This document shows positions 1 to 43,419 of a stretch of DNA of 43,419 bases, piece by piece (within the stretch, counting starts at the first letter, position 1; every line of letters starts with the position of its first letter). Both the position numbers and the translations under genes were made by a program. Origin of the DNA: a virus. Below the pieces are notes generated by a model. The model was not told the origin of the DNA. It searched no databases and was given only the letters and a program-made list of their open reading frames with translations. The DNA lies in IMG/VR virus record IMGVR_UViG_3300042923_000202, positions 1 through 43,419 of that record; one strand, 5' to 3'.

Positions 1-127
1 TTCAGCTCGTCCTTGAAGTCGTCGCGGTCCTGCCGGTAGATGATCAGCTGAGATTCATCCGGGAAGTCTGAGCAGTAGCTCACGAAGTCCACCCAATCGC
101 GCCCGGTGCAGTCCAGATGCCCGACCA
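1..127. repeat. Terminal direct repeat, left copy (circular closure)
   Basis: These 127 bases are identical to the last 127 bases of the window. The repeat lies inside one continuous reading frame (YqaJ nuclease) that is restored when the ends are merged. A length of exactly 127 is a common maximum assembly k-mer, so this is most simply the overlap of a circular contig rather than a biological terminal repeat. The true circle would be 43,292 bp. Confidence 0.95.
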
Positions 128-554
128 GCTGCCAGCGGTATGACGGGTCGAATGAGCCGCGCCGCAACGTGTCGTAGTGCACTGGCGCGATGACGGACTT
201 GATTTCGATTACGCCATTGCTACCCACCAATCCGTCTGGCGAATCGCCATAGTCGCCAAGGTCGAAGAACCCGCCGTTGGTGATGCTGACGAATCGCTCG
301 TCCTCGTACAGCATTCGTGCAACCGGCTCTTGCTCATGGCCACGCTCTGTCTCGGCGTTCTTGAAACCGTACTCAGCCTTGCGCCCAGTGATGCGCTCCA
401 GTGCGATCTGCAGGGCGTAGCGCTTGGCTGGGTCGCCAAAGCTTTTACCCTCGTTCGCCATGAAGCACGCGAAGTTTGAAGCTGTAGCTTTGCCGGTTCG
501 CAGTGCTTGCCAAGCCTCGGTGTTTTGCTCAACGTCATGCCACTGCCGAGTCAT
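1..554 (-). CDS. YqaJ-family exonuclease (lambda Exo-like), N-terminal 184 codons
   Basis: Phage 5'-3' dsDNA exonuclease of the YqaJ/lambda Exo family (PD-(D/E)XK fold), which makes single-stranded tails for annealing recombination. The frame starts at the ATG at 554; joined across the circle to 43211 it gives a 211-aa protein, a normal length. Visible motifs are an N-terminal W-x2-R-x-G-x2-T-A-S block (about 15-25), the G-x3-E-x3-AR-x2-Y block (72-83), SPDGL with the catalytic Asp (107), E-I-K (117-119) and W-Q-L-x-G-H-L-D (141-148), all typical of YqaJ. The start overlaps the upstream gene by 20 bp, and the stop overlaps the next gene by 4 bp (ATGA). It is split in this window only because the circle was cut inside it. 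Confidence 0.93.
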   Translation of the reverse strand, partial: MTRQWHDVEQNTEAWQALRTGKATASNFACFMANEGKSFGDPAKRYALQIALERITGRKAEYGFKNAETERGHEQEPVARMLYEDERFVSITNGGFFDLGDYGDSPDGLVGSNGVIEIKSVIAPVHYDTLRRGSFDPSYRWQLVGHLDCTGRDWVDFVSYCSDFPDESQLIIYRQDRDDFKDEL

Positions 555-1056
555 TGGCGCACTCCTGAATCAGTTGTTGCTGGTGTTCGTCGCTGATGGA
601 TACGCGGGACAGAACGGCGTCGAGGTTGCCGTCTCGCCGGTACGCGGACTTGGCGTTGTTCCAAGCCTTCTGATTGTCCGGCGTCAGGTACGCAACGACA
701 GCTGCCTTTGGACTGATGCGCAGGCCTTCCATCACCTCGCGACCGAACTTCACATTCGAGTCCACGTAGACAGTGATGCGCACACCTTGCCAGTCCTCGA
801 TGAACGGCGAGCCCGTCAGCGCCTTGAGCGTCTTGCTGTTGGTGACGTTCAGGATCATCGGCTTGAGCTTTTCACCTGGGCGAATCTCGCGCTCGACGAA
901 GTAGGCCGTGTTGAACAGGTCCTTGGTCTTCTTGGTGCGATCCTGTTCCAGCTTCACATGCGAGATAGTGAAGGTCATGTGGCCGACAATATCGGCGCTG
1001 CTCAAGTAGGGGCTGTTGAACGCCTTCTTGAAGTGGGTTTTGGATTCGCTGGTCAT
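535..1056 (-). CDS. Conserved phage protein, candidate ssDNA-binding partner of YqaJ
   Basis: A 173-aa soluble protein directly upstream of, and overlapping, the exonuclease gene. I do not assign it to a named Pfam family. It has alternating beta-strand-like stretches (MTFTISHVKLE; VRITVYVDSNV) and a conserved-looking core KPMILNVTNSKTLKAL. Similar proteins are familiar beside phage recombination nucleases. A lambda-Exo-like nuclease normally pairs with an annealing or ssDNA-binding protein, and no RecT, Erf or Red-beta is recognisable in the window, so this is the best positional candidate. That role is inference. Start ATG at 1056; its 5' end overlaps the preceding gene (1053) by 4 bp. Confidence 0.75.
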   Translation of the reverse strand: MTSESKTHFKKAFNSPYLSSADIVGHMTFTISHVKLEQDRTKKTKDLFNTAYFVEREIRPGEKLKPMILNVTNSKTLKALTGSPFIEDWQGVRITVYVDSNVKFGREVMEGLRISPKAAVVAYLTPDNQKAWNNAKSAYRRDGNLDAVLSRVSISDEHQQQLIQECANDSAVA

Positions 1057-1388
1057 GACTGGCCTCCAGCCTTGGCAATGACTTCCCGTGCCCGCTGTGC
1101 GTTTCTCTTGGCTACTTCCATAGATCGCCAGAAGTTCTCAGGCCGCTTGTCGTAGCAATAAGCCATTGTGTTCACGTCGCACTCAAGGGCGAGCAGTGCT
1201 TCCAGCAGCTCGGGGGCCGCCGCAATCAGGCTTGCATCCGCCTTGGCTGCCTCGGCTTGATCCGGCTCGTTGATGCTATGGGCGACCATTGCGGTCATCA
1301 GACCGCGTTCGGTGCCCACCGTGTGGCAGCCATTTGGGCCGGGCGTGCCAATGCGCCAAGGCCCAGGCGTATGCTTTTGTTCAGACAT
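1053..1388 (-). CDS. Small conserved phage protein (HTPGPW / LIAAAPELLEAL type)
   Basis: A 111-aa protein of a type very common in early regions of proteobacterial phages. It has the N-terminal HTPGPW motif and the central D-A-x-LIAAAPELLEAL helix, followed by a basic C-terminal helix. The function of the family is unknown. I chose the ATG at 1388 because GGGAG lies 6 bases upstream; an in-frame upstream start would add six residues without a better ribosome site. It overlaps the downstream gene by 4 bp, so it is part of the leftward operon. Confidence 0.8.
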   Translation of the reverse strand: MSEQKHTPGPWRIGTPGPNGCHTVGTERGLMTAMVAHSINEPDQAEAAKADASLIAAAPELLEALLALECDVNTMAYCYDKRPENFWRSMEVAKRNAQRAREVIAKAGGQS

Positions 1389-1441
1389 GAATGTCTCCCG
1401 CGCCATGCCGTTGCCGGGGCGCTGCGAAAGAAAGGGAAGGG

Positions 1442-1555
1442 TTACTGAGTGATGTGCCCGGCCAGTGCGCCCAGCATCATCAGAAAGGTTGCAACGGATA
1501 TTGCGATGGCTGAGCCGCGCAACATGTAGACGCGCTTGGCGCGCTGGTAGCTCAT
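1442..1555 (-). CDS. Small single-span membrane protein
   Basis: A 37-aa frame: a basic N-terminus (SYQRAKRVYMLRG) followed by one hydrophobic helix (about residues 14-33, AIAISVATFLMMLGALAG). The basic N-terminus predicts N-in, C-out topology. It overlaps the stop of the upstream gene by 4 bp, the pattern used throughout this operon, which supports it as a real gene. Function unknown; small phage membrane proteins of this kind are often exclusion or host-modification factors, but nothing here decides that. Confidence 0.6.
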   Translation of the reverse strand: MSYQRAKRVYMLRGSAIAISVATFLMMLGALAGHITQ

Positions 1556-1719
1556 GACCGCGACACCGGCCGGCGTTTCAGCCAGTCAGCCTTGATCGGG
1601 TAGGGCAGGTCAGCAACACGCATGCCGACCGGGTAAGTGATGGTCCCGCGAACCTGGGCGCGCGCTTTGGCGTCGTCCAGCTGCTCATCAATCAGGGATT
1701 TGACGATCGGGCTTGTCAT
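1552..1719 (-). CDS. Small hypothetical phage protein
   Basis: A 55-aa frame lying exactly between two neighbours with 4-bp ATGA overlaps at both ends (1716-1719 and 1552-1555). It is basic (ends LKRRPVSRS), with an acidic helix near residues 9-21 (IDEQLDDAKARAQ). No family recognised. The precise packing between translated neighbours is the main evidence that it is real. Confidence 0.6.
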   Translation of the reverse strand: MTSPIVKSLIDEQLDDAKARAQVRGTITYPVGMRVADLPYPIKADWLKRRPVSRS

Positions 1720-2264
1720 GGCTGCACCTGCTTGCGGTAGCCCGCCTCAGCCAGGGCGTGCATCACATCACATTCGCGACGATTAATATTTGATATTCCA
1801 ATCGCTGCGGAAAGGTCGTCGACCATGCCCTTGTAAGCTGCATCCCGTTCCTCCGCCTCAATCTGCTCGGCTGTGCGGATGGGACGAAAGCATTCAGCTA
1901 TCGCTTGATCTGCCTGAGGGGCAAATGAAGTGCTCATAAAGACTGCCACTGGAACCTGCAAGCCTTCAGACCAGTGAGCGACAATTTTTACCTTCTGCCA
2001 TTCAGCTTCGGGAGTAGCCGGGAAACGGCAGAACGCGCATATAGTCCCAACAGGCGGCAGTCCTTCGCCATTCCAAGGAACTGGTCGCGCGATTAGCCTT
2101 GGCATGGTCGAAAGGTCGTCCGGGTATTGCCAGCCTTTATCGATCCAGCATCGCTCGCGCTTATTCCAGCATTGGGCAATTCCTCCCAATTGACGAAGGT
2201 GATTCTGGTCAACGGGGTCAAAGTGAGTGGCGCCCTCCGGCGCCTTGCTCCAATCGATGTTCAT
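1716..2264 (-). CDS. Conserved phage hypothetical protein (WSKAPEGATHF type)
   Basis: A 182-aa protein starting MNIDWSKAPEGATHFDP, a motif seen in many small phage proteins of unknown function. The N-terminal half has several Trp and Cys residues (QCWNKRERCW, CAFCRF); C80-x2-C83 could bind metal but a full zinc site is not evident. The C-terminal half is helical and acidic. Its start overlaps the upstream gene (2261-2264) and its stop overlaps the next start, so it is translated within the leftward operon. Confidence 0.75.
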   Translation of the reverse strand: MNIDWSKAPEGATHFDPVDQNHLRQLGGIAQCWNKRERCWIDKGWQYPDDLSTMPRLIARPVPWNGEGLPPVGTICAFCRFPATPEAEWQKVKIVAHWSEGLQVPVAVFMSTSFAPQADQAIAECFRPIRTAEQIEAEERDAAYKGMVDDLSAAIGISNINRRECDVMHALAEAGYRKQVQP

Positions 2265-2473
2265 GTCGCTGCCCTCAACTGTTCAACACGATTGCCGACC
2301 TTCGTCTCCAGCGCCTGCTTGAGGTGCTGGACTTGCTCGAAGGTGAGCTGATCCAGAAAGAACGCCATTTCGATCATCCTGGTTACGAAGGATTGATCAG
2401 GACTCGGCGTGGGAGACTTGGCGATGCGCGCAATCTCCAGATTGATGTATGCGTGTGCAGGCTGGACGCTCAT
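2261..2473 (-). CDS. Small hypothetical phage protein
   Basis: A 70-aa, mostly helical protein. An N-terminal segment (AYINLEIARIAKS) precedes a Pro-rich linker and a C-terminal helix pair (FFLDQLTFEQVQHLKQALE). It overlaps both neighbours by 4 bp. No family recognised; probably a small regulatory or host-takeover protein by position only. Confidence 0.65.
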   Translation of the reverse strand: MSVQPAHAYINLEIARIAKSPTPSPDQSFVTRMIEMAFFLDQLTFEQVQHLKQALETKVGNRVEQLRAAT

Positions 2474-2883
2474 AGCTCCGAGTCCTCTGCCTGCGCAATG
2501 AGCCCGTCGCGGGCCAGCGGCTTGAGCAGGGCGACCGCGATCTGGCGCAGCGCCTCGTCTGGATTGGGACTGTTCAGGGCCTCACCGGCTGCGCTGGAGG
2601 CGTCGGACGACGCTTTACGGCGTGCCGAAAGGATCAACCGACCAATCACCGAATTGCTCATGACCAAGCCGGACAGCTGCTCAAACACGAACTCGTCGAC
2701 CGCAACAGCGAACTGCTCCTGAGTCACGCCCTGCACCGCATGCAACCGGCGTTTGAAGCTGACGTCGCCACCGAGCATCAGCTGCTCAGCTGCGTTCTCG
2801 ATCCACTGCTGTTCCGCCGCGTCGCACAGGTCAACCGGGAGGCGGTTGTCATACTCAAATTGCGCTTTCGTAAGTGCGTTCAT
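2470..2883 (-). CDS. Hypothetical phage protein, helical
   Basis: A 137-aa protein. The frame extends further upstream, but the ATG at 2883 has a strong GGAGG 5 bases ahead and the upstream residues look non-coding, so the shorter start is used. The sequence is helical and acidic (EQFAVAVDEFVFEQL; SFKRRLHAVQGV). No family recognised. Just upstream on the same strand is a 211-base gap holding a long imperfect hairpin (2906-2981), so its leader may be structured. Confidence 0.7.
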   Translation of the reverse strand: MNALTKAQFEYDNRLPVDLCDAAEQQWIENAAEQLMLGGDVSFKRRLHAVQGVTQEQFAVAVDEFVFEQLSGLVMSNSVIGRLILSARRKASSDASSAAGEALNSPNPDEALRQIAVALLKPLARDGLIAQAEDSEL

Positions 2884-2905
2884 GGTCGCCTCCAGGGCGT
2901 GATCA

Positions 2906-2981
2906 ACCGCATTGGCAGATGCCAGGCACCGGTGACCAAACCCAGCGTGAATAGCGCTGGCCTGGCACCTGCCGATGCGGT
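2906..2981 (-). other. Long imperfect hairpin in untranslated gap
   Basis: Two 22-base arms (2906-2927 and 2960-2981) are inverted repeats with only two mismatches, one of which is a G-U pair in RNA. The 32-base loop contains a second, smaller inverted repeat (cagcg/cgctg, 2943-2947 and 2955-2959). It lies in the gap between the genes at 3095 and 2883 and would sit about 20 bases upstream of the 2883 start. No T-run follows it on the minus strand, so it is not a standard intrinsic terminator. It could be an mRNA processing or stability element or a small structured RNA. Confidence 0.6.
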
Positions 2982-3094
2982 CGTGATGTTTGGGGGAGAG
3001 ATTCCGTGCTGGAACCGATGCAGGGGGCCGCATTGCGCGGTGCAGAAGTCTTCCGCATCCCGCTGCGCACTCGGTGAATGCGCAGGAGGATGGT

Positions 3095-3280
3095 TCAGGC
3101 TGCAAACAGCTCTCGCTGCCCAGGGGCCGGCATCAGGAACGCCAGCAGCTTCTCGCTGGGCCATTCCGTGACGTCCGTCCAGTCGGCATGAAACTGCTTG
3201 AACTCGGCCGGGTGGAGCCACCTTCCGCGCTGCTTGTCCGGGCTGATGCAGAACTTGAAGCCCTGGTCGCGCAGGTTCAT
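3095..3280 (-). CDS. Small hypothetical phage protein
   Basis: A 61-aa protein starting MNLRDQGFKFCISPDKQRGRW. The ATG at 3280 has AAGGAA 7 bases upstream and overlaps the preceding stop (3277). The pattern F-K-F-x-I-S-P-x3-R-x2-W-L-H-P-A and a Trp-rich middle suggest a compact beta-rich domain. No named family recognised. Confidence 0.65.
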   Translation of the reverse strand: MNLRDQGFKFCISPDKQRGRWLHPAEFKQFHADWTDVTEWPSEKLLAFLMPAPGQRELFAA

Positions 3281-3462
3281 ACCGATTCCTTGCAGTCGGC
3301 TGCTGTCATCCGCTGGCCGTCTTCCAGCTCGACTACGCACACGCCGTTGCTGTAACCGCGTTCCGTGTTGAGCCTGTTCGCTTCGCGGATGCAGGCAGCT
3401 ACCTCAGCATCAATGAAAACCTGCAGCTCGCCGCGCAGAGTGATGCGAATGACCTTGTTCAT
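3277..3462 (-). CDS. Small hypothetical phage protein
   Basis: A 61-aa protein, MNKVIRITLRGELQVFID..., with GGAGG 5-6 bases before the ATG at 3462. Predicted beta-alpha-beta: a strand (VIRITLRGELQVF), a helix (EVAACIREANRLNTERG), then a strand (VCVVELEDGQRM). Short basic-acidic proteins like this are common near PL in phages. Function unknown. Confidence 0.65.
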   Translation of the reverse strand: MNKVIRITLRGELQVFIDAEVAACIREANRLNTERGYSNGVCVVELEDGQRMTAADCKESV

Positions 3463-3680
3463 ACTGCCTCCAGAGCCTGCTGAGCCAGCATCTCGGTTAC
3501 AGCTTCTTGCGGGGTGCAGCCATCGAGGTAGAGGTCGCTCAGCCATTCTTCCGCCTCTGGCGAGCCGTCGCCAACGTAGCGGCCGAGGATTTTGCCGACC
3601 TGTTCCGTCCAGCGGCGCCAAGCGCGGTCTTCTGCGTCTTCGCGGCATTCGTCAGCCGCCATGGTTGCCATGTTGAACAT
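3459..3680 (-). CDS. Small acidic phage protein, first gene of the leftward operon
   Basis: A 73-aa protein rich in Asp, Glu and Trp (ECREDAEDRAWRRWTEQVGKIL; SPEAEEWLSDLYLDG). I use the ATG at 3680 because GGAGGG lies 8 bases upstream; a GTG start at 3758 would add 26 residues and lacks a good ribosome site. This is the first gene after the roughly 360-base PL leader. No family assigned. Confidence 0.65.
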   Translation of the reverse strand: MFNMATMAADECREDAEDRAWRRWTEQVGKILGRYVGDGSPEAEEWLSDLYLDGCTPQEAVTEMLAQQALEAV

Positions 3681-4045
3681 TGCGATGCCCTCCGGGCGGT
3701 TGGTTTTCCGGATGCCCCTCACAGGAAGGGCACCGAGAAAATCTTGTGTTTTGTTCACTCCAAGCGCCTATAGATGCCCTTTTAGCTGGGCCTTTCAGGG
3801 AGGCGGTTTGGAGCGCAACCCTAAGTCCGTCTTGCGCGGCCAACCCTGTGTTCCTGGCTGACTGGCGCTCGTCATGACGTTGAGCAGGCGAAGGTTCACT
3901 TCGCGATATCCAGTTCCAGAGCTGGCATGGGGATCGAACTTATTGCTCGCGCTGTGCCGTTGCCGGGATCGATCCGCGAGGTTCCCATCGATGTGAAAGA
4001 GCGGCGGGGCTTTTCAGTCCCCAATTCTGCGTGTTGCGCAGAACA
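3681..4045 (-). promoter_or_regulatory. Untranslated leader of the leftward (PL) transcript
   Basis: About 360 bases between the PL start and the first well-supported leftward gene. It carries three copies of GATGCCC on the plus strand (3684-3690, 3711-3717, 3773-3779), two with their neighbouring bases also similar. The middle copy forms one arm of a 9-bp hairpin (3711-3719 with 3726-3734, loop cacagg). Only short frames without ribosome sites occur, for example 26-30 codons near 3870-3990. The position matches the lambda N-leader, so attenuation, antitermination or translational control is plausible, but no nut-like boxes are clear. Confidence 0.5.
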
Positions 4046-4088
4046 TGGGGTGTATTATGCGCAGATTAAAATCTGCGTCAAGCGCAAA
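4026..4088 (-). promoter_or_regulatory. PL promoter with three-operator array (OL)
   Basis: A sigma70-type promoter reads leftward: -35 TTGACG (4081-4076), 16-base spacer, -10 CATAAT (4059-4054). Three 17-bp operator-like sites start at 4026, 4049 and 4072, exactly 23 bp apart: 4026-4042 is nearly symmetric (TCTGCG...CGCAGA), while 4049-4065 and 4072-4088 each have one strong half-site (TGCGCAGA and TCTGCGTC). The same half-site occurs at the rightward operator, so both are likely CI/Cro targets. Sites two and three overlap the -10 and -35. Confidence 0.75.
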
Positions 4089-4107
4089 TTTGTATTTTCT
4101 TTAGGCG

Positions 4108-4133
4108 CAAAAAAACCCGCACGATGGCGGGTT
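4108..4133 (-). terminator. Intrinsic terminator after cI
   Basis: On the minus strand a 7-bp GC-rich stem (plus-strand aacccgc 4114-4120 and gcgggtt 4127-4133) with a 6-base loop is followed by a run of seven T. It lies 22 bases after the repressor stop and ahead of PL, insulating the leftward operon from cI transcription. Confidence 0.85.
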
Positions 4134-4155
4134 CTGGTGAAGGTTCTGCGTAGGG

Positions 4156-4833
4156 CTACATGTATTCGCCCTTGAAGATCACGACGCCGCAGATCTGGCA
4201 GTCAGAATTCAGGGGTATGAACTGCTCAGGCCATGACGGGTTTATGGCTTTCAAATATTGGTCGGGGCCCTCGATTATCAACTGCTTGAATGTAGCTTCC
4301 GGGCTGTCAGACAGCTGAGCAACCACCAGCGAGCCGTTTTCCGCCTGGCGATCGGGATCAACGTAGATCAGGTCACCCTCTCTAAAGGATCGGCGGGCGT
4401 GCGGGTTGAACATGGATTCACCTCGAACCCTCAAAACAAATGTGCGCGGACCGTGAGGCACTGGGCACGCAACCCAGTCCACAGCGTCAGCGGCGGTAAA
4501 CGATGACATAACTTCCGTCCATTGGCCTGCCTGCACCCATGATATTACCGGTACAGCGCTCGGCTGGACATGCGCTTGTTCGATATTCGAGCGCATTGAC
4601 CCTGCCGCCAGTGCCGAGCTCAGAGGCAAGCCCAGTGCGTCGAGGATCTTGATTAGCAGTTCCTGACTTGCTCCTTGCTTGCCGCGCTCCAGCCTGGAGA
4701 GGTTACCGCTATCGGTTCCCACGAGGTCCGCGAGTTCCTCAAGCGTCAGCTTCTTCGCTTTTCTCGCGTCCCTTATAGCCTGTCCGATTTCCATTTTTAC
4801 CAGCCCTTTTAGTAGGGCGCTAATCCTCGCCAT
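4156..4833 (-). CDS. CI-type repressor: XRE HTH plus S24 self-cleaving domain
   Basis: A 225-aa lysogeny repressor. Residues about 15-75 are an XRE helix-turn-helix (IGQAIRDARKAKKLTLEELA...SGNLSRLERGKQ). The C-terminal half is the LexA/CI S24 peptidase fold: cleavage site Ala102-Gly103 (WVQAGQW), nucleophile Ser140 (RGESM) and general base Lys183 (TFKQL). All three are present, so RecA-stimulated autocleavage should work. The ATG at 4833 has AGGAGG 7 bases upstream and is preferred over the ATG at 4794. The ribosome site touches an operator half-site (4843-4850), which suggests autoregulation. Divergent from the Cro-like gene. Confidence 0.95.
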   Translation of the reverse strand: MARISALLKGLVKMEIGQAIRDARKAKKLTLEELADLVGTDSGNLSRLERGKQGASQELLIKILDALGLPLSSALAAGSMRSNIEQAHVQPSAVPVISWVQAGQWTEVMSSFTAADAVDWVACPVPHGPRTFVLRVRGESMFNPHARRSFREGDLIYVDPDRQAENGSLVVAQLSDSPEATFKQLIIEGPDQYLKAINPSWPEQFIPLNSDCQICGVVIFKGEYM

Positions 4834-4842
4834 GACGCGCCT

Positions 4843-4909
4843 CCTGCGCAAAGCGTATTGCGCAGATTACGGCTTGCTTTTTATCTGCGCACTGCGCAGA
4901 ATTGCAGCC
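4843..4909 (+). promoter_or_regulatory. PR promoter and right operators (OR)
   Basis: A perfect 17-bp palindromic operator, TCTGCGCACTGCGCAGA (8-bp arms, central C), lies at 4884-4900. It sits between a weak -35 (TTGCTT, 4874-4879) and -10 (CAGAAT, 4897-4902) with a 17-base spacer reading toward cro, as lambda OR1 covers PR. Additional half-sites occur at 4843-4850 (cctgcgca) and 4859-4866 (tgcgcaga), next to the cI ribosome site. The half-site matches that of OL. The cI promoter must also lie here, but I cannot place it with confidence. Confidence 0.7.
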
Positions 4910-4939
4910 ACATCATTTGAATTTATGAGGTCGGAAACG

Positions 4940-5176
4940 ATGACCCCGCTTAGAAAGGCCAGGAAAGAGAAAGGTTGGCGACTAGCCGATCTGGTTGAGC
5001 GCCTTCGTTCTGTCGGCGAAGAAACCGATACCGGCAACCTTTCCCGGATCGAGCGAGGCATTCAGCAGCCATCGCCAAAGATGGCAGAGAGCATCTGCAA
5101 GGTCTTTGGTCGTCGCTCACTGACCGAAATCCACGTTCTGTACCCGAACCGATTTTTAGAAAAAACCGCTGCTTAA
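4940..5176 (+). CDS. Cro-like XRE helix-turn-helix regulator
   Basis: A 78-aa protein that is almost entirely an XRE HTH domain (TPLRKARKEKGWRLADLVERL...TGNLSRIERGIQQPSPKMAE). It is divergent from cI across the operator region, the classical place of Cro. The ATG at 4940 has GAGG 9 bases upstream; the ATG at 4925 has no ribosome site. Its recognition region (DTGNLSRIERG) closely resembles that of the repressor (DSGNLSRLERG), consistent with binding the same operators. Confidence 0.88.
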   Translation: MTPLRKARKEKGWRLADLVERLRSVGEETDTGNLSRIERGIQQPSPKMAESICKVFGRRSLTEIHVLYPNRFLEKTAA

Positions 5177-5204
5177 CCCATCAACCCACAGGAGCAACGC
5201 CGCT

Positions 5205-5399
5205 ATGCCCGAAGAACCACGCCCAAATGAGAAGCACGTAAATCAGATCAAGGTCCTGCTCGACGACAAGTACGAAGGGCTCTTGGACTACGCCGCGCAG
5301 ATTCACGGCACCAAGAAAGCTGTCCTGGCTCGTGAAGTTCTGAAGTCTTGGCTGCTTGATCTTGTTGGTAATTCTATCCGCGACGACCGCGCTGCCTAA
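5205..5399 (+). CDS. Small ribbon-helix-helix-like protein
   Basis: A 64-aa protein, AGGAG upstream. The order is a short strand (HVNQIKVLLDD), then two helices (YEGLLDYAAQIHGT; KKAVLAREVLKSWLLDLV), the pattern of Arc/CopG-type ribbon-helix-helix regulators. It follows cro in the PR transcript, where lambda has cII, but there is no sequence resemblance to CII. Tandem 11-bp repeats start 7 bases after its stop and could be its own operator. The fold assignment is from pattern only. Confidence 0.65.
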   Translation: MPEEPRPNEKHVNQIKVLLDDKYEGLLDYAAQIHGTKKAVLAREVLKSWLLDLVGNSIRDDRAA

Positions 5400-5406
5400 A
5401 GCAAAA

Positions 5407-5439
5407 CAGTAGGGACCCAGTAGGGACCCCTCAGGGACT
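5407..5439 (+). repeat. Tandem 11-bp repeats
   Basis: Two perfect tandem copies of CAGTAGGGACC (5407-5417, 5418-5428) are followed by a degenerate third (CCTCAGGGACT, 5429-5439). The period equals one helical turn, so the copies lie on one face of DNA. The array sits between two small DNA-binding-like genes and just ahead of the ribosome site of the second. Confidence 0.8.
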
Positions 5440-5448
5440 GGAGGCTGT

Positions 5449-5640
5449 ATGCCGGAAGAAAAAGGCATGGAGCTTGGCGAACTACTTGATCCGGAAGAGT
5501 TGAAGTTGCTGGAAGCGGAGGCGGCGAAGCGGGGGATGACTCCGGCAGAGCTGGCAAAGCTGGGAATTCAGCAGGAGCTGACCAGACGGACAAGGCCAAG
5601 GGCCATGAGCGGGACGATTCAAGCGTTCCGAAAACGATAA
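5449..5640 (+). CDS. Small helical protein, possibly DNA-binding
   Basis: A 63-aa protein starting MPEE like its upstream neighbour, with GGAGG upstream. It has an acidic N-terminus, two helices (PEELKLLEAEAAKRG; TPAELAKLGIQQELTRR) and a basic tail (RRTRPRAMSGTIQAFRKR). The helix arrangement resembles small RHH-like regulators without a clear leading strand. An intrinsic terminator follows within 25 bases, so it ends the immediate-early rightward transcript unless antitermination occurs. Confidence 0.65.
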   Translation: MPEEKGMELGELLDPEELKLLEAEAAKRGMTPAELAKLGIQQELTRRTRPRAMSGTIQAFRKR

Positions 5641-5662
5641 GCATCGAATTCCAGACACAAAA

Positions 5663-5686
5663 AAGCCACCTGGCGGGGTGGCTTCT
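5663..5686 (+). terminator. Intrinsic terminator before the replication genes
   Basis: An 8-bp stem (aagccacc 5663-5670 with ggtggctt 5677-5684), 6-base loop, A-rich before and T-rich (ttctt) after. It can act in both directions. It resembles lambda tR1 in position between the cro/regulatory genes and O. Confidence 0.75.
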
Positions 5687-5711
5687 TAAACAACATTCAA
5701 CGAGTGAGATC

Positions 5712-6533
5712 ATGACAAACATTATCCAAATGCACAAGTCCCAGGGGTTTACCCGAATGGACAACGATCTGTACGAGGCGCTCATCGGGGCCGACCTGTC
5801 CGGGCGTGAGCTTCGTGTTGCTCTGGCGATCCACAGGCTCACAGCCGGCTATAACACCGAAGCAGTTAAGGTGGCAGCGCTGTACATCGCCAAGATGATG
5901 TACGGGGCTGAGGACAAGGCTGAGAAGGAGCGCGCAAACGTTTCTCGGGCAATCAATGACCTGATCCGTCAGCGCGTTCTTTTCCGTGATGGTGGTAGCC
6001 GCGATCCGATCAGTTTCCTTCCTCCGAAGGAGTGGAAAATCGACCCAAAAACCACCGTGTCGAAAACTACACAGAGTGTAAAAAACACACATGCCACTGT
6101 GTTGGAAATTACACACATAAAAGAAAGAAATACAAATCTAACTGCTAACGCAGTTGTCGCCGCTGTCGCTTCGACCGGCCAGGATTTGGAATCTGAAGCG
6201 GAAGAGCAGGTCACCACCCCTGATCAACCAGACCGGGCCAAAGCCGAACGCATCCCGTATGACCGCATCGTTGGAATTTACAACGAGGTTTGCGGCGAGA
6301 AGCTTCCGCGCTGCATGAAGCTCACCAGCAAGCGCCGCAACTTGATCAAGGGCTGCTGGAATCTTGAAATCAACGGCGTGTATCCATTCCGCAAGGGCGA
6401 GTTCTGGACTGCGTACTTCACGGACTGCCTGAAGAGCAAACACTGGACCGGTGAAAACGACCGAGGCTGGACCGCTGACATCGAGTTTCTGACCCGCCAG
6501 GACAAGGTCCTGAAAGTGTTGGAGGCCCTATGA
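5712..6533 (+). CDS. Replication initiator, lambda O-like
   Basis: A 273-aa initiator. Residues about 1-110 match the phage replication protein O N-terminal winged-helix domain (GFTRMDNDLYEALIGADLSG..., with the ALAIHRLTAGYN stretch), which binds origin iterons. The middle (about 115-185) is low-complexity and encoded by the repeat-containing origin. The C-terminal domain (about 185-273, YDRIVGIYNEVCGEKLP...) is the part that usually contacts the helicase or loader. It overlaps the helicase start by 4 bp. Finding the origin inside the gene is as in lambda. Confidence 0.9.
   Translation: MTNIIQMHKSQGFTRMDNDLYEALIGADLSGRELRVALAIHRLTAGYNTEAVKVAALYIAKMMYGAEDKAEKERANVSRAINDLIRQRVLFRDGGSRDPISFLPPKEWKIDPKTTVSKTTQSVKNTHATVLEITHIKERNTNLTANAVVAAVASTGQDLESEAEEQVTTPDQPDRAKAERIPYDRIVGIYNEVCGEKLPRCMKLTSKRRNLIKGCWNLEINGVYPFRKGEFWTAYFTDCLKSKHWTGENDRGWTADIEFLTRQDKVLKVLEAL
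6057..6140 (+). other. Probable replication origin: three iterons plus A-rich tract
   Basis: Three similar elements with inverted GTGT/ACAC ends round an A-rich centre lie at 6057-6072, 6076-6090 and 6099-6114 (for example GTGTCGAAAACTACAC). Immediately to the right is an A-rich stretch (6117-6139). This is the arrangement of lambda ori: imperfectly palindromic O-binding iterons with an AAAA core beside an AT-rich unwinding region, within the initiator gene. Confidence 0.7.
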
Positions 6534-7945
6534 ACGCATGCGTCGAAATGGCGGATCGTCCGCTCGTATCGCCTGAAGCCGAATTTGGCGTCGTTGGCGC
6601 CCTGATGCACAAGCCAGAGCTGATCGAATCCATCGGCTCCATGGTCAGCCCGACAGACTTCTACGACCAAGACGTCTCCGACCTATACGCCATGATCCTG
6701 GCTGCTCGTTCTGCTGGCCGCCCAGCTGATCCGGTATCGCTTTCGGATATCCGCTACGAGCTATCGAGCGGCGACCTTACGCTTGTACGCGCCGCCGAGA
6801 TCATGCGTGACGTGCCCAGCGCTGCCAATGGCGTGGAATACGCTCGTATCGTGGTGGAGCGCTCTAAAGCCCGCAAGATCGCCCAAATCGGCCAAGGCAT
6901 CATCGACATGGCCAGCCGCAATAGGCCGATCTCCGCGATCATTGCTGAGGCTCAGGAATCCGTCCTAACCCTGAATAGCGAAGACGATGAGCCCGACGTG
7001 ATCTGCTTGCGCGAAGCGTTGGGTCCAGTCGTGGACGAAATGGACGCCCGGTTCAACGGCGATGGCATCAACGGCATGGCTACTGGCCTGAGCGACTTGG
7101 ATGACATCCTTCAAGGCCTGCGGGCATCGCACGTAATCATCATCGCTGGCCGCCCGGGCACGGGTAAGACCACCCTTGGCCTCGGCATAGCCGAGAAGCT
7201 GGCAATAAGGGATGGCAAGTCAGCACTCGTCTTTTCGCTCGAAATGTCGGCCAAGGAGCTTGCCAAGCGGAGCCTGTCGTCGTCGTCAGCCGTCACCTTG
7301 GGCAACATCGACACCGGCAAGGCCATGGGTGACAGCGAGCAGATAGCCCGCATCACTGGTGCCGTCGGGAAGATGGCTTATGCCGACCTTAGGATTTGCC
7401 AGAAGGGCGGCCTGCCACTCAGTCGCATCCGCAACATTGCTCGGTTCCAGCACAAAGCCAAACCGCTCGACCTGATCGTGATCGACTACATCGGCCTCAT
7501 CGCGCCTGAAGCTGGAAGCCGGCAACAGAACCGCAACCTTGAGCTTGGTGCAATCAGCCGAGGCCTCAAGGGTATGGCGAAGGAGCTGAACGTCCCGGTC
7601 ATCGTGCTGGCCCAGCTGAACCGAAGCATAGAGACGCGCGCAGCCAAGAAGCCGCAGATGTCCGACCTGCGTGACTCCGGCGAAATTGAGCAGGACGCCG
7701 ACATCATCATGATCGCGCACCGTGACGCCGATTCCGACCTCGGCCGCAGTGGCGTCACCGAGCTCGACGTGGTGAAGCACCGTCACGCCTCGGTGGGGCA
7801 TTGCCTGCTCCAGCACCAGGGTGAATTTGCCCGGTTCGTGAACTACGCGGGTCAGCGCGACCAGCAGCAAGCTCAATCGGCCACGCCGGTTCGACAGTCC
7901 TCCAAATCGATGCTGAACAGCTTCAACCCAAAAGGGGGGTTCTGA
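6530..7945 (+). CDS. Replicative DNA helicase, DnaB family
   Basis: A 471-aa hexameric 5'-3' helicase. The N-terminal DnaB domain (about 10-110) includes SPEAEFGVVGALMHKPELI. The RecA-like domain has Walker A GRPGTGKTT (about 207-215), Walker B LIVIDYIGLI (about 316-325), and late motifs LAQLNR and SDLRDSGEIEQDAD. Length is normal. Carrying its own helicase beside an O-like protein is the P22 gene 12 plan, not the lambda P loader plan. Start overlaps O (ATGA). Confidence 0.96.
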   Translation: MNACVEMADRPLVSPEAEFGVVGALMHKPELIESIGSMVSPTDFYDQDVSDLYAMILAARSAGRPADPVSLSDIRYELSSGDLTLVRAAEIMRDVPSAANGVEYARIVVERSKARKIAQIGQGIIDMASRNRPISAIIAEAQESVLTLNSEDDEPDVICLREALGPVVDEMDARFNGDGINGMATGLSDLDDILQGLRASHVIIIAGRPGTGKTTLGLGIAEKLAIRDGKSALVFSLEMSAKELAKRSLSSSSAVTLGNIDTGKAMGDSEQIARITGAVGKMAYADLRICQKGGLPLSRIRNIARFQHKAKPLDLIVIDYIGLIAPEAGSRQQNRNLELGAISRGLKGMAKELNVPVIVLAQLNRSIETRAAKKPQMSDLRDSGEIEQDADIIMIAHRDADSDLGRSGVTELDVVKHRHASVGHCLLQHQGEFARFVNYAGQRDQQQAQSATPVRQSSKSMLNSFNPKGGF

Positions 7946-8589
7946 TGAGTCAGACCATTTTCGAAAAAGACGGCTATCTGATGCGCTCCCACTCCGAAAC
8001 ACGCTGGGCGGCGATGATGGATGCTTTGCGCGTTACCTGGCTCTACGAGGATCGCCATGTGGAGACCCGGCACGGCGGCTATATCCCTGACTTCTACCTG
8101 CCTGCGGCCGGGATGTTCATTGAGGTCAAAGGCCCCACTCCTACGGCGGTTGAGCGCGAGAAGGCAATGGACGCTCAGCGCCAAACCGGCTGCCCCGTCA
8201 TCTTCGCCTACGGCCGGCCAGAAATGCTTCACGGCGAGTTGTTTCACGGGCTCCTGAGTTACTTCGGCGAGAGGGGCGAGATAACTCACTCGACCACAGA
8301 GGTTGGTTCGGCCGTCCGTAAGTATTTCGACCTCCACACCTACGCGGCCTACATCACTGCCGGTGAGCACCTCGAACGCCCCGACGTGTTGCCAGTCGCC
8401 GAAATCCTCCAAGAGCTGGTAGCTGGATGGATGCCGCGGCCGGAACGCGAGAACTACATGCGCTCAATCCATGCGCCGCTCAATCGCGCCAAGACCGAAA
8501 AGGTGGGCCAGATCAGCCAGGTCGAATGGGTGCTCAGCGAGTTCGCCAAAAAGATCAACGACTGCTGGAACGCAAAGGAGGCAGCGTGA
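7945..8589 (+). CDS. PD-(D/E)XK nuclease-like protein
   Basis: A 214-aa protein with a nuclease core in its first third: Glu18 (HSETRWA), Asp49 (GYIPDFYLP), and Glu60-x-Lys62 (FIEVKGP). This E...PD...EVK order is that of TnsA-like and VSR/Holliday-type PD-(D/E)XK enzymes. The rest is helical and does not match a family I know. It begins one base from the helicase stop, so it is probably a replication or recombination factor. Activity is inferred from the conserved residues. Confidence 0.75.
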   Translation: MSQTIFEKDGYLMRSHSETRWAAMMDALRVTWLYEDRHVETRHGGYIPDFYLPAAGMFIEVKGPTPTAVEREKAMDAQRQTGCPVIFAYGRPEMLHGELFHGLLSYFGERGEITHSTTEVGSAVRKYFDLHTYAAYITAGEHLERPDVLPVAEILQELVAGWMPRPERENYMRSIHAPLNRAKTEKVGQISQVEWVLSEFAKKINDCWNAKEAA

Positions 8590-8711
8590 TGCGCGAGCTC
8601 ATCAGTCAGGCGCGAATCATCGAGCAGGGCATACCCGCAGACGGCCAGTCGGCCCGGGCGCTGCTGCTTTCCAAATTTGGCAGGAACAAGAGTCAGGGGG
8701 TGGGGCAATGA
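8589..8711 (+). CDS. Small hypothetical protein
   Basis: A 40-aa frame (MRELISQARIIEQGIPADG...) overlapping both neighbours: its ATG shares a base with the nuclease stop, and its TGA overlaps the next ATG by 4 bp. A run of GGAGGCAGCG precedes it. Function unknown. The tight packing supports translation. Confidence 0.6.
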   Translation: MRELISQARIIEQGIPADGQSARALLLSKFGRNKSQGVGQ

Positions 8712-8956
8712 GCAACGACAAGATGCGGGAAGAGTTCTGTTCATGGCTGCTTGAAGAGCATGGCCTTGAATCCCAGTGGCAGCCTGATCGAAATTGCTTC
8801 AAGGATTTCCCAGCCCATCTGGCTTATATGGCCTGGCAGGCCTCGCGCGAGGCGGTAGTGATTGATCTGCCTTCGCACGGCGCACCAATGTTTAACTCGG
8901 GTCTGGAGCAGTGCAAGTCCGCCATCGAGGCCGCTGGCGTGAAGGTGAAGCAATGA
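8708..8956 (+). CDS. Small phage protein (DKMREEFCSWL type)
   Basis: An 82-aa protein with the pattern KMREEFCSWLLEEHG...FKDFPAHLAYMAWQASREA, familiar from many phage early regions as hypothetical proteins. Trp-rich and helical. It overlaps the previous gene and the next one by 4 bp each. Function unknown. Confidence 0.7.
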   Translation: MSNDKMREEFCSWLLEEHGLESQWQPDRNCFKDFPAHLAYMAWQASREAVVIDLPSHGAPMFNSGLEQCKSAIEAAGVKVKQ

Positions 8957-9189
8957 GCCGGTTCATAGCGGTTATTCACGGCTGGCACGTACACAGCAAC
9001 GGCTTCACGGTAAGAGAGCTGCGCGCAACCACCATCCATCAAGCTCAGATGGAGGCTTGCTACCTGCGTGACCAGCGAGAAAAAGCTTTCGATTCCTGTG
9101 CGGTGACCGTAGTTGAAATTGAGTCGGGTGAGCGTCTCGCGCGGCGACTTACATGGCATGAGCGAATTACCGGGAGGGCGAAGCCATGA
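8953..9189 (+). CDS. Small hypothetical protein
   Basis: A 78-aa protein with a likely beta-alpha-beta core: strand (FIAVIHGWHVHSNGF), helix (IHQAQMEACYLRDQREKA), strand (CAVTVVEIESGE), then a basic tail. Overlaps both neighbours by 4 bp. No family recognised. Confidence 0.65.
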   Translation: MSRFIAVIHGWHVHSNGFTVRELRATTIHQAQMEACYLRDQREKAFDSCAVTVVEIESGERLARRLTWHERITGRAKP

Positions 9190-9692
9190 CCATCGACAAA
9201 GCACGCTTGAAGGCGCTGGCTGAGGCTGCAACTCCGGGTCCTTGGGAATGCCGCGAAGCTGAGGGTTCGGCTGCAATTTGCCATAAGCACGGCTGGGTCG
9301 CTGACGACTTCAGTGAGCAAACAGTCTTCGACACGCGTTATATGGCCGCCGCCAACCCCGTCACAGTGCTGGCCCTGCTTGCTGAGCTTGAAGAAGACGT
9401 GATGCACCTGCGGGTATTTGCTCAGGTCGGCGATTCGTTGGCGGCTGAGTGCGACCAGCTCAAGGCCGAAATCGCCCGCTCCACTGAGCGCGAGATTCAC
9501 CAGCTCGCGGAGATTGAGGGGCTGCGCAAGGCCCTTGAAGATTGCGCCGATTCCCTTCACGCCGAAATGCTCCAGAAGCTCCACGGCGAACTGCCAGAAA
9601 ACATGCACCCCGTGACACGCCGCGAGTATGACCGCGACATGGCGGAGCTCGCTGGCTACCGCGCGCTTTTGAGCAAGGAGCCAAGCCAATGA
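9186..9692 (+). CDS. Ead/Ea22-like phage protein
   Basis: A 168-aa protein of the modular Ead/Ea22 type. The N-terminus (IDKARLKALAEAATPGPWECR) and the segment RYMAAANPVTVLALLAELE are typical, followed by a predicted coiled coil (about 80-130, DQLKAEIARSTEREIHQLAEIEGLRKALE). The C-terminal tail with H-P-V-T-R-R-E-Y is also common in these proteins. The family is widespread in lambdoid early regions; function is not established. Confidence 0.75.
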   Translation: MTIDKARLKALAEAATPGPWECREAEGSAAICHKHGWVADDFSEQTVFDTRYMAAANPVTVLALLAELEEDVMHLRVFAQVGDSLAAECDQLKAEIARSTEREIHQLAEIEGLRKALEDCADSLHAEMLQKLHGELPENMHPVTRREYDRDMAELAGYRALLSKEPSQ

Positions 9693-10105
9693 CTGAAGTC
9701 ATCGTAAGGCACAAGGACGACCTGAGCCGCCTGCGTGGCGTCCTGCTCGGCACCGACTTTTCGAAGCCCAAGAAGATCGTCATCAAGGATCTGGACCGCA
9801 GTAGCGAGCAGAACAAGAAGCTCCACGCCTGCCTGACGGATATCTCCCGCCAGGTCGAGCACGCGGGCAAGAAGTGGGACGTGCTGATCTGGAAACGCCT
9901 GCTGACGGCTGCGTGGCTGCGGGAGAGCGGAGAGAACCCGCAGTTCATTCCATCTCTGGACGGGCGCGGCGTGGACGTAATCTACGAACGCACCTCGAAA
10001 CTGAGCGTGAAGCAATGCGCCGATTTGATTTTGTGGGTAGAGGCGTTTGGGGCTGAGCATGGCGTTCGCTGGACGCAGAAGGATTTGTGGGAGGCGCGTT
10101 ACTGA
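9689..10105 (+). CDS. ninB: NinB recombination protein
   Basis: A 138-aa NinB-family protein (lambda Orf). It shows RSSEQNKKLHACLTDISRQV, KKWDVLIWKRLLTAAWLRE and the C-terminal CADLILWVEAFGAEHGVRW, all typical. NinB is an ssDNA-binding mediator that stands in for host RecFOR functions in phage recombination. It overlaps the previous gene by 4 bp and opens a nin-like block ending with NinG. Confidence 0.92.
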   Translation: MTEVIVRHKDDLSRLRGVLLGTDFSKPKKIVIKDLDRSSEQNKKLHACLTDISRQVEHAGKKWDVLIWKRLLTAAWLRESGENPQFIPSLDGRGVDVIYERTSKLSVKQCADLILWVEAFGAEHGVRWTQKDLWEARY

Positions 10106-10311
10106 TGAGCAAGAACACGCAACGTCGCATCAGCTACTACGCCCAGGGCCGCCACGATGCGCGTACAGGATTCGGAATCCGGTGGATACGCCATCCCTAC
10201 ATGGCCGAGTACATGCGCGGCTTCAACAGCTGGAAGAAGCCGAAACGCACCAGCTGGCTCGCCCGCTTGATCAACATCATCTGCGAAGGCGTGACCGGGA
10301 GGTGGGCATGA
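10105..10311 (+). CDS. Small basic protein resembling ribosome modulation factor
   Basis: A 68-aa basic protein. The spacing in ISYYAQGRHDARTG...HPYMAEYMRGFNSW recalls the RMF/CrpP pattern (G-x-D-A-x2-G, P-Y, G-[WF]-x2-W). RMF dimerises 70S ribosomes; phage relatives are of unknown role. The match is a recalled pattern, not a search. Start ATG at 10105 touches the ninB stop. Confidence 0.55.
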   Translation: MSKNTQRRISYYAQGRHDARTGFGIRWIRHPYMAEYMRGFNSWKKPKRTSWLARLINIICEGVTGRWA

Positions 10312-10409
10312 AGGCCCTCATTAAGTACTCAGAACGCCTCACCACCTTCCTGGCTCAGTCCTACCAGCACCCCGACCTATGCCTTCAATTCCAATGGGGG
10401 CAGATGTGA
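10308..10409 (+). CDS. Very small hypothetical protein
   Basis: A 33-aa frame, MKALIKYSERLTTFLAQSYQ..., with GGGAGGTGGGC directly upstream and overlaps with both neighbours. Amphipathic N-terminal half. Many nin regions carry such miniproteins. Function unknown. Confidence 0.5.
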   Translation: MKALIKYSERLTTFLAQSYQHPDLCLQFQWGQM

Positions 10410-11014
10410 TGCGGACAGCGTTGAAAGCAGTGAAGCAGCCAAGGGCGAAGAAGTGCCGCGTTCCGGAATGCGGCGCCCCATTCATCCCCGCGCGGCTCGG
10501 GCAGGCGGTATGCAGCCCGGCCTGCGCGATCATCGATGCGCCGAAGAATCAGGAGCGGGCGCGCAAGGCGCTGGCCCAGGTGGAGCGGCGCGCGATCAAG
10601 GTCCGCAAGGAAAGGCTGAAGTCGCGCAGCGACCACATGCGTGACGCACAGCAGGCGTTCAACGCTTACATCCGTGCCCGCGATCAATCTGCAGGTCATC
10701 CATGCATATCGAGTGGTAAGCCACTGGAGTGGACTGCCAATGCGGTCGACGCCGGCCACTACCGCAGTGTCGGCTCAGCACCGCACCTCAGATTCGATGA
10801 GCGCAACTGTCACGCGCAGAGCAAGCAGGACAACCGTTTCCTGTCTGGCAACGCCGTGGACTACCGGGTCGGTCTGATCGCCCGGATAGGTCTGGAAGCG
10901 GTCGAGGCGCTGGAGGCGGACCAGTCCGTGAAGAAGTACACCGTCGAAGATTTGAAAGCCATCACGGCGCATTACAGGGCGAAGACCCGAGAACTGAAGA
11001 GGGCGGCAGCATGA
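10409..11014 (+). CDS. ninG: NinG recombination-associated protein
   Basis: A 201-aa NinG-family protein (lambda Rap). It has an N-terminal zinc-finger-like block (KKCRVPECGAPF...VCSPACAI), a long basic helix (about 45-85), and the C-terminal nuclease-like part with CISSGKPL, DAGHYRSVGSAPHLRF, NCHAQSKQDNRF and YRVGLIARIG. Rap is a structure-specific endonuclease acting on branched DNA. I chose the ATG at 10409 because a GGGGG run precedes it; two upstream in-frame ATGs lack ribosome sites. Confidence 0.92.
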   Translation: MRTALKAVKQPRAKKCRVPECGAPFIPARLGQAVCSPACAIIDAPKNQERARKALAQVERRAIKVRKERLKSRSDHMRDAQQAFNAYIRARDQSAGHPCISSGKPLEWTANAVDAGHYRSVGSAPHLRFDERNCHAQSKQDNRFLSGNAVDYRVGLIARIGLEAVEALEADQSVKKYTVEDLKAITAHYRAKTRELKRAAA

Positions 11015-11592
11015 AGATTTTCTCGGCACGTCAAGCATGGCACGACTGCACCTACAACCCGGCGCCAGGCCAAACCTCTGACGTCGTGCAGTTGGGCGTG
11101 GTAGTGCAGACAACTGAGCGCGGCCCATCCGCAAACCATGCGATGCATAGTGCGCTGGCCGGGCATATCCAATCGGCGATCGCCAAGCTTCACCCTCAGG
11201 TCCGGGTGTTCGGCGAGTACATGTACGCCGCCAACCGCGACGACGACATCCGCGAAGCTGCGGAAGAGTTCGTGTTCGGCATGGTCGTCTCGAAGTCCAG
11301 GCGCATGACCTCGGCCAAGCGCGAGAAGCTGGAGTATGTGGTGAAGGGCGTGATGCGCCGGTATCGCTACATGCACCAGGGCGGCCAATCGGCCAACGAG
11401 GATCCGCTGATCAAGCCTGAGGCGTTCCGCGCGTGGCTGTGGGGTGAGTTCGGGTGCAGGCTCGAATCATGCGCCTGGGCGCGGGATTGGGAGCCGGTAA
11501 TTCAGATTTCTTTCGAGTGCTGCGAGGATCTTGATAGGATGGCGTTAAGCCCAATCGGGGCGGTGATTTATCAGATGAGGGAGGCGGCTTGA
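11011..11592 (+). CDS. Protein in the antiterminator (Q) position, function unproven
   Basis: A 193-aa protein, AlaMet-rich N-terminus, basic middle (MVVSKSRRMTSAKREKLEYVVKGVMRRYRYM) and a Cys/Trp-containing C-terminus (GCRLESCAWARDWE...FECCEDLD). It lies right after ninG, before the first rightward terminator and the late genes, which is where lambdoid phages place Q. I do not see a convincing Q-family signature, so antitermination is a positional inference. Confidence 0.65.
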   Translation: MKIFSARQAWHDCTYNPAPGQTSDVVQLGVVVQTTERGPSANHAMHSALAGHIQSAIAKLHPQVRVFGEYMYAANRDDDIREAAEEFVFGMVVSKSRRMTSAKREKLEYVVKGVMRRYRYMHQGGQSANEDPLIKPEAFRAWLWGEFGCRLESCAWARDWEPVIQISFECCEDLDRMALSPIGAVIYQMREAA

Positions 11593-11948
11593 TGGATGCT
11601 GAGGATATTGAGCGGGAGCGAGACGCAGAGATCATCTTGATGGCTGCAAGGGCTGCAGGTCTTTCAGTTCAGTGGAGCGATAATTGTGGAGACTTCAGTA
11701 TCGGAGAGCCGTACTCACAAGGCGAGAAAAGATGGAATCCTCTGGAGTTTGACCAAGATGCCTTTCGGCTGGCTGTGCGGTTGAAGCTGCTGCCGCAGAT
11801 GATGAATATGGGGCATGAGGTCGGTATCGACGATCTCGACATCTTCGAGCCATTCGAGCCTGATCCATATGCAGCGACCCGCCGCGCTATCGTCAGAGCG
11901 GCTGCTGAAATGGGCCGGAAAATGGTTGTTGACTTCCCGCACGGCTGA
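11592..11948 (+). CDS. Hypothetical phage protein
   Basis: A 118-aa protein starting at the ATG at 11592, which overlaps the previous stop. It has an acidic N-terminal helix, a middle with W-N-P-L-E-F-D-Q-D-A-F-R-L-A-V (about 47-61), a pattern shared by several small phage proteins that describe Ea22/DUF2591-type relatives, and a C-terminal helix (PYAATRRAIVRAAAEMGR). Family not assigned with confidence. It is the last gene before a terminator. Confidence 0.6.
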   Translation: MDAEDIERERDAEIILMAARAAGLSVQWSDNCGDFSIGEPYSQGEKRWNPLEFDQDAFRLAVRLKLLPQMMNMGHEVGIDDLDIFEPFEPDPYAATRRAIVRAAAEMGRKMVVDFPHG

Positions 11949-12008
11949 GGGCATCATTTTGCCACATTGAGTATTTTGCCTGCGGCAACTTGCTCCGGAA
12001 ACACCAGA

Positions 12009-12037
12009 AAAGCCCGGCCTAACCGCTGGGCTTTTTT
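12009..12037 (+). terminator. Intrinsic terminator between early and late regions
   Basis: An 8-bp stem with one mismatch (agcccggc 12011-12018; gctgggct 12025-12032) followed by six T. It lies directly after the early genes, so late transcription must start beyond it or be antiterminated. The gap 11949-12120 otherwise contains no gene; I could not place a convincing late promoter in it. Confidence 0.8.
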
Positions 12038-12120
12038 GTGCCCACGATTTCCCAAATGCCCTCCATGCCTCTTGCTTGCAATGCACAAACGCGAGGGACT
12101 CATTCGCACCTGGAGAGACG

Positions 12121-12378
12121 ATGACTCGTTCCGCATGCTGGAGCCTGCTCGCGCTCGGTCTGGCGACTCTCAATTACGTAATGCACCGCGACATCAGTTC
12201 GAACATCTTCTTTGCCACGTTCATCTTCATTCAGGCCCTGAAAAGGCCTGAGACAGAGGATCGCGTCGTGGCGGGCAAGGTAATGACGTTCTGCGCGACT
12301 GCTGGATCAGCATTGCTGACGTTTGCCGTCTTCTCGCGCCTGATGGGCTTCGAGTGGCAGCAGCCGGCCTCATGGTAG
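12121..12378 (+). CDS. Small membrane protein, holin-region
   Basis: An 85-aa protein with GGAGAG upstream. Two or three hydrophobic segments: CWSLLALGLATLNYVM (about 5-20), a second over NIFFATFIFIQAL (about 28-40), and VMTFCATAGSALLTFAVFS (about 54-72). It leads a run of three membrane proteins ahead of the packaging genes, which suggests a lysis role (holin or antiholin), but no family is recognised. Confidence 0.6.
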   Translation: MTRSACWSLLALGLATLNYVMHRDISSNIFFATFIFIQALKRPETEDRVVAGKVMTFCATAGSALLTFAVFSRLMGFEWQQPASW

Positions 12379-12415
12379 GCCACACAACATTGACCCTTCC
12401 CGACACGGAGCACGT

Positions 12416-12829
12416 ATGAGCGCAGAAGGAATCCCTGGCGCCTTGGTGATCGGTGCGGCGAACGGGGCTGGGATGGCAGTAGCGACGACCATCCCGATCG
12501 ATCACGGCTTGGCTCTTGGGGCCATCGGCGGATGCTGCGCCTATCTGGCCTCGTCCGTAGCCATTCCGTTGTCCTCCCGGATCTTCTACAGCATCTTCTC
12601 GTTCATCATCGGTTATCTGTCGGGAGTCCTTCTGCTCAACTGGCTGTCCTACAACGGAGCGGCTGCCGTACTCGCCTGCCTTGTTTCGGCGCTGGCCTCG
12701 TACGTGTTCGGGTCGCTTAAGCGTTGGTCGGATGGCGGCCCGCGCCCTGATTGGATTGACTGGGGTTCCACTCTCCTTGGTGGATTGATCCCGTCCTTCC
12801 TCAAGAGAGGCAAGCGCGATGATGGATAG
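12416..12829 (+). CDS. Putative holin, multi-span
   Basis: A 137-aa protein with three to four hydrophobic segments (about 8-30, 32-52, 57-78, 84-105) and a basic C-terminus (SFLKRGKRDDG). The architecture fits a family of putative phage holins known from Pseudomonas phages. Holins form the inner-membrane lesion that triggers lysis. Its 3' end overlaps the next membrane-protein gene by 11 bp. The endolysin and spanins are 22 kb away. Confidence 0.65.
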   Translation: MSAEGIPGALVIGAANGAGMAVATTIPIDHGLALGAIGGCCAYLASSVAIPLSSRIFYSIFSFIIGYLSGVLLLNWLSYNGAAAVLACLVSALASYVFGSLKRWSDGGPRPDWIDWGSTLLGGLIPSFLKRGKRDDG

Positions 12830-13184
12830 CATCTACCAACTGTTCGGAGGCTGGGCTGATTCGCTGGCCCTATGGCTCGATGGGGTGATCCCGGAGTTTC
12901 TGCTGGGCACCCGCGGTGTGTGTCACCTGCTGGTTTTTCTTTTCGTAGCCGGCTACCGCAAGCAGACCGACCGGCATCGCAAGGTGATCGGCATCATGGC
13001 TGCCATCTTTGCCGGCGCGAACATTGCCGAGGCTTACCGCGTGGCTGTGAACTTCAACTCGTTCGCCGCGCTGGCTCAGTACCCGCTGACTCTGGTCATG
13101 CTGTGCGTGCTGTTCTTCGTGGTCTACGCCAAGGGCAACGTCGCCCGCATGCTGCCGCCACGTCTGAGTGACATGCTCAGGTAG
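12819..13184 (+). CDS. Putative 3-TM phage holin
   Basis: A 121-aa protein with three hydrophobic stretches: GVCHLLVFLFVAGY (about 33-46), VIGIMAAIFAGANIAEAY (about 56-73) and YPLTLVMLCVLFFVVYA (about 88-104), with a basic C-terminus. It resembles the small 3-TM holin family (Pfam Phage_holin_3_7) by length and spacing. AGAGAGG lies 8 bases before the ATG. Two adjacent holin-like genes could be a holin and antiholin pair. Confidence 0.7.
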   Translation: MMDSIYQLFGGWADSLALWLDGVIPEFLLGTRGVCHLLVFLFVAGYRKQTDRHRKVIGIMAAIFAGANIAEAYRVAVNFNSFAALAQYPLTLVMLCVLFFVVYAKGNVARMLPPRLSDMLR

Positions 13185-13281
13185 GCGCCACAAAACAAAC
13201 ACTGCCATTTCGTGGCGCGGACTGTGGCGGCGACTCGGTGTCAGGTGTAGGGTGCTCGCAATTATGCGAGAGGGTAAGGCG

Positions 13282-13512
13282 ATGATGCGGGATATCTATG
13301 TTTTGACCCAGCCTGAAGATGACCCCTACGGGCGCGAGGAGCTAATCTGCTGGTATGAGACTCTAGAAGAGGCTGAGGCCCAGGCAAGTAAACTGGAGTG
13401 GGAGCGCTACCACGAAGCGGTTGCTGATACGCGAAGGCCCGTTGCACAGGTTCACAGCCCTGACGAGACCAGTTATCGGCACTACTGCGTGAGAACAGTC
13501 CCCAAGGGGTGA
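13282..13512 (+). CDS. Small hypothetical protein
   Basis: A 76-aa acidic protein. The ATG at 13282 is chosen because AGGG lies 7 bases upstream; the upstream in-frame ATG at 13264 is inside a hairpin (ctcgca/tgcgag, 13254-13269), which could hide or expose the ribosome site. Predicted alpha-beta fold: strand (RDIYVLTQPEDD), long helix (EELICWYETLEEAEAQASKLEWERYHEAV), strand (YRHYCVRTVP). It is followed at once by a terminator, so it looks like an independent cassette. Function unknown. Confidence 0.6.
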   Translation: MMRDIYVLTQPEDDPYGREELICWYETLEEAEAQASKLEWERYHEAVADTRRPVAQVHSPDETSYRHYCVRTVPKG

Positions 13513-13529
13513 CCATCTGAGACACAACC

Positions 13530-13556
13530 CCAGCCCTGGCCTATGCCGGGGCTTTT
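13530..13556 (+). terminator. Intrinsic terminator
   Basis: A 9-bp stem with one mismatch (agccctggc 13532-13540; gccggggct 13545-13553), 4-base loop, then TTTT. It lies between the gene ending at 13512 and the gp49-like gene. Confidence 0.75.
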
Positions 13557-13573
13557 GCATTCTGGAGAAGGTC

Positions 13574-13939
13574 ATGAGCGACAAAGAGATCGAGCAAGAG
13601 ATCCAGGCCAAGGGCAAGACCGCGCCGCGCGTCACCCCTAAAGATCTGCAAGCCAATATCGTTAGCGCCTACTACTTCACGGCGAAAGACGGCGTACAGG
13701 CGAATCCCGCTGATAATCAATCTGCCGTGCTGTGCGGGGTAGAGCGGGAGCTGAGCCTTCTGACGTTCTGCGTCCTTGTGCTGCGCAATGGCTTCACCGT
13801 CACCGGCGAGTCGGCCTGCGCCAGTCCGGAAAACTTCGACGCCGATATCGGCCGCAAGATCGCCCGGCAGAACGCCGAGCAAAAGATCTGGCCGCTGATG
13901 GGTTACGAGCTTAAACAGCGCCTGCACGGCTCGAAGTGA
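13574..13939 (+). CDS. Gp49-like protein (phage Sf6 gene 66 family)
   Basis: A 121-aa member of the N4 gp49 / Sf6 gene 66 family: PRVTPKDLQANIVSAYYFTA, then LSLLTFCVLVLRNGFTVTGESACASPENFD and the C-terminal GRKIARQNAEQKIWPLMGYELKQRL. These blocks are characteristic of the family, which is common in lambdoid and N4-like phages; its biochemical role is unknown. GGAG precedes the ATG. Confidence 0.88.
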   Translation: MSDKEIEQEIQAKGKTAPRVTPKDLQANIVSAYYFTAKDGVQANPADNQSAVLCGVERELSLLTFCVLVLRNGFTVTGESACASPENFDADIGRKIARQNAEQKIWPLMGYELKQRLHGSK

Positions 13940-14067
13940 AAAAGAACTGGACCATCACCACTCCAGGATACAAGCCTTTCCCCATGATTCTCCTTGAATG
14001 CGCCCTCGATCATGAGGGCGCATTCGCATTCGCCCGGTCGATCTGGCCGAACTGCACAGTTGAGTAA
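13936..14067 (+). CDS. Small conserved phage protein (GYKPFPMI type)
   Basis: A 43-aa frame starting GTG at 13936 and overlapping the gp49-like stop by 4 bp. It contains W-T-I-x3-GYKPFPMI...EGAFAFARSIWP-x-C-T-V-E, a pattern seen in many short phage proteins beside gp49-like genes. A perfect 12-bp hairpin (13996-14007 with 14014-14025) lies inside the coding sequence. Function unknown. Confidence 0.7.
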   Translation: MKKNWTITTPGYKPFPMILLECALDHEGAFAFARSIWPNCTVE

Positions 14068-14071
14068 GCCC

Positions 14072-14260
14072 ATGAGCGCGACTATCCACTACATCGAGGA
14101 AGAGCGGCCGCATGTGTGCGTTCAGGCCTCAGACGGCGTGCATGTCATCCCACATGCTCTGATTGGCTCGATCATCAAGGGCGATAAGCCTGCCGGCATC
14201 CTGACCGAGCCTGTACTGCGCCGGGTGCTTGAGGAGTGGCTCGAACGCACCATCGAATGA
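14072..14260 (+). CDS. Small hypothetical protein
   Basis: A 62-aa protein 4 bases after the previous stop. Beta-rich start (TIHYIEEERPHVCVQASDGVHVIPHALIGSII) then a C-terminal helix (EPVLRRVLEEWLERTI). No family recognised. The 59-base gap to the terminase small subunit holds short direct and inverted repeats of GACGTTC (14260-14290) of unknown role. Confidence 0.65.
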   Translation: MSATIHYIEEERPHVCVQASDGVHVIPHALIGSIIKGDKPAGILTEPVLRRVLEEWLERTIE

Positions 14261-14319
14261 CGTTCGAACGACGTTCAATGCGTCATTCGACAAAACAACC
14301 CCATGAATGAGGTCTTCCC

Positions 14320-14841
14320 ATGGCCCTATGCGGCGCTAAAACGCGCTCAGGGGAACCATGCAAGCGCCACGCTGTTCCGGGTTCCTCGCGGTGCAAACTC
14401 CACGGCGGTAAAAGCACAGGCGCGCCCAAGGCGAATAAGAACGCTGCGAAGCCCGGATCAATCTACAGCCGGTTTCTCTCTGATGCCGAGAACGACATGC
14501 TCGCCAGCATTGAGCTGGGACGTGTGGACGACGAACTGCGCCTGACCCGCATCCGGCTGATGCGAGCGCTGGCCAGGGAGAACGAATTCGGCAACACGCT
14601 TGAGATCGACAGCGAGAAGCATGAGACAGGCGAGGCGGGTGGCGTAACGACCACCAGTAAGGTTCGGGACTATTCGAGCCTGATCGACCGCCTGACTGCG
14701 CGTATCGAGAGCCTGGAGCGAACCCGCGCCGAGCTGATCAAGGCGAACCCGCCAGAACTGCCCCCTGTGGCCCGTATCGAAATTGAGGTGGTCCGTGGCC
14801 GGTCGAGTATTGCGCCTGCAAATGACGGAGCCTCAGCTTGA
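14320..14841 (+). CDS. Terminase small subunit
   Basis: A 173-aa protein directly upstream of, and overlapping, the large terminase gene. It begins with a Cys-rich GAKTRSGEPCKRHAVPGSSRCKLHGGKSTG block, the zinc-like N-terminal motif common in phage small terminases, followed by a helical core and a coiled-coil stretch (about 125-150). The small subunit recognises the packaging site and regulates the motor. GAGG lies 8 bases before the ATG. Confidence 0.85.
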   Translation: MALCGAKTRSGEPCKRHAVPGSSRCKLHGGKSTGAPKANKNAAKPGSIYSRFLSDAENDMLASIELGRVDDELRLTRIRLMRALARENEFGNTLEIDSEKHETGEAGGVTTTSKVRDYSSLIDRLTARIESLERTRAELIKANPPELPPVARIEIEVVRGRSSIAPANDGASA

Positions 14842-16072
14842 GTTCTACCAGCTGAAGGACAAGTACCCGGCCTTCGTGGGCGGCTTCGGCACTGGCAAGA
14901 CGGAAACCCTGGCCAACTGTGCCATCCGTGACGGGCTCATGTCGTCCTCTGCACTGATCGCCCTGTACGAGCCCACCTATGACCTGGTGCGCCTCATCCT
15001 TGCCCCGCGCATGGAAGAGAAGCTCACGGACATGGGCATCCGGTACAAGTACAACAAGCAAGAGAACATCATCTACACCAGCTCGGGGCAGTGCGGCGAC
15101 TTCGTGTTGCGCACCCTGGAGAACCCAGCCCGAATTGTGGGCTACCAGTCATACCGGGCGCACGTCGACGAGATCGACACGCTCAAGAAGGATCAGGCCC
15201 GACTGGCTTGGCAAAAGATCATCGCCCGGAACAGGCAGCAGCCTGACGATGTGGCTGACCCTCTCAACCGGGTAAGTGCATACACAACGCCCGAGGGATA
15301 CCGGTTCGTCTACGACACCTGGGGCCGAAACCCGAAGAAGGGTTATGTGATGGTCCAGGCGGCCACCTACAGCAACCCATTTCTGCCTGAGGACTACGTC
15401 GACACTCTGCGCGACAGTTATCCGCCGGCGCTGATCGACGCGTACATCGAAGGGAAATTCACCAACCTGACGTCGGGCAGTGTGTATCCAGACTTCGACA
15501 GGCGCCTAAACCACACGGACGCCACTCTGCAGGTCGGCGAGCCAGTCCTGATCGGTATGGACTTCAACCGGCTCAAGATGAGCGCGGTCATCTACGTGAT
15601 GCGCGATGGCTGGCCAGTTGCCGTGGATGAGATCGTCGATGGCCGAGACACGCCGCACATGGTTGAGATCTACAAGGCTCGTTACAAGGACAAAGGGCAC
15701 GCCATACAAGTGTTCCCCGATGCGTCTGGCCAGAACGCCAGCAGCAAGAACGCCAGCGAGTCCGACCTGAGCATCATTCGTCAGGCGGGTATCTCGGTCC
15801 AGGTCAATTCGACCAACCCAGCCATTGCTGACCGAGTCAACGCCGTGAACGCGCTCATCCTCAATGGGGACGGCGTTCGGCGGCTCAAGGTCAACACGTA
15901 CCGCTGCCCACATCTGACAGACGGCCTCGAACAACAGGCCTACGACAAGAATGGCATGCCAGACAAATCATCCGGGATCGACCACGTGATAGATGCTGCG
16001 GGCTACCCGCTGGCCAAGCTTTTCCCGATCGTCAAGCCCGTCACATCCATCAAATTAGGATTTGCCCGCTAA
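14795..16072 (+). CDS. Terminase large subunit
   Basis: A 425-aa packaging ATPase and nuclease. Walker A is GGFGTGKTE (about 29-37); Walker B is in the segment RAHVDEIDTL. The nuclease domain starts near IGMDFNRLKMSAVIY (first acidic residue) and ends with IDHVIDAAGYPL (last acidic residue). The GTG at 14795 has GAGG 6 bases upstream and is preferred; an ATG at 14822 is possible. It overlaps the small subunit by 47 bp and abuts the portal gene. Confidence 0.93.
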   Translation: MAGRVLRLQMTEPQLEFYQLKDKYPAFVGGFGTGKTETLANCAIRDGLMSSSALIALYEPTYDLVRLILAPRMEEKLTDMGIRYKYNKQENIIYTSSGQCGDFVLRTLENPARIVGYQSYRAHVDEIDTLKKDQARLAWQKIIARNRQQPDDVADPLNRVSAYTTPEGYRFVYDTWGRNPKKGYVMVQAATYSNPFLPEDYVDTLRDSYPPALIDAYIEGKFTNLTSGSVYPDFDRRLNHTDATLQVGEPVLIGMDFNRLKMSAVIYVMRDGWPVAVDEIVDGRDTPHMVEIYKARYKDKGHAIQVFPDASGQNASSKNASESDLSIIRQAGISVQVNSTNPAIADRVNAVNALILNGDGVRRLKVNTYRCPHLTDGLEQQAYDKNGMPDKSSGIDHVIDAAGYPLAKLFPIVKPVTSIKLGFAR

Positions 16073-17523
16073 TGCCAGACGTAGAATTCACCCGCCCGGA
16101 TTACGACGCGGCACTATCCCGCTGGAGGCTGGTGCGTGACGTCTGCAAGGGCTCAGAGATCATCAAAGCGGCCGGAGACAGGTATCTGCCCCGGCCCAAC
16201 GCAACCGACGACAGCGAAGAGAACAGGGCGCGCTACGACAGCTACATTGCCCGCGCCGTGTTCTATAACGCGACCGGCCGCACCAAAAACAGTCTGGTCG
16301 GCGCCGTGTATCGCACATGGCCCACGCTGACCGTGCCCAAGGCGCTCGATTACGTTGCGAAGGACGTAGACGGTCAGGGCGTGTCGATCTATCAGCAGAG
16401 CCAGGGCGTTATCGGCCATCTGCTGGAGGTGGGTCGTCATGGCCTGCTGGTTGACTATCCCATGGTTGAATCGGGCGGCGTCAGTCGCGCGCAGAGCCTG
16501 GCGAACGGCATCCATCCGACGATCCTCAGCTACAACGCCGAGGCGATCATCAACTGGAAGACGCGCAAGGTCGGCGGACAGCACATGCTGAGCCTGATCG
16601 TGCTGCTGGAGTGGGTAGACGAAGAGACTGCAGACGGCTTTGGCGTTGAGCGCAAGAAGCAGTATCGCGTCCTGAGAATCAATGACGCCGGGCAGTACGA
16701 GCAGGAGCTCTGGACCAGCACAGGCGGATCGTGGGCCGCGTCAGAGCAGCGCGTGCCTTTGGATGGCGCCGGCAAACCTTGGAACGTCATCCCGTTCACA
16801 TTCGTCGGCAGCGAGAACAACGACAGCAGCATCGATGATGCGCCGCTGTACGACATGGCCGAGATCAACATCGGGCACTACCGCAACAGCGCGGATTACG
16901 AGGACGCCGTCTACTTTTGTGGGCAGCCTCAATTCTGGATTGCTGGGCTCGATGAGCAATGGCGCGATCACCTCGAAGAGACCGGCATTTATGTCGGCTC
17001 ACGAACCCCTCTCACTCTTCCCGAGGGAGGCTCCTGCGGATTCGAGCAGCCACCACCAAACACGCTGGTCAAAGAAGCGCTGGACGCCAAAGAGACGCAA
17101 ATGGTGTCCCTCGGCGCGCGGCTGATCGAACGCGGCGGGGCTGTGAAGACCGCTACGCAGGCTGACAACGACAGCGCAGCAGAGCACAGCATCCTGTCCC
17201 TGGCAGTCAGCAACGTCAGCGAGGCCTACTCGCAGTGCCTGCAATGGATGGCGCAGTTTGCCAACGTGGCCGGTGACTCGCTCTACAAGCTGAATCAAGA
17301 CTTCACGCAGATCAGCCTGGACGCAAACATCCTTGCTCAGCTGTTTAACGCTGTGCAGGGCGGCAGGCTTCCGGCCAGCGACTTCTGGCAGTACCTGCGT
17401 GACCGCGGCGTGATCGACCCAGAGAAGACCGACGACATGATCCGGGACGAACTGGAAACGTCCGGCGACAGCCTGAACCTTGACGAGGAAGACGACGATG
17501 GCGACGGCAGCAGCGCTGGTTGA
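16072..17523 (+). CDS. Portal protein (DUF4055 type)
   Basis: A 483-aa protein of the DUF4055 portal group. Features include the N-terminal RPDYDAALSRWRLVRDVCKGSE, YIARAVFYNATGRTKNSLVGAVYR, and HGLLVDYP. Portals form the dodecameric ring at the DNA-entry vertex. The position between large terminase and Mu F-like protein is as expected. The very acidic C-terminus (LDEEDDDGDG) overlaps the next gene. Confidence 0.88.
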   Translation: MPDVEFTRPDYDAALSRWRLVRDVCKGSEIIKAAGDRYLPRPNATDDSEENRARYDSYIARAVFYNATGRTKNSLVGAVYRTWPTLTVPKALDYVAKDVDGQGVSIYQQSQGVIGHLLEVGRHGLLVDYPMVESGGVSRAQSLANGIHPTILSYNAEAIINWKTRKVGGQHMLSLIVLLEWVDEETADGFGVERKKQYRVLRINDAGQYEQELWTSTGGSWAASEQRVPLDGAGKPWNVIPFTFVGSENNDSSIDDAPLYDMAEINIGHYRNSADYEDAVYFCGQPQFWIAGLDEQWRDHLEETGIYVGSRTPLTLPEGGSCGFEQPPPNTLVKEALDAKETQMVSLGARLIERGGAVKTATQADNDSAAEHSILSLAVSNVSEAYSQCLQWMAQFANVAGDSLYKLNQDFTQISLDANILAQLFNAVQGGRLPASDFWQYLRDRGVIDPEKTDDMIRDELETSGDSLNLDEEDDDGDGSSAG

Positions 17524-18565
17524 GGCAACTATTCGCAATCAGGTGCTGCTGGAGCAGTTGAAATCGGGCGAGGTCGAGAAGGTCGCCAAGTATCTGCGCG
17601 AGATCGACAAGGTCATTCGTGACCGCCTCAGTCGTGAGGACATGACCGTTTTGGCGGTTGCGGCACTGGAAAAGATGCTGTCAGAGGTCGATGGGCAGAT
17701 CCTCGCGATTTACTCGCGGTACGCCCGGCAGCTGAAGGCCGATCTGGTGGATATCGCCGAGTACGAGGCGGCATTCGAGGCGCGCAGCCTCAACAACGTG
17801 CTGACCGGGTTTGCGACAGCTGTCCCGACCCTTCCTGCGTTGCGGGCTGCGATCAAGGCTCGCCCTTTGCAGGTGACCGGCGCTGACGGCGGCAAGCTGC
17901 TCGAGCCCTTCATCGAGGGATGGGCTGCCACTGAGCGCGCGCGGATCGTCAATGCGGTAAGGCTTGGGTTCAGCCAGGGGCAGACGAACTTCCAGATCAT
18001 TCAGGCCATTCGCGGCACGAAGGCGGCCAACTACACCGATGGCATTTTGGGTATCAGCTCGCGCAACGCCGACGCAGTAGTTCGCACGGCCGTGCAGCAC
18101 GTTGCCAACACTGCCCGCTTCGAGACCTGGAACGCCAATGACGACGTGGTGACCGGTTATCGCTGGGTGTCCACGCTCGACAGCCGAACAACGCAGGTCT
18201 GCCGCTCGCTGGATGGCCGAGTGTTCAAGATGGACAAAGGTCCTCAGCCGCCGGCGCATATCCGCTGCCGATCGACAACGGTGGCCGAACTCGATCCAAG
18301 TCTGGACTTCCTCAAGCAAGGCGCGACCCGATCCAGCAAGGATGGGTACGTCTCGGCAGACGAGACCTACTATTCGTGGCTCGAAAAGCAAAGCAGCAAG
18401 TTTCAAGACGCGGCGCTCGGCCCGACTCGCGGCAAGCTCTTCAGGGATGGTGGACTTAGCGCAAAGAGGTTTGCAGAGCTCCAGCTTGACCGGAGGTTCA
18501 AACCTTTGAACTTGGATCAAATGCGGGCTATGGAGCCGCTGATGTTCGAGCGCGCCGGTCTCTAG
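17498..18565 (+). CDS. Minor head protein, Mu gpF-like
   Basis: A 355-aa protein with the Phage Mu F/SPP1 gp7 signature in the C-terminal half: RTAVQHVANTARFE, YRWVSTLDSRTTQVCRSLDGRVF and PPAHIRCRSTTV. The N-terminal half is helical. Such proteins bind the portal and are packaged in low copy. Start ATG at 17498 with GAGGAAG upstream; an in-frame TTG at 17480 is less likely. Confidence 0.9.
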   Translation: MATAAALVEATIRNQVLLEQLKSGEVEKVAKYLREIDKVIRDRLSREDMTVLAVAALEKMLSEVDGQILAIYSRYARQLKADLVDIAEYEAAFEARSLNNVLTGFATAVPTLPALRAAIKARPLQVTGADGGKLLEPFIEGWAATERARIVNAVRLGFSQGQTNFQIIQAIRGTKAANYTDGILGISSRNADAVVRTAVQHVANTARFETWNANDDVVTGYRWVSTLDSRTTQVCRSLDGRVFKMDKGPQPPAHIRCRSTTVAELDPSLDFLKQGATRSSKDGYVSADETYYSWLEKQSSKFQDAALGPTRGKLFRDGGLSAKRFAELQLDRRFKPLNLDQMRAMEPLMFERAGL

Positions 18566-18581
18566 CGGTGTAAAATGACGA

Positions 18582-18610
18582 AGCCCGGAGTGCGCTAACA
18601 CTGCCGGGCT
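18582..18610 (+). other. Hairpin ahead of the HNH gene
   Basis: Arms agcccgg (18582-18588) and ccgggct (18604-18610) plus an inner agtg/cact pair form a long stem with one bulged G. There is no T-run after it. A TAAAAT (-10-like, 18571-18576) lies just upstream, so it may be the 5' end of a separate HNH transcript. Confidence 0.55.
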
Positions 18611-18640
18611 CCTAACCACACTACCTGATGAGAGGTCGTA

Positions 18641-19261
18641 ATGGCTGCGCGCAGTATAAGCTTGGATGAGGCCCGAGCCCTAGGGCTAAAGCGATACTCC
18701 ACTGGAAAACCGTGCAAGAACGGGCACATATCCGAAAGGGTTGTCTCGAACAAAACCTGCGTAGAATGCCTTTACGAAAGAGCGCGCGCCAAGTACGCCG
18801 AGGACCCTAGCAAGGTAAAGGAAAGGGCGATCGAGTGGTCAAGGAGCAATCCAGAAAGGAACCGCGCCAGGTCGGCTGCCTGGCAAAAGAATAATCAGGA
18901 TCGGATCTCGGAGAGATGGAGGCGGCAATACGCTAACGATCCCGAGTTCAGGTGCAGGTCAATCCTCCGCAGCATGGTCAGTAGGGTCATCAAGCTCACA
19001 AAAAGAGGTAAGACCTCAAAGACTTTCGATGCGCTGGGCTACAGTGCAGGCGACTTCATGGCGCACATAGAGCGGCAGTTTTTGCAAGGAATGGCTTGGG
19101 AGAATCACGGCGAATGGCATGTGGATCACATCTCGTCAGTTGCGGAGCTTACCGCTTCAGGGGTATTCGATCCTGCAGTGATCAATTGCCTCTCAAACCT
19201 CCGGCCTATATGGGCATCCGACAATCTTAGGAAGGGTGCCACCCAGACATACCTTCTGTAG
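18641..19261 (+). CDS. HNH homing endonuclease
   Basis: A 206-aa free-standing HNH enzyme. The N-terminus has a zinc-like CKNGHISERVVSNKTCVECL block; a very basic, repeated helical linker follows (NPERNRARSAAWQKNNQDRISERW); the HNH core is EWHVDHISSVAEL...VINCLSNLRPIWASDNLRKG. Codon use differs from its neighbours (AGG, AGA and ATA are common), which suggests recent arrival. It interrupts the head module between the Mu F-like gene and scaffold, with a hairpin before and a terminator after. GAGAGG precedes the ATG. Confidence 0.88.
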   Translation: MAARSISLDEARALGLKRYSTGKPCKNGHISERVVSNKTCVECLYERARAKYAEDPSKVKERAIEWSRSNPERNRARSAAWQKNNQDRISERWRRQYANDPEFRCRSILRSMVSRVIKLTKRGKTSKTFDALGYSAGDFMAHIERQFLQGMAWENHGEWHVDHISSVAELTASGVFDPAVINCLSNLRPIWASDNLRKGATQTYLL

Positions 19262-19278
19262 TCAAAAGAATCATACCA

Positions 19279-19301
19279 AGACCCGCTTCGGCGGGTTTTT
19301 T
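19279..19301 (+). terminator. Intrinsic terminator after the HNH gene
   Basis: A 6-bp stem acccgc/gcgggt (19281-19286, 19291-19296) with a TTCG tetraloop and six T. It is strong and lies in the middle of the structural operon. Confidence 0.9.
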
Positions 19302-19349
19302 ATTGCCCGCGGGCAGAGCCTGCACATCAGTCCCAGGGGGACAAACTGC

Positions 19350-20078
19350 ATGAAATACCTGATCGACAAGGCCGCCTACGACGCTTTGGAACCATCCCTG
19401 CAAGCGTTGTACAAGGCTCAGGGTGAAGACTACGTGCTGGCCGTTGAAGGCTTGCCGCAACCTCAAAATGAGGACGTGAGCGGCCTGAAAGCCAAGAACG
19501 ACGAGCTGCTTGCCGAGCTTCGTGCCAATAAGGCAAAAGCACGCGAGGCGGAAGAGGCTGCGCGCATCGCTGCTGAAGAAGCTGCCCGCAAGTCTGGCGA
19601 CACCGAAGCTCTCGACCGCAGCTGGAGCGAGAAGCACACCAAGGCGTTGGGCGAGAAAGACACAGCGTTGACCGCGCTCCAGCAGCAGGTTCACGCGCTC
19701 ACTGTTGGTGCCACTGCAGCCCGCCTGGCTGGTGAGCTGGCTGTGCAAGGCTCATCGGGCGTCTTGCAGAAGCTCATCGAGCCGAGCCTGAGCATGGAAA
19801 TGCGCGACGGCAAGCCTGTCGTGGTCGTGCTTGACGCAGAGCGCCGCCCTACGGCCCTGACTGTGGATGAATTCAAGAATCAACTCTTCAACGACGCCGC
19901 ATTGGCGCCGCTGATCGCAGCAAGCAGAGCGACTGGGGGCGGGGCTCCCGGGAACAAGAGCGGCGGGGCCGCGAAATCGTTTGACCAACTGACCGGCATG
20001 GAGCGCGTAGAGCTTCGCCGAACCAACCCTGCCGAGTACGAGCGCCTCAAGGCTGCGTCTGCCTCGGCTAAGAAATAA
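19350..20078 (+). CDS. Scaffold-like protein
   Basis: A 242-aa protein between the portal/head genes and the major capsid. Helical, charged coiled coil (about 45-115, GLKAKNDELLAELRANKAKAREAEEAARI...) and a C-terminal basic tail (MERVELRRTNPAEYERLKAA), as in phage scaffolds, which fill the procapsid and leave or are cleaved before packaging. No protease gene is seen nearby. GGGGGA precedes the ATG at 19350. Confidence 0.85.
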   Translation: MKYLIDKAAYDALEPSLQALYKAQGEDYVLAVEGLPQPQNEDVSGLKAKNDELLAELRANKAKAREAEEAARIAAEEAARKSGDTEALDRSWSEKHTKALGEKDTALTALQQQVHALTVGATAARLAGELAVQGSSGVLQKLIEPSLSMEMRDGKPVVVVLDAERRPTALTVDEFKNQLFNDAALAPLIAASRATGGGAPGNKSGGAAKSFDQLTGMERVELRRTNPAEYERLKAASASAKK

Positions 20079-20090
20079 GGAAACCCCGCA

Positions 20091-21110
20091 ATGCCAACCA
20101 TTCTCTCGGACGTCGTATTCCGCGACGAACTGCGTGACTACATCGCCGTAAACAGCGTTGAGCGCACCGCGTTCTTCGAGTCCGGCATTCTGACCACCAA
20201 CAGCGACATGACCACGCTGCTGGCGAGCCCTTCGAACACCTTCACCATTCCGTGGTGGGTCGATCTGGATGCGTCCATCGAGTCCAACTACTCGAACGAC
20301 GTGTACACCGACATCGCGGTTCCGCTGTCTGTCACCAGTGCTTTCATGCAGGCGCGCGCCGCGTACCTCAACGAAGGCTGGAACTGCATGAACCTGGTGA
20401 AGAACATCACCAATCAGGACCCGCTGGAATTCGTGGCTGGTCGCCTGCTGAGCTACTGGCGTCGAGTGGCCCAGCGCCGCGCAATCGCTACCACTGTCGG
20501 TGTCTACAACGACAACGTGACCAGCAATGGCGGCGACATGGTTATCGACGCTGGCGGCACCATCAACGCCGCAGCGATCATCCGCGCCAAGGCCACGATG
20601 GGTGATTACAGTGGACAGCTGGGCGGTCTGAGCGTCATCGCCATGCACTCCGCTGTACAGACCGAACTGCAAATCCTCAACCTGATCGACTTCTCGCCTC
20701 TGGCTGACCAGATCCCCGAGTTCGGTCGCTTCCAGGGTATGCGCGTCGTTGTCGACGACTCCATGCCGGTCGTTGGCACCGGTGCCGATGCGAAATACCT
20801 TTCGGTTATCTTCGGCCCAGGTGCGCTGGGTTACGCCGAGGCCCAACCAGAAGGCGAAGACGGCCTCGAGTACGAGCGCGCTCCGGATCGCGGCAATGGT
20901 GGCGGCACTGAAACCTTGTGGACTCGCCGCAACTTCGTTGTGCATCCACTGGGCTACTCGTTCACCAGTGCCACCATCACCGGCACGCCGACCACCAGTC
21001 GCCCAGTATCGGCCAACTGGTCAGACCTGGCGCTGGCATCCAACTGGGAGCGCAAGTTCGACCGCAAGCAAGTGCCTCTGGCGTTCATCACCTCCACCGT
21101 GTCGGCCTAA
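20091..21110 (+). CDS. Major capsid protein
   Basis: A 339-aa protein directly after the scaffold, with AAGGAAA upstream. It fits the HK97-fold coat proteins of this length by features such as TPTILSDVVF...FFESGILTT near the start, the AAIIRAKATMGD...SVIAMHSAVQTELQ helix and hairpin region, and MRVVVDDSMPVV. It forms the icosahedral shell. No N-terminal delta domain to be removed is obvious, which fits a separate scaffold. Confidence 0.88.
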   Translation: MPTILSDVVFRDELRDYIAVNSVERTAFFESGILTTNSDMTTLLASPSNTFTIPWWVDLDASIESNYSNDVYTDIAVPLSVTSAFMQARAAYLNEGWNCMNLVKNITNQDPLEFVAGRLLSYWRRVAQRRAIATTVGVYNDNVTSNGGDMVIDAGGTINAAAIIRAKATMGDYSGQLGGLSVIAMHSAVQTELQILNLIDFSPLADQIPEFGRFQGMRVVVDDSMPVVGTGADAKYLSVIFGPGALGYAEAQPEGEDGLEYERAPDRGNGGGTETLWTRRNFVVHPLGYSFTSATITGTPTTSRPVSANWSDLALASNWERKFDRKQVPLAFITSTVSA

Positions 21111-21143
21111 CGCGCACCGGGCAACCGGAGCAAAGGAGGCCAT

Positions 21144-22142
21144 ATGGCAGACGAACAAGACCCGCTCATGGTGGGTGGGCGCATCCCTTACCGGTACAGC
21201 CTCGGAAAGCTCTACACCGATCTGGTCTCAATGATCAGGCGGCAGGGTGCGCGAACGCTGCAGTTCCAGGTGGATGACCAGCAGAACCTGATGTGGAAGT
21301 GGTCTGACGAGAGGGCTTGGCGCGAAATCATGGATTTGGCCGACCTTCCTCAACAGGCTGCGACAGGTCCTGCTGGCCCTCAGGGGCCGAAGGGGGATCG
21401 CGGCGAGCCAGGTCCTGCAGGCGAGCGAGGCGAAACAGGCCCAAAGGGCGACCAAGGGAATCCCGGCACTGCCGGACCCATGGGAAGCCCCGGACCTGCT
21501 GGCCCAGCTGGAATGCCCGGCCCGCAAGGGATCGCCGGACAACCCGGCGCGCTTGGGCCTGCTGGTCCGCAAGGCGAGCTCGGACCTGTAGGCGAGAAGG
21601 GCGACAAGGGTGCTACCGGCAGCAAGGGTGAAGCCGGGCCTGTCGGCCCTGCTGGTCCTACCGGTGCGGCCGGAGCCAAAGGCGATCCCGGAGTCCAAGG
21701 CGTCCAGGGCGTGAAGGGCGATCAGGGTTCGCCCGGCGCAGCTGGTCCCGCCGGAGCCAAGGGCGACAAGGGCGATACAGGGCCGCAGGGACCGATCGGA
21801 CCTGCAGGAGCAAAAGGCGACACTGGCTCCCAAGGATCAACCGGGCCAGCCGGGCCTCAGGGCGCAGCAGGCGCACAGCCTGAAGTTCTATCCGGCACTG
21901 TGGTAACGGCAGGCGCCAAGGTTGCGGTGAAGTTCGCCAAGACCTACGCCACTCCCCCGGTCGTCCAGCCTTCGCCCACTTGGAACAACCAGCAGATGGT
22001 CATCGGCGTAGCCAGTGAAGTCACAACCACCGGCTGCAACATCACCGTCATGCAATCCACTGGAACACTGCTGCTCAACGGCAGCCCATTTGGTACGGCA
22101 CCCGCCGGCACCGCATTCCGCATGATCGCCTTCGGTACATAG
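21144..22142 (+). CDS. Collagen-like structural protein in the head module
   Basis: A 332-aa protein in three parts: a 74-residue N-terminal domain ([23 protein letters not shown]...); an unbroken collagen-like run of 57 Gly-X-Y triplets from Gly75 to Gly243, with many GPAGP and GAKGDKGD units; and an 88-residue C-terminal beta-rich domain ending FRMIAFGT, which could nucleate the trimer. AAAGGAGG precedes the ATG. It sits between the capsid gene and connector genes, not with the tail fibres. SPP1 gp12 is a known collagen-like capsid decoration protein, so a head-surface role is the leading guess; a fibre is the alternative. Confidence 0.88.
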
Positions 22143-22152
22143 GAGAATCACC

Positions 22153-22350
22153 ATGGCTGTTGAACAAGACAAGCATATCGATCCAAACGTGAAGTCTCGC
22201 TGGGGTTTTGGCGGCTCGGAAGGCAACATCACCGTCGGCCCTCAGACTGTCGGTGAGACCGGCGGCGTCGATACTGTGCGTACCGATGCCGACGAGCCAG
22301 CAGCACGCAACAATGGCGCAGGTACTACCGGCAAGAAGTCCAAGGAGTAA
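22153..22350 (+). CDS. Small head-module protein
   Basis: A 65-aa, Gly-rich and probably disordered protein (AVEQDKHIDPNVKSRWGFGG...TTGKKSKE). AGGAGA precedes the ATG. It lies between the collagen-like gene and the head-tail connector. Function unknown; it could be an accessory capsid protein by position. Confidence 0.65.
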   Translation: MAVEQDKHIDPNVKSRWGFGGSEGNITVGPQTVGETGGVDTVRTDADEPAARNNGAGTTGKKSKE

Positions 22351-22353
22351 CAA

Positions 22354-22854
22354 ATGCTCATCATCGAAGACGGCACCGGCAAGCCAGACGCTGAATCGTT
22401 TGCAACGGCCGAAAGCCTGGCGATGTATGCGGTCAAGTTCGGCCGCACCATCCCAGCTACCCAGCCTGAGCAGGAGGCTCTGCTGCGTCGCGCTGCCGTC
22501 CAGATGATGGCGTTGAACTGGAAAGGCAAAAAGTCTAATCCGGGGCAGGCTCTGCCCTGGCCTCGACGCGGCGCACAGGTTGATGGGGAGATTCTTTCTC
22601 CTTCCCTCATCCCGGCCCGAATCGAATACGGACAGATGGCGTTGGCGGTCGAGATCCACGCCGACGACATCGACCCGCCATCCAAGCGCACCGGCGCAGT
22701 GGTTAAGAAACGCGTTGAGGGAGCCGTCGAGGTCCAGTACGCGGAGGCCAGCAGCAACAACGGCTATCTGATGCCTGCTGCTCCAGACCGGCCAAGCGCA
22801 ACACAGTTTGCCGACTATCTTGCCCGCCGAGGGCTGTTTGCCATAAGGGCCTGA
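22354..22854 (+). CDS. Head-tail connector protein (DnaT-like adaptor type)
   Basis: A 166-aa protein resembling the phage family annotated as DnaT-like ssDNA-binding protein, which in this position acts as an adaptor of gp6/gp15 type. Motifs: MLIIEDGTGKPDAESFATAE, EQEALLRRAAVQMMALNWKGKK, LPWPRRGAQVDG and IPARIEYGQMALAVEI. Position after capsid and before closure and tail-completion genes supports the connector role. Confidence 0.8.
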   Translation: MLIIEDGTGKPDAESFATAESLAMYAVKFGRTIPATQPEQEALLRRAAVQMMALNWKGKKSNPGQALPWPRRGAQVDGEILSPSLIPARIEYGQMALAVEIHADDIDPPSKRTGAVVKKRVEGAVEVQYAEASSNNGYLMPAAPDRPSATQFADYLARRGLFAIRA

Positions 22855-22856
22855 GC

Positions 22857-23237
22857 ATGAGCGCGTTCTATGACGAAATGGCCGATGTGGCTCTGGAGTT
22901 GATCGCAGAGTTCGGCCAGGTGGGCACGCTCAAGGAAGTCAAGCAGGGCGAGTACGACCCTGTTACCGGCGAAGGGGCTGGGTCGACCGAAGTCGCTCAG
23001 GCTGGCAATCTGATCTTGCTGGAATACAACTCCAATGAGGCCGGAGTTATCAACGCCTCAGGCTCTCTGGTTCAGGAAGGCGACAAGAAAATCCTGCTCG
23101 CCGCGAAGGGGCTTGAGTGGAAGCCTGCGATCACAACCACGCTTGAAGCTGACGGCCAGGTCTGGACGATTGTGAACGTCAAGGAAATCAACCCGGCCGG
23201 CACTCCGCTGGTCTATGAACTCCACGGGAGGCGCTGA
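22857..23237 (+). CDS. Head closure-like protein
   Basis: A 126-aa protein starting two bases after the adaptor. Beta-rich C-terminal half (GDKKILLAAKGLEWKPAITTTLEADGQVWTIVNVKEINP) resembles the OB-like fold of stopper/closure proteins, with N-terminal helix (YDEMADVALELIAEFG). Assigned mainly by gene order. It abuts the next gene. Confidence 0.7.
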   Translation: MSAFYDEMADVALELIAEFGQVGTLKEVKQGEYDPVTGEGAGSTEVAQAGNLILLEYNSNEAGVINASGSLVQEGDKKILLAAKGLEWKPAITTTLEADGQVWTIVNVKEINPAGTPLVYELHGRR

Positions 23238-23638
23238 TGAGCTTTGAAGACGAAATCAGGCGCGCCACATCGAAGATTGCCCGACAAAACGACAAGGTCG
23301 TGCGCGGCACAACCATCGCACTGTTCAACGCTGTGATCATGGATACGCCCGTAGATACCGGCCGACTGAGAGGTGAGTGGCAGTTGTCTGTGGGTCAAGC
23401 AACTCTCAGCGAGAACGGCAGGGTCGACACCAGCGGCGCAGAAGCGATCGCAGAGGTCGCATCAAAGACCCCGCCAGGCGTAGGGCAGGAGACCTACCTG
23501 TCAAACAACATGGATTACGCGGCCAAGATCGAATTCGAAGGCTGGTCGCACACCAAGGCTCCGCAGGGTATGGTCAGGCGAAACGTCGCCCGATTCCAGA
23601 GGCTGCTTGACGAGCAGGCCAGAGGCAACCGCTCATGA
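23237..23638 (+). CDS. HK97 gp10-like tail completion protein
   Basis: A 133-aa protein with the motif MDTPVDTGRLRGEWQLSVG (about 34-52) and NMDYAAKIEFEGWSHTKAPQGMVR (about 92-114), both diagnostic of HK97 gp10 / neck-type minor tail proteins. It helps join head to tail. The start overlaps the previous stop by 1 base, and the stop overlaps the tail terminator gene by 4 bp. Confidence 0.88.
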   Translation: MSFEDEIRRATSKIARQNDKVVRGTTIALFNAVIMDTPVDTGRLRGEWQLSVGQATLSENGRVDTSGAEAIAEVASKTPPGVGQETYLSNNMDYAAKIEFEGWSHTKAPQGMVRRNVARFQRLLDEQARGNRS

Positions 23639-24051
23639 GCGAGCTTAAAGTAAACGCAGCGCTCGTTGAGGCGTATTTGGCCGCCGCAGTGATGCCCAAA
23701 GAGCGAACGGCATTCGAGGGCGTGAACTTTACCCCGCAGTCCGGGAAGAGCTGGGCGCGTCTGACCAATCTTGTTTCCTATCGGGAGAAGGTCGGCATGG
23801 CGTCGGGCGACTCCAGTGAGGTCGCAGGCATACTGCAGGTCGACTTCTACTATCCGAAAGGCTCTGGCACCGCACCAATGCTCAATGACGTCGACAAGCT
23901 GATGAGCATCCTGCACCCCCCGAAGGTGCTCTCCTACCAAGGCCAGAAGGTCAAGGTCAGTCGAGTCCAGCGCCGGGTCATCAACCCTGATGACGTTTGG
24001 CAGTCGATCTCAGTCGACATCTACTACTGGGCGAACATCGTCCAACCCTAA
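23635..24051 (+). CDS. Tail terminator protein (DUF4128 type)
   Basis: A 138-aa protein in the standard place between gp10-like and tail tube genes. It matches the DUF4128 style: a beta-strand and alpha-helix fold with VNFTPQSGKSWARL, GILQVDFYYPKGSGTAP and VKVSRVQRRVINPDDVWQSISVDIYYW. Such proteins cap the tail tube at its head-proximal end. Confidence 0.82.
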   Translation: MSELKVNAALVEAYLAAAVMPKERTAFEGVNFTPQSGKSWARLTNLVSYREKVGMASGDSSEVAGILQVDFYYPKGSGTAPMLNDVDKLMSILHPPKVLSYQGQKVKVSRVQRRVINPDDVWQSISVDIYYWANIVQP

Positions 24052-24107
24052 TTCAAGCAACCACCGCCGCCTTGCGGCTACATCCAATGTCCTTTGGAGG
24101 ACTATCC

Positions 24108-24566
24108 ATGCCTGTAAATACCGCAGCCGGCGCACGATTCAGCATCGGCACCAAAACCCCTTTTGACACCGTTGCCGGGTATGCAGGTGACACCTGGACC
24201 GAAGTGGCAGAAATCGAAAACCTCGGAGAGTTCGGCGACCAGGTTTCCGCGTCGACGTTCACCGCACTGGCCAACCGTCGTGTGCGCAAGTTTAAGGGCA
24301 CGTATGACGCTGGCGACATGGCGCTGACGCTGGGCTTCGACTCCGGCGACGAAGGTCAGGATCTGCTGAATGCGGCATTGAAAGACGAGTCCAGCTCCGA
24401 CTACAACTTCAAGGTAGAGCTGGAAGACGGCGACATCTTCTACTTCGCTGGCAAGGTCATGTCCCGCCGTATCGCGGCCGGCGCCGCTGCTGACATCGTG
24501 AAGGCGAACGTCTCTATCGCGATCAACAGCGAAGTGCTGGAAGTCGAGCCGGTAGTCACTCCGTAA
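24108..24566 (+). CDS. Major tail tube protein
   Basis: A 152-aa tail tube protein: AGARFSIGTKTPFDTVAGY, EVAEIENLGEFGD, VRKFKGTYDAGDMALTLGFDSGDEGQDLLNAALKD, FYFAGKVMSRRIAAGAAADIVKANVSI. These fit the lambda gpV-like / Phage_tail_3 group. It polymerises around the tape measure. TTTGGAGG precedes the ATG at 24108. A strong terminator follows, as is common after this highly expressed gene. Confidence 0.88.
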   Translation: MPVNTAAGARFSIGTKTPFDTVAGYAGDTWTEVAEIENLGEFGDQVSASTFTALANRRVRKFKGTYDAGDMALTLGFDSGDEGQDLLNAALKDESSSDYNFKVELEDGDIFYFAGKVMSRRIAAGAAADIVKANVSIAINSEVLEVEPVVTP

Positions 24567-24601
24567 CGCCGCTGAACCTCTTTCCTAAAGCGCCCCTTTC
24601 A

Positions 24602-24629
24602 AGCCCGCCACTGTGCGGGCTCTTTTTTT
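24602..24629 (+). terminator. Intrinsic terminator after the tail tube gene
   Basis: A 7-bp stem agcccgc/gcgggct (24602-24608, 24615-24621), 6-base loop, then C and seven T. It would lower expression of chaperone and tape measure relative to the tube protein. Confidence 0.88.
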
Positions 24630-24647
24630 CTCTGGAGATTTACCCAT

Positions 24648-25070
24648 ATGGCAACTGCCAAAGCCGATGCAGCACCGAAACCATTTGCACTGTCTGACTT
24701 CTTCACCCTGCCTGCTCTGGAAGCCGGTAAGAAGCTCCCCCTGACGCTGCCTGATGGCACTCCTACGCCTCATTACCTGATAGTGATCGGCGGTGATGCT
24801 CCCGCTGCACGCAAGGCTCTGCTCGAGGTTACTCGGAAGAATCGCGACCGTGACGAATCCAAGCTGACCACTGACGAGGTCTACGCGATCCAGTCAACTG
24901 GAACCGTCGAATACCGCTCGGCGCTGGTCACCGGCTGGTCGTTCGATACACCGTTTTCGCGTGAAGCCGTCGCGGAACTGCTGACCCAGAACCCGGCAAT
25001 CGCGCAGGAAGTCGAATCGTTCTCCAGTAACCGTACCCGTTTTTTCGCCCAAGACTCGAAGTCCTCCTAA
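24648..25070 (+). CDS. Tail assembly chaperone, short form (gpG-like)
   Basis: A 140-aa protein: LSDFFTLPALEAGKKLPLTLPDGT...HYLIVIGGDAPAARKAL, then ALVTGWSFDTPFSREAVAELLTQNPAI. Such proteins help fold the tape measure. Near its end lies a T TTT TTC slippery heptamer, and the -1 frame stays open to 25468, so a longer G-T product of 273 aa is expected at low frequency. Its position between tail tube and tape measure is diagnostic. Confidence 0.9.
   Translation: MATAKADAAPKPFALSDFFTLPALEAGKKLPLTLPDGTPTPHYLIVIGGDAPAARKALLEVTRKNRDRDESKLTTDEVYAIQSTGTVEYRSALVTGWSFDTPFSREAVAELLTQNPAIAQEVESFSSNRTRFFAQDSKSS
25040..25046 (+). promoter_or_regulatory. Programmed -1 ribosomal frameshift site
   Basis: The heptamer TTTTTTC sits in the zero frame as T TTT TTC, a canonical X-XXY-YYZ slippery sequence, 8 codons before the short-form stop. 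After a -1 slip the frame continues without a stop through to 25468. This is the lambda G/GT arrangement. Confidence 0.85.
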
Positions 25071-25468
25071 AGAGCTTCGAGGCCGACCTCAAGCTGATGC
25101 GAGCGCCGGAAGGCTCCGAGAAAACCATCAAGCAAATCCTCACCCAGGAGTGGGAGAGGACAGGTCGCAAGCCGGCGCAGCTCGACATAGAGCCGATCCC
25201 CGAGGGAATGACCTATCTGGTCGGGCTTTTCTGGGAGTGCAAGCTATCACGCGACTCGCTGACATGGTCTGAAATGGAATCCTGGCTCAAAGTCAGCAAC
25301 CGCGAGCTTGAGTTTGAGGAGGTCCGGGCGCTCATGCTGATGGAGTCAATCCGGCAGCGCGTGTCGGAAACGCCATTGACGGAAGATGAGGTGGCTGCAG
25401 CCAACAAGTCACTGACGAAAGCTCGCCTCAGAGCCGCGCTGCGCGGCGCTGGAAAGCGAAGTGAGTGA
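25046..25468 (+). CDS. Tail assembly chaperone T domain (frameshift product of 24648)
   Basis: About 140 codons in the -1 frame relative to the short chaperone. The peptide (EADLKLMRAPEGSEKTIKQILTQEWERTGRKP...; LVGLFWECKLSRDSLTWSEMESW) has the look of T-type extensions. An ATG at 25097 exists but has no ribosome site, so production as the G-T fusion, joined at 25046, is more likely. The T part normally contacts tail tube subunits while G binds the tape measure. Confidence 0.85.
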   Translation, partial: RPRLEVLLKSFEADLKLMRAPEGSEKTIKQILTQEWERTGRKPAQLDIEPIPEGMTYLVGLFWECKLSRDSLTWSEMESWLKVSNRELEFEEVRALMLMESIRQRVSETPLTEDEVAAANKSLTKARLRAALRGAGKRSE

Positions 25469-25487
25469 GCTTTTAATGCTCTGTCAT

Positions 25488-25518
25488 TTTGGTATTCTCG
25501 GCCCTTCATAAATGAAGG
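25488..25518 (+). promoter_or_regulatory. Probable moron promoter and 5' hairpin
   Basis: An extended -10 (TG-G-TATTCT, ending 25498) lies 27 bases before the secreted-protein gene; a -35 is poor. It is followed by a perfect 7-bp hairpin (ccttcat/atgaagg, 25503-25518) just ahead of the ribosome site. AT content is higher than in surrounding genes. Confidence 0.55.
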
Positions 25519-25525
25519 ATGCCCC

Positions 25526-25852
25526 ATGAAAACGATGTTGATCGCGAGTGTGATCGCGCTTTCTGTAGTTGGGCTTGCCCAAGCCGCCTCAGAAGCATCG
25601 CCGGCACAGAAAGAGCTGGCGAAGTACCTGGTTCAATCGGAAAAGCAGGTCAAAGATGCTGTCTGGATGAATCAGCAAAACCTTTACATCGGCGTAATAA
25701 CCAACGGTAGCGATAGAAGCGGGTTTGCTCAGTACATCTGTGCGGCCGCAGCTGACCATCAGATCAAGCCTAAGATGGTGAAAGTGGTCGACGTCGTGAA
25801 AGTCCAGCGCACAGGGAAATTCGAAGAGCTGGGTCGGGCTTACTGCCCGTAA
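25526..25852 (+). CDS. Secreted moron protein with signal peptide
   Basis: A 108-aa protein with a clear Sec signal: MKTMLIASVIALSVVGLAQA followed by A-S-E, cleavage expected after AQA (about residue 20). The mature part (about 88 aa) has a helix (PAQKELAKYLVQSEKQVKDAVW) and two Cys (YICAAAAD; YCP at the C-terminus), which could form a disulfide in the periplasm. It is flanked by its own promoter-like sequence and terminator, between tail chaperone genes, so it looks like a lysogenic-conversion cassette. Family not recognised. Confidence 0.8.
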   Translation: MKTMLIASVIALSVVGLAQAASEASPAQKELAKYLVQSEKQVKDAVWMNQQNLYIGVITNGSDRSGFAQYICAAAADHQIKPKMVKVVDVVKVQRTGKFEELGRAYCP

Positions 25853-25873
25853 ACGCAGCAAATAAACACCACG

Positions 25874-25898
25874 CCCCGCCATTGAGCGGGGTTTTTTT
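25874..25898 (+). terminator. Intrinsic terminator closing the moron cassette
   Basis: A 6-bp stem ccccgc/gcgggg (25874-25879, 25886-25891), 6-base loop, then seven T. It isolates the secreted-protein gene from the next tail gene. Confidence 0.9.
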
Positions 25899-25913
25899 CG
25901 TCTGGAGAAAAGC

Positions 25914-26312
25914 ATGCAGCCCCATGACTTCTATGTGAAGGAGAAGGCAGAGCAGGGGCGGCGCGTATCGCTATCGAACCCCGACGGCACGTCGAGCAGC
26001 CATTGGATGGTGATTCGATCCGTCTTTTCCGGCCATTACGAGGAAGCAGCCAGGCAGGCAATCCGCAGTGCTGCGGGTGAAGTGATGGAGATTGCTGCTT
26101 CTGGCAGCGCTGCAGATGCCAGGCGTTCGGCAAAGCTGCTGGCCCGACGGCGTAAAGCGCGATTAGTCGCTGCCCTGATTGCTGACTGGTCTCTCACAGA
26201 AGAGTGCTCAGAGCAAGAAAAAACCGACTTCCTGATCAAGGCCCCGCGCTTGCGCAGGCAGATCGAGAAGGTCAGCGAGTCCATATTCGTAGAGAGCTTG
26301 AGCCATGAGTGA
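25914..26312 (+). CDS. Second tail chaperone-like protein (gpG paralogue)
   Basis: A 132-aa protein with the same layout as the chaperone at 24648. D-F to PDGT is 18 residues and PDGT to His 7 residues in both proteins (DFYVKEK...GRRVSLSNPDGT...H here; DFFTLPA...GKKLPLTLPDGT...H there), followed by an A-A-R-x-A helix, an internal W-S and a C-terminal helix. This strongly suggests duplication. It overlaps the tape measure start by 8 bp. TCTGGAGA precedes the ATG. No slippery site is evident. Confidence 0.75.
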   Translation: MQPHDFYVKEKAEQGRRVSLSNPDGTSSSHWMVIRSVFSGHYEEAARQAIRSAAGEVMEIAASGSAADARRSAKLLARRRKARLVAALIADWSLTEECSEQEKTDFLIKAPRLRRQIEKVSESIFVESLSHE

Positions 26313-29300
26313 TACCGCCCGCCTGACGATTGTTGTCGACAGCTCACAGGCCCGCAACGCGAATAAGGACCTTGGAGCGCTCGAGCGCGGCGCGTCTTCG
26401 CTTGCATCCGGCCTGAGAGGCTTAATCGCGCCCTTGATAGGCGTAGCGGGCGCAATGGCGGCACTGAATAAGGCTTCTGAGGTTCAGCGTCAGTTTGACG
26501 TGCTGAATGCAGGCCTGATCACTGCCACTGGTAGCGCCGACAAAGCAGCCGGCGCGTTCAAGGCGCTGCAATCGTTCGCGCAAAAGACCCCGTACGATCT
26601 CAATCAGGCCGTGAAGGGCTTCACCCAGCTGGTGAACCTTGGCCTCACGCCGTCTGAAAAGGCCCTGATGTCCTACGGCAACACCGCTTCGGCGATGGGC
26701 AAGGACCTCAACCAGATGATTGAGGCGGTCGCGGATGCGGCCACTGGCGAGTTCGAGCGCCTGAAAGAGTTCGGCATCAAGGCGAAAGCCAATGGTGACA
26801 GTCTCTCGCTCACGTTCCAAGGCATGACGAAGAAGATCGGGAACAATGCCGCTGAGATCGAGAAGTACCTGACCGACCTTGGGGAGAACCAGTTTGCCGG
26901 AGCCATGGAGCTTCGGATGAAGACCTTAGACGGCGCAGTTGCCAACCTCGGCGACACATGGGATACGACGTTCCGCCTGATCAACGAGGCGGGCCTTGGC
27001 GATGCGATGCAGGACGCGGTAAGGGAGGCTACTGACGCCCTGAGCGAGCTTAACGACCAGATCGCGTCTGGCGAACTGGAGACCAACCTCGCCGCAGTCG
27101 CCGGAAAGTTCGACGGTTTCGGCCGCGACATCGAATACACGCTGGGCGAAATCTCCAAACTTTTCGTCGACAGCACTGGCTATTGGGGGCGCACGCTCGA
27201 CGCCAACGTAGCCAACATGACTCAGACCTTTCGGGAGTTCCCGGAAAACGTCCGCGCTTTCATCCAGGTGATGACCGTTGAGGTCCTGGCAGGCTTCGAC
27301 AAGGTCAAGGCCTACGCCCGGGCTTTCAACGATGGTATCAACGCCATCTTCACCAACGACACGTTCGAGGGTGTTGGCGCCCGCCTTGAAGCAGAGCTGA
27401 ACGTCGCCAATACGGCCCGCGAAGGAACGCTGCAGTCAATATTCGATGAGCGCGAGGCGTCGCTGTCTTCGTTCGCTGCGCAGACGCAGGCCGCCAAGGA
27501 CCAGCGCAAAGCGTTCGACGAGAAGGCAGCGGCAGACGCTGCAAACACGTCTGATCGACTGGCTCAGTTCAAGGTGGTAGGCGAGGCTACCAAACAGCAA
27601 ACCGACGCCGAGAAGAAGGCTGCGAAAGAAGCCGAGTCACTGGCAGCGCGCCAAAAGAAGGCGCTTGATGATCTGGTAACTCAAGCAGACATCAACACCA
27701 ACTCCACCAACGCCATGGCGGACGCCTATCTCGGCGGAGCGACCAGTGTTCGTGAGCTCACGATCCAGCAGAAGGTTGAGGAAGAGCTGCTCAAGACCGG
27801 TGCCGGCGCTCGTTCTCAGGTTGTCGATGCGATCAACAAAGAAGCCGACGCGCGGGACCGACTGGACCTTTCTGAATCCAATGCGGCCCGTCGCGTAGAT
27901 ACGGCGAACACTCTCAGCCAGGCCGCCGCAACTCTCAAAGGGTCATCTGCTCTCGAAGAGTACAACGCCACCAAAGCTATCACCTTGGCTCTGAGCGGCA
28001 AGAAAATCGCAGCCGACAGCGCCGAATATAAGCAGCTGGTCGAAACCACCAAAGCTCAGCTGGCTGCCAACAAAGCGCTCCAGCAAGCCGGCAAGGTTGA
28101 ATCGATTGTCGACCGCTTGAGCCCTCAAACCAAGCTTTTGCGTGACTACACAGAGGAGCAGGAAGCTCTCAATGCGGCGATCGCATTGGGCGAGGGAGAT
28201 ACAGCGCTTTATCAGGCAACCCTGGCAAAGCTGGCAGTTGAGTACGAGCAGAACAAGAATGCAGCAACCGCGTGGGGGCAGTTCACTGAGGGGGCGGTAG
28301 ACCGCGTTGACGACGCCTTTGCTGATGCATGGAAAAACATCGACGAAGGGTTCGATGGGTTTGCGACGAGCCTGAAGGAAGGCTTCAAGCAACTGCTCGC
28401 CGAACTCGCGCACATGGCAATCACCAAGCCGATCATCATGCAGATCGGCGCAGCCATGGGTGTAGGGGGGTTGTCAGCATCAGGCCCGGGCGGAGTTCTG
28501 TCCACGCTTACAGGCGGATCGTCCGGATCGCCCCTGTTGAGCGGAATCAAAACCCTTGCAGACATCAGTACCAGCAGTTTCGGCCAAGCGCTGGGCAACG
28601 GCTGGGCCAGTGGGGAGGGTCTGTTTGGCGGCCTGCAAGGTGCCGCGAGCAACGGTTATAACTTTCTCAGCGGCATATTCGCGGGAGGTGGCGCAGGCGC
28701 AGCGGCGAGTACGGGCGCGGCTCAAGGCGCTGCGGCCTTCGGTTCGCAGTTTCTGGCCGACAGCGGCGCAGCGACTATCTCGTTCCCAGGTGCTGCACCT
28801 GTGGCAGACGCAGCAACCGGGGCGGCGGGCGCCGGCTGGGGCAGCGTAGGCGCTATCGGCTCCGGTCTGCTCGGTGCATACCAGGGCTACAAGCAAAACG
28901 GCCTCAAGGGTGCGGTGGCGACTGGCGGTCTCGCTTACGGCGGTGCCGTGGGCGGCGCGGCGCTGGGCGGGATTGCGGCCGGTGCAATCTCCGGTACTGC
29001 GCTCGGCGCAACCATAGGCTCTGTGGTCCCTGTGATTGGCACCGTTATCGGCGCTGCACTGGGGACGGCGCTCGGCGGAAAGTTGTTCAGTGGCGAGTGG
29101 ATCACCAAGGACATGGGCTTGCAGTTGGGCGTGACCGACGGCGAGCTGACCGCGAACAACTACGAATATCAGAAGAAAAAAGGCGGTCTGTTCTCGTCGA
29201 ACAAGAAACGCACAAAGCTGAGCCCGCTGGAAGATGAGCAGCAAACCGCGATGGAGCAAGCGCTGTCCGGCACTGCTTTCACCGCTGTCGATGCGTTTTC

Positions 29301-31068
29301 CCGCCTGGGCGTTCAGGTTCGCGAGGATGTATTCGACAACTTTAGCGTTGCCATCCAGCAAATCAGCACCAAGGACAAAACCCAGGAAGAGATTCAAGCC
29401 GAAATAACTAAGTTCTTCACTGGTGTCGGCGACTCAATGGTTCAGACCATTGCCGACGCAACCGGCGAACTGAGTCTGAAAAACTACGATTTGGCCGGCC
29501 TGCAAGCTTTCGTACAGACGCTGTTCGACGTCAACGCGGTATTGGAAAAAACCAATATCAAGATGGCTGAGATTTCGGTTGGCGGAGCGCATGTTACCGA
29601 AGCATTGGTTGCGCTTTCTGGCGGCATGGAACAGCTGAACACCAACGCGGCGACATATTACGAGAACTTCATTTCTCAGGCTGAGCGGAACGACGACGTC
29701 CTGACTCAGGTCGGTCGCCAGTTCGCAGCGTTGAATGTGGCGTTCCCGGCAACCCGCGACGGCTTCAAAATGCTTGTTGAGTCGCTGGACGTCACAACCG
29801 ATGTCGGCCGTCAGATGTACGTGACGTTGATGGGTCTAGCAGGTGGTGCGGCATCGGCCTATACGATCCTCGAAGACCGCGCGACGGCTGCTGCTCAGGC
29901 TGCCGCTGATGCTGCTCAAGCGCTTTTCGACAAGATGGTGGGCGCAGCCGGTACTGCTCAAAGCGCTGTCCAGAGGGCAATCGCTGCTGAGCAGAATAAG
30001 GCGACCGCGGCCTACAACGCGCGCGTTACCTCGCTCAACGACATGTCGAGCACGGCCTCGAAGTCTGTTTCGGAACTCACAAGCGTCAGCAGTTCGTTGA
30101 GCAATGCCCTCAAGGCGCTGCGCGGCGATTCCGACGAAGCGGTGAAGATGCTCCAGACGCAGGCCCGCGCGACGTTGCAGTCGGCGTTGGCAACCGCGCG
30201 TTCTGGCGGTTCGCTGGCTGGCTTCTCCGGTCTGGACGATGCGCTGAGTACCGTCAGCGAGAACAACACCGATCTTTACGGATCGATGGAGGATTTCGCG
30301 CGGGATCAGGGGCGCACTGCGAATGTCGTGGCCGAGCTCAACGCCATCAACGGCAAGCAGCTCACGTCGGCTGAGAAAACCGTCAAGGCGCTGCAGGACC
30401 AGCTGGACCAGGCCAAAGCGGCGTATGACGCGCAGATGGCTCAGTTCGACGCTCAGTTGGAGTTCGCTCAGGCGCAGATGGACGCGCTGAACGGGGTCGA
30501 TAACTCCATCATGGGCGTGACCGCTGCGATCAATGCCATGAATGCGGCGGTGCTTGCCGCTCTCAAGGGCGGAGTCGGAAGCGGCTCTGTGCTGACGCCT
30601 GGAAATTCAGCAACAGCCATCGAAACCGCGTATCAGGCGATTCTCGGCCGGGATGCTGATGCGGCTGGCCTTGCTTACTGGCAGCAGCAGCTGGCATCCA
30701 AGGCGATCGGCCTGACCCAGCTTGAAGAAGCCATTCGCAACGCAGCCAAAGCCAACGGATCAATCCCTGCATTTGCTTCTGGCGGTATGCATACGGGCGG
30801 GATTCGTCTGGTGGGTGAGAAGGGTCCAGAGCTGGAGGTCACTGGCCCGAGCCGTATCTTCAATGCCAGCCAGACGGCAGCAATGCTCAGAGGTGGCGGT
30901 GCAAATGATTCGGCGTCAGTCGAGGAGCTGCGCGGCCTGCGCAAGGAGATGGAAGAAAACTCCAAGTACATGAGCGGGCAACTCAAGGCCATGGCAAACC
31001 ACTTGGACGACATCGTCAACGGCGGCGTCCAGATCGTCGGCACAGTCGAAACTAAGGCGGTAGCATGA
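26305..31068 (+). CDS. Tape measure protein
   Basis: A 1587-aa tape measure, the largest gene. N-terminal part: ARLTIVVDSSQARNANKDLGALERGA and QSFAQKTPYDLNQAVKGFTQLVNLGL, typical of long-tail TMPs. Helical coiled-coil regions fill about 340-700. A Gly/Ala-rich hydrophobic segment (about 870-935, GAALGGIAAGAISGTALGATIG...) could insert in membrane. Near the C-terminus (about 1435-1490) is a DUF4214-like unit (AYQAILGRDADAAGLAYWQQQL), then the common IRLVGEKGPELEVTGPSRIFN motif. At about 1.5 A per residue a tail near 240 nm would be expected. Confidence 0.95.
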   Translation: MSDTARLTIVVDSSQARNANKDLGALERGASSLASGLRGLIAPLIGVAGAMAALNKASEVQRQFDVLNAGLITATGSADKAAGAFKALQSFAQKTPYDLNQAVKGFTQLVNLGLTPSEKALMSYGNTASAMGKDLNQMIEAVADAATGEFERLKEFGIKAKANGDSLSLTFQGMTKKIGNNAAEIEKYLTDLGENQFAGAMELRMKTLDGAVANLGDTWDTTFRLINEAGLGDAMQDAVREATDALSELNDQIASGELETNLAAVAGKFDGFGRDIEYTLGEISKLFVDSTGYWGRTLDANVANMTQTFREFPENVRAFIQVMTVEVLAGFDKVKAYARAFNDGINAIFTNDTFEGVGARLEAELNVANTAREGTLQSIFDEREASLSSFAAQTQAAKDQRKAFDEKAAADAANTSDRLAQFKVVGEATKQQTDAEKKAAKEAESLAARQKKALDDLVTQADINTNSTNAMADAYLGGATSVRELTIQQKVEEELLKTGAGARSQVVDAINKEADARDRLDLSESNAARRVDTANTLSQAAATLKGSSALEEYNATKAITLALSGKKIAADSAEYKQLVETTKAQLAANKALQQAGKVESIVDRLSPQTKLLRDYTEEQEALNAAIALGEGDTALYQATLAKLAVEYEQNKNAATAWGQFTEGAVDRVDDAFADAWKNIDEGFDGFATSLKEGFKQLLAELAHMAITKPIIMQIGAAMGVGGLSASGPGGVLSTLTGGSSGSPLLSGIKTLADISTSSFGQALGNGWASGEGLFGGLQGAASNGYNFLSGIFAGGGAGAAASTGAAQGAAAFGSQFLADSGAATISFPGAAPVADAATGAAGAGWGSVGAIGSGLLGAYQGYKQNGLKGAVATGGLAYGGAVGGAALGGIAAGAISGTALGATIGSVVPVIGTVIGAALGTALGGKLFSGEWITKDMGLQLGVTDGELTANNYEYQKKKGGLFSSNKKRTKLSPLEDEQQTAMEQALSGTAFTAVDAFSRLGVQVREDVFDNFSVAIQQISTKDKTQEEIQAEITKFFTGVGDSMVQTIADATGELSLKNYDLAGLQAFVQTLFDVNAVLEKTNIKMAEISVGGAHVTEALVALSGGMEQLNTNAATYYENFISQAERNDDVLTQVGRQFAALNVAFPATRDGFKMLVESLDVTTDVGRQMYVTLMGLAGGAASAYTILEDRATAAAQAAADAAQALFDKMVGAAGTAQSAVQRAIAAEQNKATAAYNARVTSLNDMSSTASKSVSELTSVSSSLSNALKALRGDSDEAVKMLQTQARATLQSALATARSGGSLAGFSGLDDALSTVSENNTDLYGSMEDFARDQGRTANVVAELNAINGKQLTSAEKTVKALQDQLDQAKAAYDAQMAQFDAQLEFAQAQMDALNGVDNSIMGVTAAINAMNAAVLAALKGGVGSGSVLTPGNSATAIETAYQAILGRDADAAGLAYWQQQLASKAIGLTQLEEAIRNAAKANGSIPAFASGGMHTGGIRLVGEKGPELEVTGPSRIFNASQTAAMLRGGGANDSASVEELRGLRKEMEENSKYMSGQLKAMANHLDDIVNGGVQIVGTVETKAVA

Positions 31069-31985
31069 GTGAAATGAAGGTGGTGCCGGGGTTAGAGATA
31101 ACTCCGGCTCGTCTCGTCGCGAGCAATTTGCCGGACATGGATTATCCGGCGTACGACCCGACTGCGGCTTACGAGGTCGGCGACAAGGTGACTATTGACC
31201 GGGTCAACTACGAGGCGCTGGTAGATCACTCCGGCCGCAATCCGGTGACCGACACCAAGACGCCCGCCGCATGGCAGGCTCTCGGCTGGGTTAACAAGTA
31301 CCGGATGTTCAACAAGAACATTGGCAACACATGGAAGATCGGCACATTTACCGCGAATGCAGAAGAGATTGACCTGACTATCCGCCCAGGCACTCGGGTG
31401 AATGCCATCGGCCTTGTCGGGGTAATCGCCTCCAGTGTCCGCATCATCATGACGGTGCCCGGTACGGGTGATCCTGTGTATGACGAGACGTTTTCCATGT
31501 CTCTGAAGGCAGGAGGCAGCTGGTATCAGTACTACTTCGGCCCATTCACCACTCGCGACAACATCACATCGTTCGACCTTCCTCCCTTTGCAAACGCCGA
31601 TGTGCGCGTGATCGTCAGCGCGCCAGGCAGCACCGCGCAGGTCGGGATGCTGGTGCTGGGGTGGTCGAAAACCATCGGCACGGCCGTTTACGGCACCTCA
31701 CTTGGCCGCAAAAAGTACACGTCCCTCAAGGAAGAGTTTGACGGCAGCGTGACCATGACCAAACGCGGTCGCCGCCGGTTCATCAACTTCCAGGTTGTTC
31801 TGGAAAGCGACCAGATATCCAGCACGCAACGCGTCCTCGACTCCGTTGATGACACCCCTGCGCTCTTCGTGGGCGCGAACGAGCTGGACTACACGGCAAT
31901 CGTCGGGATCTTCGACGACTTCGACACGGGCCTGCCGACCTACGGGCGCGGCGAATACACACTCAGAGTCAGGAGCCTAATGTAA
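31065..31985 (+). CDS. Minor tail protein with carbohydrate-binding-like domain
   Basis: A 306-aa protein directly after the tape measure. Residues about 28-75 (YDPTAAYEVGDKVTIDRVNYEALVDHSGRNP...W) resemble a small carbohydrate-binding (CBM5/12-like) module. The rest is beta-rich (VRIIMTVPGTGDPVYDETFSMSLKAGG; EFDGSVTMTKRGRRRFINFQVVLES). The position is that of a distal tail or tip protein. Four-base overlap with the tape measure. Confidence 0.7.
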   Translation: MSEMKVVPGLEITPARLVASNLPDMDYPAYDPTAAYEVGDKVTIDRVNYEALVDHSGRNPVTDTKTPAAWQALGWVNKYRMFNKNIGNTWKIGTFTANAEEIDLTIRPGTRVNAIGLVGVIASSVRIIMTVPGTGDPVYDETFSMSLKAGGSWYQYYFGPFTTRDNITSFDLPPFANADVRVIVSAPGSTAQVGMLVLGWSKTIGTAVYGTSLGRKKYTSLKEEFDGSVTMTKRGRRRFINFQVVLESDQISSTQRVLDSVDDTPALFVGANELDYTAIVGIFDDFDTGLPTYGRGEYTLRVRSLM

Positions 31986-32500
31986 TGGCAATCACTGCAC
32001 CCCAGATTAATCCGCTGCCCGATCCGCCTTTGCCGACTGACTCCGAGGCCGATTTTGACGCCAAGGCAGGCGCATCGCTCACTGCTCAGCAGCAGATGGT
32101 GCCGCAGATCAATGCATCCCTGACGTGGGTCGGACAGCAGGTCACGGCGGTTGGTACTTATGCAACTGCGGCGAGCGACAGCGCAGCTGCGTCTGCTGCA
32201 TCGGCGGCGGCAGCTAATCAGGCGAAAGCCGCGGCCCAGCAAGCGGTGGTAGACGCGGGTGCTGCCGGTGCGCAACAGGTCCAGTTAGCTGCGGAGCAAG
32301 TTTCCCTGGCATCTGACCAAGTTGATTCAGCCCAAAGCGCTGCCGCATCCGCTCAGGCCTATGCAGCTGCCGCTGGCTCAGCTGCGGGCCTGCCGGCACT
32401 GAACGGCGCCGGTAATTTTCTTACGATAAACGCCACAAACGACGGCGTTGCCTTCTCGTCACCTCTTGCCCTTCTTCACGCAACCGCTCTCCTATTTTGA
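31985..32500 (+). CDS. Ala/Gln-rich helical tail protein
   Basis: A 171-aa protein. N-terminus TAPQINPLPDPPLPTDSEADFDAKAGA is a pattern common in phage tail tip/fibre proteins; about residues 58-135 are an Ala- and Gln-rich coiled coil (ATAASDSAAASAASAAAANQ...), as in trimeric fibre shafts. It could be a fibre stem joining the small proteins after it to the tail. Abuts both neighbours. Confidence 0.7.
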   Translation: MAITAPQINPLPDPPLPTDSEADFDAKAGASLTAQQQMVPQINASLTWVGQQVTAVGTYATAASDSAAASAASAAAANQAKAAAQQAVVDAGAAGAQQVQLAAEQVSLASDQVDSAQSAAASAQAYAAAAGSAAGLPALNGAGNFLTINATNDGVAFSSPLALLHATALLF

Positions 32501-32510
32501 GGATTTCCCC

Positions 32511-32930
32511 GTGCCAATGACATTCACCGCGCCATTCGCTCAAATTCCACGAACGCTGTCTGCTGCCGTTACCGCAGCCATTGGCGGGCTGGGAACCGAC
32601 ACAATCACCGGATCGCAGCTGCTGATCACTGCAGGAGCCAACGGCGCGGTGGTGACAGGTATCAGTGCCATGCCTAGGGCTACGGTAACGGCATCGTCGC
32701 TCGTCCTGTTCCTCGTAAAAGCAGCTACCCCCAACGTCTACCGTCCGATTGATTCGGTCCTGATGGCCGCTTATACCCAGGCGGTGACGACCGCGCTGCC
32801 TGTCACGACCTTCCCGCTGATCAGTGATGCAGCCCCGCTTCGACTGGAAGCTGGCGACAAAATCTATGTCGGCTCCGAGGTCGCGCTTGCGGCTGGCATC
32901 GTCTTCACTGGCCGCTGGATGGATTACTGA
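32511..32930 (+). CDS. Small beta-rich tail protein
   Basis: A 139-aa protein. The GTG at 32511 is favoured by a GAGGA 8 bases upstream; an ATG at 32517 would shorten it by two residues. Thr/Ala/Val-rich strands (TITGSQLLITAGANGAVVTGI; TVTASSLVLFLVKAATP) suggest a beta-sandwich like a fibre head or tip decoration. No family recognised. Ends at the start of the Gly-rich adhesin gene. Confidence 0.65.
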   Translation: MPMTFTAPFAQIPRTLSAAVTAAIGGLGTDTITGSQLLITAGANGAVVTGISAMPRATVTASSLVLFLVKAATPNVYRPIDSVLMAAYTQAVTTALPVTTFPLISDAAPLRLEAGDKIYVGSEVALAAGIVFTGRWMDY

Positions 32931-33775
32931 TGGCCTCGGTAATCGACCTTGGGAACCCTCTCGCCATCCCCAAGGCAGTGGCAGATAACCGGCCGTCTCA
33001 ACCGCCTCGTAGCTACTACATCGACTCTGGTTCCGGCACGATAACTATTGATACCCGAGGCTATAAGAAAATCCGCGTCAGCGGGGTGGGTGGAGGTGGC
33101 GGCGGGCAAGGATTCTCCGGTGGGATTGGCGGCGGCGGGGGAGGTACTGACTCAACGCCTATTTTGAACATTTCCGCAGCCTCCATTGATGTCGTGTATT
33201 CAGTAGGCGCTGGCGGCATAGGCGGTTCTCAATCCGTATCTCCTACAGAGGGTGGCGACACTACTGCAAGCGTGATGGGGTATTCCATAAAGGCCGGTGG
33301 TGCTGGGACGAACCGAGCCGGCGCGGGCGGGCTTCGAGGTTTCGACGGCGGTACTGGCGGGCAAATGGATGCGGGGTCTAACTCCGGATCGGGCGGGGGT
33401 GGCGCAGCAGGCTTCCTGGCGCCAGGAGCAAATGGCGGCACAGCTGGGAGTAATGGCGTTGACGCTAACGCTGATGCCGGTTCGGGCGGCGCTGCAGGGG
33501 GCACCGGCACGGTGGGCGTCGGTGGTGCTGGCGGAGGCGGCCAAGGCGCAAGAGGCGGCGGCACGACCGCAAGGCCGGGCGGTGCAATCGGGGTCGTTTT
33601 ACCTGTAGGCGTAATTCCTGAAAGGCTAGGGTCTGACGGCGTCAGCCTTACGGCGAACAGCAATTCTGGCAGTGATGGCGGGGCCGGCGGGGGTGGGGGC
33701 GGGGGCGGCCGATACACCACAAGCTCCCGAGGAGGTAACGGTGGAGCTGGCAGACTGAGGATAGAATTATGGTGA
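32930..33775 (+). CDS. Glycine-rich tail adhesin-like protein
   Basis: A 281-aa protein. About residues 52-75 and 110-275 are very Gly-rich (GVGGGGGGQGFSGGIGGGGGG; GGAGGGGGGGG), broken by short hydrophobic strands. Such Gly-rich blocks are known in the polyglycine-II adhesins of T-even-like phages (gp38 type) where loops bind receptors. Family membership is not shown, but a receptor-binding tip is the best guess from composition and position. It overlaps the fibre-assembly gene by 7 bp. Confidence 0.7.
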   Translation: MASVIDLGNPLAIPKAVADNRPSQPPRSYYIDSGSGTITIDTRGYKKIRVSGVGGGGGGQGFSGGIGGGGGGTDSTPILNISAASIDVVYSVGAGGIGGSQSVSPTEGGDTTASVMGYSIKAGGAGTNRAGAGGLRGFDGGTGGQMDAGSNSGSGGGGAAGFLAPGANGGTAGSNGVDANADAGSGGAAGGTGTVGVGGAGGGGQGARGGGTTARPGGAIGVVLPVGVIPERLGSDGVSLTANSNSGSDGGAGGGGGGGGRYTTSSRGGNGGAGRLRIELW

Positions 33776-34380
33776 AGATAGAAAATGGCGTTGCATCCCG
33801 CGAGCCACTGCCTAAATTTCTGATGGGGCTTGCGCCGGAATCGCTGGCAGACCTGTCTTGGACTGACCCGCAGCTTGGCGTTCAGGGCGCCGCATGGTGG
33901 CCCGAGGAAGACCAAAGCGGCGAGCTGGCCGCGAACAAGAAGTGGGGCGCTGAAACTCTGACCCCTGATGCGGAACGCAAGGTAGTCATTGTGAAGCGTA
34001 AGCAGGTGGCGATGACCAAGGCCGAGATCGCGGAGCGGGATGAGGCGATAACGGAAGGCTGGAGGCAGCAGATCGAAGCCCGCCGCTACCAAGCCGAGAT
34101 CGGCGGCATCGAACTGCAGGGCCTGCCCATCGCAACCGACGACCGTAGCAAAACGTTGATCAACGGATCGGCACTCAAGTCGCTGCGCAATTCGGCGTAC
34201 ACATTGCGGTGGAAGACTGAAGAGGGCTTCATCGACCTGCCGGCTGACCAGGTGCTGGTTATGGCCGACGCGGTGGCCGATCACGTGCAGGCCTGCTTCG
34301 ACCGCGAGGCCGAACTGCAAGCCGCTGTGGCTGACGGATCGATCACCGCTGAAATGATCGAGCAGGGCTGGCCCTCGTAA
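33769..34380 (+). CDS. Tail fibre assembly-like protein (DUF4376 type)
   Basis: A 203-aa protein. The C-terminal half (RRYQAEIGGIELQGLPIATDDRSKTLINGSA; W-K-T-E-E-GFIDLPADQVLVMADAVADHVQACFDREAELQAAV) fits DUF4376, usually attached to tail-fibre assembly proteins. It follows the presumed adhesin, as expected for a chaperone of the receptor-binding protein. A terminator follows. Confidence 0.8.
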   Translation: MVKIENGVASREPLPKFLMGLAPESLADLSWTDPQLGVQGAAWWPEEDQSGELAANKKWGAETLTPDAERKVVIVKRKQVAMTKAEIAERDEAITEGWRQQIEARRYQAEIGGIELQGLPIATDDRSKTLINGSALKSLRNSAYTLRWKTEEGFIDLPADQVLVMADAVADHVQACFDREAELQAAVADGSITAEMIEQGWPS

Positions 34381-34404
34381 CGACTACAAATCCCAGCATA
34401 TCCC

Positions 34405-34426
34405 ACCGCCGCCGTGCGGTTTTTTT
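34405..34426 (+). terminator. Intrinsic terminator after tail genes
   Basis: A short stem accgc/gcggt (34405-34409, 34416-34420) followed by seven T, between the fibre-assembly gene and the DUF1353 gene. Confidence 0.7.
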
Positions 34427-34441
34427 GTGCCCGGAGAAACC

Positions 34442-34846
34442 ATGTCCTACTTCATTGCGCCGCTGGCCGCCGAACAACTCGGCCGCTGGGAGTGGCGCCT
34501 TATCCGTGAACTGCAACTGGCCGACCCCGAGCATGAACTGATCGTCGTCCCGGCTGGCTATCTGACCAACTTCGCATCGATCCGGGGCCTGCGTGTTTGG
34601 CTGGTGCTGATCTATGCGCTGCTGGTCGGGTACGGCAATGCGTCCTGCGCCGTGCACGACTTCATTTACGAAGAGGGGCGACTGACCCGCCGCCAATGCG
34701 ACGACGTGCTTTACCGCGCGCTGCGTGCTGAAGGCGTGGCTCGGTGGAGGGCATGGCTTTTCTTCATGGGGGTCAGGATCGGCGGCAAATCCCACTACAA
34801 CAGCACCCCGGCCAACCCGGGGTTTTTTACGCCTGAAGGAAAGTGA
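34442..34846 (+). CDS. DUF1353 family phage protein
   Basis: A 134-aa DUF1353 protein: VVPAGYLTNFASIRGLR, CAVHDFIYEEGRLTRRQCDDVLYRALRAEG and a hydrophobic segment (LVLIYALLVGYG). Widespread in phages near lysis genes; function not established, although the HDFIY/R-x-D-x-V-L-Y-x-A-L block is conserved. CCCGGAGA precedes the ATG. Its stop lies next to the endolysin-like gene start. Confidence 0.88.
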   Translation: MSYFIAPLAAEQLGRWEWRLIRELQLADPEHELIVVPAGYLTNFASIRGLRVWLVLIYALLVGYGNASCAVHDFIYEEGRLTRRQCDDVLYRALRAEGVARWRAWLFFMGVRIGGKSHYNSTPANPGFFTPEGK

Positions 34847-34851
34847 CCGAC

Positions 34852-35319
34852 ATGAAGATCCCTGTCGAAACCATCAGACAGGGCCTTGCCCTGTTGCCCG
34901 CGAAAATGAACGGCCGCCGGGCCATGACCATGCTTGTCGCTATCGGCCTGCAGGAGTCCGGATTCCTCACGCGCCGCCAGTACGGCAATGGCCCTGCGCG
35001 CGGGTATTGGCAATTTGAATCCGGCGGCGGGGTGAAAGGGGTGATGACCCATCCCAACACCACCTCATACGCGGCGGCCATATGCGCAGTCCGAGGCGTC
35101 CCGTTCGAGCAGTCGAAGGTATGGGCTGCCCTTGAAACGGACGACGTGCTTGCCGTGGTATTTGCCCGCCTGCTGCTATGGAGTGATCCGAAGCCGTTAC
35201 CTGCGCTCACCGAGCCGGACGCAGCGTGGAATCTGTACCTGCGCACCTGGCGCCCAGGCAAGCCGCATCCGGATAAATGGCCGGACTGCCACGCGCATGC
35301 GCTTGAGGCGCTGGCGTGA
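34852..35319 (+). CDS. Lysozyme-like endolysin (putative)
   Basis: A 155-aa protein with an SLT/lysozyme-like core: VAIGLQESGF (catalytic Glu candidate, about residue 37) and YGNGPARGYWQFE. The acidic residue in a helix followed by a G-x-W/Q-F strand is the pattern of goose-type and transglycosylase-like muramidases. Directly upstream of Rz, which supports endolysin. No signal sequence, so it would need a holin. A GTG at 34843 is an alternative start but leaves too little space after the ribosome site. Confidence 0.7.
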   Translation: MKIPVETIRQGLALLPAKMNGRRAMTMLVAIGLQESGFLTRRQYGNGPARGYWQFESGGGVKGVMTHPNTTSYAAAICAVRGVPFEQSKVWAALETDDVLAVVFARLLLWSDPKPLPALTEPDAAWNLYLRTWRPGKPHPDKWPDCHAHALEALA

Positions 35320-35840
35320 CGGCGCTCCTGAAGGCGGTGCCGCTGCGGGTCTGGCTGTTGATCGTGCTGATCGCGGTGCTGGGCGGCGCGCTGATCTACC
35401 AGACGTTAGCGCTGGCCGACGCGCGTCAGGAGCACGCCGCGTACGTGGCTGGCGTAGAGCGGGCCGCGCGGGACGCATCACAAGCCGTCCGCGAAGAAGA
35501 ACAGCGCCGCCAACGCGAAATCAACCAGGTAAGAAGCGATGCTCAAAAACAGATCAAGGCTGCGGCGGATGATGCTGCTGTGGCCGCTACTGCTGCTGAC
35601 AGCCTGCAGCAGCAAGTCACCAAGCTACTTGCCGGCCGATCCGCCTGCGATTCCCGAGTTGCCCAAGGAAGCCAGACAGTCGCCGACCTTACCGCTGTGC
35701 TCGCCGACCTGCGCCGCCGGGCTGACGAGAGAGCGGGAGAGCTGGCGCGCATTGCTGATGAAAGCCGAATAGCGGGACTCACATGTGAGAAGGCGTATGA
35801 GTCATTAAGCGCAACTCGTCCGGGCACGCTTGGCAAGTAA
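35316..35840 (+). CDS. Rz: Inner-membrane spanin (Rz-like)
   Basis: A 174-aa protein starting with GTG: N-terminal single transmembrane helix (VWLLIVLIAVLGGALIYQTLAL, about 12-33), then a long periplasmic coiled coil (about 45-125) and Cys near the C-terminus. This is the i-spanin plan. It overlaps the endolysin stop by 4 bp and contains the Rz1 gene in another frame. Spanins fuse inner and outer membranes in the last step of lysis. Confidence 0.9.
   Translation: MTALLKAVPLRVWLLIVLIAVLGGALIYQTLALADARQEHAAYVAGVERAARDASQAVREEEQRRQREINQVRSDAQKQIKAAADDAAVAATAADSLQQQVTKLLAGRSACDSRVAQGSQTVADLTAVLADLRRRADERAGELARIADESRIAGLTCEKAYESLSATRPGTLGK
35539..35772 (+). CDS. Rz1: Outer-membrane spanin lipoprotein (Rz1-like), embedded in Rz
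   Basis: A 77-aa protein wholly inside Rz in a different frame. After basic MLKNRSRLRRM comes MLLWPLLLLTAC, with lipobox L-T-A-C (Cys23), followed by a Pro-rich stretch (SPSYLPADPPAIPELPKEA) typical of Rz1. The Pro region interacts with the i-spanin coiled coil. AGGTAAGAAG precedes the ATG. Embedded Rz1 genes are well known. Confidence 0.88.
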   Translation: MLKNRSRLRRMMLLWPLLLLTACSSKSPSYLPADPPAIPELPKEARQSPTLPLCSPTCAAGLTRERESWRALLMKAE

Positions 35841-35860
35841 CCGGTACCTGCCGCAACATA

Positions 35861-35876
35861 CTGTATCCCCATACAG
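35861..35876 (+). promoter_or_regulatory. LexA (SOS) box
   Basis: CTGTATCCCCATACAG is CTG-N10-CAG with inverted TA-rich arms, preceded by TA (TACTG), as in the gammaproteobacterial LexA consensus. It lies 13 bases before the ATG of the 97-aa gene at 35890, so LexA binding would block expression of it. This is separate from the phage CI operators. Confidence 0.75.
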
Positions 35877-35889
35877 CGGTTGAAGTGCC

Positions 35890-36183
35890 ATGCAAGGATA
35901 TCCAGAGGAATGGATTCGCGAATTCAAAGACGAACAGGCCCTGATCACCGATCCGGCCGGCCGCTGTATGGCGCTGTCTAATATGGCCTTCGCGCTGCGC
36001 CGCAGAAACGAGATCGACGATGACCAACTGTCGGACATGCTTGAGCTCGCGGATGCAGGCAAGGAGTGGGCATTGAGCGAGATTGAAGACGGGCACTGGA
36101 TCGGGCTGTTCGACGATCATCCCGACGTGTCCAGAACGGGCCTGCAGTACTTCGACGGCAAGAAGATGGTGATAGGGGAGTGA
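35890..36183 (+). CDS. SOS-box-controlled acidic protein of unknown function
   Basis: A 97-aa acidic protein (YPEEWIREFKDEQALITDPAGRC; DDDQLSDMLELADAGKEWALSEIEDGHW). Helical; the N-terminal YPEEWIREF and ALSNMAFALRRRN stretches are recalled from Pseudomonas proteins but no function is known to me. A LexA box sits immediately upstream and strong hairpins follow its stop, right before attP. It could be an SOS-linked prophage function such as an induction helper, but DinI or antirepressor similarity is not evident. Confidence 0.75.
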   Translation: MQGYPEEWIREFKDEQALITDPAGRCMALSNMAFALRRRNEIDDDQLSDMLELADAGKEWALSEIEDGHWIGLFDDHPDVSRTGLQYFDGKKMVIGE

Positions 36184-36248
36184 CCAATCCGGGAAGGTAT
36201 GGGCCCCGGATTGGTCGGCCGGGAGAGAGCGAATCGGGTTACCCGGCC
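36182..36248 (+). other. Two tandem strong hairpins
   Basis: First hairpin: perfect 12-bp arms at 36182-36193 and 36205-36216. Second: ggccggg (36217-36223) with cccggcc (36242-36248). Neither is followed by a T-run. A short palindrome (gccgcgcgcggc) follows near 36270. They end the SOS-gene transcript or mark a structured RNA between it and attP. No gene is visible in 36184-36568. Confidence 0.65.
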
Positions 36249-36452
36249 CTGAAAGTAATAGCTGCGGCCGCGCGCGGCGCAAGTGATAAAGACAGGTGGT
36301 GGGTGGTGTTCGTCGGCAGGACGCCGGAGTAGGCAAATGCCTTGGGGAGATTTTCGGGGAATTGTTCTGAGCCGTTCAGCACAGTGCGGCATCGTTTGCA
36401 GCGAGCGACCGCACAAATGCCTGTGTTTAAAGGTGTTTCATGTAGCCTGCAC

Positions 36453-36499
36453 GCATGGGGTGCTAGGGGTCGAGTGTTCGAATCACTCCGTCCCGACCA
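36453..36499 (+). other. attP core: 3' half of a tRNA-Pro(GGG) gene
   Basis: Forty-seven bases match the 3' part of a tRNA: anticodon loop ATGGGGT (GGG), T-arm GAGTG-TTCGAAT-CACTC, acceptor strand and CCA end (36497-36499). The 5' half (which would include the D-arm) is absent, so it is not a complete tRNA. It lies 70 bases from the integrase gene, the standard attP layout. Integration would restore the host tRNA 3' end. Confidence 0.85.
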
Positions 36500-36515
36500 T
36501 ATATTTCAATGACTT

Positions 36516-36543
36516 AGCCCAGCCTTTTCAGGTTGGGCTTTTT
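36516..36543 (+). terminator. Intrinsic terminator next to attP
   Basis: A 9-bp stem with one G-U pair (agcccagcc 36516-36524; ggttgggct 36531-36539) and a run of T (36539-36543). It would stop rightward late transcripts before the integrase, or may be carried from a host tRNA terminator. Confidence 0.8.
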
Positions 36544-36568
36544 CATGTGTGGGGACTTTTTCGGGACA

Positions 36569-37747
36569 TCATCCGATTCTCCTCTTCAATATCGTCAATA
36601 CCGGCCCTCGCGAGTCAGTTGTTGATACCATATTCGCAGCTTCAATCAGCTTTCCAAGCTCAGCGCCTGAGTAGTGACTGGTGATGCTGCCGTTCTTGTG
36701 CCCAAGCAGAGCTTTACGATCTTCCTCAGTTACGCCAGCTGCTCGCAGCCTGCGACCGAATGTGTGCTTCAGATCGTGAACCCTTATCGAGGCGTACCCA
36801 GGTTGAGCGGGGCGAAGGTTTTTCTCCTGCCAGAGTTTCGCCGCTCTCAACCGGGCTTTCTTCCAGGCTGAGTCGTTCATGCGATGCATGACTGATCCAT
36901 TCCATGGGAAGACCCATTCCTTGCTCAGGCCTCGCTGCTGGCTGATCACCGACCTGGCAACAGAATTGAGCACCACTAGACGCTCGTCTCCATTCTTCAC
37001 CCCGGATCGCTCGGTCCGCCCTCCAAAATCGGAAGGGATCAGAAATACACTGGTCCCAAGCTCCGGAACCTGAATCTCCCAATCCCACCGCAACTTGCAA
37101 ACTTCCTGCTCTCGAGTGCCCGTGTTCACCTTGAACAAAGCCATCTTCTGAAGATGTGCGGGCAACTCGCTGAAAAGAATCGACTGTTCTTCCCATGTCA
37201 TCGGGTACGGCAGTCGAACCTTCTTCTTCAAATCAAGCTTCGTCAGCATCGGCACAGAATCAAGCCACGGCCTCCGCTCTTCATCGCGCCATTTCCTGGC
37301 GCACAGCGACAGAATTCGTGTCACACGCTCGATTGACATGTTCACCGTGCGCGGCGCGACCGGCTTCAGTTGCTTCCCGCACGGCAGGACCATTCCGCTC
37401 AAACGATCCGCGACAAATTCCTCAAGCGCCTGGTCGTCAATGTGGGTCAGCGGCAGGTCCTTGAGGTAGGGATGGAGGTGGGTCAGGTGATGCGCTGAAA
37501 GCTTTATCGAAGGCTGATCCTTGTACTCAATCAGAAAGCGCGTTGCCGCCTCTTCCCAAGTTCGAGTTCGGCGGACGCCATACACACGTTCCTGACGCAA
37601 CCTTTCCAGCATGTGTATCAGATACTGTTCGGCTTCTTCCCTGTCACTAGTGCCAGTGCTCTCTCGAATTCGCTCCCCTCTGTAGACCTTATCGATTTGC
37701 CAGACACCGCCCTTCTGGTAGAGACCGGTGATTGTTTTTCGCGCCAT
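36569..37747 (-). CDS. int: Tyrosine-type integrase
   Basis: A 392-aa phage integrase. N-terminal arm-binding region (MARKTITGLYQKGGVWQIDK), core-binding domain about 60-160, catalytic domain with Arg212 (NTGTREQEVCKLRW), His324-x-x-Lys327 (VHDLKHTF), His350 (LLGH) and nucleophile Tyr359 (ITSHYS). In most tyrosine recombinases the second box is H-x-x-R; here it is Lys. Adjacent attP and overlapping excisionase fit a tRNA-Pro site-specific system. It is last in the leftward operon. Confidence 0.95.
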   Translation of the reverse strand: MARKTITGLYQKGGVWQIDKVYRGERIRESTGTSDREEAEQYLIHMLERLRQERVYGVRRTRTWEEAATRFLIEYKDQPSIKLSAHHLTHLHPYLKDLPLTHIDDQALEEFVADRLSGMVLPCGKQLKPVAPRTVNMSIERVTRILSLCARKWRDEERRPWLDSVPMLTKLDLKKKVRLPYPMTWEEQSILFSELPAHLQKMALFKVNTGTREQEVCKLRWDWEIQVPELGTSVFLIPSDFGGRTERSGVKNGDERLVVLNSVARSVISQQRGLSKEWVFPWNGSVMHRMNDSAWKKARLRAAKLWQEKNLRPAQPGYASIRVHDLKHTFGRRLRAAGVTEEDRKALLGHKNGSITSHYSGAELGKLIEAANMVSTTDSRGPVLTILKRRIG

Positions 37748-38019
37748 ATTGTTTCTCCTCGGCGCTCGCTGCGGGGCCGATTGTTATCCTGATTGGCCGC
37801 CTTTTCAATCGCCTTGCTCTCGACATAGGCGTCAGCCCACGCATCCAGCTCCAGGCGATCGAACCCGACACCCTGTTTCCCGATCGGGAATTCCCGCACG
37901 TTCGGGCGCACGGTCTTGTTGAATTCATCCCGGCACATGCCGAGATACCCGTAGGCGTCACCCGCCCGGATGAACCGGGGCAGGATCTGCGCTACCTGGG
38001 CGGCACTCTTGTTTGCCAT
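37618..38019 (-). CDS. Excisionase-like HTH protein
   Basis: A 133-aa protein just before the integrase. It has an AlpA/Xis-like helix-turn-helix: AGDAYGYLGMCRDEFNKTVRPNVREFPIGKQGVGFDRLELDAWADAY. Xis proteins bend attachment DNA and set direction of recombination. Unusually, its last 43 codons overlap the start of the integrase by 130 bp in a different frame; the tail (STRRAVSGKS...FERALALVTGKKP) recalls sequences from other Pseudomonas prophages. GGAG lies 10 bases before the ATG. Confidence 0.75.
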   Translation of the reverse strand: MANKSAAQVAQILPRFIRAGDAYGYLGMCRDEFNKTVRPNVREFPIGKQGVGFDRLELDAWADAYVESKAIEKAANQDNNRPRSERRGETIWREKQSPVSTRRAVSGKSIRSTEGSEFERALALVTGKKPNSI

Positions 38020-38058
38020 AGGCTTACTGCTCCGGGCCGCGCTGGGCGGCAAAAGGGG

Positions 38059-38409
38059 TTATCGTCTCGCGCTGCCTTTGATGTCGCCGGACATGGTCTT
38101 CACGCTTCCGGTGATAGCCCCGCAAGTCACGTCACCTGACATCGTGCCCACATCGCCATTGACGTTGCCGCAATGAACGTCGCCGCTCATGGTCTTGACG
38201 CGCCCGGCACTGCCTGCAATGTCGACGCTGCCAGATCCTGTTTCGATGGACTCTGCATTCCCGTTCACCGTGACGCTGACTGGCCCAACCAGCTCTCCGG
38301 TTTGCTCAATGCCGTCAACAACAACCTTGTTTCCGACGATGCTGACGTTTCGGCCAGGGAAGGTCCGACCGTCGATGGTCACGCTGGAATTGCTCGTTCT
38401 GATTTTCAT
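38059..38409 (-). CDS. Beta-repeat protein (DUF4097-like / adhesin-like)
   Basis: A 116-aa protein. After N-terminal strands (KIRTSNSSVTIDGRTFPG...), residues about 70-112 contain three repeats built on T-M-S-G-D-[VI] with C-G and G-x-V between: KTMSGDVHCGN, GTMSGDVTCGA, KTMSGDIKG. Earlier lines (VNGNAESIETGSGSVDIAG) extend the pattern. Such repeats form right-handed beta-solenoid turns as in DUF4097-type and bactofilin-like proteins. GGAG lies 9 bases before the ATG. Role in a phage early operon unknown. Confidence 0.75.
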   Translation of the reverse strand: MKIRTSNSSVTIDGRTFPGRNVSIVGNKVVVDGIEQTGELVGPVSVTVNGNAESIETGSGSVDIAGSAGRVKTMSGDVHCGNVNGDVGTMSGDVTCGAITGSVKTMSGDIKGSARR

Positions 38410-38461
38410 GCGCACATGCTCCGCCCGCCGATCACCGGCAGGCTCAAAAGTAGGGAAGGGG

Positions 38462-38608
38462 TTAGGATCGCTTGAAGTCAGTGCAGCGGACGATGATCGT
38501 CTCGGCGTCACGCTTGATCGGCGGCATCTTTTCAAAGGGGAGGTGGTTGCACTTGCGTGGAGCGTGGATGCAGGCGGCGCACATGCCGCCTTTGGGCTGG
38601 TGGGTCAT
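38462..38608 (-). CDS. Cys-rich phage miniprotein
   Basis: A 48-aa frame: MTHQPKGGMCAACIHAPRKCNHLPFEKM...IVRCTDFKRS. Four Cys (10, 13, 20, 42) could bind one zinc. The pattern C-x2-C...C...LPF-x-M-P...V-R-C is familiar from many phage early regions. It overlaps the upstream gene by 4 bp. Not reported as a long frame because of size; real by packing and motif. Confidence 0.7.
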   Translation of the reverse strand: MTHQPKGGMCAACIHAPRKCNHLPFEKMPPIKRDAETIIVRCTDFKRS

Positions 38609-39090
38609 TGCTCGCCACCGTTCAGCTTGGCGCGGGCTTTCGCAACCAATACACCCTTGTGGGTGCTGGTTCCGTCAACAGCCATTGACGTGACGAAGAA
38701 GTGATTCTTCTGCCGGTTGTAGATCACTTCCTCGGCTTTAGTTCCAGCGTTCAGTATCTCGCGAGCCTGGGCACAGATGAATTTTCCCGCCACCGTGAAG
38801 CAAAGCCAGTCGCCCAGCTCAATCTGGCCTGCTTGTTTAAGGGGCACCCACGCATCCACCTTCGCCGTGGCGGGCTGGGTGGCCTTGGCCAGCTCGTCGA
38901 GCCACTCCTGTGGTCCGGTTAGCTTAACTACGAGCGGCTCGCCCTGCTGATCGGCTGGCTGGGCGAGTAGGGCACGCAGCACCTTCATTGCGAGCCAGCC
39001 TTCGTGCAACTCGATTGCGCTGGCGCCTTGGCTCGCATCGGCCTTCAACGCTTTCTCCAGCAGCTCCCGCGACACATACACGCCGCTCAT
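38605..39090 (-). CDS. Hypothetical phage protein
   Basis: A 161-aa protein: helical first half (VSRELLEKALKADASQGA; EWLDELAKATQ), then beta-rich second half (GQIELGDWLCFTVAGKFICAQ...VIYNRQKNHFFVTSMAVDGTSTHKGV). The latter resembles a small SH3- or PAS-like fold common in phage accessory proteins. No name assigned. Overlaps neighbours by 4 bp each side. Confidence 0.65.
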   Translation of the reverse strand: MSGVYVSRELLEKALKADASQGASAIELHEGWLAMKVLRALLAQPADQQGEPLVVKLTGPQEWLDELAKATQPATAKVDAWVPLKQAGQIELGDWLCFTVAGKFICAQAREILNAGTKAEEVIYNRQKNHFFVTSMAVDGTSTHKGVLVAKARAKLNGGEQ

Positions 39091-39887
39091 GACTGCGCCT
39101 CGAATGGATTGTTGAGGGCTGCGCGGGATTCAGGCGTGGACCAACCGATACGATGGTGTGCTTCTAGCAACCCTTCCAGCTCAGCAACCCGCGCTTCAGC
39201 GCCCAAGGTGGCTAGCCTCTCAGTATCCCGCTCAGTAATTCGGCAGCCGAGCAGATACTTAGTATCGGTCAACTCCGCCTTTAGCCGCTCATTCTCAGCC
39301 TGATACGGGGCGAGGCTGGCGCGGTGCGAGTCCAGTGAAATCATGGGGGTCACGGGTCCGGGCGAGTGCTTTGCGACGTCCCGGCGCACAGTGGCGTCGA
39401 TTGTCCCGTCTTCGTCAGTGATGACCCAAGCAGTTGATTCCGGCTCACCGCCGAGCGCTGGCGGACTGTCCTTTTCAACCTGGCAGCCGCTCATGCACCC
39501 GTTGGCACAGGCGCCGCACTGGTAGTGCGATGGCGGTTGAGGGGCTGCCCCGCAGCTCTCATCTACCTGGCACGCGATGAATGATGGGGGTTGAGGCGCT
39601 GTTTCGTGGTAGCCGCATCCATTTGGGCGACGAATATCGATTCCGACCACCTCGCGCAAAAGGTCGGCCATCTTATCTGGCGTGGCCGTAACGTAATGAT
39701 CGTCTGACTCGCGCACGTAAAGCAGGCCGATCTCCAGCGCCCTTTTCGGCCAGTCGATTTCAGGAGCGCATGCCAGCACCTCCGGCCAGATCTCGGCTGT
39801 TGGAATGTCGCGATGCACTCCAAGCGCAATCGCGTGAATCATTTCCTCGGTCGGCTCAACCGGCACCAGCTTAAATTCCTTACTCAT
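39087..39887 (-). CDS. Conserved phage hypothetical protein (FKLVPVEPTEEM type)
   Basis: A 266-aa protein. It begins SKEFKLVPVEPTEEMIHAIA, a very common start in phage and prophage early proteins. The middle has Cys pairs (HYQCGACANGCMSGC), which may bind zinc, and the C-terminal third is a coiled coil (YQAENERLKAELTDTKYLLG). The chimeric look fits modular phage proteins of the Ea8.5/Ead class. AAGGAA precedes the ATG at 39887. Function unknown. Confidence 0.7.
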   Translation of the reverse strand: MSKEFKLVPVEPTEEMIHAIALGVHRDIPTAEIWPEVLACAPEIDWPKRALEIGLLYVRESDDHYVTATPDKMADLLREVVGIDIRRPNGCGYHETAPQPPSFIACQVDESCGAAPQPPSHYQCGACANGCMSGCQVEKDSPPALGGEPESTAWVITDEDGTIDATVRRDVAKHSPGPVTPMISLDSHRASLAPYQAENERLKAELTDTKYLLGCRITERDTERLATLGAEARVAELEGLLEAHHRIGWSTPESRAALNNPFEAQS

Positions 39888-40051
39888 ATCGATTCCTTCG
39901 CGCGCTGCGCATAGAGGGCCTGACGCTTCTTCGAGCAGGCCTGGTGGTTTCCGTGGGAGCGATGCTCTCCGCAAATATTGCAAACGCATTTGTGCGTGTA
40001 CCAAGGCGACGGGATCGGGCTGTCGGACGTGCTCCGACTATGGCCCCTCAT
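39884..40051 (-). CDS. Zinc-finger-like miniprotein
   Basis: A 55-aa frame packed between two genes with 4-bp overlaps. It has THKCVCNICGEHRSHGNHQAC (residues 19-39): Cys22, Cys24, Cys27, His and Cys39, a possible zinc site, followed by a basic helix. Small phage zinc proteins often bind nucleic acids. No family recognised. Confidence 0.6.
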   Translation of the reverse strand: MRGHSRSTSDSPIPSPWYTHKCVCNICGEHRSHGNHQACSKKRQALYAQRAKESI

Positions 40052-40251
40052 GCCGCACGCTCCCGGCTCTGGCGAACTTCATCGATCACCGACTGAACGC
40101 CTTTTACGAAGCTGGGCGGCTTCTCGCGGGTGCCTCGCTCAAGGCAGGCGATCAGCTCCCGATTGCCGTCGTTCTCCCTGACCAGCTCGCCAAGCTGACT
40201 GATCGTGTCGACCGCCCATTGGCGGCCATCGCGGTATAGGATTGCGCACAT
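40048..40251 (-). CDS. Small hypothetical protein
   Basis: A 67-aa helical protein: CAILYRDGRQWAVDTISQLGELVRENDG then LIACLERGTREKPPSFVKGV. GGAG lies 5 bases before the ATG at 40251. Overlaps the zinc-like miniprotein by 4 bp. No family recognised. Confidence 0.6.
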   Translation of the reverse strand: MCAILYRDGRQWAVDTISQLGELVRENDGNRELIACLERGTREKPPSFVKGVQSVIDEVRQSRERAA

Positions 40252-40317
40252 AGGAACTCCAAGGCAGCCGACCGCCTGCCGGGCTGGCGTGATTCGTTGA
40301 AGTGGGGTTGGGGGCGC

Positions 40318-41097
40318 TTAAGCAGCGTCGAAAAGACTCATCTGAGCTTCTATCGACCGGTCTCTTTCTGTCTCAACTTGGCAACCAAACTCGCATACGA
40401 CTATCTCGCACATAGGGCTGACACCTTTCCATTCATTGAGATACATGGATGTGTCTATTCCGCAGTTCATGCCCATAACGATGCCGGTCTGATCAATAAA
40501 TTTTTGACACTCGCTGTCGACCATCTCGCTATAAGTCTGTTTTCCTGAGTAGCGAAACGGTGCCGACATCTGAGGGATAATGAATGCTCCCCATTCGGCT
40601 AATCGGCTGGCTAGTTCGATCACCTTGTATTCGAACTTGGCACCGCTGTAGGAGCCTTCGAAGGATGCCCCGGTATTGATGGCCCCGAATGGCGGATTGG
40701 ATATCGCCCAGTCGAATAAGCCGATATCCCCGATACCGAATACATCCCCAACGATCCATTCGGCATTGGGCATTACTCGCTTCCCAACCTCTGCATACTC
40801 TGGATTCTGCTCAACGCACACCAATCGCTTAGCATGCTGCCCGCAAGCGAATGACAGCCGCCCGATACCAGCACACAGGTCGATGATCGAATCTGCTCCA
40901 CACACTTCAATAGAAAGGTCCCTGGCCAGGCCTTCAGGAGTAAAGAACGCGCCAGCGAGCCCGTTCATATTTGTCGCGCCCTCGTGGAAGTTCTCGAGAA
41001 TGAAGAATCGATCTTCTTCCGTCAGTCGCTTGTCGCTGCGAACTAGATCGAGTGCCTGGTTGTGCCTTTTCGCGGAATTCTTTGAAATCTTGGCCAT
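40318..41097 (-). CDS. Orphan N6-adenine DNA methyltransferase
   Basis: A 259-aa methyltransferase. SAM-binding motif I is IIDLCAGIGRLS (about 70-81), acidic motif near VCVEQNP, and catalytic NPPF (about 134-137, WAISNPPFGA). The order motif I before NPPF is the gamma-like class. There is no endonuclease gene beside it, so it is an orphan that likely protects phage DNA or alters regulation. Base composition is lower in GC than surrounding genes. It lies in the leftward operon after a 63-base gap. Confidence 0.88.
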   Translation of the reverse strand: MAKISKNSAKRHNQALDLVRSDKRLTEEDRFFILENFHEGATNMNGLAGAFFTPEGLARDLSIEVCGADSIIDLCAGIGRLSFACGQHAKRLVCVEQNPEYAEVGKRVMPNAEWIVGDVFGIGDIGLFDWAISNPPFGAINTGASFEGSYSGAKFEYKVIELASRLAEWGAFIIPQMSAPFRYSGKQTYSEMVDSECQKFIDQTGIVMGMNCGIDTSMYLNEWKGVSPMCEIVVCEFGCQVETERDRSIEAQMSLFDAA

Positions 41098-41160
41098 GGG
41101 CTCTCCGAATCAGGAGCAGGCGCACCCCTCCGATACCGGATGCGCGCGCAATCAAGGGGG

Positions 41161-41472
41161 TTATTCGTCGTGACAGATGCGAAGGGCTTCGCGGTTGTAG
41201 GCGAGCTGAAGCCGTCCGCTCCACGCTTCGGTGATCTCAATTTTGTGGCGCGGCGTTTCCAGTAACGGCAGCGCGCCACCAGGTCCCAGCCCATGCAGAT
41301 GATGAATCATCAGCGTCAGCGCCTCGCCCTGTTCCTCGATCCCTGCCCACTGCATCAGCTCAGCCAGCGCTTGCTTGGTGCCGGGCCGGACCTTCAAGCG
41401 CAGATCCTCTTCCTGTAGCCGCTCGGCCTTCGTTCGCCGACGCTCGTCACGCTGTTGTTGGGTCATCGCCAT
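41161..41472 (-). CDS. Small basic protein
   Basis: A 103-aa protein starting at the ATG at 41472 (GAGGG 7 bases upstream), overlapping the winged-HTH stop. Basic helix at the N-terminus (TQQQRDERRRTKAERLQEEDLRLKVRPGTKQALAELM) with the look of a DNA-binding ribbon-helix-helix pair: R-P-G-T-K-Q-A-L-A-E-L is typical of RHH-like helices. It may act with the neighbouring regulator. No named family. Confidence 0.6.
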   Translation of the reverse strand: MAMTQQQRDERRRTKAERLQEEDLRLKVRPGTKQALAELMQWAGIEEQGEALTLMIHHLHGLGPGGALPLLETPRHKIEITEAWSGRLQLAYNREALRICHDE

Positions 41473-41888
41473 CACGCAGCCCTCAGCGCTTCGGTGAATG
41501 CTTCGGCGTCGTACTCTTGCACCGATAGCCGAACGACCTCATGCGGAGACTTGTGCAGGGCGCACATGGCAACGATTTTGCGCAGGCCTGCATGCTTAGC
41601 TCGGCTTCCCACATCCGCCAGCACCTCTTTCAGCTTTGCCGGGGAAGCGTGATTCTCGGCAGCCAGCGCCATGATCAACAGCACGTCCAGACCATCGAGC
41701 GGACGTTTCTCGCTGCGCCACCAGAGGTGAGGCTTTCCGACTGGCCCGCGCTCACGGGAAACCTTGCCCTGAGTCTCCAGAGCAACGAGGTCAGCGCGTA
41801 CTGCCTGAATGGTCATGCCGGTTGCATCGGCCAGCATCTGAGCCGTCATTCCGGCCGCTTGGGTGAGGTAACGCCAGATTGGAGTCAT
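41472..41888 (-). CDS. Winged helix-turn-helix protein
   Basis: A 138-aa protein whose first 60 residues are a winged HTH: MTPIWRYLTQAAGMTAQMLADATGMTIQAVRADLVALETQGKVSRERG. The remainder is helical. Such proteins in phage early operons act as regulators or replication accessories. It is the only clear HTH protein in this part of the leftward operon. Ribosome site is weak. An 81-base gap separates it from the upstream gene. Confidence 0.75.
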   Translation of the reverse strand: MTPIWRYLTQAAGMTAQMLADATGMTIQAVRADLVALETQGKVSRERGPVGKPHLWWRSEKRPLDGLDVLLIMALAAENHASPAKLKEVLADVGSRAKHAGLRKIVAMCALHKSPHEVVRLSVQEYDAEAFTEALRAA

Positions 41889-41951
41889 GTGATGTACCGC
41901 TTGGAAGGTGGTGGAATTGTGAGATCCGGCGTCGGGACCGGACCTTTGTGC

Positions 41952-41969
41952 TGATGCGCTTCATGCGGC
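41952..41969. repeat. 18-bp direct repeat, copy 1
   Basis: TGATGCGCTTCATGCGGC occurs here and, identically, at 42511-42528. On the minus strand both copies lie at the 3' end of genes (immediately after the 41970 stop; overlapping the 42520 stop), about 0.5 kb apart. It contains ATGAAGCGCATCA on the minus strand. The role is unknown; it may mark duplication or rearrangement. Confidence 0.85.
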
Positions 41970-42464
41970 TTATGAAGCCTCGCCAGCGCTTTCCGGCATG
42001 GGTTCAAACTGATATGTCCTGACGACACGCTCCTGCACGCCAGAAACCTTGATGAACTTGGCTTCTTCCACCCAAGGGTAAGAATCAGGTTCTCCATGCT
42101 TTCCACCGCCACTCATTTCACAAAAAGCCAAAGCGCGACCGTCAGCCAGGATGAAGGCCTTGACGTCTACCTCGTAATTGCGCTGCCAGCTGTAATGGCA
42201 CCATGAAGTGATACCGTTGACGTCCTCAGCTTCGTAGCGGACCTCGTTGATAGCGTCGTCGTGCTCGCTTTCATCGAAGATGTTTTCGATCAGCTCGCCC
42301 GGCGCGGTAGCCAGAAACGCCAAGTCAACCGCCGTGTCTTGGCCGTCGTCGTCAGTAACTGTGTAGCCATAGCCGAACTCGAGACCTTTGCGCATGACCA
42401 GAAGCTTTGCCAATTGAACTGCGGTCAGCTCAGTTAGGGATTCGTGAATGTTTGCTTCGAGCAC
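41970..42464 (-). CDS. Hypothetical acidic phage protein
   Basis: A 164-aa protein with a GTG start (AAGGAA 5-6 bases upstream). N-terminal part (LTAVQLAKLLVMRKGLEFGYGYTVTDDDGQDTAVDLAFLA) and the middle (EVDVKAFILADGRALAFCEMSGGG) are mixed alpha-beta; the pattern is reminiscent of small phage proteins predicted to be soluble and acidic, without a named family. It is next in the operon after the 152-aa gene. Confidence 0.65.
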   Translation of the reverse strand: MLEANIHESLTELTAVQLAKLLVMRKGLEFGYGYTVTDDDGQDTAVDLAFLATAPGELIENIFDESEHDDAINEVRYEAEDVNGITSWCHYSWQRNYEVDVKAFILADGRALAFCEMSGGGKHGEPDSYPWVEEAKFIKVSGVQERVVRTYQFEPMPESAGEAS

Positions 42465-42510
42465 AATGATTCCTTGGCCGATCTATGTCGGCGGTAATTT
42501 AGTTAAGCGG

Positions 42511-42528
42511 TGATGCGCTTCATGCGGC
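42511..42528. repeat. 18-bp direct repeat, copy 2
   Basis: Second identical copy of the repeat at 41952-41969. It overlaps the TGA of the gene ending at 42520, and lies within the 55-base gap between two leftward genes. Confidence 0.85.
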
Positions 42529-42978
42529 CCGCGCCCGCTGCCAGACGCCCATGGCCGTGAAGACGGCGTTTGCCTGAGCCTCGGTGATTGCCACGTCGTC
42601 AGGTATTGCCAGCCAGCCCGACCCGATGACGTGCTTCTGATTGGCCGACGCGCAGACCTCAGCGTGCTTCTCGATCATCAACTGTTCGAGCCCTGACAGC
42701 AGGTGGACGCCTGCCGTCGTGAACTCAGAACCTTTGCTGTACTGAGCGCCGCTGGGTTCCTGGCAGAAGACGGCGATGTAAACCGTCCAGCGGTGGGCGA
42801 TGTCACACAGGGCATCAACCACGCTGCGTTCCCGGATCTGCTTGCAGGCCTTCCAATTGATCATCACCTGGACATCGCCCGGCTCGACGTTGGCGATTGC
42901 GGCGTGATTGGTGCGGACCAGTGCGCGGCGTGCCCGGTCGATCTGAGCGCGGCGGTTGCAAGGTTTGCGCTTGCTCAT
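42520..42978 (-). CDS. Conserved Pseudomonas-phage hypothetical protein
   Basis: A 152-aa protein with a basic N-terminus (SKRKPCNRRAQIDRARRALVRTNHAAI) and a core HRWTVYIAVFCQEPSGAQY...HLLSGLEQLMIEKHAE, ending GSGWLAIP...AQANAVFTAMGVW. I recall close relatives in Pseudomonas prophages but no function. Overlaps the next gene (42975) by 4 bp. Possibly DNA- or RNA-binding because of the very basic N-terminus. Confidence 0.7.
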   Translation of the reverse strand: MSKRKPCNRRAQIDRARRALVRTNHAAIANVEPGDVQVMINWKACKQIRERSVVDALCDIAHRWTVYIAVFCQEPSGAQYSKGSEFTTAGVHLLSGLEQLMIEKHAEVCASANQKHVIGSGWLAIPDDVAITEAQANAVFTAMGVWQRARAA

Positions 42979-43214
42979 AGCGCACCCGCCATCTGCCGAA
43001 GCATCACCCGCTCAGCGCGGCGCAGACCCGAAGGCTTACGGTGCAGCACGGTCTCCGGATCAATCCAGTCCTTGCGCGGGGGCTTGGGCGAGTGACTGAA
43101 CGTGTTGACCTGGGCAACCTTGCCGCCCCGGCGTTCAAACTCGGCCAGTGCCTCAGCCAGGCGCTGCGACTCGGCGGCGTTGCGCTGGATGAAGCTCAGT
43201 TCGGTGGTCATCAT
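42975..43214 (-). CDS. Small basic hypothetical protein
   Basis: A 79-aa protein starting MMTTELSFIQRNAAESQRLAEALAEFERRGGKV. Helical first half, then a basic second half (RKPSGLRRAERVMLRQM). ATG 43214 overlaps the exonuclease stop (ATGA). GAGG is 8 bases upstream. No family; the LAEFERRGGKV segment is seen in several phage regulators, but function is unknown. Confidence 0.65.
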   Translation of the reverse strand: MMTTELSFIQRNAAESQRLAEALAEFERRGGKVAQVNTFSHSPKPPRKDWIDPETVLHRKPSGLRRAERVMLRQMAGAL

Positions 43215-43419
43215 GCGGCGAGCCTCTCGACAATCGAAGTCATGGTGGTGGTGATCAGCTGCAGGAATTCGGCGCGGCGATCAGAAAGGCGCTTCAGCTC
43301 GTCCTTGAAGTCGTCGCGGTCCTGCCGGTAGATGATCAGCTGAGATTCATCCGGGAAGTCTGAGCAGTAGCTCACGAAGTCCACCCAATCGCGCCCGGTG
43401 CAGTCCAGATGCCCGACCA
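43211..43419 (-). CDS. YqaJ-family exonuclease, C-terminal part
   Basis: C-terminal part of the exonuclease that begins at 554. Bases 43293-43419 duplicate the left end; the unique part (43211-43292) encodes the last 27 residues, a Leu- and Thr-rich helix ending E-R-L-A-A. The TGA at 43211-43213 overlaps the ATG of the next leftward gene at 43214, so translation is probably coupled. Confidence 0.92.
   Translation of the reverse strand, partial: VGHLDCTGRDWVDFVSYCSDFPDESQLIIYRQDRDDFKDELKRLSDRRAEFLQLITTTMTSIVERLAA
43293..43419. repeat. Terminal direct repeat, right copy
   Basis: Second copy of the 127-base repeat that opens the window. Sequence before it (43211-43292) continues the exonuclease frame in phase with sequence after the left copy, which supports circular closure. 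Confidence 0.95.

Follow-up and report, generated by a model that had tools for sequence, protein, structure and literature searches.

The gene at 21144-22142 (+ strand) of the window (the entire 43,419-base stretch of viral DNA that we analyzed) likely codes for a head fibre, which we propose to be trimeric and probably dispensable. Comparisons with related contigs are more consistent with a trimeric fibre anchored on the capsid than with a tail fibre. The original prediction, that this protein is a head fibre or decoration, is partly supported: the N-terminal domain followed the major capsid protein (MCP) gene in all eight related contigs, it appears to move with that gene, and the gene occupies a position that corresponds to a slot for head decorations in the Guernseyvirinae.

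The fibre gene and its collagen-like stalk

The fibre gene is located in the head module. Upstream are genes for terminase, portal, a Mu-F-like protein, scaffold, and the MCP (20091-21110, +; phrog_247, 5.5e-90), which is co-inherited with the fibre and is its proposed docking partner. Downstream are an open reading frame (ORF) of 65 amino acids (22153-22350, +), adaptor Ad1, closure Hc1, and Neck1, and beyond Neck1 are the tail terminator, the major tail protein, the tape measure, and a tail-fibre-type protein (33769-34380). The predicted placement between the major capsid and connector genes was thus correct. The window also encodes an integrase. An ORF of 206 amino acids (18641-19261), located between the genes for MuF and scaffold, looked by eye like an HNH endonuclease. 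A glycine-rich ORF of 281 amino acids in the tail-distal region (32930-33775) had no PHROG match and adjoins the tail-fibre-type gene; it is a candidate for the receptor-binding protein.

The fibre ORF encodes 332 amino acids, starts with ATG, ends with TAG, and is closely preceded by a strong Shine-Dalgarno sequence (AAAGGAGG, 21131-21138, +, read directly). The protein consists of an N-domain of 74 residues (residues 1-74; 21144-21365, +), proposed to be the capsid anchor given its linkage to the MCP family, a collagen-like stalk (residues 75-245; 21366-21878, +) of 57 Gly-X-Y triplets without a break, and a C-domain of 87 residues (residues 246-332; 21879-22139, +), proposed from its model and fold matches to be a trimeric lectin-like knob. 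Both the number of uninterrupted triplets and the presence of separate domains on either side of them had been predicted, and both were found. If the stalk forms a triple helix, its 171 residues would extend for about 50 nm, the same length as in the prediction, using the same value of 0.29 nm per residue.

The Gly-X-Y run did not arise by chance or from tandem repetition of DNA. The protein matched Pfam Collagen (PF01391) with 99.5 bits (cut-off 27.2). The longest run among 20,000 shuffles of the protein was 11 triplets, ruling out chance, and Tandem Repeats Finder detected just three arrays, each of two to three nine-base units, ruling out an origin as a DNA tandem repeat. We compared the aligned glycine codons of the window with those of four relatives (L092, L093, L094, and L099) and found 17, 33, 47, and 38 synonymous differences, respectively (135 in all), and no non-synonymous differences, with the caveat that glycines beside gaps may be lined up by the alignment itself. 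Over the whole stalk, there were 12, 28, 63, and 49 non-synonymous differences from the same relatives. Based on the 135 synonymous and zero non-synonymous differences at glycine positions, we conclude that the Gly-X-Y pattern is under selection. The number of triplets varied, with 57 in the window and 58, 48, 56, and 44 in the four relatives.

Linkage of the fibre to the major capsid protein

The N-domain was found only next to one family of MCPs. Relatives of the fibre gene were present in eight contigs, five from a search with the MCP and three more (those of L083, L099, and L100) from searches with the N- and C-domains. In all eight, approximately 30 bases separate the start of the N-domain from an MCP gene of this family, whose product was 79-99% identical to the MCP of the window. 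The comparison with L002, the closest relative, separates this pair of genes from their neighbours: the MCP and N-domain were 99% and 97% identical to those of the window, and the portal, MuF, and scaffold proteins were 37%, 31%, and 42% identical. At the DNA level, a cassette containing the end of the scaffold gene, the MCP and fibre genes, and most of the 65-amino-acid gene (19894-22318, +) had 91% identity to L002, and outside of it the L002 locus matched the window in only two short and weaker stretches. We read this cassette as a unit that is exchanged between phages whose head genes otherwise diverge. A relative of Ad1 was found in one of the eight fibre contigs and none was detectable in L002. 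Searches with the major tail protein and with residues 1-500 of the tape measure each matched none of the eight contigs, several of which are fragments, and neither search had its own positive control. The protein encoded at 31065-31985, downstream of the tape measure, had a relative with 54% identity in L002, the only contig matched, indicating that the tail of L002 is not wholly unrelated to that of the window. Overall, these comparisons suggest that the fibre follows the MCP, independently of the portal, adaptor, and tail-tube genes.

The fibre gene is optional: most relatives of the MCP are without it, and where present it is inserted between the MCP gene and the 65-amino-acid gene. The MCP had 201 relatives in IMG/VR, and among the best 80 of these (more distant relatives are outside this frequency), five had the fibre gene (L002, L077, and L079-L081) and 79 had a relative of the 65-amino-acid protein, located after the MCP or after the fibre where one is present. 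The one exception, L039, ends 78 bases after its MCP. A scan of bacterial genomes for the MCP yielded 13 loci: nine in Pseudomonas (including two contigs of one strain), two in Pantoea, and one each in Mixta and Siccibacter. There was no fibre gene at any of the 13 among the ORFs listed within 1.5 kb after the MCP match; two of the loci (L127 and L128) hold a partial MCP and a third (L121) showed no ORF of the 65-amino-acid type. Because most of these loci are in Pseudomonas, with the others in Pantoea, Mixta, and Siccibacter, the host of this phage is probably within that range.

On an MCP tree of 84 rows (74 of them different), the distribution of the fibre required four changes, compared to a mean of 6.8 when labels were shuffled, and one of 500 shuffles was as low; L039 was labelled as without fibre although only 78 bases follow its MCP. 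From the four changes, it follows that gain or loss of the fibre is mosaic. When we compared MCP residues between fibre carriers and the others, a single column, residue 233, differed. It was aspartate in 6 of 7 carriers versus 11 of 66 others (with L039 dropped), a weak difference that we took as no result.

A search of 50,697 phage records with the N-domain yielded nothing at E <= 0.1, and no tail N-terminal family in Pfam or PHROG matched it. Its AlphaFold2 model was too poor for a fold search (pLDDT 53). On its own, the N-domain matched Pfam BsuPI with 23.3 bits (cut-off 22.9) over 33 residues (21255-21353), which is probably due to chance or a common beta motif.

The 65-amino-acid protein is conserved in its front part (79 of 80 loci, from the best 80 of the 201 MCP relatives). 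Many of its relatives (e.g., L006, L009, L032, and L037) have long and varied C-terminal extensions that end in a repeated 'LT..IKEQLDAKGV.Y...A.K.ELL.LL' motif. This protein may have a decoration or connector function of its own, and it could be the anchor of the fibre.

The C-domain and exchange of the stalk

The C-domain is predicted to have a lectin-like fibre-knob fold. An AlphaFold2 model based on an alignment of 19 sequences (the window and loci) had a mean pLDDT of 91.3 and a pTM of 0.78, and was nearly all beta. The best matches to this model in the PDB found with Foldseek were the Helix agglutinins (E 0.035-0.059, probability 0.98-0.99) and the phi297 tailspike. With VIA-align, the highest Z scores were for discoidin II (8.6), LKA1 gp49 (7.1), AP22 gp53 (7.0), the R2 pyocin fibre (6.8), the Pam1 tailspike (6.8), the Sf6 tailspike (6.6), and the Helix agglutinins (6.6), with the program's warning that Z under 8 alone can reflect a common arrangement. 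All of the top 20 rows (Z >= 5.5) were lectins or fibre and spike proteins of phages or pyocins and the next row had a Z of 4.0; sequence identities of the structure matches to the C-domain were 9-21%.

The C-domain scored 18.4 bits with Pfam H_lectin (PF09458), below the cut-off of 24, and a C-domain profile run against the sequences of solved structures gave two chance-level matches only (E 0.48 and 2.3). We take SLL-2 to belong with the H-type lectins. In BFVD, the sole hit under 0.001 was a protein of 487 residues with 58% identity and the length of gp19 of Pantoea phage vB_PagM_AAM22 (see below), and several entries further down were named H-type lectin or tail fibre. These matches support a lectin-like fibre knob, but do not establish the C-domain as an H-type lectin. 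Based on the predicted fold, binding of the fibre to host surfaces, as had been suggested, is plausible.

Different stalks were found between the same N- and C-domains. Five phages, including that of the window, have collagen in this position and four contigs have phage-tail repeats. The latter proteins (identical in L079-L081, plus that of L100) are without collagen, and their N-domains and C-domains are 44-47% and 62-65% identical, respectively, to those of the window. Their stalks consist of HxH repeats, which in L079 matched Pfam PTR (PF12789) with 51.2 bits (cut-off 27). The fibre protein of L079 also matched a head-and-packaging family, phrog_1954, that is matched by gp42 of Salmonella phage FSL SP-031 as well. 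Judging from these alignments, the stalk is exchangeable between fixed ends.

The C-domain is also found with other N-termini. An alignment search with the C-domain yielded 20 loci, eight with an N-domain of the window type and 12 without. The proteins at these 12 loci contain collagen, LSIGTVTTL-type repeats, or both. Gene neighbourhoods were listed for seven of the 12 (L101, L102, L103, L105, L106, L110, and L111), and for the L095 contig as L088. By eye, the C-domain protein in L101, L102, L103, L105, and L106 is encoded after lysis-type genes and before terminase-like genes; the next ORF is presumably small-terminase-like in L101, L102, L105, and L106, and large-terminase-like in L103. The N-termini in L088, L110, and L111 resemble that of AAM22 gp19. 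A scan of bacterial genomes for the C-domain gave 109 pattern stretches, none of which was confirmed.

A probable head fibre compared with other explanations and known systems

By analogy with EPclA and SPP1 gp12, we propose that the product is a trimeric fibre with a knob, a collagen rod of approximately 50 nm, and an N-domain anchored on the capsid. The C-domains would trimerise and start the zipping of the collagen helix. Once the capsid has expanded, the N-domain would dock on its lattice of MCPs, similarly to SPP1 gp12, which binds at hexon centres. Kept approximately 50 nm from the shell by the stalk, the knob could bind weakly but multivalently to a glycan or to another structure on a surface, and virions would thus be held near cells until the tail reaches its receptor. 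The order of the domains, the selection on glycine, and the linkage to the MCP are read from the sequences, and the trimer, its docking site, its copy number, and its ligand are inferred. The fibre is probably a second, head-borne means of sticking to surfaces.

We weighed this proposal against four others. It is unlikely that the protein is a tail or tail-tip fibre whose gene lies within the head module by chance. Tail fibres often contain collagen stalks or PTR repeats, the fold of the C-domain is known from tail fibres and tailspikes, and the whole protein matched 44 PHROG families, mostly of tail fibres. We dropped the tail-fibre name because these matches rest on the repeat; the isolated N- and C-domains matched no PHROG family. 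Furthermore, the N-domain tracks the MCP and is without a match to tail N-terminal families, the major tail protein and the N-terminal part of the tape measure were unmatched in eight of eight contigs (with the fragments and missing positive control mentioned above), and the phage has a separate tail-fibre-type gene (33769-34380). A neck or collar whisker near the portal vertex, present in few copies per virion, would be consistent with the connector genes that adjoin the fibre gene. We consider it improbable given that the fibre and MCP share 91% DNA identity with L002, where the portal is only 37% identical and Ad1 has no detectable relative.

It is very unlikely that the protein serves chiefly as capsid-stabilising cement, with the stalk and knob secondary. 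The slot adjoins the MCP and some decoration proteins are described as stabilising capsids (PMC7602432), but cement needs no exposed rod of 50 nm with a lectin-like knob, most MCP relatives manage without the fibre, and SPP1 gp12 is reported to be non-essential (PMC6813328). Finally, the integrase, together with NCBIfam matches below the cut-off to collagen-like adhesins of bacteria, could indicate an adhesin that is produced by the lysogen and is not part of the virion. This is extremely improbable: the gene has a late head-gene setting and its own strong Shine-Dalgarno sequence, we saw no secretion signal by eye, and the NCBIfam matches scored 101-115 bits versus cut-offs of 325-500.

Returning to the head fibre, we counted in its favour the position between MCP and connector genes, the linkage of the N-domain to the MCP, the 91% cassette, selection on glycine, the fold of the C-domain, the Hoc-like and 'head fiber' slot, the phrog_1954 match of L079, and the virion-confirmed protein CB7_10 (below). 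We counted against it the tail-fibre PHROG hits, the sharing of the C-domain with other proteins, the presence of the fibre in only five of the best 80 of 201 MCP relatives and in none of the 13 bacterial loci, the poor model of the N-domain, the relative of the 31065-31985 protein in L002, and the H_lectin score below cut-off.

We tentatively extend this to a modular adhesive organ of the head, in which an interchangeable collagen or HxH rod links a lectin-like tip to an anchor specific for the capsid, all inherited in one cassette with the MCP and independently of the portal and tail tube. If true, phages in the Pseudomonas and Pantoea range would gain a swappable glycan-binding system held approximately 50 nm off the shell, a head counterpart of module exchange in tail fibres. 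Collagen proteins of phages are often labelled tail fibres, and the sequence evidence suggests that some of them belong to the head and travel together with the capsid gene. Since relatives with equal ends and different stalks occur naturally, the contributions of fibre length and of the tip to adsorption are open to testing, and a capsid anchor bearing a long collagen rod is a possible display scaffold.

Collagen-like decoration of capsids is already known from SPP1 gp12, of which the fibre described here would be a longer, lectin-tipped variant. The new elements are the long unbroken rod, the lectin-like knob, the swap of the rod between fixed ends, and the inheritance in a cassette with the MCP. 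In our literature searches on collagen head fibres and lectin-tipped phage collagens, we noticed no long lectin-tipped collagen head fibre, which does not exclude that one exists.

The slot of the fibre gene appears to be the head-decoration slot of the Guernseyvirinae, where Hoc-like and 'head fiber' proteins are encoded. The gene order in Salmonella phage FSL SP-031, whose MCP is 51% identical to that of the window, is MCP, gp42, gp43, gp44, Ad1. gp42 matches a 'head fiber protein' (phrog_4366, 3.4e-9) in addition to the virion structural protein family phrog_1954, and gp43 matches a Hoc-like head decoration (phrog_4069, 1.5e-54). In a comparison of four sequences, gp44 was 35% identical over 60 residues to the 65-amino-acid family member in L006 (E 6e-8), and no hit was printed for the window's own copy. 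Like the window fibre, the Hoc-like decoration is encoded between the MCP and a gene of the 65-amino-acid type before Ad1. It has an Ig-like domain and neither collagen nor a stalk, in contrast to the collagen stalk of the fibre, and the Ig family was absent from the Pfam matches of the whole fibre protein and of its ends.

SPP1 gp12 shares with the fibre a collagen-like stretch, a gene in the capsid module, and being optional (PMC6316719, PMC6813328). Trimers of gp12 with a collagen-like fold are described at the hexon centres of the expanded capsid, on the A-loops of the MCP (PMC6813328). gp12 has 64 amino acids in total, in agreement with the much shorter collagen part mentioned in the original prediction, and its gene is between those for scaffold and MCP, on the upstream side of the MCP (PMC6316719). 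In contrast, the window fibre has 332 amino acids, 57 triplets, and a folded C-terminal knob, and is encoded after the MCP.

Other collagen proteins of phages resemble the fibre in part. gp19 of AAM22, annotated as a collagen 'structural protein', has a C-domain that is 53-59% identical and a run of 55 triplets, and is encoded in the head/connector region. It differs in having another, longer N-terminal part, belonging to a phage with a tail sheath, and having no related MCP adjacent. The collagen gene of AAM22 (L084, 6230-7393) is followed by a gene on the opposite strand annotated as an adhesin with a YadA anchor. EPclA, from prophages of E. coli O157:H7, has an N-domain, a collagen rod, and a trimeric C-domain, as determined experimentally (PMC3368898); unlike the proposed head fibre, EPclA proteins are described as side tail fibres and have a coiled coil and PfN and PfC domains (PMC3368898). 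CB7_10 of Pectobacterium phage CB7 was detected in virions by mass spectrometry and named a putative tail fibre (PMC7344957). We found that CB7_10 (L131, 8031-11330) is a collagen protein encoded two genes after the MCP, with several runs, the longest of 23 triplets, and it may be a head protein.

The predicted fold of the C-domain resembles H-type lectins (Helix agglutinins and discoidin II) and the knobs of AP22 gp53, the R2 pyocin, and LKA1 gp49. A function in adhesion has precedents among head fibres that are built differently. phi29 gp8.5 and the fibres of phage 7-7-1 are flexible or trimeric head fibres linked to contact with the cell or flagellum (PMC7602432, PMC12796354). Those of phi29 are helical (PMC7602432), and those of 7-7-1 are 88-114 nm long, with one per vertex, and make the first contact with the flagellum (PMC12796354). 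The roles of Hoc, pb10, gp12, and gp8.5, as reviewed, include adhesion to the host via carbohydrates (PMC7602432).

Follow-up and report, generated by a model that had tools for sequence, protein, structure and literature searches.

Known tail chaperones and neighbouring morons

In phage lambda, the G part of the tail assembly chaperone (TAC) binds the tape measure, and the T part of the frameshifted product GT recruits the tube protein. HK97, whose chaperone is represented by PDB entry 2ob9, and most other phages manage with one such G/GT pair. HK97 also carries a moron, gp15, in a slot with a terminator between its frameshifted chaperone gene and the tape measure protein (TMP) gene, which starts right after the terminator. 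Stenotrophomonas phage A1432 is a siphophage with a single chaperone and the order G-T-TMP; it lacks both a slot and a second TAC. Tail assembly and the TMP are also involved in a different kind of prophage moron, the Tab/anti-Tab pair of Pseudomonas phage JBD26: the target of Tab is the TMP, and anti-Tab is encoded by an adjacent late gene (PMC10884400).

The DNA analysed here (the window) is a virus record of 43,419 bases, the genome of a temperate phage in which two related tail chaperones flank a swappable gene for an envelope cargo. Its tail genes run on the plus strand in the order major tail protein (MTP), TAC1, T domain, signal-peptide gene, terminator, TAC2, and TMP. In open-licence papers on chaperone paralogs and morons, no description of the arrangement TAC1-T-slot-TAC2-TMP was found. 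An initial annotation had proposed two paralogous chaperones on either side of a secreted moron, the kinship being read from the spacing of shared residues. The reading frames lie where it placed them, and the spacings are exact: 18 residues separate D17-F18 from the PDGT at position 35 in TAC1 and D5-F6 from the PDGT at 23 in TAC2, and 7 residues separate PDGT from H42 and H30, respectively. Absent from that annotation were the -1 frameshift product of TAC1, a terminator before TAC1, and an 8-nt overlap between TAC2 and the TMP gene. Between the head and tail genes, at 21144-22142, the window also contains a gene with a long collagen-like G-X-Y repeat.

A complete G/GT module and a second, T-less chaperone

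TAC1 (24648-25070, 140 aa) is a gpG-type tail assembly chaperone that matches Phage_TAC_4 of Pfam (PF08748, 3e-7) and PHROG 313 (1e-19). Its structural model retrieves 2ob9 as the top row from the PDB (Z 6.7), ahead of YqbN (4.9). Together with its surroundings it makes up a complete frameshift module of the lambda and HK97 type, with the same gene order: a slippery heptamer, T TTT TTC (25040-25046), is in frame for -1 frameshifting, and the open -1 frame (25031-25468) encodes a T domain related to Phage_TAC_18 (PF23812, 5e-8), predicted to be made as a TAC1-T fusion. The heptamer is kept as T TTT TTC in the TAC1 genes of the window's type and reads T TTT TTT in a sister type. A search for RNA structure 3' of the slippery site led nowhere (z -1.1). 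A terminator-like hairpin 5' of TAC1 (24602-24621), confined to the window-type group, resembles the one that precedes TAC2.

TAC2 (25914-26312, 132 aa) is a true paralog of TAC1. The two proteins align by BLASTP with 21% identity (E=8e-10), and when the window's record is searched with TAC2, TAC1 is the sole other match (E=1.4e-5). Alignments of 25 TAC2s and 23 TAC1s compared by hhalign gave a probability of 98.9% (E=4e-17) over 119 columns, and AlphaFold models of the pair (pLDDT 84 and 83) share the element order H-E-E-H-H-E-H-H with a 12-residue offset; folds and profiles thus agree, and relatives have paralogs, not unrelated proteins, at the position of TAC2. Against the PDB, 2ob9 is again the top row for TAC2 (Z 7.5, rmsd 4.1 over 99 residues; next row 3.9), but Z values below 8 are modest for both chaperones, and the fold backs the sequence evidence without replacing it. 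Since the best Foldseek match in the PDB reached only E=0.58, weight was placed on sequence profiles and on a second look with VIA-align. TAC2 also matches the TAC of K1H in BFVD (3e-6) and annotated TACs by tblastn down to 1e-8, and separate searches with TAC1 and TAC2 converge on the lone chaperone gene product of the same isolated phages. A search of Pfam with TAC2 returned no match, and its PHROG chaperone matches were weak.

The 3' end of TAC2 carries neither an in-frame slippery site, which rules out a frameshift of its own, nor a T extension. Instead the TMP gene (26305-31068, 1587 aa) begins at once, sharing 8 nt with the end of TAC2 (26305-26312, ATGAGTGA). It is recognized as a tape measure gene from DNA near 26480-26964 that is 73-77% identical to annotated tape measures; residues 1439-1468, near the C-terminus, match DUF4214 (E=9e-7). 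TAC2 lies directly upstream of the TMP gene in all 25 loci measured, with an overlap of 4 or 8 nt. By homology, fold, and gene position, TAC2 is most likely a gpG-type tail assembly chaperone, and it differs from the lambda and HK97 systems in being an additional copy, free of T and of a terminal slippery site, that overlaps the start of the TMP gene. The initial annotation had also considered that the second chaperone might replace the first, which is unlikely with TAC1, its slippery site, and T all intact beside TAC2.

The moron and its slot

The gene between the two chaperones (25526-25852) encodes a 108-aa protein with a signal peptide that belongs to PHROG 7191. It is preceded by an extended -10 promoter motif, TTTGGTATTCT (25488-25498), with the ATG 38 nt further on, and followed by an intrinsic terminator (25873-25892) that ends 21 nt before TAC2. 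The proposal that this is a cassette with its own signals is borne out by relatives, in which the motif is conserved and, at 25 of 26 loci, a terminator stops 19-24 nt short of TAC2. Homologs of the window's moron precede TAC2 in L008/L013, L009/L011, L054, and L057; elsewhere the payload differs, and L086 and L118 have no slot. Judged on sequence, the gene qualifies as a moron on two counts, a putative promoter and terminator of its own, and presence or absence at the same site among relatives.

The motif, generalized as TTTGGTAnnnT, lies just after the T stop or, where other genes intervene, is shifted inward before the payload, whose start codon follows it by 34-39 nt. It occurs 24 times in 38 kb of slots and 11 times in 806 kb elsewhere, a 46-fold enrichment, although a sigma-70 consensus scan of the slot missed the copy at 25488. 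By a simple, crude rule, each of the 24 motif-linked genes (a few from near-identical loci) scores for a membrane segment, signal peptide, or lipobox; among 249 control ORFs, 36 do. The slot is a moron site like that of HK97 gp15, with envelope proteins as its promoter-linked cargo. A single BLASTP comparison of the window's moron with gp15 gave E=0.010, over the hydrophobic N-terminal region, which is not a convincing similarity. In the relative L033 the same slot is occupied by an Imm_superinfect protein (PF14373, E=3e-18), a family different from the PHROG 7191 of the window. PADLOC returned nothing useful for the window's moron.

Antirepressor-like, IrrE/CapP-like, NYN, and HEPN-like genes are present in larger slots as well. 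Three slot genes are defence-like, namely those for an IrrE-like peptidase close to CapP (L114:8867-9349, 4e-25), an NYN-domain protein (L089:7447-8301), and a HEPN-like protein (L121:2696-3085), and in L003, L010, L037, and L122 Arc-like and antirepressor-like genes sit inside the slot of the tail module. The promoter motif often lies in the loop of an inverted repeat (L016:7352-7380, likewise L019, L024, and L033) whose arms change together, as in GCACCGA...TCGGTGC and GCGCCGA...TCGGCGC; this repeat could serve as an operator or form an RNA hairpin. Outside this setting, the P2-like Mannheimia phage PHL101 carries a gene homologous to the window's moron (L007:6001-6330), with its promoter and terminator annotated, two genes downstream of CI, and Escherichia phage K1G has an annotated superinfection-immunity gene beside its chaperone, on the other strand (L067:1636-1827).

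Distribution of the second chaperone

TAC2 patterns recovered 29 viral loci and, in a scan of genome contigs, one locus in Stutzerimonas stutzeri KOS6; where both sides are visible, these loci read TAC1-T-slot-TAC2 followed by TMP. A tree gathers 29 of the 30 second copies into a single clade (support 100/98), and L055, which has only one TAC and the order G-T-TMP, branches as its sister. The exception, L056, groups with the single TACs of other genomes. As loci chosen through TAC2 are unfit for assessing its presence or absence, contigs were rescanned with TAC1 only; the two sets have many contigs in common. In loci of the sister type, a second chaperone stands just before the TMP gene in 35 of 36 (L089 was not assigned): 32 are of the TAC2 kind, L104 resembles L056, and L077 and L092 share a third kind. 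In the window's type, TAC2 occupies this place in 4 of 16 loci, and nine loci with a visible TMP lack it; L113, L115, and L116 were not counted either way. The TMP of L113 is interrupted: its frame ends early, and a transposase-like ORF comes next (L113:12685-13234).

All 12 tail loci of isolates that were opened lack a second chaperone copy, and a search of 50,697 phage records with the sister-type TAC2 returned single TACs only. Two chaperones for one tape measure, which the initial annotation called unusual, are thus unusual for isolated phages but common in prophage and metagenome contigs. A plasmid search gave nothing, a viral scan with the single protein P0001 was unproductive, and a near-identity DNA search of the module gave short TMP matches only.

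TAC2 follows the tape measure and not the cargo

The slot and TAC2 are independent. L086 reads TAC1-T-TAC2-TMP without a slot, the TAC2 start overlapping the T stop; eight loci (L110, L114, L117, L119, L120, L121, L122, and L123) have a slot without TAC2; and L118 has neither. By contrast, TAC2 goes with the type of TMP. Within the window's TAC1 group, the TMP N-termini of TAC2 loci are 76-82% identical to that of the window, and TAC2 is present in 5/5 loci with this N-terminus (window included) versus 0/9 with other types (exact p=0.0005, assuming an independence of loci that does not hold). An origin of TAC2 with the moron insertion, as initially suggested, is contradicted by L086, by the eight slots without TAC2, and by the link to the TMP type, and the idea of a tie between TAC2 and the moron was rejected.

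Distances within the sister group lead to the same association: TAC2 correlates with the N-terminal part of TMP (r=0.83, permutation p=0.0001, too optimistic a value because the loci are related to each other), whereas TAC1 does not (r=0.06), and the loci found through TAC1 gave r=0.87 and 0.08, respectively. Adjacency alone does not produce this correlation, as the adjacent MTP and TAC1 gave r of about -0.1, a control limited by the little variation of TAC1 in the sister group (mean distance 0.14). Along TMP the correlation with TAC2 drops to 0.03 at the C-terminus, a fading that linkage alone would also give. The second chaperone therefore travels with the TMP and not with the cargo gene.

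A probable dedicated chaperone and its alternatives

The best explanation, which we consider probable, is that TAC2 is a T-less gpG-type chaperone dedicated to the translationally coupled TMP and exchanged with the N-terminal half of that protein, the moron sharing only the junction. TAC1 and the frameshifted TAC1-T would be the general chaperone pair and the source of the T domain. TAC2, consisting of the G part only and translated in overlap with TMP, would be an extra, TMP-matched G subunit beside them; it may bind TMP, act jointly with TAC1 and TAC1-T, and protect or organize the N-terminal half of its own TMP, with which it would move between phages as one piece. The moron would lie at the left edge of this piece, at a recombination-prone junction, without accounting for TAC2; it would be an envelope protein that the lysogen makes from the moron's own promoter, probably to exclude superinfecting phages. 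That HK97 and most phages need only one pair counts against a dedicated TAC2. In its favour, the T-less place next to TMP has also been taken by other chaperone lineages (L056:9573-9998 and L104:8721-9146; L077:7713-8117 and L092:7906-8310), apparently by independent recruitment. A broader reading is possible, though we hold it with less assurance: the chaperone jobs would be divided, with TAC1/TAC1-T staying with the tail backbone and the T-less TAC2 serving as a TMP-specific adaptor, in a TAC2-TMP cartridge that swaps the N-terminal half of the ruler and in which at least three chaperone lineages have independently taken this place.

The main rival is that TAC2 is a passenger: recombination would have imported a foreign TMP and, with it, the G-type gene that overlapped it in its former module; T would have been lost, and TAC2 kept mainly through its overlap with the TMP start. 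Such hitch-hiking is possible because of this overlap, and the decay of the TAC2-TMP correlation with distance is in keeping with it, as is the single-TAC sister of the TAC2 clade, L055. Phage A1432, whose TMP matches that of the window, likewise has a single TAC closer to TAC2 (38%) than to TAC1 (27%). Retention of a full-length open frame with invariant residues across the TAC2 clade, at about 40% mean divergence, speaks against a mere passenger, as does the rise of T-less second TACs in other lineages, and we regard this explanation as unlikely.

Less probable still is that TAC2 is a self-protection or interference protein, comparable to anti-Tab or to a dominant-negative chaperone that interferes with how superinfecting phages build their tails. 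The Tab/anti-Tab precedent (PMC10884400) and the defence-like genes of larger slots lend this idea some appeal. That pair sits between terminase genes, shows no chaperone homology, and has another payload. Against the idea, the effect of Tab has been mapped to the C-terminus of TMP, but the part of TMP that TAC2 tracks is the N-terminal half. Moreover, TAC2 is coupled to TMP and lies past the terminator, on its late side, and the promoter-linked payloads are envelope proteins. Finally, that TAC2 arrived with the moron and works on its behalf, for example by renewing the supply of chaperone beyond its terminator, is hardly credible despite its place directly after the slot terminator in most loci, given TAC2 without a slot, slots without TAC2 (HK97 included), and payloads that change while TAC2 remains.

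Returning to the dedicated chaperone, these loci form a natural series, with one chaperone varying in step with the TMP N-terminal half and the other remaining constant, so that the recognition by a chaperone of its own tape measure becomes directly testable. In addition, the slot, in which envelope cargo goes with a single promoter motif and a single terminator position, provides a list of candidate superinfection-exclusion proteins.

Follow-up and report, generated by a model that had tools for sequence, protein, structure and literature searches.

What does a small gene between the lysis module and the attachment site of a phage contribute when it stands behind a putative LexA box, and is that box likely to place it under host LexA control? 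We addressed this question in a stretch of viral DNA, here called the window, that comprises 43,419 nt (positions 1 to 43,419 of IMG/VR record IMGVR_UViG_3300042923_000202). The reading we favour, with a probability of about 0.5 judged from computational evidence, is that the window carries a LexA-controlled SOS cassette at its lysis/attP junction and that the cassette encodes a small helical protein with an accessory part in the damage-tolerance branch of the SOS response.

A predicted LexA box at the lysis/attP junction

We identified a single match to the tight palindrome CTGTATN4ATACAG (at most one mismatch) in the whole window, at 35861-35876, and 0 of 100 shuffles contained any. This core (CTGTATCCCCATACAG) lies within a predicted LexA box, TACTGTATCCCCATACAGCG (35859..35878, no strand assigned). 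The window gene thus has the LexA-regulon palindrome at its promoter/start: the gap to the ATG at 35890 is 13 nt, and the open reading frame encodes 97 aa. A sequence-only reading had placed a CTG-N10-CAG motif and the gene at exactly these positions. It had also described the flanks as symmetric, which is true of the inner half-sites CTGTAT/ATACAG, where symmetry is perfect, but not of the outer flanks (TA / CG). The bare CTG-N10-CAG pattern is not informative alone, with 24 occurrences in the window versus 18.4 expected. In host genomes, CTGTATN4ATACAG with one mismatch allowed has about 9-15 copies per genome, and copies stand upstream of SRAP (HMCES/YedK) and UmuD-like genes. A second palindrome in the window, CTGT-N8-ACAG at 28498-28513, falls within a tail tape-measure-like gene and is probably due to chance.

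The box follows directly on an Rz-like spanin gene that ends the lysis module (35316..35840, plus strand; phrog_312, E 1e-38). The gene behind the box (35890..36183, plus strand) is separated by about 270 nt from a probable attP core with a tRNA 3'-end-like sequence (about 36455..36500, plus strand). The same stretch is found at the prophage end in two related loci (L013 and L023), and ARAGORN detected no whole tRNA in the attP-core region. The core is followed by a stem-loop resembling an intrinsic terminator (36516..36545, plus strand; two found versus 0.8 expected by chance) and a tyrosine integrase gene (36569..37747, minus strand; phrog_1, E 6e-39). Rfam searches of the locus returned nothing real, and the neighbours of the window gene include no umuDC, SRAP or phrog_5560 gene. 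A 50-aa open reading frame (36180-36332) overlaps the 3' end of the window gene.

The CI-like repressor gene is far off (4156..4851, minus strand) and encodes HTH (HTH_3, E 1e-12) and S24 peptidase (Peptidase_S24, E 4e-25) domains. The box is indeed apart from the CI switch, as the sequence-only reading had it, and its proposal that the phage reads SOS twice is upheld as a potential: a predicted LexA box would provide a second SOS input besides a CI protein with a Peptidase_S24 domain.

The encoded protein is small and acidic. It matches phrog_6137 (E 6.1e-22, residues 1-74 of 97 in a PHROG profile search), a family that PHROG labels as of unknown function, and the only other PHROG match is phrog_19595. 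The earlier impression that the protein resembles none known is thereby corrected, since it is a member of a family common in Pseudomonas. AlphaFold predicts residues 6-71 as a confident helical bundle, with a pLDDT of about 97 over most of this core, and the C-terminal tail with low confidence. Searches of Pfam, NCBIfam and PADLOC assigned the protein to no family. Fold searches of the model against the PDB and viral structures gave nothing significant (no PDB match to the helical core was better than E 0.9), and a PDB sequence search gave nothing credible.

Conservation of the box in the phrog_6137 family

A search of 399 Pseudomonas genomes returned phrog_6137 in 102 of them, and a search of 321 genomes sampled class-wide returned it in none; it is a Pseudomonas-only family that is common in that genus. 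Family loci were sampled with one genome per species. Allowing up to 2 mismatches in 12 positions, we identified a LexA-type box in the 400 nt that precede the profile match in 65 of 90 loci, compared to 1 of 90 for an equally long downstream interval. Shuffled half-sites gave a mean of 0.7 and a maximum of 5 among the 90 loci. Predicted LexA control is thus conserved across the family, and the homologues, like the window gene, have the upstream box of a LexA regulon. When the interval was widened to 1850 nt, which spans a preceding umuDC, a box was present in 70 of 89 loci (the same set minus one duplicate); about 20% of family loci lack a box under these criteria. The distances from the box cluster sharply, at 36-90 nt where phrog_6137 is the first gene and mostly at 318-361 nt where it follows phrog_5560. 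Taken with the tight box in the window, this conservation supports the earlier proposal of direct LexA control, which we regard as predicted.

Pseudomonas phage Medea1 encodes a 39% identical relative, Medea1_0084, at the same place in its genome, preceded by an even better LexA-type box and a second gene, phrog_5560. The window protein resembles the family in sequence over residues 1-74 and differs by a longer, diverged C-terminal tail; the window also differs in having no phrog_5560 partner. The layout of the window (Rz, box, phrog_6137, integrase) is repeated in another locus, L134. We also observed longer proteins (open frames of about 240-370 aa; loci of the L030 and L179-L187 type) with a phrog_6137-like N-terminal domain. 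Their genes also follow a LexA box, and some adjoin SRAP.

Partner genes and the end of the cassette

Phrog_6137 adjoins phrog_5560, a second family of unknown function, in 57 of 89 loci. In 22 of 89 loci a SRAP, UmuC or UmuD homologue is encoded no more than 2.6 kb away, with which a separate SRAP search agrees, and Rz or integrase homologues are nearby in 23 of 89. Only a few query proteins served in the neighbour searches, so these partner counts are lower bounds. For phrog_5560 itself, an upstream box is present at 28 of 30 loci, usually 49-50 nt ahead of the profile match. Its model is mostly beta and has no significant match in a PDB fold search. With neither the window protein nor phrog_5560 yielding a significant fold match, no biochemical function follows from structure.

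Genes for SRAP proteins are SOS-linked and carried by temperate phages (PMC3765255). In many relatives SRAP genes adjoin the same cassette or diverge from it, often across the same box, and in the stutzeri phages PG1 and vB_PstS-pAN SRAP lies directly 5' of phrog_5560; the window differs in having none beside its gene. A LexA site has likewise been described for Pseudomonas rulAB (PMC4542609). The umuDC/rulAB operons share the upstream LexA box, and in one clade (L127, L128) phrog_6137 is their third gene, in the order divergent SRAP, box, umuD, umuC, phrog_6137, whereas the window cassette is without umuDC. The phrog_6137 ATG overlaps the umuC stop in L127, and L135 and L172 have the same gene set. 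In L059 the order is box, phrog_6137, a UmuD-like S24 protein, phrog_5560. L127 lies between a tail-fibre-assembly gene and a stretch of ordinary metabolic and MerR genes, suggesting that even the umuDC form may sit at a prophage or tailocin edge.

We made two side observations on related boxes. In the filamentous phage PfAC02b (L123), a Pf phage that also carries Gabija genes, a LexA-like palindrome, CTGTTTATTTAAACAG (4859-4874), precedes a phrog_5560-like open reading frame that appears to begin upstream of its annotated start. In L004, L015-L017, L019 and L020, a divergent small gene on the minus strand stands where SRAP would otherwise lie, on the far side of the LexA box, and these prophages have no phrog_5560 or phrog_6137 at that spot. 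The divergent gene product is coiled-coil-looking in L004 and L019 (MNIDYAEDW.. and MNIDEDT..), and neither of the two tested has a PHROG match.

In many Pseudomonas prophages the LexA cassette ends with a conserved 20-nt element, TTCGTCGGCAGGACGCCGGA (core GTCGGCAGRACGCCGG; 36309..36328 of the window, plus strand). We identified exact copies in 10 IMG/VR contigs and 8 Pseudomonas genomes (the window, L004-L007, L009, L010, L012, L013, L015-L017, L019, L020, L064, L072, L076 and L078), and L014 has the element with one mismatch. It begins exactly 47 nt after the LexA-box start in 8 of the 10 IMG/VR contigs, a fixed spacing that holds where no open reading frame intervenes. Among relatives the element occurs in different frames or behind a stop codon, which indicates conservation as nucleic acid and speaks against a tiny SOS peptide (FVGRTPE); a codon-degenerate search for such a peptide gained one contig only. 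A structured RNA likewise found no support (fold z -0.16, non-significant). The plainest guess is that the element is a module-boundary sequence.

Candidate roles of the phrog_6137 protein

The box, the gene, its family membership, the conservation of the box and the operon partners are observed features of these loci, on which we base the following model. The window would have a LexA-controlled SOS cassette with a single gene, of a kind that Pseudomonas prophages maintain where the lysis genes meet attP/int. In a lysogen, LexA from the host would occupy the box and repress the gene. Upon DNA damage, RecA-driven LexA cleavage would turn it on, in parallel to cleavage of CI. The product would then act as an accessory or modulator of damage tolerance, by way of RecA filaments, UmuD'C (Pol V) or lesion repair. 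The location of relatives in umuDC operons and beside SRAP points indirectly to DNA-damage tolerance; the link to these genes is direct in the relatives and by inference in the window.

A neighbouring explanation is that the protein is a functional analogue of DinI, GIL01 gp7 or DdrR that tunes the pace of SOS and prophage induction by binding to RecA filaments or to an S24 autoprotease (LexA, CI or UmuD). Small SOS-modulating proteins do exist: DinI homologues are encoded in Gifsy LexA operons, GIL01 gp7 is reported to bind LexA (PMC4551915), and DdrR acts in corepression together with UmuDAb (PMC7273328). The phrog_6137 protein is likewise small and acidic and is encoded in LexA operons, of which some include UmuD-type S24 proteins. 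The support is by analogy, however, and the window protein matched neither DinI nor any solved structure in sequence or fold, nor the DinI-like Pfam family. Modulation of RecA or an S24 autoprotease overlaps our preferred accessory role and is by this analogy a real possibility, which we hold tentatively.

The antirepressor explanation, which the sequence-only reading had raised by comparison with LexA-controlled induction genes, is that the protein binds a phage repressor, its own or that of a co-resident prophage, and triggers or coordinates induction as Tum, AntC and GfoA do. Gifsy prophages have a LexA-controlled right-end operon, dinI-antirepressor-irsA, whose antirepressors serve repressors that escape cleavage, and some known antirepressors target the repressors of other prophages (PMC3121763). 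Predicted LexA control, small size and right-end position match this operon, and both systems have small LexA-controlled genes outside the immunity region. The protein family differs, however, and so does the repressor. Gifsy repressors are uncleaved, whereas the repressors of the window phage (Peptidase_S24, E 4e-25) and of Medea1 (by annotation) have an S24 peptidase domain and are predicted to be cleaved, so that an antirepressor would not be needed for self-induction. Of the features of Tum, AntC and GfoA, then, LexA control is present at the level of sequence, and the uncleaved repressor that defines the Gifsy case is absent. No known antirepressor profile occurs among the PHROG, Pfam and NCBIfam matches of the protein. 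Together with the relatives in umuDC operons and beside SRAP, this makes antirepressor action unlikely, and we favour a role in damage tolerance over it.

One box common to several SOS genes could also merely reflect a hotspot for SOS-regulated cargo, and the different small genes on one box (the divergent gene of L004 and L019, SRAP, phrog_5560) have that look; that phrog_6137 is a moron induced by SOS but serving an unrelated purpose (superinfection exclusion, lysis timing or counter-defence), merely using a LexA promoter, is nonetheless quite improbable given its repeated association with umuDC and SRAP and a PADLOC search without a match.

Most of the known prophage operons under LexA control come from enterobacteria. 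In Pseudomonas, phrog_6137 and phrog_5560 each occur in about a quarter of the sampled species, and our analyses predict that these two uncharacterised families of small proteins are wired to SOS, often in linkage with Pol V and SRAP genes. A more far-reaching proposal, which we regard as speculative, is that phrog_6137, with phrog_5560, defines a Pseudomonas-specific class of mobile SOS modulators with Pol V, RecA or S24 autoproteases as their targets; by means of these, prophages may influence how the host tolerates damage and how fast it mutates while the lytic decision is not yet final. The predicted SOS wiring gives both families a defined condition in which to search for a phenotype, and it makes directly testable how prophages affect the mutagenesis and damage survival of their Pseudomonas hosts.
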